DNA of 26,833 nucleotides. Origin: a virus. Shown one piece after another: positions 1 through 26,833 of this stretch. Where the stretch lies: positions 1 to 26,833 of the IMG/VR virus record IMGVR_UViG_3300037961_000715; one strand, written 5' to 3'. The notes under the pieces are model-generated. The model was not told where the DNA came from. It did no database searches and worked only from the letters and a program-made list of their open reading frames with translations. Each line of letters starts with the position of its first letter. Positions within the stretch are counted from its first letter, which is position 1. A program made the translations under genes and the position numbers.

Positions 1-471
1 CTTGACTTAGACCATAATCAGCTAAAGGGAATACAATAGTTCCGTCGCCAACATTGCCTGTTGTAACATCGTTAGTTAACGTCCAAGAATTAACAATATC
101 ACTAGGTGTCAAAGGAACGTCGTAGTCTACGTCCATAGCACCTGTTCCTTCGCTAATAAATAAATCGATCAGTTTCTTGTCTTTTATCTCTTGGAAGATG
201 CTGGCCTCTTCTCCAAATACTGCAACTTCGTATTCTTCGCTTTTAGTGTGTACGTTTTTGAGTTGTAAAGACCCTGTTATAATTGGTATGCCGTCGACTC
301 TTATTTCGCAATAGCTTTTTTTGTGTATGTTAAAAACATTGCCTGCGCCACTTTGTGTTAAATTGACGTCATAATATAAGCCAAAAAATCTCGAATTGTA
401 ATTTGTAAACGGCAACCGAAAGGTTTGACTAAATGGACTATAACGACCCATTATGTCGTTACCCTTGCTAA
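1..471. repeat. Left copy of a diverged end repeat (assembly closure)
   Basis: Bases 1-471 align with 26369-26833 without rearrangement. By eye I count 13 single-base differences and one 6-base length difference near 138-150, about 97% identity. Both copies encode the same part of one tail protein, in frame. Packaged terminal repeats are normally identical, so this looks like a circular or circularly permuted genome whose contig ends come from two co-existing variants. A true diverged partial duplication is less likely. Confidence 0.9.
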
Positions 472-583
472 CTTCGTACTTTAAAGATATTGCACCAGGT
501 TGTGTTATATCTAAAGTCCATTGATCGCCTACTACGTCTGTTGCAAGTGTCGGCTTTTGTTCGTATGCAATTAATTCAATCAT
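1..583 (-). CDS. Large tail protein, N-terminal 194 residues (runs off left edge)
   Basis: This is the true 5' end of the large tail gene that occupies 23751-26833. Its ATG (583-581) overlaps the TAA of the upstream tail gene as TAATG, which implies translational coupling. The protein begins MIELIAYEQKPTLATDVVGD; the methionine of MGRYSPFSQTF, the first Met visible in the right-hand copy, is residue 45 here. Closing the genome gives a full product of about 1064 residues. The segment is rich in beta-strand-like sequence and was probably part of a tail-tip or baseplate hub protein; this role is inferred from size and position. Compared with the right copy it has GTGA instead of DV in the acidic stretch near residue 145, and SEEYEV instead of SKEYEV. 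Confidence 0.9.
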   Translation of the reverse strand, partial: MIELIAYEQKPTLATDVVGDQWTLDITQPGAISLKYEVSKGNDIMGRYSPFSQTFRLPFTNYNSRFFGLYYDVNLTQSGAGNVFNIHKKSYCEIRVDGIPIITGSLQLKNVHTKSEEYEVAVFGEEASIFQEIKDKKLIDLFISEGTGAMDVDYDVPLTPSDIVNSWTLTNDVTTGNVGDGTIVFPLADYGLSQ

Positions 584-2094
584 TAGTAACCTCTATAAGT
601 ACCACCTTTTGTTGTCGGTCTTTCTTTAGCGTTCTTAAACTTTATTTGATATAAAAACGGGCTGCGTGTGTTTACGTTTTTCTTAAATACAAACGACGTG
701 TTTGTTATAACAATTGGTGTAACGGTTTGCCCTTGTGAAGATAATAAGTACACATTCGGCGATAAATGCAATGCTTCGAGTATGTCAACTTCATCTTCAT
801 TAAATAGATCGGTATGCGCTGTAAATTCTTGCCGTGCGTTTACTTTAGCTATTCGCATACCCCCTTGGTCGCCCCGATAGTTGAAGTCTTGATTAGCATC
901 AGCCGTATCCCAATTGCCTGGTACTTGATCAAATGTCTTTCGCTTAATTTGATTAGTAGATTTTTCGCTTACTAAATTAAAGCTTTGATAATCCCAAGCC
1001 CCAAGAGAATTTTGCCAAGTTAAAGTTATAGGGTTATATCCATCAACACCATATCTACAATTGGCGTCTTTAACTGTAAATTGATAACAACAAGACGCCA
1101 TTGATGCAGTCGTTGTGTTAGAAGGTACAGTCGACGAGTCCTTCATAAAAAAAACTTCATAATATGCAACAGTATTTGGTGACGCGTTAAATTGTGTTGC
1201 GATCGCTGCAACAACAGATTGTGTAGCTAAATTCTTTGGCCCAACACCTATGTATTGTTGTCTTTCAAAGTCGTTAGATACTGACCCTGGAGCAGTACCG
1301 CCTGACGTTGCAGCAGTAATAAAACCTGATGACGTCAACGTGTTGCTTGAATTGTATGTTCCTATCCACGCCGAAACAGCCGTTCCACTTGTTGGAGCTG
1401 ACCCGTCCATTAACAGACTTAATGTTCGTACATCTTTTAAGGTTACTTCTTGATGAACGACTGAAACATTTGAAGCTGTTGTGCTTACAAAGTTTGAGTC
1501 TTTGAATCTGTCGCTTAATACTTGTGAGTTTTGTGAATGTGGCGTGAAGTTGTCTATCCAATCTTCGTCGTGTAAAAAGTCTGGAATACCTGCATCCCAA
1601 GTTTCAGACAATGTTTTTGAGCCACGACGTAACCCAGCCGTCATAATGTAGTCAATATATTCGCCGTCAATTTTGTTAACAGTATCAACAACAGGTGCGC
1701 CAGTTGCAGTTGTAGAATACTCTTGTTTAAAGCGCATTTCTATCTTACGATAATTTTCGCCGTTACTAATACTCCAAGGGTATGCAGGGTTGTTTACACC
1801 AACTAGGTGAATTGACTTGTCATAGATTTGGTTAGTAGTCACATTTCTATCACCTTTAGTAATAGACATAAAATCTTGTATAATTTGTTCTACTCTAAAA
1901 ACTCCAGCCCCTTCAGAGTTTGGAAATACTTTTACAGTTGCTGTTAAAGTGCCACCTACATACCATTCAGCTATATAACGAAATTTATAGTACGAGCCGC
2001 CTGAATATTCAGTTGATGTGATAACATACATCTGTTGTTCAAATACGCCGTGTACGTCAGTAGTATCAGGGCGTTGTTGTACCGTCATACTCAT
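583..2094 (-). CDS. Tail structural protein (503 aa), probably tail tip
   Basis: A 503-residue protein with no signal peptide or membrane segment. It is rich in Thr, Ser, Asn and aromatic residues, as usual for beta-rich virion proteins. The start ATG overlaps the stop of the upstream neck gene as ATGA, and its stop overlaps the next gene's start as TAATG, so three structural genes are translationally linked. It lies directly before the 1064-residue tail protein. By size and position it could be a distal-tail or tail-tip component, or a receptor-binding part. A short C-terminal basic segment (residues about 475-500, FKKNVNTRSPFLYQIKFKN) follows a hydrophobic strand. I do not recognise a specific family; the structural role is inferred from context. 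Confidence 0.65.
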   Translation of the reverse strand: MSMTVQQRPDTTDVHGVFEQQMYVITSTEYSGGSYYKFRYIAEWYVGGTLTATVKVFPNSEGAGVFRVEQIIQDFMSITKGDRNVTTNQIYDKSIHLVGVNNPAYPWSISNGENYRKIEMRFKQEYSTTATGAPVVDTVNKIDGEYIDYIMTAGLRRGSKTLSETWDAGIPDFLHDEDWIDNFTPHSQNSQVLSDRFKDSNFVSTTASNVSVVHQEVTLKDVRTLSLLMDGSAPTSGTAVSAWIGTYNSSNTLTSSGFITAATSGGTAPGSVSNDFERQQYIGVGPKNLATQSVVAAIATQFNASPNTVAYYEVFFMKDSSTVPSNTTTASMASCCYQFTVKDANCRYGVDGYNPITLTWQNSLGAWDYQSFNLVSEKSTNQIKRKTFDQVPGNWDTADANQDFNYRGDQGGMRIAKVNARQEFTAHTDLFNEDEVDILEALHLSPNVYLLSSQGQTVTPIVITNTSFVFKKNVNTRSPFLYQIKFKNAKERPTTKGGTYRGY

Positions 2095-2681
2095 TTTACT
2101 TCAAGATTTGGGTTTTTTTGTAATGATTGTTTTATTGCGTCAGCCATATCTTCACCAACAGCAACGGCTAAAATATTTAGTGCTTTAATTCTTAAACGCT
2201 TCCAAGTGCCACTTATGAACAAAGACGGTTTCAGTCCACGATGCCAAATTGCTCTTGTGATCGCAAACACAATTGACTTGCGTGGCACAAATCTACCTTG
2301 GGCATCTCTTGTTCCTTGTATGTTCTTTTGTGTAGTCCATCTGTCTATTGCGCCCCTTAGACCTGGTTTGCCACGTCCACTTCCAAACTTATAGGGTGAA
2401 TCACTTTGTTTTGAAAAGATGTTCTTTGACGCACCTTGAACACCTTTGTCGACGTAATCCCAATAGTCAACTTGTGGCGTAATGTTTACATACATCGCGT
2501 GTTGATTAGCACCGACAAACAGCTTCATTGAATTGTAAAGCGCGCCAGTATTCATACGACCTTGCATCTTTAAACTTGTGCGTGCGTTTTTGCGCCAGCG
2601 TTTACCAATAAACTCTAACGCTTTTTTTGTAGCTTTTGCAGGATAGCTTACACCACCGACTGTGAATTGTAACTTAGCCAT
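2091..2681 (-). CDS. HK97 gp10-like neck / tail completion protein
   Basis: A 196-residue basic protein. The pattern of a Lys/Arg-rich N-terminal helix (RWRKNARTSLK), a YWDYVDKGVQG segment (residues about 74-84), an SPYKFGSG loop and a C-terminal IARAIWHRGLKPSLFISGTW-like region matches the general layout of HK97-gp10-type head-tail joining proteins, where an F/Y-V-x-x-G-V core is typical. It would sit at the neck between connector and tail tube. The start overlaps the stop of the 153-residue gene (TAATG) and its stop overlaps the 503-residue tail gene (ATGA). The family call is by eye; the placement next to a tail-terminator-like gene supports it. Confidence 0.65.
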   Translation of the reverse strand: MAKLQFTVGGVSYPAKATKKALEFIGKRWRKNARTSLKMQGRMNTGALYNSMKLFVGANQHAMYVNITPQVDYWDYVDKGVQGASKNIFSKQSDSPYKFGSGRGKPGLRGAIDRWTTQKNIQGTRDAQGRFVPRKSIVFAITRAIWHRGLKPSLFISGTWKRLRIKALNILAVAVGEDMADAIKQSLQKNPNLEVK

Positions 2682-3142
2682 TAACTAAAGGGAGCTATAC
2701 AAAGGTTATTCTTATTCGATACCTCAATTGTCAAAGATCCTGACCAGCCAGTTAGTTCGTTGTCAAATCTTGCTGTAAACGGTGTGCAAGTAACAGGTAG
2801 TTCAGCTTTATAATCGTCATCAACTGTTGTGTTAGTTGTAGCTAACGATTGTATAAATTGATTTAATACATCGTGCAACATTTGAAGTGTATCTGAATAG
2901 ACTTGATTTCTGTCGCTTAAATCTGGTTGTATCATATCAGCAACCAACAATTCTAGATCGTAACTTATAACGCCATTATCTATGTTTGCACCTAGTATTT
3001 CGCAATACAAAAACGGGTAGTCTGTTTGTCCTAACTTTTCAATATCAACTTGGTCTAAAGGGCCAGCGTTAAAGCTTTGCAGTATCAAATGATTGTCTGT
3101 AATCGTTTGTAGTAGGTTTGTTATTTGCTTGTAAGATTTCAT
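2681..3142 (-). CDS. Putative tail terminator-like structural protein
   Basis: A 153-residue protein with the outline FNAGPLDQVDIE, YPFLYCEILGA, a Tyr/Asp-rich strand ISYDLELLVADM, then DRNQVYSDTLQMLHDVLNQF and a C-terminal GWSGSLTIEV. I recall proteins of this outline from Bacteroidota phage tail regions, where size and position suggest a tail terminator or neck role. The ATG overlaps the stop of the predicted frameshifted tail chaperone as ATGA, so it should be translated right after it. It is followed by the gp10-like gene. The function is inferred from context and general resemblance, not from a catalytic motif. Confidence 0.5.
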   Translation of the reverse strand: MKSYKQITNLLQTITDNHLILQSFNAGPLDQVDIEKLGQTDYPFLYCEILGANIDNGVISYDLELLVADMIQPDLSDRNQVYSDTLQMLHDVLNQFIQSLATTNTTVDDDYKAELPVTCTPFTARFDNELTGWSGSLTIEVSNKNNLCIAPFS

Positions 3143-3869
3143 CTGTATTGTTCAGCGTCAGGTGATTTGCCTTGACGATTTAAGTCTTGTTCATAAGCTA
3201 AATATGTAAAAGCCGATTCTATTTCAATTTGTGTTGCATCTTCTATTTTTAAAGGGTCGCCTCCTGCTAAATTGTATATTATAGAATACCAACCCCACTT
3301 TTCAGCTATTAAGTTTGTTTTAGCTCCGCCTTTGAATAATTGACCAAACCGTTCGTTAAGGTCTCGCCGATAGACAAAAAAAAATTCGTTGCACCAAGCA
3401 CAACGTCCATCTTTAAGTCATCCCAATAATTAGGCAACACGACTGCGTCGTAATCTTCTATTGTATAAAAGTCGCCCCCTTCTTGTACGATAGGTCTATA
3501 CAATATACTTATTATGCCGTTTAGGTTTTCAAAGTACCCACCATTGCAGTAAGTTTCTAAGTCAGCAAATTCACCAACGGTTAGCTTAGATAAGTTAGGG
3601 TGAAAGCCATAACGCTTGCCTTTGTATTCAATCTTTTTTTGTAGCTCCTGGTTGTTCTGATCGGCGTCAGTTATCTTATGAATTATAGTACCTATTTTAT
3701 TTAGTTCATCAATAGTTAGTTTTGACACTAAGTCTTTGTCTATGTCGCATAAAATAGTAATCGCATCTGACATCCATTGTGTATCAGATTGCTCTAAGTC
3801 TATATTTGTCAATTCACGATATTGCTTGACTGTAACATCAGCCAATGAATCAGGTACGATTAATTCCAT
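3139..3869 (-). CDS. Predicted -1 frameshift product of the tail assembly chaperone (GT-like)
   Basis: If ribosomes slip -1 on the U run at 3384-3378, translation leaves the 186-residue frame after residue 164. It continues for 79 codons (FVYRRDLNERFGQLFKGG... ending DAEQYR) to a TGA at 3141-3139. The product would be about 243 residues. The extension has no ATG of its own, has no stop codon, and ends in an ATGA overlap with the next gene, exactly as an ordinary gene boundary here does. It contains a conserved-looking core, EKWGWYSIIYNLAGGDPLKI. Without a frameshift, about 165 bases between two tightly packed genes would be non-coding. Known parallel: lambda gpGT and many siphophages. The slippage itself is inferred. 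Confidence 0.7.
3309..3869 (-). CDS. Tail assembly chaperone-like protein, zero-frame product (G-like)
   Basis: A 186-residue protein starting MELIVPDSLADV. The ATG at 3869 overlaps the terminase stop (TAATG); an upstream in-frame start at 3920 would lie inside terminase and is disfavoured. Residues 84-128 contain GKRYGFHPNLSKLTVGEF and ISILYRPI, an outline I associate with small phage tail assembly proteins. Near the C-terminus, residues 162-165 (N-F-F-L) are encoded by a run of nine U, and a -1 shift there opens a long second frame (next entry). The pair resembles the gpG/gpGT arrangement of tail chaperones, which bind the tape measure protein during tail assembly. Unlike in lambda, it is not adjacent to the tape measure gene but lies right after terminase. 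Confidence 0.65.
   Translation of the reverse strand: MELIVPDSLADVTVKQYRELTNIDLEQSDTQWMSDAITILCDIDKDLVSKLTIDELNKIGTIIHKITDADQNNQELQKKIEYKGKRYGFHPNLSKLTVGEFADLETYCNGGYFENLNGIISILYRPIVQEGGDFYTIEDYDAVVLPNYWDDLKMDVVLGATNFFLSIGETLTNGLVNYSKAELKQT
3378..3384 (-). promoter_or_regulatory. Slippery heptamer U UUU UUU for -1 frameshifting
   Basis: The mRNA reads GAA followed by nine U and then GUC. In the zero frame this is AAU UUU UUU UUG UCU. The heptamer U UUU UUU fits the X XXY YYZ rule, so both tRNAs can re-pair after a -1 shift. The next -1 codons are UUU GUC UAU. I did not identify a clear downstream pseudoknot by eye. Confidence 0.65.
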
Positions 3870-5023
3870 TATGAGATAAAGTATTTGCCTGAATAAGGTG
3901 TACCGATGCGATTTATACAAACGTATCTAACGGCATCAACAATGTGGTTGTTGTGATCTACTGGTTTAGATAGTTGTACTCCGTCTTTGTTTGTTTCCCA
4001 TCGGTAGTTTCTAAATTCTTTTTGTGCGTTTAACGATTCTTTTAGTATATATAGTTTATGTCGTTTCATTATGTCTATGCCTAGACGAATACTGTCAGGC
4101 CCTTTTTTTGACGGCTTTACGTTGTGTCCTAGCCGATGTAGTTCTTCAATTGATTTAGGTTCTGCACTATCACAAATGATTGGCGTTCTGTTTAGTTCTA
4201 GTTTGTCTAGCTCTAAACTTATATCGCGATTTGTTAAACCTGTCTTGTACAAGTGTTCTTTAATATACAAAGAATAGTCCTCACGCCAAACAGAAACTAA
4301 CGCTGTCGGGTCATTTGTAAAACCCCAATCCATACCGTATGCGACAAGCTTTGCGCGTTCTGGTATTTGGTCTGCAACTTGCCATTGTGGAAATACGGCT
4401 GCTGTGTTAATGCCACGCTCACCTAGTCCGTAAATACGCCAGTAGTTTTCGTCTGTTTCTTTAAAGCGTTCTATTTCGTCAATAACGCTTTGTTCAAGAA
4501 ATGGGTTGTCAAGGTATGTGGTTTGAAAGAAGTCAACGTCATCACGATTTAAAACGTACTCATATATCCAATGATATTGGTCAGATGGGTTATAGTCAAT
4601 TATTGTTTTGTCTGTCGTTCTTAATATAAGTTGTCTCCAATCTTCAAGCGACAGCTCATTAGCTTCGTTTATATACAACATTGTGCGTTTACGACCTCGC
4701 AACTTTTGTGGTTGGTCTGCGCTTATAAACTCAACAAGGTTGCCAAACAATGTGTATGTCGCTTGTGACTTGTTGTGATTTTCTTCGTAGTAGTTTTCAC
4801 CTTCAGTCAGTATGTCAAAAAAGTCTCGCATTACTGACGATCGCAAAGCCGGAAACGTCTTTCTAACTATGGTTATAACAATACCAGCACCTTTGTTTTT
4901 GTAGCACAATTCGATTAACGCTTGACAAATAGAATAGGTCTTGCCCGAACGTGTGCCACCTTGATGTACTTGAATCTTTGCCTTAGACTTTTTAACGTGA
5001 TAGTATGTCGATGGTTGCTTCAC
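3869..5023 (-). CDS. terL: Terminase large subunit
   Basis: The 384-residue ATPase/nuclease motor that packages DNA into proheads. Visible motifs: Walker A GGTRSGKT (residues 22-29), Walker B LYINEA (116-121, catalytic Glu120), and RNase H-like nuclease residues Asp232 (GMDWGFTNDP), Asp285 (ICDSAEP) and the C-terminal NHIVDAVRYV (His360, Asp363). This is the PBSX XtmB/Terminase_3 type and the length is normal for it. The start is GTG, overlapping the small-terminase stop as GTGA; the frame fits the family N-terminus just ahead of Walker A. Its stop overlaps the tail chaperone start. Confidence 0.95.
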   Translation of the reverse strand: MKQPSTYYHVKKSKAKIQVHQGGTRSGKTYSICQALIELCYKNKGAGIVITIVRKTFPALRSSVMRDFFDILTEGENYYEENHNKSQATYTLFGNLVEFISADQPQKLRGRKRTMLYINEANELSLEDWRQLILRTTDKTIIDYNPSDQYHWIYEYVLNRDDVDFFQTTYLDNPFLEQSVIDEIERFKETDENYWRIYGLGERGINTAAVFPQWQVADQIPERAKLVAYGMDWGFTNDPTALVSVWREDYSLYIKEHLYKTGLTNRDISLELDKLELNRTPIICDSAEPKSIEELHRLGHNVKPSKKGPDSIRLGIDIMKRHKLYILKESLNAQKEFRNYRWETNKDGVQLSKPVDHNNHIVDAVRYVCINRIGTPYSGKYFIS

Positions 5024-5343
5024 TCGTCGTCAAACCACTTAAAAGGTTTTGGTTCGTTAACTTCTATCTGTTGCTTCTCTATATACCCCCTGTCTTTAGC
5101 TTGTGTTTTTAAAAAAAAGATAGTTGCAGTTGTATTGCCTTCACCAATCTGTTTATGGAGTTGGCTTTCTGCAAAGTCTAAAGCAATGTCTTTTATTTCT
5201 TTGACTGACTTAGCATATTCTTCGTCCTCTTCTAACCAACGATAATGTGTGCGCCGTGATATGTTGCAAGCTTTAGATGCTGTCGTTACTACGCCAAGTG
5301 ATCGTTCAAGTGCCTCAAGAAAGTCTTTTTTATTATGTGACAT
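5020..5343 (-). CDS. terS: Terminase small subunit
   Basis: A 107-residue protein with an N-terminal helix-turn-helix (residues about 17-36, VVTTASKACNISRRTHYRWL) of the kind that recognises packaging DNA. A long helical oligomerisation segment (IKDIALDFAESQLHKQI) follows, then TATIFFLKTQAKDRGY, which is typical of small terminases of PBSX/phBC6A51-like phages. A short acidic C-terminal tail (FKWFDDE) may contact the large subunit. The gene overlaps terL by four bases (GTGA) and follows the ParB-like gene by five bases. Confidence 0.85.
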   Translation of the reverse strand: MSHNKKDFLEALERSLGVVTTASKACNISRRTHYRWLEEDEEYAKSVKEIKDIALDFAESQLHKQIGEGNTTATIFFLKTQAKDRGYIEKQQIEVNEPKPFKWFDDE

Positions 5344-5348
5344 TTGTG

Positions 5349-5873
5349 TTATTTAAATTGCAATCTCAATGCGTCTAAGACAATACCACCAATATATGTG
5401 TCAGCATTTTTTAGTGCGTTTATAAGTTCGTTTGCCGTGTCGTAATCGTCATCGTTAAAATTGATCTTAATACTACGTTGTTTTTGTTCTTCTTTTGGCT
5501 TTTCTTCTTGCCATAAATCTAGACCCCAATCTTCTAAGTCCGTACCTTCCCACTCGTTTGCAAGTAGATCGTAATCCCAATCGCCATAGTTTAAGTTGTC
5601 TTTTATCATAAATTCGTCTCGTTGCCCTTGTGTCCAATCGGTAACGTCAATAGCTGTTACTTCACGAAATCCTAAATCCTTCATTGCTAGTAATCGCATA
5701 TTGCCACCAACAACAATACCATCAGCAACGACAATAGGTCGCACTTCAAGCATTTCGGGAAAGTTCTCAATCGATGATTTCAGCTTCTTGAATTTCGTCT
5801 TGTTTAGAATCCTTGGGTTGTTCGGGTCTACTTGAATCTGACTTATCGGTATTTTCTTGCTTTGTATATTCAT
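5349..5873 (-). CDS. ParB/Srx-like N-terminal domain protein
   Basis: A 174-residue protein. Residues 6-80 carry the ParB N-terminal outline: KKIPISQIQVDPNNPR, a helix, RPIVVADGIVVGGNMRLLAM (the box around the conserved Gly-Arg), then LGFREVTAIDV. After it, QRDEFMIKDNLNYGDWDYDLLANEW and a WGLDLW segment are common in phage ParB-like proteins next to terminases or methyltransferases. This fold binds nucleotides or acts as a nuclease in different relatives; which applies here cannot be read from the sequence. The start must lie near 5873 to include the domain, so the first 107 bases overlap the preceding gene in another frame. Confidence 0.75.
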   Translation of the reverse strand: MNIQSKKIPISQIQVDPNNPRILNKTKFKKLKSSIENFPEMLEVRPIVVADGIVVGGNMRLLAMKDLGFREVTAIDVTDWTQGQRDEFMIKDNLNYGDWDYDLLANEWEGTDLEDWGLDLWQEEKPKEEQKQRSIKINFNDDDYDTANELINALKNADTYIGGIVLDALRLQFK

Positions 5874-6054
5874 CTACTGATTTAATTACAGACCTTAGCA
5901 ACTCTAAGAAGTGTTTGTTAGCAACTGCTAAGTCCAATATAATATTTAACGAATCGTTGTCCTTGTGGTTTATGTTTATTACATCTCGCTTTCGTGTAAA
6001 AACAAGATAGTCGTCAGATTCGTTGATGTGACGTTTAGCTTTTCGTGCGCTCAT
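5767..6054 (-). CDS. Hypothetical protein with acidic tail (95 aa)
   Basis: Not recognised. The N-terminal half has basic clusters (SARKAKRH, TRKRD) and a short hydrophobic helix (SLNIILDLAVANKHFLELL, residues 35-53). The last 30 residues are highly charged and probably disordered (KQENTDKSDSSRPEQPKDSK). Start and upstream stop overlap as TAATG, supporting the start. The C-terminal 35 codons overlap the first 35 codons of the ParB-like gene in another frame, so the low-complexity tail may be a by-product of constraint from that gene. Confidence 0.55.
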   Translation of the reverse strand: MSARKAKRHINESDDYLVFTRKRDVININHKDNDSLNIILDLAVANKHFLELLRSVIKSVDEYTKQENTDKSDSSRPEQPKDSKQDEIQEAEIID

Positions 6055-6398
6055 TATGTATTTTTAAATTGTAGCCAAAGCGTTTGCATTTGGTCGTCGG
6101 TTTGTAGTAGTTCGTTAAATGTGCGACGGTGATAAATGACGGACGTGTGATCCATCTTTAATAGCTTTCCAATTTGTGGAAATGTCCAACGGTTGTCGTA
6201 AAGATAAGTACATACAACCTTGCGCATATCAGTCAAATATCTGTGTCGCTTCGCGCTTTTTAGATCGTGCCAAGAATAGCCCATTAGTTTAACTCGTTTC
6301 TTTGTTAAATCTAACGCTTGACTTTTAGTAATTTCTTCTTGTGCCTTACCGTCTTTGTCGTATAGATAGCCCACGTTTAGATAAATATTATTCGTCAT
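6054..6398 (-). CDS. DnaA domain IV-like DNA-binding protein
   Basis: A 114-residue protein from the ATG at 6398; an upstream TTG at 6416 is possible but unlikely. Residues 53-104 resemble the C-terminal DNA-binding domain of the replication initiator DnaA: an Arg-rich helix (RYLTDMRKVVCTYLYDNR), then WTFPQIGKLLKMDHTSVIYH. The MDHTSVIYH segment (82-90) corresponds to the DnaA signature DHTTVLHA, which binds the DnaA box. No AAA+ domain is present. The N-terminal 50 residues are not recognised. It could recruit or compete with host DnaA, or mark the phage origin; this is inference. It overlaps its upstream neighbour by 11 bases. Confidence 0.7.
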   Translation of the reverse strand: MTNNIYLNVGYLYDKDGKAQEEITKSQALDLTKKRVKLMGYSWHDLKSAKRHRYLTDMRKVVCTYLYDNRWTFPQIGKLLKMDHTSVIYHRRTFNELLQTDDQMQTLWLQFKNT

Positions 6399-6762
6399 TT
6401 GTACATTGCGCTTCAAATACTTTTAAAAGTTCAATATACATATTCTTGTTACAAGAAGTACACTTTGTCTTTTTTTGATTTTTCCCAAAGATGTCGTTAT
6501 ACATCTGATAAAAAAAGTCAGAGTCTTTGCCTTTCAAGTTTTGGTGTCCTCGATATGCAGGTTGCAACACATCTTTAAAAAAGTTGTATTGTTCCTCTGT
6601 CATTTCTTTTATTTGACGATAGGGAAACATTTTATTGAGACGATCGCGTCGTTTGTCGCAACCACAGTCGTCGCCAAAAAACTTCTTAACGACTTTTTCT
6701 ACTCCTGTTGCTTCAGTTATTTTTTGTATTGTATCTCCTAAGCCCTTGCTTTTTGATTTCAT
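6388..6762 (-). CDS. Conserved cysteine-containing phage protein, possible zinc binder
   Basis: A 124-residue protein from the ATG at 6762, whose upstream context is A-rich; an in-frame ATG at 6783 would add seven residues. I recall proteins of this outline in flavobacterial phages: an N-terminal KSKGLGDTIQKITEATG segment, then DDCGCDKRRDRLNKMFPY (Cys33, Cys35), a central helix, and KCTSCNKNMYIELLKVFE (Cys101, Cys104). Two cysteine pairs could bind one zinc. No function is known to me. It starts about 50 bases inside the sigma-like gene and is co-transcribed with it, so a regulatory or replication-linked role is possible. Confidence 0.6.
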   Translation of the reverse strand: MKSKSKGLGDTIQKITEATGVEKVVKKFFGDDCGCDKRRDRLNKMFPYRQIKEMTEEQYNFFKDVLQPAYRGHQNLKGKDSDFFYQMYNDIFGKNQKKTKCTSCNKNMYIELLKVFEAQCTNDE

Positions 6763-7267
6763 TTTGTATATAATTTCTGACATCTCGAATAGCGCGATAC
6801 AACGTGTTTCGGCTGATGCCTGTTTCTTTTGCCATTGAGTTTAGTGAGTGTCGATCTCCGTAGTAAATAGAAAAGCAATTTTTTTCAAACCAGTCAACAT
6901 CTTGCAACTTATCTTCTATAAAATTAAGTAAAACTTCATTCCATTTTTTTTGATCAACGTCATTCAAATTATGTAAGTGGTTTAGATGTTCGGTCGCTTG
7001 TTTGTGACGTTCTGTTGGTTTTCTATATTTGTAATGGTATCGGCTTGTAGAACTTCGATAGTTGTTTATACATAAGCGAATTATATAGAAACGCATTTGA
7101 TTTTTTTCAACTATCTTTTGCATCTTTGCGCGATTCGCTTCAAGCACCATAACAATAACTTCGTGTGCTAAATCTTCGTAATCTGGGTGTCGTCCTTGCG
7201 TAATGACTTTAGCGATTTCTATTATCGCACCATAGTTTTCCCTTATATACTTTTGAACCACACCCAA
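6713..7267 (-). CDS. Sigma-70-like RNA polymerase sigma factor
   Basis: About 184 residues. The N-terminal part (HPDYEDLAHEVIVMVLE, then FYIIRLCINNYRSSTSRYH) matches the region 2 outline of small sigma factors. The C-terminal part (SLNSMAKETGISRNTLYRAIRDVRNYI, residues about 145-171) is a region 4-like helix-turn-helix. There is no in-frame ATG before region 2, so the start must be non-ATG: TTG 7267 or GTG 7261, just after the NinG-like stop in the same frame. Such a protein could redirect host RNA polymerase to late promoters. The intermediate segment is short and polar. Calling it a true sigma factor rather than a related HTH regulator is moderately sure. Confidence 0.65.
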   Translation of the reverse strand: MGVVQKYIRENYGAIIEIAKVITQGRHPDYEDLAHEVIVMVLEANRAKMQKIVEKNQMRFYIIRLCINNYRSSTSRYHYKYRKPTERHKQATEHLNHLHNLNDVDQKKWNEVLLNFIEDKLQDVDWFEKNCFSIYYGDRHSLNSMAKETGISRNTLYRAIRDVRNYIQNEIKKQGLRRYNTKNN

Positions 7268-7270
7268 AGC

Positions 7271-7648
7271 TTACAAAAGTTTTTTTACTTCCTGTTGGTA
7301 GTGTTTTATTTTTTCTAACAACTCGTCGTTAGTAAATCTAGCAGGTTGGTTGCTTAGTACAACTAGATCGTCAGCTAAGTCTGTTCCAAGGTTAAGGGCA
7401 AACTGATACTGCTCACCGCCGCGAAAGCCGTTGCATCGTTTGCATTGTGGCTTAACATTATCTTCGTGCCAACGTGTTGCGTATTTACCTCGCGACTGGA
7501 AATGTCCTGCGTCTACTTCACGCCAATTTTTTGTGACGCCACAAGTAAAACAATTTACATATCCTGCGTGGTCAGCGTCTTTTAGTCTTATGTATTGACT
7601 AAACACTTTGTCAAGTTTCTTAATTAGTGTTGATCGCTTTACAGGCAT
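7271..7648 (-). CDS. ninG: NinG-like recombination protein
   Basis: A 125-residue protein with the lambda NinG/Rap pattern. It has an N-terminal basic helix, CFTCG (Cys33, Cys36), DAGHFQSRGKYATRWHEDN (Asp46, His49, His61) and CKRCNGFRGG (Cys69, Cys72). This is a zinc-stabilised HNH-like arrangement that in lambda Rap acts as a structure-specific nuclease on recombination intermediates. Here it probably processes branched replication or recombination DNA. It overlaps the small membrane gene by 10 bases and is followed in the same frame by the sigma-like gene. Confidence 0.85.
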   Translation of the reverse strand: MPVKRSTLIKKLDKVFSQYIRLKDADHAGYVNCFTCGVTKNWREVDAGHFQSRGKYATRWHEDNVKPQCKRCNGFRGGEQYQFALNLGTDLADDLVVLSNQPARFTNDELLEKIKHYQQEVKKLL

Positions 7649-7770
7649 AAATACATAATACCAAGTAAAGCAATGATAGCTTCGTTAACTCTAAGACCTT
7701 GATATAAATAGTATTCAACGCCTATATCTACGAACGCTAAAATCACCATTGCAATAACAAGTCCTTCCAT
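7639..7770 (-). CDS. Small membrane protein (43 aa)
   Basis: From the ATG at 7770 the product is MEGLVIAMVILAFVDIGVEY..., with two hydrophobic stretches (residues about 3-20 and 30-42) separated by YYLYQGLRVNE. A longer reading from TTG 7845 would run into the upstream gene and is disfavoured. It overlaps the ninG-like start by 10 bases. Function unknown; it may sit in the host inner membrane. Confidence 0.5.
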   Translation of the reverse strand: MEGLVIAMVILAFVDIGVEYYLYQGLRVNEAIIALLGIMYLCL

Positions 7771-7807
7771 AGTTAGACTATATAAAACAATTAAAAGTAT
7801 TTTGCAA

Positions 7808-8206
7808 CTATTGGGGATAAGTAAATGACGAAAGTTCTTCGTCAAGGTTGTAGTAGTATTTAATTATTGTCTTACTTCCTTTAAAGTCGGTCTTACTTGG
7901 CTGTTCTTTTTTTACCAAACCAGATGCAATAATTGTGTCAATGTGTTTTGAAATGTTAAAAGTGTAAAGACCTTTTTCGTCTGTTACTACATATATAAAA
8001 AACTTGTTTTTCAGTTGTGCTTTTTGATAGTTAGCAAACAACTTCATCGCCTCAATCATTTTAGTCGGATAATAAGATCGGCGATTTTTTATTTCTACGA
8101 TGTGTAGGTCGTCCTCTGCGTCATACGAACAATGCTTGTCTTTTACAAGGCGTAATCTTGTCGAGTTGTGCTTATTGATTAGACTTATTGTGCTGAGTTC
8201 ATTCAT
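7808..8206 (-). CDS. Possible PD-(D/E)XK-type nuclease-like protein (132 aa)
   Basis: The segment SYDAEDDLHIVEIKNRRSYYPTK contains Asp29-Asp33 followed by Glu38-x-Lys40 on a hydrophobic strand. This is the outline of the PD-(D/E)XK nuclease core, and IEAMKLFANYQKAQL follows as the expected helix. Later strands (KFFIYVVTDEKGLYTFNI) resemble those of small phage proteins with this fold. The second half ends TIIKYYYNLDEEL. It lies directly after the two methyltransferase genes. The fold call rests on one motif; catalytic activity is uncertain. Confidence 0.45.
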   Translation of the reverse strand: MNELSTISLINKHNSTRLRLVKDKHCSYDAEDDLHIVEIKNRRSYYPTKMIEAMKLFANYQKAQLKNKFFIYVVTDEKGLYTFNISKHIDTIIASGLVKKEQPSKTDFKGSKTIIKYYYNLDEELSSFTYPQ

Positions 8207-8212
8207 TATGTT

Positions 8213-8713
8213 TTAGTCCTTAAACATCAACTTGTTATCTAAAATTCCTCTACAAAACCACGCAACACCAAAGTGTGGGCTTCCCTTTCCCGTGAAATCT
8301 ATTCTTTTATTCAACACAAGTAACTCAATACCTTTTTCGTTAAACATCGCCCCTCGTTTTTGACCTTGAATACTTGATACGGGGAGTAATAGTGCAAAGG
8401 GTTTTCCTATTTCGTAGCACCTTTCAATGAACTTATCTTTCTTTGAATATGGAGGGTTTGTTATAATTATATCAATATCTTTTGGTACTCGATCAGTTAG
8501 AAAATCCCTACCATTACTTGATTTACAAACAAAACCATTGTCATTCATAAAATCTACAATGTTTGATGAAGTATTGCTTGTGCAGTCATAATAAACCTTA
8601 TTTCTTTTTAATTCCTTTAATAGTGGTTTTATTGCTTCTTTTGGTGTGTAGCACTCGTCAGAATTAGAATTGTTTGATGTTCTATGAAGCATATTTATAT
8701 TGGTTGATGCCAT
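8213..8713 (-). CDS. Phage Dam-like N6-adenine methyltransferase, divergent
   Basis: A 166-residue protein with the catalytic motif NPPY (residues 86-89, DIDIIITNPPYSKKDKF), characteristic of amino-methyltransferases acting on adenine N6. SDECYTPKEAIKPLL near the start matches phage Dam-like enzymes, and the C-terminal region RIDFTGKGSPHFGVAWFCRG is also typical of them. The S-adenosylmethionine motif I (FxGxG) is not visible; YYDCTSNTSSNIVDF stands in its place. The enzyme may therefore bind the cofactor unusually or be inactive. It starts two bases after the stop of the other methyltransferase. Confidence 0.7.
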   Translation of the reverse strand: MASTNINMLHRTSNNSNSDECYTPKEAIKPLLKELKRNKVYYDCTSNTSSNIVDFMNDNGFVCKSSNGRDFLTDRVPKDIDIIITNPPYSKKDKFIERCYEIGKPFALLLPVSSIQGQKRGAMFNEKGIELLVLNKRIDFTGKGSPHFGVAWFCRGILDNKLMFKD

Positions 8714-8715
8714 AT

Positions 8716-9342
8716 CTATTGTTTTAGTTCTCTTATCACATCAAATATAGTTCGTTGCGCTTGGTGCTGTTTTAGTCTTTTGCACGCAGCATTATAATAT
8801 TCTTTGTCTAACTCGCAACCAACCAAATCATAGCCAAGGTTGTGACAAGCTATTGCAATTGATCCACTTCCAAGGTGCGTGTCAAGAATTTTATCGCCTT
8901 CTTTTGCGTAGTTATGCAATAACCACTCGTATAGCTTAACAGGTTTTTGTGTAGGGTGTATTCTTTTTTTATCAATGCAGTTGATTTTAATAAACTTAGA
9001 AGGTTTGTCAAAACTTGTGTAAGCTATTTCAACCTCAGACATAGTTGGAATATAAATGTCTTTATGCCAAACTATAACACACCTATATTGAGACAATGGA
9101 AAATAATTACCCCCCCAAATAATTTGATTTTTAGAAATTCTTTTTAACTCGTCAAAGTATTTTTCTGAAGGTATTTCATCATCCCAACTATGATCGGGCC
9201 ACCTTGCAGAAGCGTTCCCCTGACCACCACTTGTAGTTCGTTTTCCTAAACCATAAGGCGGATCAACTATGGCTAACTCAAAAGCATTATCTTCTAACGT
9301 CTTGAGATACTCCATACAATCGATATGTTTTAAGTCAATCAT
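8716..9342 (-). CDS. DNA N6-adenine/N4-cytosine methyltransferase (beta class)
   Basis: A 208-residue enzyme from the ATG at 9342; the longer reading from TTG 9393 lies inside the upstream gene. It begins IDLKHIDCMEYLKTL, followed by catalytic DPPYG (27-31), IIWGGNYF, VWHKD, HPTQKP (129-134) and the cofactor motif DTHLGSGSIAIA (about 154-165), then CELDKEYYNAA. Catalytic motif before cofactor motif is the beta-class order of the N6_N4_Mtase family. No restriction enzyme partner is next to it, so it is probably a solitary methylase protecting phage DNA. Target sequence unknown. Confidence 0.9.
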   Translation of the reverse strand: MIDLKHIDCMEYLKTLEDNAFELAIVDPPYGLGKRTTSGGQGNASARWPDHSWDDEIPSEKYFDELKRISKNQIIWGGNYFPLSQYRCVIVWHKDIYIPTMSEVEIAYTSFDKPSKFIKINCIDKKRIHPTQKPVKLYEWLLHNYAKEGDKILDTHLGSGSIAIACHNLGYDLVGCELDKEYYNAACKRLKQHQAQRTIFDVIRELKQ

Positions 9343-9982
9343 CGATTGTTGAATTAGGGTGTACGATAAACTTCCATCGTCCTTTGTCGTCAACGTCAGA
9401 TTCAGGTAAGTTTAGTTTATCTTTAAATTCTTGCCACTTTTTTATTTGTTCCTTTGTCAATGGTTCTTGCTTTGCTTTTTGTGCAGCTTCTTGTTTATAT
9501 ACTACTTTTTGTCTGTTGTAGTTGTTTTCGATCATATCACCTCGTTCGCCTTCGTGTTGCTTAAATATTTCTACAAGTTCTGGTAGCTTTAGTCTTTCGT
9601 ACAATTTGCCATAATATCCAGCTTTTAATCTTTTAGTGATCACTTTCCATTCTTCTAATTTCATTGTTGGAAATTGCTCAATTAAATATGTTACCGCATC
9701 TATATAATCGCCTTCGTGTCGAAAACTTTTATTCATTTCTAAATAGTCAAGAGCATCTTTAAGCAATGCCGTCAAACCCACAATAGTCATTTTAGGTTCG
9801 TGCTTGTATGCTGACCTTACATTAGTACCTAAGTGCCAAGCGTCACTAAGTGACAAATTAGAGTGATTCGATATGGTTAAAAAACTTTTCTTGATCGAAA
9901 GTTTTATTTTTTGTGCTTGTTCTGTTATTGTAAAATCCTTTCCATCCTTGCGCAATGGCGTGTTCGATAAGTTCGATTGCAT
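9335..9982 (-). CDS. Hypothetical protein next to replication initiator (215 aa)
   Basis: Not assigned to a family. It is helical and charged. The middle part WKVITKRLKAGYYGKLYERL (about residues 116-135) and ERGDMIENNYNRQK resemble proteins often found beside replication initiators in Bacteroidota phages. The first 42 codons overlap the end of the replication gene by 125 bases in another frame; no later ATG exists before residue 63, so this start or a non-ATG start is used. The C-terminus (LPESDVDDKGRWKFIVHPN) is polar. A role in replication, for example as a helicase-loader partner, is a guess from position. Confidence 0.5.
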   Translation of the reverse strand: MQSNLSNTPLRKDGKDFTITEQAQKIKLSIKKSFLTISNHSNLSLSDAWHLGTNVRSAYKHEPKMTIVGLTALLKDALDYLEMNKSFRHEGDYIDAVTYLIEQFPTMKLEEWKVITKRLKAGYYGKLYERLKLPELVEIFKQHEGERGDMIENNYNRQKVVYKQEAAQKAKQEPLTKEQIKKWQEFKDKLNLPESDVDDKGRWKFIVHPNSTIDD

Positions 9983-10544
9983 CTTGTTCGTTGTTGTTAG
10001 ATAGGTTGATTAATTTTTTTAAGGCAGCTTGTTCTGATACTGCTGACTTGTAGCCAAATTTATGCTCTTCTTTCTTATACTTTTTCCAGAGTGTCCAACT
10101 TTCTTTAAACAAATTTGAATCAAATGGCAACACTATGTGTGTTGTATTTTGTTTAGTCTCTTGGTAGTTATCTGGTATAGGTGAGTCATTTTTGACATAT
10201 CCATTTGTCATATTTGACATATGCAAACTACTTAAATTGTCAATTGCATTTGTCAAAGTAAACCACTTAGTTCGATCGTATCTTTTGTCATTAAAATTTC
10301 CAGATACTATTGCGCCTTTTTCTTCAAGCTTTGTAAGCAAACGACCTATCTTTCGTGCCGTCCAAAACGGAAACAACTTAGCAAAAGCTGACTGACTGTT
10401 GTATGTCCAGTATCTACCTTCGTGAAAGTTTCTGTCGTTCGCTTCGTTCTTAGCTACCCAATAGCGGATGTGGTGAAGCATAATAGCTTCATCCACTCCG
10501 TATTGTTTAGCGTCCTGACTTGCAAAAGTAAAATAATCAAGCAT
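9858..10544 (-). CDS. Replication initiator-like winged-helix protein
   Basis: A 228-residue protein. Residues 1-100 (AIMLHHIRYWVAKNEANDRN, YWTYNSQSAFAKLFPFW, RKIGRLLTKLEEKGAIVSG, DRTKWFTLT) match the winged-helix N-terminal domain of phage replication proteins related to DnaD/RepO-type initiators. A polar linker follows, then a helical region (FKESWTLWKKYKKEEHKFGY, residues about 150-170) that in relatives contacts the helicase or loader. It overlaps the HTH gene by eight bases. With no polymerase or helicase in the window, it probably recruits the host replisome. Confidence 0.75.
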   Translation of the reverse strand: MLDYFTFASQDAKQYGVDEAIMLHHIRYWVAKNEANDRNFHEGRYWTYNSQSAFAKLFPFWTARKIGRLLTKLEEKGAIVSGNFNDKRYDRTKWFTLTNAIDNLSSLHMSNMTNGYVKNDSPIPDNYQETKQNTTHIVLPFDSNLFKESWTLWKKYKKEEHKFGYKSAVSEQAALKKLINLSNNNEQDAIELIEHAIAQGWKGFYNNRTSTKNKTFDQEKFFNHIESL

Positions 10545-10767
10545 TATTTTTTAATTCTTTTTCTCGATAAACAACTTCCCAAACGATCTGAGATGCAGTT
10601 ACATTTTTATCTTTTACTATTTCAGGTGAATATTTAAGCATACCTCTTGGGTTTGTTTTTATCCAAGATCTTACAGTCTCAGGTGTAACACCTAGAGACT
10701 TGGCCATTCGCCTTTGTGTTCCATAGTGTTTGCCTATAAATTCGTGAAAGTCTGATTTGTGTTTCAT
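10537..10767 (-). CDS. Small helix-turn-helix DNA-binding protein (76 aa)
   Basis: Residues about 15-37 (YGTQRRMAKSLGVTPETVRSW) form a clear helix-turn-helix of the Cro/C1 or transposase-like kind. The segment after it (IKTNPRGMLKYSPEI) is typical of small phage regulators. The start overlaps the upstream stop as TAATG. It may regulate early genes or assist the adjacent initiator. It lies inside the early operon rather than at a divergent switch, so a lysogeny repressor role is not supported. Confidence 0.65.
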   Translation of the reverse strand: MKHKSDFHEFIGKHYGTQRRMAKSLGVTPETVRSWIKTNPRGMLKYSPEIVKDKNVTASQIVWEVVYREKELKNNA

Positions 10768-11237
10768 TAGAACGGTTTTTCAATTAATTCGTCAGCTTGT
10801 AAAGTAACGTCTACATTGTCTAAATCAAGAGCGTACTTTTTTAACATTTTAGCTACTGCTATTGCATTTCGTAACTCAAATTTGTCTGGCGATACTAGAC
10901 TTAATTCGCAATCAATAGCTGTTTTAATTGCCCATTGATTCATAATTAAATGTTGTCTTTTTTCGTCGCGATCGTAAAAACGTGTTACCGTATTGCTAGT
11001 GCTTGTTGAATTGCTACCAAAGTCAGGTTTGTTTAGCTTTAGCTTTTTACCAAACTTTCCTTCTGTTACTGTGTATGCAACTTCGTCGCCTACCTTCCAT
11101 CTGTCAGGTGACTTAGCTGAAACTTCGCCAACTGTTCCGTCTTCTAATTCAACTTCTGAAGTGTACATAGTCGCTCCGTCAAACTTACTAACGTAAGTGC
11201 CACTTGCTTGTGTGGACTTTATTTTGCTTGTTTGCAT
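10767..11237 (-). CDS. Putative OB-fold single-stranded DNA-binding-like protein
   Basis: A 156-residue protein. Residues 10-72 (SGTYVSKFDGATMYTSEVEL, DGTVGEVSAKSPDRWKVGDE, VAYTVTEGKFGKKLKLNKP) have the alternating strands and turns expected of an OB fold. I recall a similar layout in ssDNA-binding-like phage proteins. The second half is helical (RQHLIMNQWAIKTAIDCELSL, then KMLKKYALDLDNVDVTLQA), which in relatives mediates interactions. Position just before the HTH and initiator genes agrees with a replication role. Family assignment is tentative. Confidence 0.5.
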   Translation of the reverse strand: MQTSKIKSTQASGTYVSKFDGATMYTSEVELEDGTVGEVSAKSPDRWKVGDEVAYTVTEGKFGKKLKLNKPDFGSNSTSTSNTVTRFYDRDEKRQHLIMNQWAIKTAIDCELSLVSPDKFELRNAIAVAKMLKKYALDLDNVDVTLQADELIEKPF

Positions 11238-11239
11238 TT

Positions 11240-11698
11240 TTAATAATTAAAAGGTTTAAAATTTATTTCGTATTTGTTTATTGAGCGTTTAAGCTTTTGA
11301 CCCAAAACCTTTGAAAGATAATCTTTCTTTGCTTTTGTAGTAGGAAAAATTTGCTTATCTTTTTCTGTGTTGAGCAAGTCGTCAGGATCTTCTCTGCCTA
11401 CTAAGTATCTAAACTTTAAGCCGTAAATACAATCTTTGTCATTCCAAAAAGTTATGTTGCTAATCTTTTTGTTCTTTTCAGCTTTGTTGATGTAACTTAC
11501 AGCAGACGCAACACCAGCAAAGCCAATATAAAAACCATCTACCATTAGTGTAATCATCTTCTCATAAGTCTTGTTTAGATCGTAGTCAGTTAAGCCAGGT
11601 GCAGTTAAGGCACAACCACCAACGTCTATTGATTCGCCTTCTACACCAGTTATAGTGTAACCGTATTCGTTTGATATGTTTACTAATACTTTGCTCAT
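11240..11698 (-). CDS. Hypothetical early protein (152 aa)
   Basis: Not recognised. It starts with strand-rich sequence (VLVNISNEYGYTITGVEGES). A Gly/Ala-rich hydrophobic stretch (GFYIGFAGVASAVSYI, residues about 55-70) looks like a buried helix rather than a membrane segment because charged sequence flanks it closely. The C-terminus is basic (KDYLSKVLGQKLKRSINKY). The ATG overlaps the stop of the preceding small gene as ATGA, so it belongs to the early operon. Confidence 0.55.
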   Translation of the reverse strand: MSKVLVNISNEYGYTITGVEGESIDVGGCALTAPGLTDYDLNKTYEKMITLMVDGFYIGFAGVASAVSYINKAEKNKKISNITFWNDKDCIYGLKFRYLVGREDPDDLLNTEKDKQIFPTTKAKKDYLSKVLGQKLKRSINKYEINFKPFNY

Positions 11699-11844
11699 TT
11701 TTTCTTAGGTGTTGATGATGTCTTAATGTCTTCAATAAATTCTGCTATAACACGACGTTCGTTAGCGTCTAAGACTTGTTGACGTATATATTCACGCCAT
11801 TGTTTAAAGTCTTTGATAGGTTCATCTGGATATATCGTTCTCAT
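11695..11844 (-). CDS. Small early protein (49 aa)
   Basis: A short ORF, MRTIYPDEPIKDFKQWREYI... ending TSSTPKKK. The reading is supported by ATGA overlaps at both ends, with the 49-codon gene before it and the 152-codon gene after it. It is predicted helical and charged with no recognisable domain. The chain of precise overlaps makes it a likely real gene despite its size. Confidence 0.6.
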   Translation of the reverse strand: MRTIYPDEPIKDFKQWREYIRQQVLDANERRVIAEFIEDIKTSSTPKKK

Positions 11845-11990
11845 TTTGAATAAGGGTTATCAGCTTTAGCGTCACGGGCTATGTAATACGCGTCAAGCTT
11901 TGTTTGTTCTTCTTGAAGTCTTTGTTCGTGATACTTAATGTTCACCTCGGTTTCTTTTATTAAGTCGTCTAAAGTCATTTTATAGGGCAT
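11841..11990 (-). CDS. Small coiled-coil-like early protein (49 aa)
   Basis: MPYKMTLDDLIKETEVNIKY is followed by HEQRLQEEQTKLDAYYIARD, a heptad-like charged helix. Its stop overlaps the next start as ATGA. Two starts are possible: the ATG at 11990, which lies one base after the U-run of a terminator hairpin, or the ATG at 11978, whose context (TATAAAATG) is A-rich. The second seems more likely. It is the first gene of the tightly overlapping early operon. Confidence 0.55.
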   Translation of the reverse strand: MPYKMTLDDLIKETEVNIKYHEQRLQEEQTKLDAYYIARDAKADNPYSK

Positions 11991-11991
11991 T

Positions 11992-12013
11992 AAAAAAGGG
12001 CGCACTCGCGCCC
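11992..12013 (-). terminator. Rho-independent terminator or attenuator before the early operon
   Basis: On the minus strand GGGCGC-GAGT-GCGCCC forms a perfect six-pair GC stem with a four-base loop, followed at once by six U. It lies seven bases after the stop of the 79-codon gene and one base before the ATG at 11990. It should stop or attenuate transcription entering the early operon. Confidence 0.8.
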
Positions 12014-12020
12014 CTTTAGG

Positions 12021-12260
12021 TTATTGTATATTTTCAAACTTATTAATTAGTTCTTCAAGCTGAAACTCGTTAAGATATTGATAAGGTTTAGCGTCAATAT
12101 GTCCTTCAATAAAGGTTGCGCCACCTTGTCCGTCGTTGCAAATAAGTACATTAGGTACGTTTGTTGTGCAGACGTATGATACCCCTCGACGTGTATCTTG
12201 ATACCTTACTCCGGTTACTTCTAAATTAGTCATTTTGTTTTGTTTTTTGTTGTTTAACAT
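12021..12260 (-). CDS. Hypothetical leader-region protein (79 or 70 aa)
   Basis: Not recognised. The product begins MLNNKKQNKMTNLEVTGVRY, contains QDTRRGVSYVCTTNVPNVLI and NDGQGGATFIEGHID, and ends ELINKFENIQ. Two starts are possible: ATG 12260 or the second ATG at 12233, which follows an A-rich tract (ACAAAACAAAATG) typical of Flavobacteriia start regions. It is the first minus-strand gene after the intergenic island and is separated from the rest of the early operon by a terminator hairpin, so it may be expressed most strongly of all early genes. Confidence 0.6.
   Translation of the reverse strand: MLNNKKQNKMTNLEVTGVRYQDTRRGVSYVCTTNVPNVLICNDGQGGATFIEGHIDAKPYQYLNEFQLEELINKFENIQ
12035..12042 (-). 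promoter_or_regulatory. Possible -7 element TAAGTTTG
   Basis: On the minus strand TAAGTTTG matches the Bacteroidota -7 consensus TAnnTTTG exactly. A TTTC lies 19 bases upstream (consensus TTTG/TTG). It falls inside the end of the 79-codon gene, where it encodes K-F, so it may be chance. If real, its transcript would meet the hairpin at 12013-11992 almost at once. Confidence 0.25.
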
Positions 12261-12263
12261 ATC

Positions 12264-12296
12264 GCAATCTACAACATACTTTCTATAAAAGCAAAA
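12264..12296 (-). promoter_or_regulatory. Weak candidate early promoter (minus strand)
   Basis: TTTTG at 12296-12292, a 20-base spacer, then TAGATTGC at 12271-12264, which matches TAnnTTTG except in the last two bases. Spacing suits Bacteroidota promoters. Initiation a few bases downstream would favour the second ATG (12233) of the next gene. The window shows no better minus-strand match before the early genes. Confidence 0.3.
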
Positions 12297-12304
12297 GATA
12301 ATCT

Positions 12305-12338
12305 TTGTTTTTATTTAACTTTTATTTGTTTATATTTG
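12305..12338 (+). promoter_or_regulatory. Bacteroidota-type promoter for the plus-strand peptide
   Basis: TATATTTG at 12331-12338 is an exact TAnnTTTG -7 element. TTG at 12305-12307 (within TTTG) is a -33 element, 23 bases upstream, at the long end of the accepted spacing. Transcription would start near 12345, about ten bases before the ATG at 12355. Confidence 0.5.
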
Positions 12339-12354
12339 CAAAAACCTAAAAACT

Positions 12355-12450
12355 ATGATCACTTCAGACCCATCTTCATCAATTAACAAGTTTATTACTT
12401 GTGTAATTTTAGTGTTAGCTATACTATTTAGCATACACTTATTTAGATAA
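12355..12450 (+). CDS. Plus-strand 31-residue single membrane-segment peptide
   Basis: MITSDPSSSINKFITCVILV is followed by LAILFSIHLFR. Residues about 12-29 form one hydrophobic helix, with a short polar N-terminus and a terminal Arg. This is the only plus-strand ORF in the window supported by its own signals: an exact TAnnTTTG element 17 bases upstream of the ATG, an A-rich start context (CCTAAAAACTATG) and hairpins downstream. All other genes run the opposite way. Small membrane peptides of this size in phages can be holin regulators, superinfection-exclusion factors or toxins; none can be chosen from sequence. It may also be a chance ORF on a non-coding RNA. Confidence 0.45.
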   Translation: MITSDPSSSINKFITCVILVLAILFSIHLFR

Positions 12451-12452
12451 AA

Positions 12453-12483
12453 AAAACACCGCTAATTTTGTTAGCGATGTTTT
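12453..12483 (-). terminator. Hairpin terminator, best in the minus direction
   Basis: Arms 12453-12465 and 12471-12483 (core CGCTAA/TTAGCG, outer AAAACA/TGTTTT) enclose a five-base loop. The only irregular pair, 12459/12477, is A.C-type on plus-strand RNA but a G.U wobble on minus-strand RNA, where it is followed by further U. It therefore best ends the lysis/late transcript coming from 12580 and above. Its edge lies next to the stop codon of the plus-strand peptide. Confidence 0.6.
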
Positions 12484-12548
12484 ATGACTTATATTGTCGT
12501 TGATATAAATCTAAATTGATTTAGGCATACATTTGTTTATGTTGTTTG

Positions 12549-12579
12549 AAAGCCCTCTGGTCTAATCAGGGGGCTTTTT
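12549..12579 (+). terminator. Strong rho-independent terminator, plus direction
   Basis: AAAGCCCTCTG, loop GTCTAAT, CAGGGGGCTTT: eleven pairs with one U.G wobble on plus-strand RNA, then a run of U (12575-12579). On minus-strand RNA the same pair would be an A.C mismatch and the U-run is short. It ends plus-strand transcription directly before the minus-strand metallophosphoesterase stop codon (12582-12580). Confidence 0.75.
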
Positions 12580-13362
12580 CTATAATACAACTCCTGGCTT
12601 AGGTTTAGACTTTCCTAAAGGCATCATTACGTTTATTGCAGTATGACCACCTAAGACAACACCACACCCGATCGCTTGACGTTTAAAGTTCTTAGCGTAT
12701 GCAGCAGCATAACTTTTAGCGTCTACACCGCACCCTGTTTGCATTGCAAAGATGCGATACTTCCTTCCAACGAGATGTTCACAATAAGCTTGTGTGTGTA
12801 TATGCCCACCAACGGACGACATCAAGTCGTTCTTAGCACGGGTTCGCGCTGTACCACCTTCGCCGTGTGTGTACTGAACGTCGTCATAAACAACACGCTC
12901 GCACCAATTCCAGTCAGTACCTAGAACTTCGTTGTATGACTTTATCCATCTAGCAGGTATGTTAGAGTCAAAAGCACGACGCATAATTAAGCGATCGTGA
13001 TTTCCAATTAGTACGTCCACCTTTCTATCGCAGATTTTATTGAACGCATCTCTGTATCTTGACAATCTTTTGACTGCTCTGTCAAGTTCTTCACCACCTC
13101 CAAAGCCATCAGGGTCTGTTGGGTGAAATGAGGCATAATGATTATCAATACAATCACCGATCATTATAATTTGATTACAGTTCCACTTCTCGTAAGTGTC
13201 AACTATAAACTTTAAATATCCGTCTAAATCAAAAGGGCAATGCAAATCCCCAACAATGAGGATTCGCCTTTCCTTTTTAGTAAGATGCTGAAACGCTTTC
13301 AGCTTTTTACCTTTTAATCTAGGCCTTACGTCCTTCAAAGAATGACAAGCATAGTGGTACAA
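12580..13362 (-). CDS. Calcineurin-like metallophosphoesterase
   Basis: About 260 residues with all metal-binding motifs of the family: GDLH (38-41), GDCID (69-73), GNHD (120-123), a His in THGE (166) and GHIH (186-189). The enzyme would hydrolyse phosphate esters using two metal ions; the substrate (nucleotide, nucleic acid or protein phosphate) cannot be told. There is no ATG before the first motif, so the start is TTG at 13362 or 13338, overlapping the holin-like gene. It is the last gene of the late transcript. Related phage proteins occur as accessory enzymes, and a contribution to host takeover or lysis is only a guess. Confidence 0.85.
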   Translation of the reverse strand: MYHYACHSLKDVRPRLKGKKLKAFQHLTKKERRILIVGDLHCPFDLDGYLKFIVDTYEKWNCNQIIMIGDCIDNHYASFHPTDPDGFGGGEELDRAVKRLSRYRDAFNKICDRKVDVLIGNHDRLIMRRAFDSNIPARWIKSYNEVLGTDWNWCERVVYDDVQYTHGEGGTARTRAKNDLMSSVGGHIHTQAYCEHLVGRKYRIFAMQTGCGVDAKSYAAAYAKNFKRQAIGCGVVLGGHTAINVMMPLGKSKPKPGVVL

Positions 13363-13543
13363 TGCCTACAACACATAACACAACGCCATCCCATTCAATT
13401 TGCCCATTCATCGATGTTAGTGCATAGGTTACAATTACGCCTCCGATAGTGCGCTTTGCTGACCATTTACGAAGCTTTCCTTTGTCTCGGAATATTTCGG
13501 TTAGGTCAAGCTTAGATAGTAGCCCAATTATTTGTTTTTGCAT
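13319..13543 (-). CDS. Holin-like membrane protein (74 aa)
   Basis: From the ATG at 13543 (MQKQIIGLLSKLDLTEIF); a TTG at 13567 would lengthen it by eight residues. It has two hydrophobic segments, GGVIVTYALTS and VVLCVVGIVPLCLSFF, separated by a short polar loop (MNGQIEWDG). The N-terminus is basic (RDKGKLRKWSAKRT) and so is the C-terminus (EGRKA). Two-segment topology, size and position after the amidase fit a class II-like holin, which would make membrane lesions to release or activate the endolysin. It overlaps its neighbours on both sides. Confidence 0.5.
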   Translation of the reverse strand: MQKQIIGLLSKLDLTEIFRDKGKLRKWSAKRTIGGVIVTYALTSMNGQIEWDGVVLCVVGIVPLCLSFFEGRKA

Positions 13544-13719
13544 TGTTCTTTGCAATCTTTTTGACAAGTGTTTTTGCCTAATACAATAGCGTTAAATACT
13601 CGCTTAATGATGTCAAGTATTTCGTCGTCTTTTTTAGTAGCAGTCAAAGCTGTGTATGTGCTACCAAAAGTGATTAGGGCAAGCAATAACTCAACCCAAT
13701 TGTTTTCAATAAATTCCAT
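13528..13719 (-). CDS. Small single-span membrane protein in lysis cassette (63 aa)
   Basis: The N-terminus MEFIENNWVELLLALITFGS contains one membrane segment, followed by TYTALTATKKDDEILDIIKR and a Cys-containing basic tail (CQKDCKEQCKNK). It starts four bases after the amidase stop. In flavobacterial phages proteins of this outline occur beside endolysins. It could be a holin, an antiholin or a spanin-like part. Two close cysteine pairs at the tail are unusual for a cytoplasmic phage peptide. Confidence 0.55.
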   Translation of the reverse strand: MEFIENNWVELLLALITFGSTYTALTATKKDDEILDIIKRVFNAIVLGKNTCQKDCKEQCKNK

Positions 13720-13722
13720 TTT

Positions 13723-14190
13723 TTATAATTCCATTATGTCGCCAAACTTTTCCCTGACTTTAAATCCTGGACATTCCTTTGACGAAGTGTAATCGTTGTG
13801 TCCTCTTAACTTTAGCTCGCCGAACATAATTTCGAGCATTTTAAACAAATTTCTAAACGATGCTTCTTGCTCGTCAGTCATAGTGTCTTTTGATACAAAT
13901 GTTGTTTTTGCTTTTGGTTTGTCTTTGTCCATTGACTTCAAGACTTTTTTTTCTACACCACCACAATATGCAACACCTATACTGCCGTGATTGTTGCCCC
14001 AAGTATGTGCGCCGACTTTACCAATAGGACGACCACGTTCAATAGTGCCGTCTTGATGGATCACAAAGTGATAGCCGATATCAGCCCAGCCATTGCCTTT
14101 AACGTGCCACTTTCTAATTTCTTTGACAGTAAGTTTTCTGTCTAACGGCGTAGCCGTACAATGTAAAACAACAGATTTTATTTCTCTCAT
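13723..14190 (-). CDS. N-acetylmuramoyl-L-alanine amidase (endolysin)
   Basis: A 155-residue Amidase_2 enzyme of the T7 lysozyme type. Zinc ligands are His10 (VVLHCTAT), His131 (RGHNDY) and Cys140 (SSKECPGF). Tyr40 (GYHFVI) and Lys138 match the catalytic Tyr and Lys of T7 lysozyme. It cuts the amide between muramic acid and L-alanine in peptidoglycan. No signal peptide is visible, so it needs a holin for access to the wall. The start overlaps the previous stop as ATGA. Confidence 0.93.
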   Translation of the reverse strand: MREIKSVVLHCTATPLDRKLTVKEIRKWHVKGNGWADIGYHFVIHQDGTIERGRPIGKVGAHTWGNNHGSIGVAYCGGVEKKVLKSMDKDKPKAKTTFVSKDTMTDEQEASFRNLFKMLEIMFGELKLRGHNDYTSSKECPGFKVREKFGDIMEL

Positions 14191-14390
14191 TTAATACCTT
14201 TTTCAGCTAACAACAATTTTATTTCTTGCATCCCTTCGCACAAGTTTCGAAGCAAATCTTTAACCTCGCTTTCGTGCTTTTCTAAGGCAACTACTCTAGC
14301 TGTCAGAATAGTGTAATCTCGTTGAAATTTAAAAACAGTACCTAGCAAACCTGTTGCTAGTACAAGCATTTCGTATTGTGTAATATCCAT
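14187..14390 (-). CDS. Small membrane/coiled-coil protein in lysis cassette (67 aa)
   Basis: The ATG at 14390 forms a TAATG overlap with the upstream stop; the longer reading from TTG 14435 is disfavoured. MDITQYEMLVLATGLLGTVF is an N-terminal hydrophobic segment, followed by a heptad-rich helix (ILTARVVALEKHESEVKDLL, IKLLLAEKGIK). One membrane span plus a coiled coil fits a holin-like or spanin-like accessory. It overlaps the amidase start by four bases. Confidence 0.55.
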   Translation of the reverse strand: MDITQYEMLVLATGLLGTVFKFQRDYTILTARVVALEKHESEVKDLLRNLCEGMQEIKLLLAEKGIK

Positions 14391-14923
14391 TATAGCTTTA
14401 CTATTTGGTATGTAATATAAACGTCCATTGACCAACCCCCGTTAAAAGTTCCACTAGACCAGACTGACAAAGCTAAGTTGTCAATAGTTGCTGAATTCGA
14501 AGTTCTAGTTTGTGGCGTACCGACGCTGGTTAGCGACTTAACATTTCCACTTGCAAGTGTTCCGTTAAATCTTGACCAAAACGCCCAATAGTTAGATGTT
14601 TGATCTACGTCATAACCAATGTACAAATTAACGTTCGAGCTTTCTGTACTTCCTGAACCAGTAGAAATAAAAGTAACAGTTATCGGCACAACCATATAGC
14701 CAGAGCCAGGTGCAGCAACTAAGACCTGAAATTCTCCAGCTGTACCACCACTACCTAAAGCCGTTATTTGCGTATTGTTCAGACTTATTTTATCCGTCTG
14801 AATAAGGTATTTGTTTTGAACTTTTTTACTGGCAGTTGCCGAAGTGTCAACTACATACAAAACGTCGTCACTCGCAGGTGGTTCTGCTAGTGCTGTCAAG
14901 TCGCTTACTTTCTGATTTGCCAT
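14390..14923 (-). CDS. Virion appendage / head-fibre-like protein (177 aa)
   Basis: The N-terminus KVSDLTALAEPPASDDVLYV followed by VDTSATASKKV is a common attachment segment of phage fibres and appendages. The rest is Ser/Thr/Gly/Asn-rich and strand-like (FQVLVAAPGSGYMVVPITVT, WSMDVYITYQIVKL), suggesting a trimeric beta domain, perhaps exposed on the capsid or tail. It lies between the head connector and the lysis genes. Host receptor or decoration function is inferred. The stop overlaps the next start as TAATG. Confidence 0.6.
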   Translation of the reverse strand: MANQKVSDLTALAEPPASDDVLYVVDTSATASKKVQNKYLIQTDKISLNNTQITALGSGGTAGEFQVLVAAPGSGYMVVPITVTFISTGSGSTESSNVNLYIGYDVDQTSNYWAFWSRFNGTLASGNVKSLTSVGTPQTRTSNSATIDNLALSVWSSGTFNGGWSMDVYITYQIVKL

Positions 14924-14993
14924 TGATGTACTTTTTTAGTTTTTGTTCGTTTTTTTGACTTGGCTTATACTTGCCACGTTTCTTGTCTAACAT
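14868..14993 (-). CDS. Possible tiny lysine-rich ORF (41 aa)
   Basis: Reads MLDKKRGKYKPSQKNEQKLK and so on, ending in TTCE. Its ATG lies inside the end of the connector gene and its 3' half overlaps the fibre-like gene in another frame. The first half fills the otherwise empty gap 14924-14986. The extreme Lys content may simply reflect A-rich spacer DNA. Low confidence. Confidence 0.25.
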   Translation of the reverse strand: MLDKKRGKYKPSQKNEQKLKKYINGKSESKRLDSTSRTTCE

Positions 14994-15559
14994 ATGTTGC
15001 ATTTACCAATTGCAGTTAAAAACGCTTGATACTTTAAGTCAGGATATACGTCATCTACATTTAACCCTTGTGTGTAGTTGTTTGTTGTAGGACATAAATC
15101 CGATCCAGTATTCGACGTGTATTCTGGATAGCTAGAAGAATTGTCGCACAAGTAATCGATTAAACGTTGTCTATGGAAGTTGCCCATATCGTTTGCTTGA
15201 TCGATTAGTGGCCTTAAATCGTCGTATGTTGCAGCAGAACTTTGTTCACTATTCATAATAACAACGGCGTTGTTTACAAAGCGAACTCTTAAATAAGGTA
15301 TCAATTGCGAAAAGGCATATTGCACGGTTGCAGGTATAACATACTGATTTAGGAGTGTTTCGTACACACCAGATACAGAACCTGTGTCAATATCGCTGCA
15401 AAGCTTGTCATATAAGTCAGTTCCTAAAACAGGTAAGATCCAGCGTTGTTGTGCCATATAAACGTAAGGACGGATAAGATCGTCGTCAACTGACCCTCCT
15501 ATTGCTGTGTCTCGTTTCAGTCTGTTTGCTGATACAAATAGTGCTTGTGATTGTGCCAT
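14987..15559 (-). CDS. Head-tail connector-like protein (190 aa)
   Basis: The pattern resembles head completion/adaptor proteins: VDDDLIRPYVYMAQQRWILP, VLGTDLYDKL, GVYETLLNQYVIPATVQYAF, then LRVRFVNNAVVI and NFHRQRLIDYLCDN ending SYPEY. It is predicted mostly helical. The start overlaps the portal stop as TAATG, so it is made together with the portal, to which it would attach on the outer side of the vertex. The C-terminal 45 residues are polar with CNIC at the end. Confidence 0.65.
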   Translation of the reverse strand: MAQSQALFVSANRLKRDTAIGGSVDDDLIRPYVYMAQQRWILPVLGTDLYDKLCSDIDTGSVSGVYETLLNQYVIPATVQYAFSQLIPYLRVRFVNNAVVIMNSEQSSAATYDDLRPLIDQANDMGNFHRQRLIDYLCDNSSSYPEYTSNTGSDLCPTTNNYTQGLNVDDVYPDLKYQAFLTAIGKCNIC

Positions 15560-18000
15560 TAGTTTCTAGGTGTTTTAATTTTAGCTGCAATTTGTGGATC
15601 TATAAATCCCCTGTTTTCCATATCCCTTGGTCGCTTTGCAACTCTATTATCGTTTTTTTTCAATAGACTAGCTTGTTCCTTTTGTATAAGACGTCGTGCT
15701 TCATTTACGCTAATTCGTTTGTTGTCTTTCTTTAAGTACGTCCTACGTTCCCAAAAGTGCTGACAAGACCCACCACCTTTATAAAACCAAATGTTATAAA
15801 AGTCAGAGCCAGCAGGCCCCCAGCCAGGGTTAGTTGCTCGGTCTGATGCTAATTCAATTTGTTCTTTTGTCCATACTTTGTTGCCTGCTGCAACCATAAG
15901 CTTGCAAAAGTCTCTTGACGGGTTTCCATTAATACCTGTTTTCTTAGGCATATAAGCGTAACGTACTCTAATTAATTCGTTGTCTTGTTCAGATACTCCA
16001 CGACTGCCTCGTTCTTGTGAGCTGCCTGGTATAACCCTTGGCTTTGCAAAATTCCACATCTTGTTAAGATGTTCTTCGTGATCGTAATTTACTTTGCTTG
16101 CATCTACTAAACTAAATTCTTTAAGTAATGTTGATTCATCTTCAGCTTGCTCAATCAAACTTTCAGCAGCAGATAAGCGCACACAGTCGCTCATTTCTTC
16201 TTTGCTAAGGTCTAGTTGCTTTAGTCTTGACTTAGCCCATCTAAGGCCAGCTTTCCCACCCCAAGCGTCATACATAAGCTTCCCACATCCGTCGTTGTAA
16301 GACTTACTACTTTCTAAATCTTTAGCGTGGCGTGTCAAGTAGTTAGCCATACGTTGCACGGTTTCAATACTTATTGGTTCTCCGTTAGCTAATTGGTTCG
16401 CACGTTGCTTACCAACGGCTGTGCCACAAGTACCCCATCCGTTCTTATCTACAAAGTCTAAAACTTTCTTAGCATTGTTTTTTACTGATTGTGGATAGTC
16501 AGTAATTGATTCGTCAAAGACGTTTCTTTTTTTTTTAGTTTTTTTACTTCTAAATTTTTCTATTTCAACAGTTGCGTCCTTACCTTCAGTAAATAGTGCT
16601 TTAGCAACAGCAGGGTCAAATTGTAGCATTTGCACTAAGAAAACAATAGCTTGCTCTGGTGTTAGTAATCCTTCTCCAACTTTTACAATAATATCAAGTG
16701 CCGATGAAATTTGCGCACCATTATATGAAGCTTCTTTGTCGATAGTTATATCTGGCATCGTATCTTCAACTTCTTTGACATCGTCTACTTGTACTTCATC
16801 GACTTGTTCGTCAACAATAACTTCATCTTCAGTTGTAACGCCTTCTTTTTGTTGCTCACCTTCGTCAAGCGTTTCTATAACATCTAAGTCTAAGAAGTCA
16901 GCAGGTTTAGCTGTAATAAAAAATAAATCTAGCTCAATGTCGTTTATGCCAAACAACATTCCAAACGTCTTTAAAATTATGTCTTGGAATGGTGCAATTA
17001 CAGTATTGTTAAACAAAGAATATGAATCTCTTAATTCGTCTGCGTTATTTCCAAAGCCACCACCTTCTGATCGTATTCCAAACATTAAAGGGCTAACAAC
17101 ACGATGCGCTGTAAGTATCTTCTCGCTAACTAATTTAGACAAATATTCATACATACCATCAGCACCGTTTTGTTGTATGGGTGTAAACTCTGGAGCTGTT
17201 TCGTCGCCGTCGTTAAAAGTGATCAATATACGTCCTGCGTTATCGTCGCCAGTAAACTTTTGTATAACCTTTTGTTCTATAACACGGCGTTCTTCTTGTG
17301 TTGGTACGCCATTCTTAAACGACAAAAGCATCGAAGGGAAAAACCCTCGACGTATGTTAGAAAGATGGAAGTCGCTGATGCGCTGGTCTAGTTCACAATA
17401 ATTAGTACCACCAGCATAGTCAGGAACAGAGTAGTAGTGAAGCGAAGGCGTGTATCTTTTAATCTGTAAACAAGTAGATGCGACAGTTCTGTCTTCTAAA
17501 GAAAACGCTTTTATTGTTTTTTCTTTTAGTCTTTTTTCCTTCCAGTCTGACTTGTAGTAGTATTCGTTTACGTTTCCTTCGTCGTCAGCTATGCCACTTC
17601 GCATTGTGTGAACAGGTAGATGTTTTATGCAACCTATTCTAGTCCTTGATGCGTTCCAAATAACATTGATATAAGCCATACCATACAACTTTAAATCAAA
17701 TGCTACACGTTGCAAAAGACCGTCAGAACTCTTGCGAAGTAAATCTTGAAGGCGTAGCCATTGTTCACGTTTAGAATCGCTGTCGTCTCTGTCAGTAGCG
17801 TCTAAGCCACCACCGTATATCATATCGGCAACACCGTTTATGATCGCACCGTTAGTTGAACTTGCTAAAAATAAATCTCGCAAGTAATCACCGTAAAGGT
17901 CGTCGTAGCCATACGATACATAATTTTGACCTTGCTTTTCTTGAAATACTGGTATCTCTTGGTCAGTATAATTTATAACGCTAAAATCGTGTTTGTTCAT
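15559..18000 (-). CDS. Portal protein with long C-terminal extension
   Basis: An 813-residue protein. Residues 1 to about 390 look like a siphophage portal: LYGDYLRDLFLASSTNGAII, IYGGGLDATD, LYGMAYINVIW, HLPVHTMRSG, then EKILTAHRVVSPLMFGI with the FGNNADELRD stem region. An acidic, probably flexible part (EDEVIVDEQVDEVQVDDVKE) follows. After a Lys-rich hinge (KKTKKKRN, 486-493) comes a second module: DYPQSVKNNAKKVLDF, GTAVGKQRANQLANGEPIS, YNDGCGKLMYDAWGGKAG. A third part has NPSRDFCKLM, NPGWGPAGSDFYNIWFYKGG and KRPRDMENRG. I recall such modules fused to portals or proteases in Bacteroidota phages, function unknown to me. Typical portals are 400-550 residues. Confidence 0.85.
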   Translation of the reverse strand: MNKHDFSVINYTDQEIPVFQEKQGQNYVSYGYDDLYGDYLRDLFLASSTNGAIINGVADMIYGGGLDATDRDDSDSKREQWLRLQDLLRKSSDGLLQRVAFDLKLYGMAYINVIWNASRTRIGCIKHLPVHTMRSGIADDEGNVNEYYYKSDWKEKRLKEKTIKAFSLEDRTVASTCLQIKRYTPSLHYYSVPDYAGGTNYCELDQRISDFHLSNIRRGFFPSMLLSFKNGVPTQEERRVIEQKVIQKFTGDDNAGRILITFNDGDETAPEFTPIQQNGADGMYEYLSKLVSEKILTAHRVVSPLMFGIRSEGGGFGNNADELRDSYSLFNNTVIAPFQDIILKTFGMLFGINDIELDLFFITAKPADFLDLDVIETLDEGEQQKEGVTTEDEVIVDEQVDEVQVDDVKEVEDTMPDITIDKEASYNGAQISSALDIIVKVGEGLLTPEQAIVFLVQMLQFDPAVAKALFTEGKDATVEIEKFRSKKTKKKRNVFDESITDYPQSVKNNAKKVLDFVDKNGWGTCGTAVGKQRANQLANGEPISIETVQRMANYLTRHAKDLESSKSYNDGCGKLMYDAWGGKAGLRWAKSRLKQLDLSKEEMSDCVRLSAAESLIEQAEDESTLLKEFSLVDASKVNYDHEEHLNKMWNFAKPRVIPGSSQERGSRGVSEQDNELIRVRYAYMPKKTGINGNPSRDFCKLMVAAGNKVWTKEQIELASDRATNPGWGPAGSDFYNIWFYKGGGSCQHFWERRTYLKKDNKRISVNEARRLIQKEQASLLKKNDNRVAKRPRDMENRGFIDPQIAAKIKTPRN
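16527..16536 (-). promoter_or_regulatory. A10 slippery run at the portal/extension boundary
   Basis: The mRNA has ACU followed by ten A and GA. Zero frame: AAA AAA AAA AGA, codons 489-492. It contains A AAA AAA, a classic -1 slip heptamer. A -1 shift reads AAG AAA CGU CUU UGA and stops after residue 495; a +1 shift also stops within about 15 codons. Either polymerase or ribosome slippage would give a portal of normal size without the extension. Confidence 0.45.
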
Positions 18001-18473
18001 TATGGGTAAACGTATTGTGTAACGGTCGGGTTATATTCATTAAAATCAGGAGTTACCTCCTCCATATTGCCAGAGAAGTCTCTAACATAAGCCATTCCCT
18101 CTTCTATTAAAGTTGCGTTAGCAGGGTCTAAGTTTGTACTACTTGTTTGCTCGTAAATGTTGTAGGTATAAAAACCCATAGGAAATGTGTCTAGCTTTCC
18201 TGTGTCATCATAAAATTTTATAATACCATTAGTTGGGTCAGCCGTTGTGTCTTTGTCCATTACTCCAAAAGTAAGTCGTACATACCTTGGTAAATTGTCG
18301 GTATTTACTGCTAAAGGGATAAAATACAAAGAATTTTTAGAACTTAACGATGTAAGCTCAACTAAATATTTAACACTCGCTTGTGCAATACTTTGAACTT
18401 GGTTTGCCGTAACATAGAAATAATTACTTACGTCAGTTCCAGTTGCGTTATTTGCGTTCCTAATTTGTTGCAT
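18000..18473 (-). CDS. Structural protein of unknown role (157 aa)
   Basis: Beta-rich virion-like protein: RYVRLTFGVMDKDTTADPTN, then DTFPMGFYTYNIYEQTSSTN and LIEEGMAYVRDF. I associate the PMGFYTYNIYEQTS outline with structural genes of Bacteroidota phages but know no function. It is the first gene after a strong terminator, and its stop overlaps the portal start (TAATG), so a promoter for portal, connector and lysis genes may lie just upstream of 18473. A role as head or tail decoration is a guess. Confidence 0.55.
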   Translation of the reverse strand: MQQIRNANNATGTDVSNYFYVTANQVQSIAQASVKYLVELTSLSSKNSLYFIPLAVNTDNLPRYVRLTFGVMDKDTTADPTNGIIKFYDDTGKLDTFPMGFYTYNIYEQTSSTNLDPANATLIEEGMAYVRDFSGNMEEVTPDFNEYNPTVTQYVYP

Positions 18474-18510
18474 CTATGGAATATATAACAACTTGTAATT
18501 TGTTTAAAAT

Positions 18511-18542
18511 AAAAAGGGATGCGGCGCATTGCCACACCCCTT
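18511..18542 (-). terminator. Strong rho-independent terminator after capsid/tail-tube genes
   Basis: On minus-strand RNA the arms AAGGGGUGUGGC and GCCGCAUCCCUU form twelve pairs, two of them G.U wobbles, with loop AAUGC, followed by U5-A. On plus-strand RNA both wobbles would be A.C mismatches, so it is specific for the minus direction. It separates the MCP/tail-tube genes from the portal block. Confidence 0.85.
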
Positions 18543-18563
18543 CTTATCGTTTATCAAACCAAC

Positions 18564-19172
18564 TTACGCTGATGTGATAGCTAGATCTGTGTCGTCGGCC
18601 AATCCGTCGAATGGGAACTGAGCGTCACCTACCGTTGGTGCTGGTAGTATATACAACGGATCTTGTTCCTTAGCAGTAAAGTTTAACGTCAAGCCATTCA
18701 TATCTGAACGGTTAGTTCCTGTCGCTATTGTATCACCACCAGTTAAGTAACATCCGTCTTCTATTCCCATTAAGAAAACATTGTCGTTAGAATCTTGTAC
18801 AAAGATTTGCGCACGATTCTTTGCGATTAGTCCTAATTGGAATAGGTCTGCGGCAACCACTTTGTGTAGCACTACGTTTAAAGTCTGATTGTACATAACA
18901 GAACCTGTCGCCTTATCAGCTTCTATTGCAACTGTTAAGTTTGACAAGTCAGTTACTAAATCATATTTGTAAACTTGCACCTTTGACGATGTTGGCGTAC
19001 CAAATATATCCCAGTCTTGAAAGTCTGCGTCTGTGATAATATAAGATGAAGCCGTTACCGTTGCCGAAGCAAGTATGTTTGAACAGTAGTCACTACAAAA
19101 ATAAATTGCCTTTAAACCACCGATCGCATCTCTGCAATCGATACCTCTTGCGGCTGATATTAAACAAGGCAT
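18564..19172 (-). CDS. Putative major tail tube protein (202 aa)
   Basis: MPCLISAARGIDCRDAIGGL begins the protein. Later parts are SVMYNQTLNVVLHKVVAADL, NRAQIFVQDSNDNVFLMGIE, CYLTGGDTIATG and SDMNGLTLNFTAKEQDPLYI. The order of a long strand pair, a G/NR-Q-I-x-V-x-D-x-N-x-x-x-x-x-G segment and a final L-T-x-N-F-x-A-x-E strand is typical of phage tail tube proteins. It is directly before a strong terminator and after the major capsid gene, fitting a highly expressed virion protein. If this is correct, the tail tube gene is in the head block rather than the tail block. Confidence 0.55.
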   Translation of the reverse strand: MPCLISAARGIDCRDAIGGLKAIYFCSDYCSNILASATVTASSYIITDADFQDWDIFGTPTSSKVQVYKYDLVTDLSNLTVAIEADKATGSVMYNQTLNVVLHKVVAADLFQLGLIAKNRAQIFVQDSNDNVFLMGIEDGCYLTGGDTIATGTNRSDMNGLTLNFTAKEQDPLYILPAPTVGDAQFPFDGLADDTDLAITSA

Positions 19173-19190
19173 ATTATTCTATTTTAGTGA

Positions 19191-20153
19191 TTAAGAAAAG
19201 TTAAATCCAACAACACCGTCGTTAGCAACAGCTACGTTTACACCAACTCCGAAACGCATTGAAATTTTTACGTTGTCAGACCCGTCGTAAGCGTAAGCTG
19301 GAATTAACGCAGCTTGTGTATCTGGTGTGTAATTGTTTGTACCTACAACAATATTGTCAGGGTAAGTAAATACCATTACGTCAGTAGTGTTTGGTATACC
19401 TGCTGTTGGGTAAACAGGGTAACCTAAGTATGTTGCACCACCTAAGTCTTGATTGTAACCCTGGTTTGTGCTTTGACCTGCGATCGCTTGCAAGAAGAAA
19501 GCGTAAGCTTCGTATGACATATAGAACCCACATCCTGGCTTTTGAAGAATACCTGGTGCAGCTTGTGCTGCGTCAAATACTGTGTTCATATGACCAAGGA
19601 TAGTTGCTGATGTAAACGCAGTACCTAAGTCAGCTTCGATGAAGTCTGCCATTGCTGATGCGTCAATACCAGCTTCGTCGATTACTCCGTCGTTAGATAG
19701 TAAGCCAGTTCCAAATGGCGCTGCTCCTGTCCAAATTAAACTTTCTAGGTGTGTTCCTGTTCTTTCTGCAACAGCAGCCATTAAGAAGTCAGTAAACTCA
19801 ACAGGTATGTCGCCGTTTCTTTGCATACGTCCTTGAGCTGCTACCCAAGTCGGGAAAATAGTTTCACGACAGATAACTTCCATTACTGCTAAATCGCTCA
19901 ATTCAACGATTGATTCAACAAGAGTTAAGTCTCCTCCGTCAGCGAAAGAACAGTTAGCAGCTTGAATTGTGTCAGATGTTCTTAGTGCATTAATAACAGC
20001 TTTATACTGTACGCCTTCCATTAAACGACAACGACCTTTAGCAATAGTTTCTGCGCCAAGTAGAGCCGCCGTTACATAAGGTAACGCTAACTCACCAGCA
20101 TAAGTTCCTGCTGTAACAGTAATATCGAAATCGTATTTCTTTAAATTACTCAT
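19191..20153 (-). CDS. Major capsid protein (HK97 fold)
   Basis: A 320-residue protein with smaller-than-usual, Ala/Gly-rich, low-charge composition. Its position directly after the scaffold gene and the general outline fit an HK97-fold capsid: LPYVTAALLGAETIAKGRCR, VCRETIFPTWVAAQ in the long-helix region, FMAAVAERTGTHLE-like sequence, GYPVYPTAGIPNTTDVMVFT, and a C-terminal ISMRFGVGVNVAVAND strand. The N-terminal extension of the precursor is short, consistent with a separate scaffold. It forms the icosahedral shell. Confidence 0.8.
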   Translation of the reverse strand: MSNLKKYDFDITVTAGTYAGELALPYVTAALLGAETIAKGRCRLMEGVQYKAVINALRTSDTIQAANCSFADGGDLTLVESIVELSDLAVMEVICRETIFPTWVAAQGRMQRNGDIPVEFTDFLMAAVAERTGTHLESLIWTGAAPFGTGLLSNDGVIDEAGIDASAMADFIEADLGTAFTSATILGHMNTVFDAAQAAPGILQKPGCGFYMSYEAYAFFLQAIAGQSTNQGYNQDLGGATYLGYPVYPTAGIPNTTDVMVFTYPDNIVVGTNNYTPDTQAALIPAYAYDGSDNVKISMRFGVGVNVAVANDGVVGFNFS

Positions 20154-20158
20154 TTTTA

Positions 20159-20842
20159 TTATTTGTTAGAGATTATGTTATGTAGCGCACGTTCTACACT
20201 ATTTAATTGTTTTAAATCTTTTGGCTTGTGCGTAGCCGAAAAGTTGTTTGGCGAGTGTGTTACACCCTTAGATGCAGGCGCATCTTCTAAAGCGTTTAGT
20301 CTTTCGCTTATACTTGCAAAAGCTTCTTCTAAGAATTTAGACATATCTTCTCTGTCATCGTCTTTTTCTTCTTCAGCAACAACTTCAACAACTTCTTCGT
20401 CGTTAGAGTAAATAGTTGCTACAAGAGTAGCGATCGCGTCGATAGTGTCTTGCCCTAAGTCTGGAAATCCTTGGTCTAGTGCATCACGAACTTTGTCGTA
20501 ATTCATATCAACTTTTTTCTTGTCGTAGCCCATCTCGTCCTCTTCATCTTCTTTGTGGTCAGGAGTATGTTCAAGTTCTACTTCAACTTCAACTTCGTCA
20601 TCTCCTAAAGATGCTAAACGAGAATCTTCGTTTACAACAATTTTCGTTCCGTCCTCAAGTGTGTATGTTCCAGCGTCAAGAAGTGATGCTTCTCCACTAT
20701 CGTCGAGAATACGAACTTCAACGCCTACGTCCATAGACTCGGCTTCGGTAACGACAACACGCCCGTCGTCAAGACGAGCTTCGGCATACAACTTCGTCTG
20801 AGGAAGTCCTAGTGCCTTTCTGATTTTTTCAACTGTGTTCAT
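20159..20842 (-). CDS. Capsid scaffolding-like protein, acidic (227 aa)
   Basis: Residues 15-75 include KLYAEARLDDGRVVVTEAES and DAGTYTLEDGTKIVVNEDSR, a small beta domain seen in scaffold proteins of many phages. An extremely acidic linker follows (EDEEDEMGYDKKK, EEVVEVVAEEEKDDDRED), then a helical C-terminus (FLEEAFASISERLNALED) ending in a basic tip (KPKDLKQLNSVERALHN) that could bind capsid protein. Acidic, helical and placed between protease and major capsid, it fits a scaffold that is later degraded. Confidence 0.75.
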   Translation of the reverse strand: MNTVEKIRKALGLPQTKLYAEARLDDGRVVVTEAESMDVGVEVRILDDSGEASLLDAGTYTLEDGTKIVVNEDSRLASLGDDEVEVEVELEHTPDHKEDEEDEMGYDKKKVDMNYDKVRDALDQGFPDLGQDTIDAIATLVATIYSNDEEVVEVVAEEEKDDDREDMSKFLEEAFASISERLNALEDAPASKGVTHSPNNFSATHKPKDLKQLNSVERALHNIISNK

Positions 20843-20900
20843 TACGCGTAATTAAATTATTTTACTTTGATATATATAAACCTTTTTAAGGTGTTTATTT

Positions 20901-21758
20901 TCAACCATATTTTGAACGTATCATACCACACACCTTTTCTGCAACTTCTTTTGAACCATAACGATTTGTTTGATCACGGATGCACTCATCCCAAGGGTAT
21001 GACTCCAAACTTTGCTTTGCACTATAAAGCGTTTCACCGTTAACTGAAACAGAATTAAATCCAGTTCGGTTAAAAAAGATTTCGCCCCAAAGTTGTGCGT
21101 CTTGTGCCTTCTTAAATAAGGGTTGTCCGTTTAACTCACCAGACGGTTTTACCTCTTCTAAAATTATCGCTTTTAGTTCTTCAATAATTTGTTCGTCCTC
21201 TGGGCAATTTTTGCACAACTTGCCGCGTTTCATTTCAACAAGTCTGTCAGTAAAGTACCCTTCTATTGAGTAACCTCGCACTTCTCGTTTTTTAACCTTT
21301 TCCCAAATTTCTTTGTTGTTTACTTTAGATGCAATCATCCAAGTGCCAACAGGCAAGTCAAAACCGTACAACGCGCTCTTATCTTTTTTAGAATCTTCAA
21401 CTAGCCAAGACTCAACAACTGTTACCCCGTCGATCTTTGACGCGTGTTCAAGTGTGCTTTCGTTTGTTCTAGCTTCACGCATAAACAGTTCCATCGCTTG
21501 ACGTACTGTGTCTTTAGAAAAATAAACGTCGTATTCTTCGTCGTTTTCGTCAAGTCGCATAATCAACTTATCTGGTATCAACGCAGGCCCTATAAGCATT
21601 TGTTTTTCTTCGTCCATAGCAAACGACATCTTCTTGTCAGCGTTGCTAGATAAATAAACAAAGTCAGTTTCAATAGCAGGGAATCGAACTAAACTAACAG
21701 CTTCGATGCCGCTGATTGGTTCATCTTCATCAATTAGAAGTTCTACTTTCTTTCTCAT
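20901..21758 (-). CDS. XkdF-like prohead serine protease
   Basis: A 285-residue protein from the ATG at 21758; a longer reading from TTG 21806 overlaps the tape measure stop and is disfavoured. MRKKVELLIDEDEPISGIEA and VSLVRFPAIETDFVYL begin it. The protease core includes GPALIPDKLIMRLDENDEEY, MREARTNESTLEHASKIDGV (candidate catalytic His), VVESWLVEDSKKDKSA and VKKREVRGYSIEGYF (candidate catalytic Ser). The C-terminal module SLESYPWDECIRDQTNRYGS ends with CGMIRSKYG, a small tail seen in several phage head proteins. It would mature the prohead. Confidence 0.75.
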   Translation of the reverse strand: MRKKVELLIDEDEPISGIEAVSLVRFPAIETDFVYLSSNADKKMSFAMDEEKQMLIGPALIPDKLIMRLDENDEEYDVYFSKDTVRQAMELFMREARTNESTLEHASKIDGVTVVESWLVEDSKKDKSALYGFDLPVGTWMIASKVNNKEIWEKVKKREVRGYSIEGYFTDRLVEMKRGKLCKNCPEDEQIIEELKAIILEEVKPSGELNGQPLFKKAQDAQLWGEIFFNRTGFNSVSVNGETLYSAKQSLESYPWDECIRDQTNRYGSKEVAEKVCGMIRSKYG

Positions 21759-21792
21759 ATCTTTAAAAATATATTCTGTTTTATTGTTTATT

Positions 21793-23577
21793 TTAACCAC
21801 CACCAAGTGAAGCTTGATTTTCTAGTGTTGCTGCGAGTGCGTCTGCGTCGGCTATGTCTTGTTGAATGACGTAAGCTTGTACGGCTGTTGATGTCATTGC
21901 TTGATTAAATGACTGCAACAAGTCTGGTGTAAGCGCAAGTTGAGGGCCACCACCACCACCACCACCAGCACCAGCACCACCACCACCAGATAAGTCAGGC
22001 ATATCTGTATCAAGTCCTTGAACTGCTGCGCCAGCTTGATTCATTATACCTTTTATAGACGCAAATCCTGACAATACAATTCCAACAAGTGTAGCAGTAA
22101 ATCCAGGTGCAGTTGCAATAGCTGCTGGGCCTGTTCCTGCTGCTGATGCTTGTGCATTTTTAACAGCTTCTGATATTGCAATACCTTTATTAACTAAGAC
22201 TTGTGCAACAGCTAACTTTCTTTGCCCCTCTTCAGTTTTAGCCATAGCATTTAAAGCTTGGAATCCAGCTTGCACTAACCCCATTCGTGCTTGTTTAATA
22301 GCTGCGGCTGTTGCTTGTTCAAGGGCGATTTGTTTGGCGGCATCTTCTTTGGAAATCGTTGACTTCGTTGTTAGGAAACCAAGAAGGTTGTTAACGTCCT
22401 CTTCCCTTTCCTTGTCTCTAATTGCTTGACGTTGGTCGATAAACTTCTGTTCTATTGCTAACCTTTCAGCATCTAGTTTTCTTTTTAAATCAAGTGTAGC
22501 AGTTTCACCTTCCATCATAGCTTCTAATTGAGCTACTTGTAATCTTGCAGCTTTTTTGTCGTGTGCTTCAAGCTCGATTTCCTCTTGAGTCATTAAATAA
22601 GTACGCAACTCTTCGCTTCTTTTTTCCTCTTCTTGCCTCATAACACGTTGCGTTTCTAAGATCGCTTCTTGCTTTTCCTTCTCAGCTGCCTTTACTGCAT
22701 CGGCTTCGGCTTTGGCTTTTCGAGCAGCTTCGGCACGAATTGTATTCAGTCTGTTGTTAAGTGTCGTCTGCATTTCAGCAGATTCCGTCCTTATGTTTAT
22801 AAGATTAACTTCTAATTGCGCAAGGTTATCTAAATCATCTTCGCTTGTGTCACTTAACGACGCACGTTGTTTTGCAATGTCAAATTCTTCTTGAGCTATT
22901 CTTTGACGTTCAGCCATCAATTCTTGCTCAATAGCCATTGTTTTTTCAGCCGCTTCAATACGTTCTTCGATGCCACGAGTCGTGTCTTCAGCGATCATAT
23001 TGTATTCTTTTATTTGCGCTCGTCCTTCGGCAAATTGTACAGATAAATCACGTTGTGAAGTCCTTAACGCTTGGGTGCGTCTTTCTAATTCCATAACTTG
23101 GCGCACGGCTTCGCCAATAGAACCACTCAGCTTGTCCATACCTTCACGATAATTGTCAACAGCCTGCGTTACACCACCAGTAAATAGACCTACAATAAAC
23201 CCTCCAGCAGCTTGTAAAAATCCAACTACACGCTCAACAACAGCACCTAAACCAGCCATAGCAACCTTTAGCATTTTAGCACCCTTGTTTGTTTTAGTAA
23301 ACGCTGTTACTAATCCAACAACAGCAACGACAAGTGCGCCAACACCCGTAGCAATAATAGCAGTTCTTGTAAGCTTTAGTCCTTTAATAAAAGCTTTTGT
23401 ACCTTGTGCAGCTTTTCTAAAACCTGTAACAGCACCGCCTGTCATACTATCTAAAGCAGTAGCTGCACCCTCTATTCCTGTGCCTAGACTTTTAGTTGCA
23501 TTGTCAACTTTGTTTATTTGTTTTGTTGCTGTGTCAGCACCCTTAATAACTACACCAACTTCAATTTTTTCTGCCAT
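21793..23577 (-). CDS. Tape measure protein
   Basis: 594 residues. The start (MAEKIEVGVVIKGADTATKQ, INKVDNATKSLGTGIEGAA) is typical of tape measure proteins. Hydrophobic segments at about 70-92 (TAIIATGVGALVVAVVGLVT) and 105-135 (GLGAVVERVVGFLQAAGGFI) are followed by a long coiled coil (about 150-400, rich in Glu, Gln, Arg, Ala) and a second hydrophobic region with AIATAPGFTATLVGIVLSGF. A glycine run near residue 540 precedes the C-terminus. At about 0.15 nm per residue the tail would be near 90 nm, a medium siphovirus tail. It overlaps the 62-residue gene by 17 bases. Confidence 0.85.
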   Translation of the reverse strand: MAEKIEVGVVIKGADTATKQINKVDNATKSLGTGIEGAATALDSMTGGAVTGFRKAAQGTKAFIKGLKLTRTAIIATGVGALVVAVVGLVTAFTKTNKGAKMLKVAMAGLGAVVERVVGFLQAAGGFIVGLFTGGVTQAVDNYREGMDKLSGSIGEAVRQVMELERRTQALRTSQRDLSVQFAEGRAQIKEYNMIAEDTTRGIEERIEAAEKTMAIEQELMAERQRIAQEEFDIAKQRASLSDTSEDDLDNLAQLEVNLINIRTESAEMQTTLNNRLNTIRAEAARKAKAEADAVKAAEKEKQEAILETQRVMRQEEEKRSEELRTYLMTQEEIELEAHDKKAARLQVAQLEAMMEGETATLDLKRKLDAERLAIEQKFIDQRQAIRDKEREEDVNNLLGFLTTKSTISKEDAAKQIALEQATAAAIKQARMGLVQAGFQALNAMAKTEEGQRKLAVAQVLVNKGIAISEAVKNAQASAAGTGPAAIATAPGFTATLVGIVLSGFASIKGIMNQAGAAVQGLDTDMPDLSGGGGAGAGGGGGGGPQLALTPDLLQSFNQAMTSTAVQAYVIQQDIADADALAATLENQASLGGG

Positions 23578-23749
23578 TTTTTCTTGCTTTTATGCCTTGA
23601 CTTATTTTTTTAAAGAATCCACGCCAACCTGTGTATTCATAATAACCATATAATTGAAGCGTATATGTATCTTTTATGACCTCGTTATTTTGTGCTAATT
23701 TTAAAGTGTTAGGTATTGTTTCACCTACTTTGTTTAAATATTGTATCAT
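23561..23749 (-). CDS. Small basic protein before tape measure (62 aa)
   Basis: MIQYLNKVGETIPNTLKLAQ, then TYTLQLYGYYEYTGWRGFFK and a strongly basic tail (KARKNGRKN). It begins one base after the large tail protein stop and overlaps the tape measure start by 17 bases. Not recognised. The position directly before the tape measure gene is where tail chaperones often lie, but no frameshift signal or chaperone-like domain is visible here. Confidence 0.55.
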   Translation of the reverse strand: MIQYLNKVGETIPNTLKLAQNNEVIKDTYTLQLYGYYEYTGWRGFFKKISQGIKARKNGRKN

Positions 23750-23750
23750 T

Positions 23751-26700
23751 TTATTCTTGTACTAAAGGAAGCCCGTCTTCTGATAATATGTCTCCTAAAT
23801 TTTCCAACAACAACAAGTTGCGTTCTTGACGCATAGTTGCAGTCGAGGTACTCATAAAAGTTATTGAGCAATCTAAATTCCAAGCGCAAATTGTATCTGT
23901 TGGGCCTGTTACGTTGATCACAAAGCCCATAAGTGTATTGTCAAAACTACCAGTACCCTTTGTTGCTAAACATTCAACGACTCTACTTCCTGCGTCTGTG
24001 TCCTCTTGTGCAAAGTCCGTCTGTTCCGATCCAGTTATGCTTATTGTTCCTTGTAAATTCTTAGCCATAAAAGTATAAACTTTAAATGACGTTGAATTTG
24101 GTGACCCAACGCTAGATGTAACAAAGTAGTCGTCAGTCTGTATAGACAAAGCTCTGACAATAATTCGTGCTGACATATTTACGTCAAGCGCAAATGCTTT
24201 ACCCAAATTTGGGTTTCCAGTAGGCGTTGCAGTAGTTGTATTGTTGCTGTACGTTGTAGCATATAAAACAACATTTTTTTGCGTAGTTTGTATTCCTGTT
24301 AAAACGTTTTGCCCTTGTATTGATATTTCTCCTGGTATTGGGTTATGGTTTGCAGATTGATTTTTTACTGCGTGTACACCTCCTAAATTTGAGACCAACG
24401 ATTTACCGACAGCGATCGGCGAACCTGGAACTTGTCCATCGTTTAATCCGTTACCACCACCAGTATTGCCTGTTGCCCACATACAAGCGTTTAAAGTTGT
24501 GTTAAAAGTGTAGTGATTTTCGTTGCAACATTCTTCTGTACCGTTAGACGTCACACCTGTTTCAGGGTTTATAAATAGAACAAATCCATTTTGTTGAAGG
24601 CCAGCAACAACAAGCTCACATTCTGCGTCTGGTTGTGGTATGCTTTGACTTTTAAATGCGTCAAGTTTTTTTAACAGAGTAACTTTACAAGGTACGTTTG
24701 CAAATGGTTGATAGTTTGAAATAGTTAAAACTCTGTAAGCTGTATTCTTAATAATTATTTCATCGTTAAACTTAAAATTAAAGATGTCTGTTGGACTAAG
24801 CATAATTTCGCACTCAACAAGACGAGCTTCCTGGCCGTAGATGCTCATTAAGAACTGTTGGTGATACCTTGCAAAATAACCTTCGTCTGAAGGTGTAGCA
24901 CCATAGTTTACAAGTCCAAAGGCGTGCGATTGATTAAATGACCACATCAAGTAAGGTGAGTCGCTTGCAATTTCGTTGCCGTTATTGTAAAAGTTTACAC
25001 ACAAAGGAAATGTTGTAACAGACGTTTCCTCAATATAATATGACGCACCGTTTGCTAGTGTTTTAACTCCGTTGTGATAAAACAATTTAGGCTTAGCAGA
25101 CGATATAGGCCCGTTCGTGTCTTGTCCATAACCCTTGTGTATTAGAACGTCTCCTATTTCACTTATGTCAGTACCGTTAGCTTTTGGTATGCGCCCAACT
25201 TGAAACGGTGCAAATATAGGGTCGTTTTTTAAAGTACCAGATGTAAAATCTTGACCTACTTCTTGCTTATACCTTCCAATTACATATTGATTTTGATCTT
25301 GGAAATTCTTATTAAAAATAGTATCGTCTTCAGCGTCTTCAAAGTGTAAAAATTTGTTGCGTATTGAGTCTGTTGGCTTTATTGTAAATTCTTTAGATGT
25401 GTCAAGCTTGTCTGTCCAGTCTTTACGATCACCAGCGTCAATATAATCTTGCCAAGGTTGTATGTTTAATTGCTTTACGTCGTTGTTATCTGACGTTATA
25501 CATAAATTAAACCTTTGAGCTAAATCTTTTACAAATGCGCTTTGTTGTACGTCAGGCATATTGTTTGGCATTTGCGCAATGCCATTGTTTAGATCGGAAG
25601 CGTAAACTGTAAAAAAGGTTCCTTCGGGTATTACTCTTATATAATCACCAGATTGATTTGCTGAATAAATAATAATTTCAGCTTGAAAATATACACGGTC
25701 ACCAGCATCACAAGGCAAAAACCATTCAAAAGTTGGCAAAAATCCTGTACTTACACCTGAAACATCTGTATAACCACTCCAAGTATATTGATAAAAACTA
25801 GACGCTTGACCAGGAGATAATTTTTGAACTCGCATAGTTATCCTACCGTTTTCAGTCAAGTTTGTTTCATAACCTAGATTTGCTGTGCCATAATAAATAC
25901 CAGTATCAGGAACATCAAAATAACCAGAATCAATACTCGCAAAGTATTTCCAATTATTTGCTGGGTCAAATAAAGCTGGTGGGTTACTGTTAACACCCAC
26001 ACCAGTTGTGTCGTCTAAATTTAAATCAACAATCTCATATGCTCCTGCGCTTTCTTGTGGGTTTGGTGCTGGCCCCCAATTAACTTGCGCAACTGACGTA
26101 GCTGGTGTATGCGATACACATAAACCTGCAACCCCTCTTGTAGCGACTGATTCTCTGTCAGTAGCCAAAGTCATATACAACTTAGTCCAGGCGTCAGACG
26201 TCAAAAACGAATTTGTTTTTAGTGTGTAGCCAGCTTGTGTAAATATTTTTTCAAATAAATGCGAAACACTAATTGCTGGCTTAAACATATAAGGTTGCAA
26301 GAAGTTTTCTTGTGCAATGCCTTGTGCTTCTAAGCTTCCGTCATCGTAGTATAAAAAACTACTTTCTTCTTGGCTTAGACCATAATCAGCTAAAGGGAAT
26401 ACAATAGTTCCGTCGCCAACATTGCCTGTTGTGACATCGTTAGTTAACGTCCAAGAATTAACAATATCACTAGGTGTCAACGGAACGTCGTAGTCTACGT
26501 CCATAACATCTTCGCTAATAAATAAATCGATCAGCTTCTTGTCTTTTATCTCTTGAAAGATGCTGGCCTCTTCTCCAAATACTGCAACTTCGTATTCTTT
26601 GCTTTTAGTGTGTACGTTTTTGAGTTGTAAAGACCCTGTTATAATTGGTATGCCGTCAACTCTTATTTCGCAATAGCTTTTTTTGTGTATGTTAAAAACA

Positions 26701-26833
26701 TTGCCTGCACCACTTTGTGTTAAATTAACGTCATAATATAAGCCAAAAAATCTTGAATTGTAATTTGTAAACGGCAACCTAAAGGTTTGACTAAATGGAC
26801 TATAACGACCCATAATGTCGTTCCCCTTGCTAA
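23751..26833 (-). CDS. Large tail-tip / baseplate-hub-like protein (5' end beyond window edge)
   Basis: The frame is open to the window end and continues in the left copy to the ATG at 583; the full length is about 1064 residues. The first Met seen here (26813) is residue 45, not the start. Order of parts: N-terminal beta domain (MGRYSPFSQTFRLPFTN), SYCEIRVDGIPIITGSLQLK, a jelly-roll-like middle (ITMRVQKLSPGQASSFYQYT), and a hub-like region with FVKDLAQRFNLCITSDNNDV, LNIQPWQDYIDAGDRKDWTD and ECEIMLSPTDIFNFKFNDEI. The C-terminal 300 residues (from about AGLQQNGFVLFINPETG) are Gly/Thr/Asn-rich and may bind the receptor. Related in position to Tal-type tail proteins but located upstream of the tape measure gene. 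Confidence 0.75.
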   Translation of the reverse strand, partial: SKGNDIMGRYSPFSQTFRLPFTNYNSRFFGLYYDVNLTQSGAGNVFNIHKKSYCEIRVDGIPIITGSLQLKNVHTKSKEYEVAVFGEEASIFQEIKDKKLIDLFISEDVMDVDYDVPLTPSDIVNSWTLTNDVTTGNVGDGTIVFPLADYGLSQEESSFLYYDDGSLEAQGIAQENFLQPYMFKPAISVSHLFEKIFTQAGYTLKTNSFLTSDAWTKLYMTLATDRESVATRGVAGLCVSHTPATSVAQVNWGPAPNPQESAGAYEIVDLNLDDTTGVGVNSNPPALFDPANNWKYFASIDSGYFDVPDTGIYYGTANLGYETNLTENGRITMRVQKLSPGQASSFYQYTWSGYTDVSGVSTGFLPTFEWFLPCDAGDRVYFQAEIIIYSANQSGDYIRVIPEGTFFTVYASDLNNGIAQMPNNMPDVQQSAFVKDLAQRFNLCITSDNNDVKQLNIQPWQDYIDAGDRKDWTDKLDTSKEFTIKPTDSIRNKFLHFEDAEDDTIFNKNFQDQNQYVIGRYKQEVGQDFTSGTLKNDPIFAPFQVGRIPKANGTDISEIGDVLIHKGYGQDTNGPISSAKPKLFYHNGVKTLANGASYYIEETSVTTFPLCVNFYNNGNEIASDSPYLMWSFNQSHAFGLVNYGATPSDEGYFARYHQQFLMSIYGQEARLVECEIMLSPTDIFNFKFNDEIIIKNTAYRVLTISNYQPFANVPCKVTLLKKLDAFKSQSIPQPDAECELVVAGLQQNGFVLFINPETGVTSNGTEECCNENHYTFNTTLNACMWATGNTGGGNGLNDGQVPGSPIAVGKSLVSNLGGVHAVKNQSANHNPIPGEISIQGQNVLTGIQTTQKNVVLYATTYSNNTTTATPTGNPNLGKAFALDVNMSARIIVRALSIQTDDYFVTSSVGSPNSTSFKVYTFMAKNLQGTISITGSEQTDFAQEDTDAGSRVVECLATKGTGSFDNTLMGFVINVTGPTDTICAWNLDCSITFMSTSTATMRQERNLLLLENLGDILSEDGLPLVQE
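26369..26833. repeat. Right copy of the diverged end repeat
   Basis: Pairs with 1-471. Differences by eye include g/a at 26373 versus 5, and the missing six bases near 26506. Most changes are synonymous in the tail gene. It supports genome closure with sequence variation in the sampled population. Confidence 0.9.

Follow-up and report, generated by a model that had tools for sequence, protein, structure and literature searches.

What would a phage do with the DNA-binding domain of the replication initiator DnaA when the AAA+ motor is missing? The question is raised by a gene in the window, by which we mean the whole stretch of virus DNA analysed here (26,833 nucleotides; IMG/VR record IMGVR_UViG_3300037961_000715, positions 1-26,833). 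The gene encodes a protein of 114 amino acids, here called DnaA4 (6054..6398, minus strand), which the initial annotation had read as a stand-alone DnaA domain IV-like protein that might recruit the host replisome to the phage or titrate host DnaA sites. Here, we describe the homology, predicted fold, gene context and distribution of DnaA4, and we favour, with a probability of roughly 0.45, a role as an accessory DNA-binding regulator, which we consider more likely than a role in starting phage replication. An alignment of the window's two ends (1-471 and 26369-26833) spans 471 positions with 95.8% identity and 2 gaps, which makes the record look like a circle of some 26.4 kb whose map was closed across two strains.

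The DnaA4 reading frame begins with ATG and runs 6398..6054 (-); an upstream TTG start in the mechanical list of reading frames gives 120 amino acids. Homology to DnaA domain IV covers about 88 of the 114 residues. The Pfam family Bac_DnaA_C (PF08299) matches the protein with an E-value of 6.7e-7 and 29.7 bits, narrowly missing the curated cut-off of 31.5, and the NCBIfam DnaA model matches over model positions 360-433 of 437 (7e-7, 28.7 bits), a score far beneath that model's whole-protein cut-off of 343.9. At E ≤ 0.1, Bac_DnaA_C is found in all 8 members of the close alignment and in 18 of the 19 members of the wider DnaA4 family (window included in both; 18 distinct rows in the latter). When the PDB was searched with a profile made from the 19 family members only (A3), the top five matches were all DnaA chains (E 7.3e-6 to 3.2e-3) and the remaining matches had E ≥ 0.23, while the single DnaA4 sequence recovered DnaA at ranks five and six only (E 0.3). 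The DnaA AAA+ domain (Bac_DnaA, PF00308) gave 0 matches at E ≤ 1 in the whole record, and 114 amino acids leave no room for DnaA domains I-II. Compared with PHROGs and PADLOC, DnaA4 matched no family and no system entry, respectively, at E ≤ 0.1. Twelve other contigs found by pattern scans encode proteins 76-97% identical to the window DnaA4, and dN/dS between the window gene and five of its relatives (L004, L005, L006, L007 and L014; L008 and L010 left out as rows out of register) is about 0.07-0.19, so the gene is under purifying selection.

An AlphaFold model of DnaA4 made from a 27-sequence alignment (A2) is helical and has a pLDDT of 89.1 and a pTM of 0.79. The initial annotation had named structure prediction against DnaA domain IV as a check, and here the prediction agrees with it: superposed on box-bound E. 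coli domain IV (1j1v), the model gives Z 13.4 and an rmsd of 1.7 over 88 residues, and on 3pvp it gives Z 13.3. Among 161 chains preselected by Foldseek, DnaA entries occupied ranks 1-6 and the next row had Z 6.2; in Foldseek itself the top 8 rows were all DnaA, the best with an E-value of 8.9e-3 and none at or below 0.001. When only 8 close sequences had been used, the resulting model was poor, with a pLDDT of 57 and no DnaA among its 3 structure rows. Eight of the A2 sequences are other viral DnaA IV proteins picked by the DnaA signature pattern, and a model based on them may lean to the DnaA fold; the family-only profile search of the PDB provides the independent check. As judged from profile matches and the predicted fold, DnaA4 is confirmed as an isolated DnaA domain IV that carries a short N-terminal tail and lacks the AAA+ motor of domain III, and the recognition segment KMDHTSVIYH reported in the initial annotation is found at residues 81-90.

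Two elements of DnaA4 correspond to the DNA-contacting parts of domain IV. The alignment places a basic loop and the start of helix 3 at residues 50-59 (6222..6251, minus strand), including R51 and R59; model, alignment and superposition place a helix-turn-helix at residues 73-100 (6099..6182, minus strand), with the recognition helix at 84-100 and the triplet D83-H84-T85. In the window protein, R51 pairs with E. coli R399, R59 with the residue that we take to be R407, D83-H84-T85 with D433-H434-T435, and R92 with R442. All six positions are therefore kept, and the loss of contact residues that the initial annotation had named as grounds for doubt is not seen in the alignments. R51 and R59 are invariant in 27 of 27 aligned sequences and in 19 of 19 family members. 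At the other positions the family is less uniform: H434 is kept in 18 of 19 members and R442 in 15, D433 is D in 11 (window included), N in 5 and H in 3, and T435 is kept in 6 members but replaced by S in 8 and by A in 5. E. coli R399 is described as a minor groove contact (PMC9638019). DnaA4 proteins thus appear, from their sequences, to keep the domain IV fold and much of its grip on DNA, while part of the base-reading surface varies within the phage family, unlike in DnaA itself.

All genes called in the window lie on the minus strand. Around DnaA4 they follow the order NinG, ECF-sigma-like gene (6713..7267), phrog_32048-like gene (6388..6783), DnaA4, g5767 (5767..6054), ParB-like gene (5349..5873), terminase small subunit-like gene TerS (5020..5343) and terminase large subunit gene TerL (3869..5023), with PHROG matches identifying the phrog_32048-like, ParB-like, TerS and TerL proteins. 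This order holds from NinG to TerL in 12 close contigs, as far as each extends, with a methyltransferase-like insert before TerS in four of them (L004 and L008-L010). TerL is the fourth gene after DnaA4 in one run of abutting genes: the end of the phrog_32048-like gene overlaps its start, the ATG of g5767 shares a base with its stop codon, and there is no promoter-sized gap upstream of TerS. The phrog_32048-like protein and g5767 (95 amino acids) have no assigned function. Two genes upstream of DnaA4, the ECF-sigma-like protein matches TIGR02937 over nearly its whole length (3.4e-9, beneath the curated cut-off) and phrog_1740, RNA polymerase sigma factor (2e-5). Nonlabens phage P12024L has the same order of a sigma-70 region 2 gene, a phrog_32048 homologue and TerL as the window, with the phrog_32048 homologue one gene before the terminase large subunit, and the DnaA4 family profile found no match in that phage. 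The ParB-like protein has 174 amino acids in the window and is extended to 369-492 in L156, L164, L170, L172 and L173, where a methyltransferase-type DPPY motif can be read by eye.

Two places were considered as an operator for DnaA4 and rejected. The spacer between TerS and TerL is absent in the window and varied in relatives, consisting mostly of coding-looking short stretches; this junction is a cassette slot with differing inserts in L004, L005, L007, L156, L163 and L175. The main promoter region (12261-12579 and its equivalents) was too divergent to reveal a conserved operator, with a mean identity of 47% across 7 aligned sequences (6 with DnaA4 and one without), and no block tied to the gene was visible. 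In the window, 12261-12579 holds a terminator-like hairpin, a second hairpin seen by eye and then an AT-rich gap before the next gene, and is likely a transcription boundary. No target site for DnaA4 was found in these searches.

Sister phages differ in whether they have the gene at all. Among contigs with both flanking genes visible, DnaA4 is present in 23 of 28 (window included) and absent in 5 (L162-L166), all of which keep the ECF-sigma-like gene and have g5767 directly after the phrog_32048 gene; these counts are not independent, as the five form two near-identical sets (L162-L164 and L165-L166) and several gene-bearing contigs are near-duplicates. When two contigs with the gene (L008 and L010) are compared with three without it (L162-L164), the HTH gene is 97-99% identical, the next gene 86-92%, TerS 94-100%, the two genes before TerS 84-86% and the initiator 77-79%. 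For L008 alone, TerS is 96-100% and TerL 95-99% identical to those of L162-L164, and for L010 the values are 94-98% and 84-88%. When the DNA of L020 is compared with that of L164, the DnaA4 gene falls in a gap. The family profile found no copy elsewhere in two gene-less records searched whole (26.6 and 30.0 kb), and in a control the same search found a diverged DnaA4 copy in the L168 record.

Alleles are also exchanged. Phages L007 and L156 have 100% identical initiators, 97% identical sigma and phrog_32048 proteins and a 96% identical next gene, whereas their DnaA4 proteins are only 57% identical, and DNA identity falls from about 95% to 57-69% within the DnaA4 gene. The two phages differ in further cassettes as well, namely inserts before NinG, the C-terminus of ParB and the TerS-TerL spacer. 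Because DnaA4 is absent from 5 of 28 contigs and swapped beside an identical initiator, it is an exchangeable accessory cassette, one among several, that is not tied to the initiator. The DnaA4 family is a narrow, divergent branch with this pattern of loss and swap.

From these observations we infer that DnaA4 would bind double-stranded DNA through its DnaA-type basic loop and helix-turn-helix, domain IV alone being described as sufficient for sequence-specific duplex binding (PMC5835720); having no ATPase, it could not melt an origin by itself. Its target would be a phage-specific site, or a host promoter, and it may act within the run of abutting genes that links the ECF-sigma-like gene with the terminase genes, modulating transcription, probably together with host RNA polymerase or with the sigma-like protein of the phage. 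Differences in the recognition helix from one allele to another (D, N or H at D433; T, S or A at T435) are expected of a regulator with its own sites. Gene overlap on both sides also favours this role, as does the position upstream of TerL in 17 of 18 other viral records (see below). Against it, the searches for a target site were negative and TerS has no promoter-sized gap before it; a place upstream of the terminase would also suit the end of a replication or accessory region, and accessory genes directed at the host show allele swapping just as typically.

By analogy, the closest functional precedent would be GafY of Caulobacter crescentus, a DnaA domain IV homologue (PMC9632790), and DnaA4 with its partner may work as GafY does with GafZ. 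According to the text cited, GafY was first named HdaB since its overexpression affected replication; it was later found at the promoters of a gene transfer agent (GTA) and, with its sigma-like helix-turn-helix partner GafZ, to be necessary and sufficient for GTA expression (PMC9632790, PMC11150451), and its authors propose there that it has no role in regulating oriC-based replication (PMC9632790). In Rhodobacter capsulatus, GafA is described as having a DnaA-like domain near its N-terminus and binding upstream of TerS, and in Hyphomicrobiales the gafA-like gene in most cases has a small DnaA-like gene in front of it (PMC9638019). As far as these sources describe them, GafY (stand-alone) and GafA (N-terminal) share with DnaA4 a DnaA IV-like DNA-binding domain and a tie to phage-type structural genes; they have a sigma-like partner or domain, for which DnaA4 has a candidate two genes upstream. 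Unlike DnaA4, GafY (compared here by description) and GafA are alphaproteobacterial, host-encoded and required for GTA production; DnaA4 is missing from 5 of 28 contigs in which the sigma-like gene stays, and so is not needed as GafY is for the GTA. The same absence argues against a strict need of DnaA4 for late or structural gene expression. The candidate partner of DnaA4 is the ECF-like sigma protein, which is likened to GafZ, the partner of GafY, by role; DUF6456, the name of GafA homologues, does not appear in the list of 22 Pfam families for the ECF-sigma-like protein at E ≤ 1. Neither the A3 profile nor PF08299 matched roseophage RDJL Phi 1, a reported GafA carrier; a PF08299 scan of the kind used there also missed 10 of 13 DnaA4-family records (two with a truncated gene).

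The next reading, which we hold to be rather unlikely, is that DnaA4 occupies host DnaA boxes at oriC or at DnaA-controlled promoters and blocks or redistributes DnaA, so that host initiation would stop and nucleotides go to the phage. The window allele keeps all six contact positions, genes directed at the host are typically missing from some sisters and exchanged next to further swapped cassettes, as DnaA4 is, and there is a precedent in YfdR, which is encoded by a cryptic prophage of E. coli and is described as binding DnaA, and whose gene cluster inhibits initiation when overexpressed (PMC4776307). YfdR is phage-derived, as DnaA4 is, and acts on DnaA-dependent initiation when overproduced, but in that description it binds the DnaA protein, whereas DnaA4 resembles DnaA's DNA-binding domain. 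Against this reading, 8 of 19 members have N or H in place of D433 and one lacks H434, so reading of host boxes would be at best a property of some alleles and not family-wide. The phages' own box content is no help to it either. Host-type boxes are rare in the 15 sequences with DnaA4 (8 observed, 19.6 expected) and similarly rare in 14 without it (4 observed, 9.4 expected; 5 close and 9 more distant contigs, most contigs being partial), which rules out a link between box rarity and the gene, and L020 and L168 carry DnaA4 and yet have 3 boxes each, above expectation.

Replication of the phage itself, in which DnaA4 would bind phage-borne DnaA-like boxes and bring in the host replisome, is improbable. 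The initial annotation had called this plausible in a phage with no polymerase, helicase or primase. None was convincing among the 30 window proteins compared with PHROGs (about 8 further called genes lay outside the scan), the one weak helicase-family match (6e-4) falling in a methyltransferase, and this part of the argument stands, as does the domain homology; what had been missed is the phage's own lambda O- or DnaD-like replication initiator (9858..10544, minus strand), which by PHROG matches is assigned to phrog_11233, replication initiation (1.5e-32), DnaD-like helicase loader (2.2e-17) and O-like (2.5e-14). Inside this gene (10185..10290, minus strand), a motif scan found five matches to TGWCAAA, counting both strands, in a stretch of 80 bases, with one overlapping pair among them; no simulated genome out of 200 had more than four matches (four in 3 of 200), with the motif having been chosen after it was seen. 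The core TGWCA occurs there in 3-5 copies in 11 of 15 relatives and in 0-2 copies in 4, and the repeats are a candidate lambda-like origin. The clustered DnaA-box-like 9-mers that the initial annotation proposed to look for did not turn up: TTWTNCACA occurs in the window once (5.6 expected), TTATCCACA with up to one mismatch occurs 3 times (7.5 expected), and scans for boxes and near-boxes found no cluster in the window. Sisters that do without DnaA4, and the allele swapped between two phages with identical initiators (L007 and L156), speak further against replisome recruitment; the initiators of L008/L010 and L162-L164 are just 77-79% identical, and some co-change may have occurred there. Help for the ParB-like and terminase proteins in packaging, for instance by reading a cos/pac region, is equally improbable: the gene's place before TerL in the same run and weak Pfam terminase gpP-like matches in 3 of 19 family members (best E 0.042) favour it, but TerS and TerL are near-identical in L008 with DnaA4 and L162-L164 without it, so the presence or absence of DnaA4 does not call for different packaging proteins.

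DnaA4 is not alone. At least 120 viral loci fit the DnaA signature pattern; among the 120 obtained, 102 are closed reading frames, of which 91 are at most 300 amino acids from stop to stop, and none of these 91 has a Walker A motif. Judged from these sequences, DnaA IV proteins of the stand-alone type are found repeatedly in viral contigs, with the caveat that IMG/VR contigs can hold host DNA. Among the 80 of these 120 loci that were listed, 35 with a contig above 20 kb and a short closed frame were picked by hand. PF08299 was located in 35 of 35, above the Pfam cut-off in every record, unlike in the window, and TerL (phrog_2) in 18 (for G015, G040 and G041, with two matches, the stronger was used). 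For 17 of the 18, TerL follows downstream of the DnaA IV gene on the same strand at a distance of 2.4-12.3 kb, and DnaA4 in the window likewise precedes the terminase; in the remaining record the DnaA IV gene is on the opposite strand and the TerL match is weak. Fifteen of 18 lie within 8 kb of TerL, where 3.7 would be expected from random placement, a control that takes no account of the functional clustering of phage genes.

Annotated phages gave few relatives. A tblastn search returned 3 weak records (E 0.1-0.7). One, MT837889.1 (L031), is labelled a bacteriophage in GenBank and was rejected, having dnaA-dnaN-recF-gyrB-like frames that look like part of a bacterial chromosome; both remaining records carry a DnaA IV gene of the stand-alone type that scores above the Pfam cut-off. 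In Rhizobium phage RHph_N28_2 (L030 and L032), an HNH gene comes after a DnaA IV-like gene, and next, across the record start, stands a NusG-like antiterminator gene, another link of DnaA IV-like genes to transcription control. EVB88_078 of this phage, PHROG 30669 and PHROG 27829 (labelled 'DnaA-like replication initiation protein') are, like DnaA4, motor-less DnaA IV proteins in phages. Window bases 1-25000 had no near-identical match in annotated phages; in bacterial and archaeal genomes 43 stretches fit patterns of the DnaA4 profile and 0 were confirmed, and 2 contigs from a DNA pattern search were set aside as chance matches in unrelated frames. Among the matches listed in a search of the open-access literature, no paper dealt with this phage family or with phage stand-alone DnaA IV proteins as a class.

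The domain, its stand-alone phage form and a regulatory use of it are already known. Stand-alone DnaA IV genes are easily labelled replication initiators, as in two annotated phage records examined, and the label can mislead: it apparently did so for HdaB/GafY, and here the gene is absent from sisters with the same type of initiator, is swapped beside an identical initiator, has a changing recognition helix and stands before the terminase genes. A wider reading, doubtful as a whole, would make stand-alone DnaA IV proteins in general phage regulators, a widespread class encoded before the terminase genes, recruited from the replication initiator and reading phage-specific sites with sigma-like partners, with GafY and GafA of gene transfer agents as a domesticated branch and DnaA4, in this phage family (probably of Bacteroidota), as an exchangeable specificity cassette. 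If DnaA4 is indeed a regulator, a recurrent class of unnamed phage genes would gain a testable function.

Follow-up and report, generated by a model that had tools for sequence, protein, structure and literature searches.

The window, a 26,833-nt stretch of DNA from an IMG/VR virus record (IMGVR_UViG_3300037961_000715), carries on its minus strand an 813-aa open reading frame (15559-18000; 92.2 kDa) that we take to be a portal gene from a profile match over its body. The phrog_33693 portal profile covers residues 9-363 (E = 2.6e-94); PF04860 scored 32.5 bits (E = 6.7e-8), under its cut-off of 39.1. All features of this gene described below lie on the same strand. A portal body kept in all homologues (residues 1-398; 16807-18000) is followed by a helical linker defined by homologue comparison (EASYNGAQISSALDIIVKVGEG..., residues about 423-484, of which 423-475 are conserved; 16549-16734), a Lys-rich hinge, a phrog_2859-like module 1 recognized by profile match (...NGWGTCGTAVGKQRANQLANG..., residues about 501-596; 16213-16500) and module 2 (RDFC...NPGWG...YKGGGSCQHFWERR, residues about 612-813; 15562-16167). 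Overall, the family is modular. Between body and hinge some members carry a linker (ASYNGAQISSALDII...) and others none, module 1 after the hinge is likewise optional, and module 2 is present in every fused homologue. The linker is optional among close relatives, yet common to portals at 38-46% body identity, and module 1 is missing from L004, L015, L027, L034 and other loci. Structure prediction for the full-length portal was too poor for use (pLDDT 47).

Module 2 was modelled separately with a pLDDT of 80.6. It matched no Pfam or PDB sequence, and comparison of the model with PDB folds gave nothing significant (best E = 0.13, low TM). Its structural matches among viral proteins were predicted viral portals and XkdF-type proteases, and on that basis it appears to be a mobile domain found on head-interior proteins. 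Module 1 is also found on other phage proteins, with annotations such as prohead protease, and both modules are apparently mobile procapsid domains that have no Pfam name. Elsewhere in the window, two neighbouring ORFs (20159-20842 and 20901-21806) both match parts of phrog_24921 (the XkdF protease and a C-terminal part) and possibly correspond to one gene in relatives that is two here.

Between the helical linker and the two C-terminal modules, the plus strand shows T10 (16527-16536), which is A10 in the coding sense and the longest homopolymer of the window. The run comprises AAA codons 489-491 and the first A of AGA492, in phase 0 (ACT AAA AAA AAA AGA AAC GTC TTT GAC, with T488 K489 K490 K491 R492 N493). 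After the run, the -1 frame reads AAG AAA CGT CTT TGA and ends at 16514-16516, giving a predicted product of 491 + 4 = 495 aa (56.1 kDa); the related locus L002 has TAA at the equivalent place. The +1 frame ends at a TAA (16482-16484) 14 codons past the run. An earlier sequence-only reading had proposed this arrangement, with A10 at a Lys hinge between the portal body and two C-terminal modules, a -1 UGA four codons on that leaves 495 residues and an early +1 stop, and each of these points was borne out; the interval that it gave, 16514-16536, covers the run together with the -1 reading up to its stop. An A7 run just 5' of A10 (16539-16545; AAA AAA ACT) is not conserved, and L002 reads AAA AAG ACT.

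Close relatives were sought with either the complete protein or its portal body as query, which yielded tens of contigs, and distant ones with the linker, which reached much lower body identity. A run of A9-A11 was found at the same joint in 65 related portals, linker-less ones included, with A10 in 46; grouped by downstream sequence, these hinges form 23 clusters. Across 161 unique linker-bearing hinges, the longest run was A10 in 41, A11 in 9, A9 in 3 and A8 in 5, with at most seven As in the others, and run-less hinges peak at A3-A4. Relatives with at least 76% body identity often have A9-A11 at the hinge across architectures and in different codon phases (for example, SKKTKKKR with A10 in phase 0, FRNAKKKKK with A11, EFSSKKKD with A9, and EFSKKKL and KLSKKKQL, both with A10 in phase 2). 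In the distant relatives, the peptides around the run are unrelated to one another (ASLKKKRHH, ETQMSKKKSGD, SEEIVKKKTRN, SAHLKKKVATE, LFEKKKGKEN and KSKKKTETD). Because the surrounding peptides are unrelated and all three phases are used (28 sequences in phase 0, 4 in phase 1 and 33 in phase 2), what is conserved is the nucleotide run. Across all the loci retrieved (some 1.9 Mb, with redundancy), coding-sense runs of at least ten As occurred only at the portal hinge, which argues that A10 at this site is more than chance.

The run is not universal. At least nine As were present in only 53 of the 161 linker-bearing hinges, and about two thirds of linker-bearing relatives have no run and encode the long form only. 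Some equally close relatives (L031, L037, L039, L044, L090 and L094) and a clade at ~55% also do without it and have the long form alone, and close pairs differ in this respect (L031, none, versus L027; L039, none, versus L040). On a tree of portal bodies, the run was gained or lost at least 14 times, gains that are not fully independent. The A-run conservation that the sequence-only reading had proposed as a check holds for the 65 portals and fails for most linker-bearing relatives, and homologues of the kind that it had named as counter-evidence, with mixed Lys codons and no run, exist in part, L139 having a mixed-codon LKKKD. Since certain close relatives lack the run, a short portal can be dispensed with.

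Codon usage at the hinge is skewed. In nearly all clusters the Lys-Lys-Lys stretch is written with AAA only, L139 being the exception, as against 16% expected for three AAA in a row when 55% of Lys codons in these loci are AAA (binomial P = 1.8e-17 for 23/24, or about 1e-16 without L016, one of the 23 clusters, which encodes QKK rather than KKK). A -1 stop follows within three codons of the run in 17 of 23 clusters. The same is true downstream of 24.5% of other Lys codons (P = 8e-7) and of 30.3% of Lys-Lys pairs (P = 2e-5). Because neither clusters nor run gains are wholly independent of one another, all of these P values are indicative. In the +1 frame, stops within three codons are at the background level (5/23 clusters), and across the family the nearness of non-zero-frame stops is significant for -1 only. 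Resampling of synonymous codons downstream of the run reached 17 clusters in 3 of 2,000 trials, and the result was robust to how clusters were drawn (-1 stop share of 59-73% under alternative clusterings). In some clusters (L004, L015 and L016) the -1 stop lies 9-16 codons away.

One relative, L156 (IMGVR_UViG_3300017740_000052, 1014-1320), resembles a natural split. Its hinge has A9, its 438-aa portal ends KKKTAH* and module 2 is intact in the -1 frame, whereas portal and module 2 are fused in its siblings with A10. If the split is real, both products would still be available but with default and shifted forms swapped, a situation already proposed for certain dnaX genes (PMC5009743). The shorter run, one A fewer than in the siblings, may be a homopolymer or base-calling error; a search for further copies of this virus found none, and the split is seen in one contig only.

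We consider it probable, from these comparisons, that A10 is a selected slippage site that truncates the portal, such that one gene would yield both a short and a long protein. The run, the stops, their recurrence and the L156 split are observed; slippage in the cell, and its rate, is what we infer. Either RNA polymerase, the more likely agent, or the ribosome would slip on A10, with a -1 shift equivalent to one extra A in the message. Shifted messages or ribosomes would end within a few codons, producing the 495-aa portal without C-terminal modules, and unshifted ones would give the full 813-aa portal. The two forms could join the same dodecamer because the whole portal body is common to both. 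Modules 1 and 2 would then be carried by long subunits only, presumably on the capsid-interior side, and a mixture of forms would lower the module dose on the portal, which may be its purpose. Internal initiation after the run was considered as well and rejected, an in-frame ATG, GTG or TTG being found within 8 codons in only 3/23 clusters.

The closer of two dnaX parallels is that of Thermus thermophilus, in which transcriptional slippage at A9 yields the short gamma protein (PMC1088944, PMC5009743). Like that gene, the portal gene has a sense-strand run of at least nine As within one long ORF and near stops in the other frames (4 codons in -1 and 14 in +1 in the window) that would leave a short form without C-terminal domains (PMC1088944, PMC5009743). 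Unlike dnaX, it encodes a phage portal rather than a DNA polymerase subunit, its stop excess is restricted to one shifted frame and slippage is predicted from sequence alone. The sequence-only reading had likened the site to dnaX in general, and short and long products remain the best reading, with run, joint and -1 stop recurring across lineages; the Escherichia coli type of dnaX recoding, by -1 ribosomal frameshifting, fits poorly. It has in common with the portal a truncating -1 shift in a Lys-rich A run, but the window has no zero-frame A AAA AAG heptamer, upstream Shine-Dalgarno-like site or consistent downstream stem-loop.

Two structural proteins with a common N-terminal part and a set ratio are also made from one phage gene by frameshifting in gpG/gpGT, the T3/T7 coat, Lactobacillus A2 and Listeria PSA (PMC5009743). 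In those cases the shift adds an extension; here the default would be long and the shift would truncate, an order reversed only in L156. Our literature searches found no portal gene for which slippage or frameshifting is reported, and portals are not mentioned in the available part of the review by Atkins et al.

As to the agent, RNA polymerase is modestly favoured, because the run is independent of codon phase, its length peaks at A10, downstream structure is inconsistent and A AAA AAG is found in 6/23 clusters; the ribosome is a serious if somewhat less probable candidate. A purely translational explanation, by -1 ribosomal frameshifting or sliding on consecutive AAA codons, would give the same products as polymerase slippage, and we regard it as possible though not the favoured account. 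E. coli ribosomes do slide along A11 stretches that encode Lys, terminating at out-of-frame stops (PMC4363877), the excess of stops is confined to the -1 frame and the L164 group carries GAA AAA AAG, an in-frame A AAA AAG heptamer. However, the run is found in every codon phase, it ends in a zero-frame A AAA AAG in just those six clusters (the window reads AAA AAA AAA AGA) and the lengths peak at A10 although a heptamer would be enough for ribosomes. Ribosomal stimulators were sought at the hinges of the 23 clusters and the window and were not found, with a Shine-Dalgarno-like site upstream in 1/23 clusters and downstream folding at a mean z of -0.66 versus a background of -0.39 (window, -1.18).

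Less credible is an incidental run, whereby a Lys-rich hinge in A+T-rich phages would generate A10 and out-of-frame stops would only limit the cost of unavoidable slippage (the ambush idea). Lys residues are encoded at every hinge, many relatives manage without a run, A+T-rich genes commonly have out-of-frame stops, and slippery runs may be tolerated under the guard of hidden stops rather than used. We nonetheless consider this unlikely: AAG makes up 45% of Lys codons in these loci and is almost never used in the hinge stretch, the cost would be easily avoided, as shown by the lack of coding runs of at least ten As elsewhere in the loci, and the A10 peak is left unexplained. It is more doubtful still that the run is a DNA-level seam for exchange of portal modules, maintained through recombination and not through selection for slippage. 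The linker and module 1, which flank it, are indeed gained and lost, but linker-bearing relatives without a run also swap modules, and a seam would explain neither the excess of stops in -1 alone, the peak at A10 among portals of fixed architecture nor the frame reversal in L156. Finally, homopolymers are prone to error and L156 is one A off its siblings, but an artefact of sequencing or assembly is scarcely credible for an A10 found in dozens of contigs from different samples with the long frame open in 64/65 hinges.

A portal is usually regarded as a ring of twelve identical chains. Selected slippage, if true, would break this identity by supplying body-only and extended subunits, and would be a new phage means of setting the dose of capsid-interior domains. 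More tentatively, and with rather less confidence than in the slippage site itself, we suggest that slippage at the conserved A10 sets the fraction of subunits with C-terminal modules, so that mixed rings may exist in widespread uncultivated phages. The exact prediction is of 56- and 92-kDa bands with identical N-termini. Such a site would also be a case of truncating slippage detected by comparison alone, which Baranov et al. described as hard to predict in this way, since it creates no additional coding sequence (PMC1088944).

A separate set of relatives (L164, L172, L173, L193, L195 and their own relatives) has a conserved zero-frame A AAA AAG (GAA AAA AAG) at the same joint in place of A10, which is perhaps a ribosomal version. 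No cultured phage carrying the run was found in 50,697 records. The closest cultured relative, the 560-aa portal of Nonlabens phage P12024S/L, likewise joins the body to module 2 within a single frame but is without linker, Lys hinge and A run. In bacterial genomes, the portal body gave no match and the linker gave one, a Vicingaceae contig (L363); 45 other genomes from the same order gave none. The contig encodes a portal of this family (1834-4023) in which an A9 run lies far 3' of the linker and the -1 frame reads KKKRL*. This counts for selected slippage, since run and stop recur in yet another context, and the contig provides a host clue.
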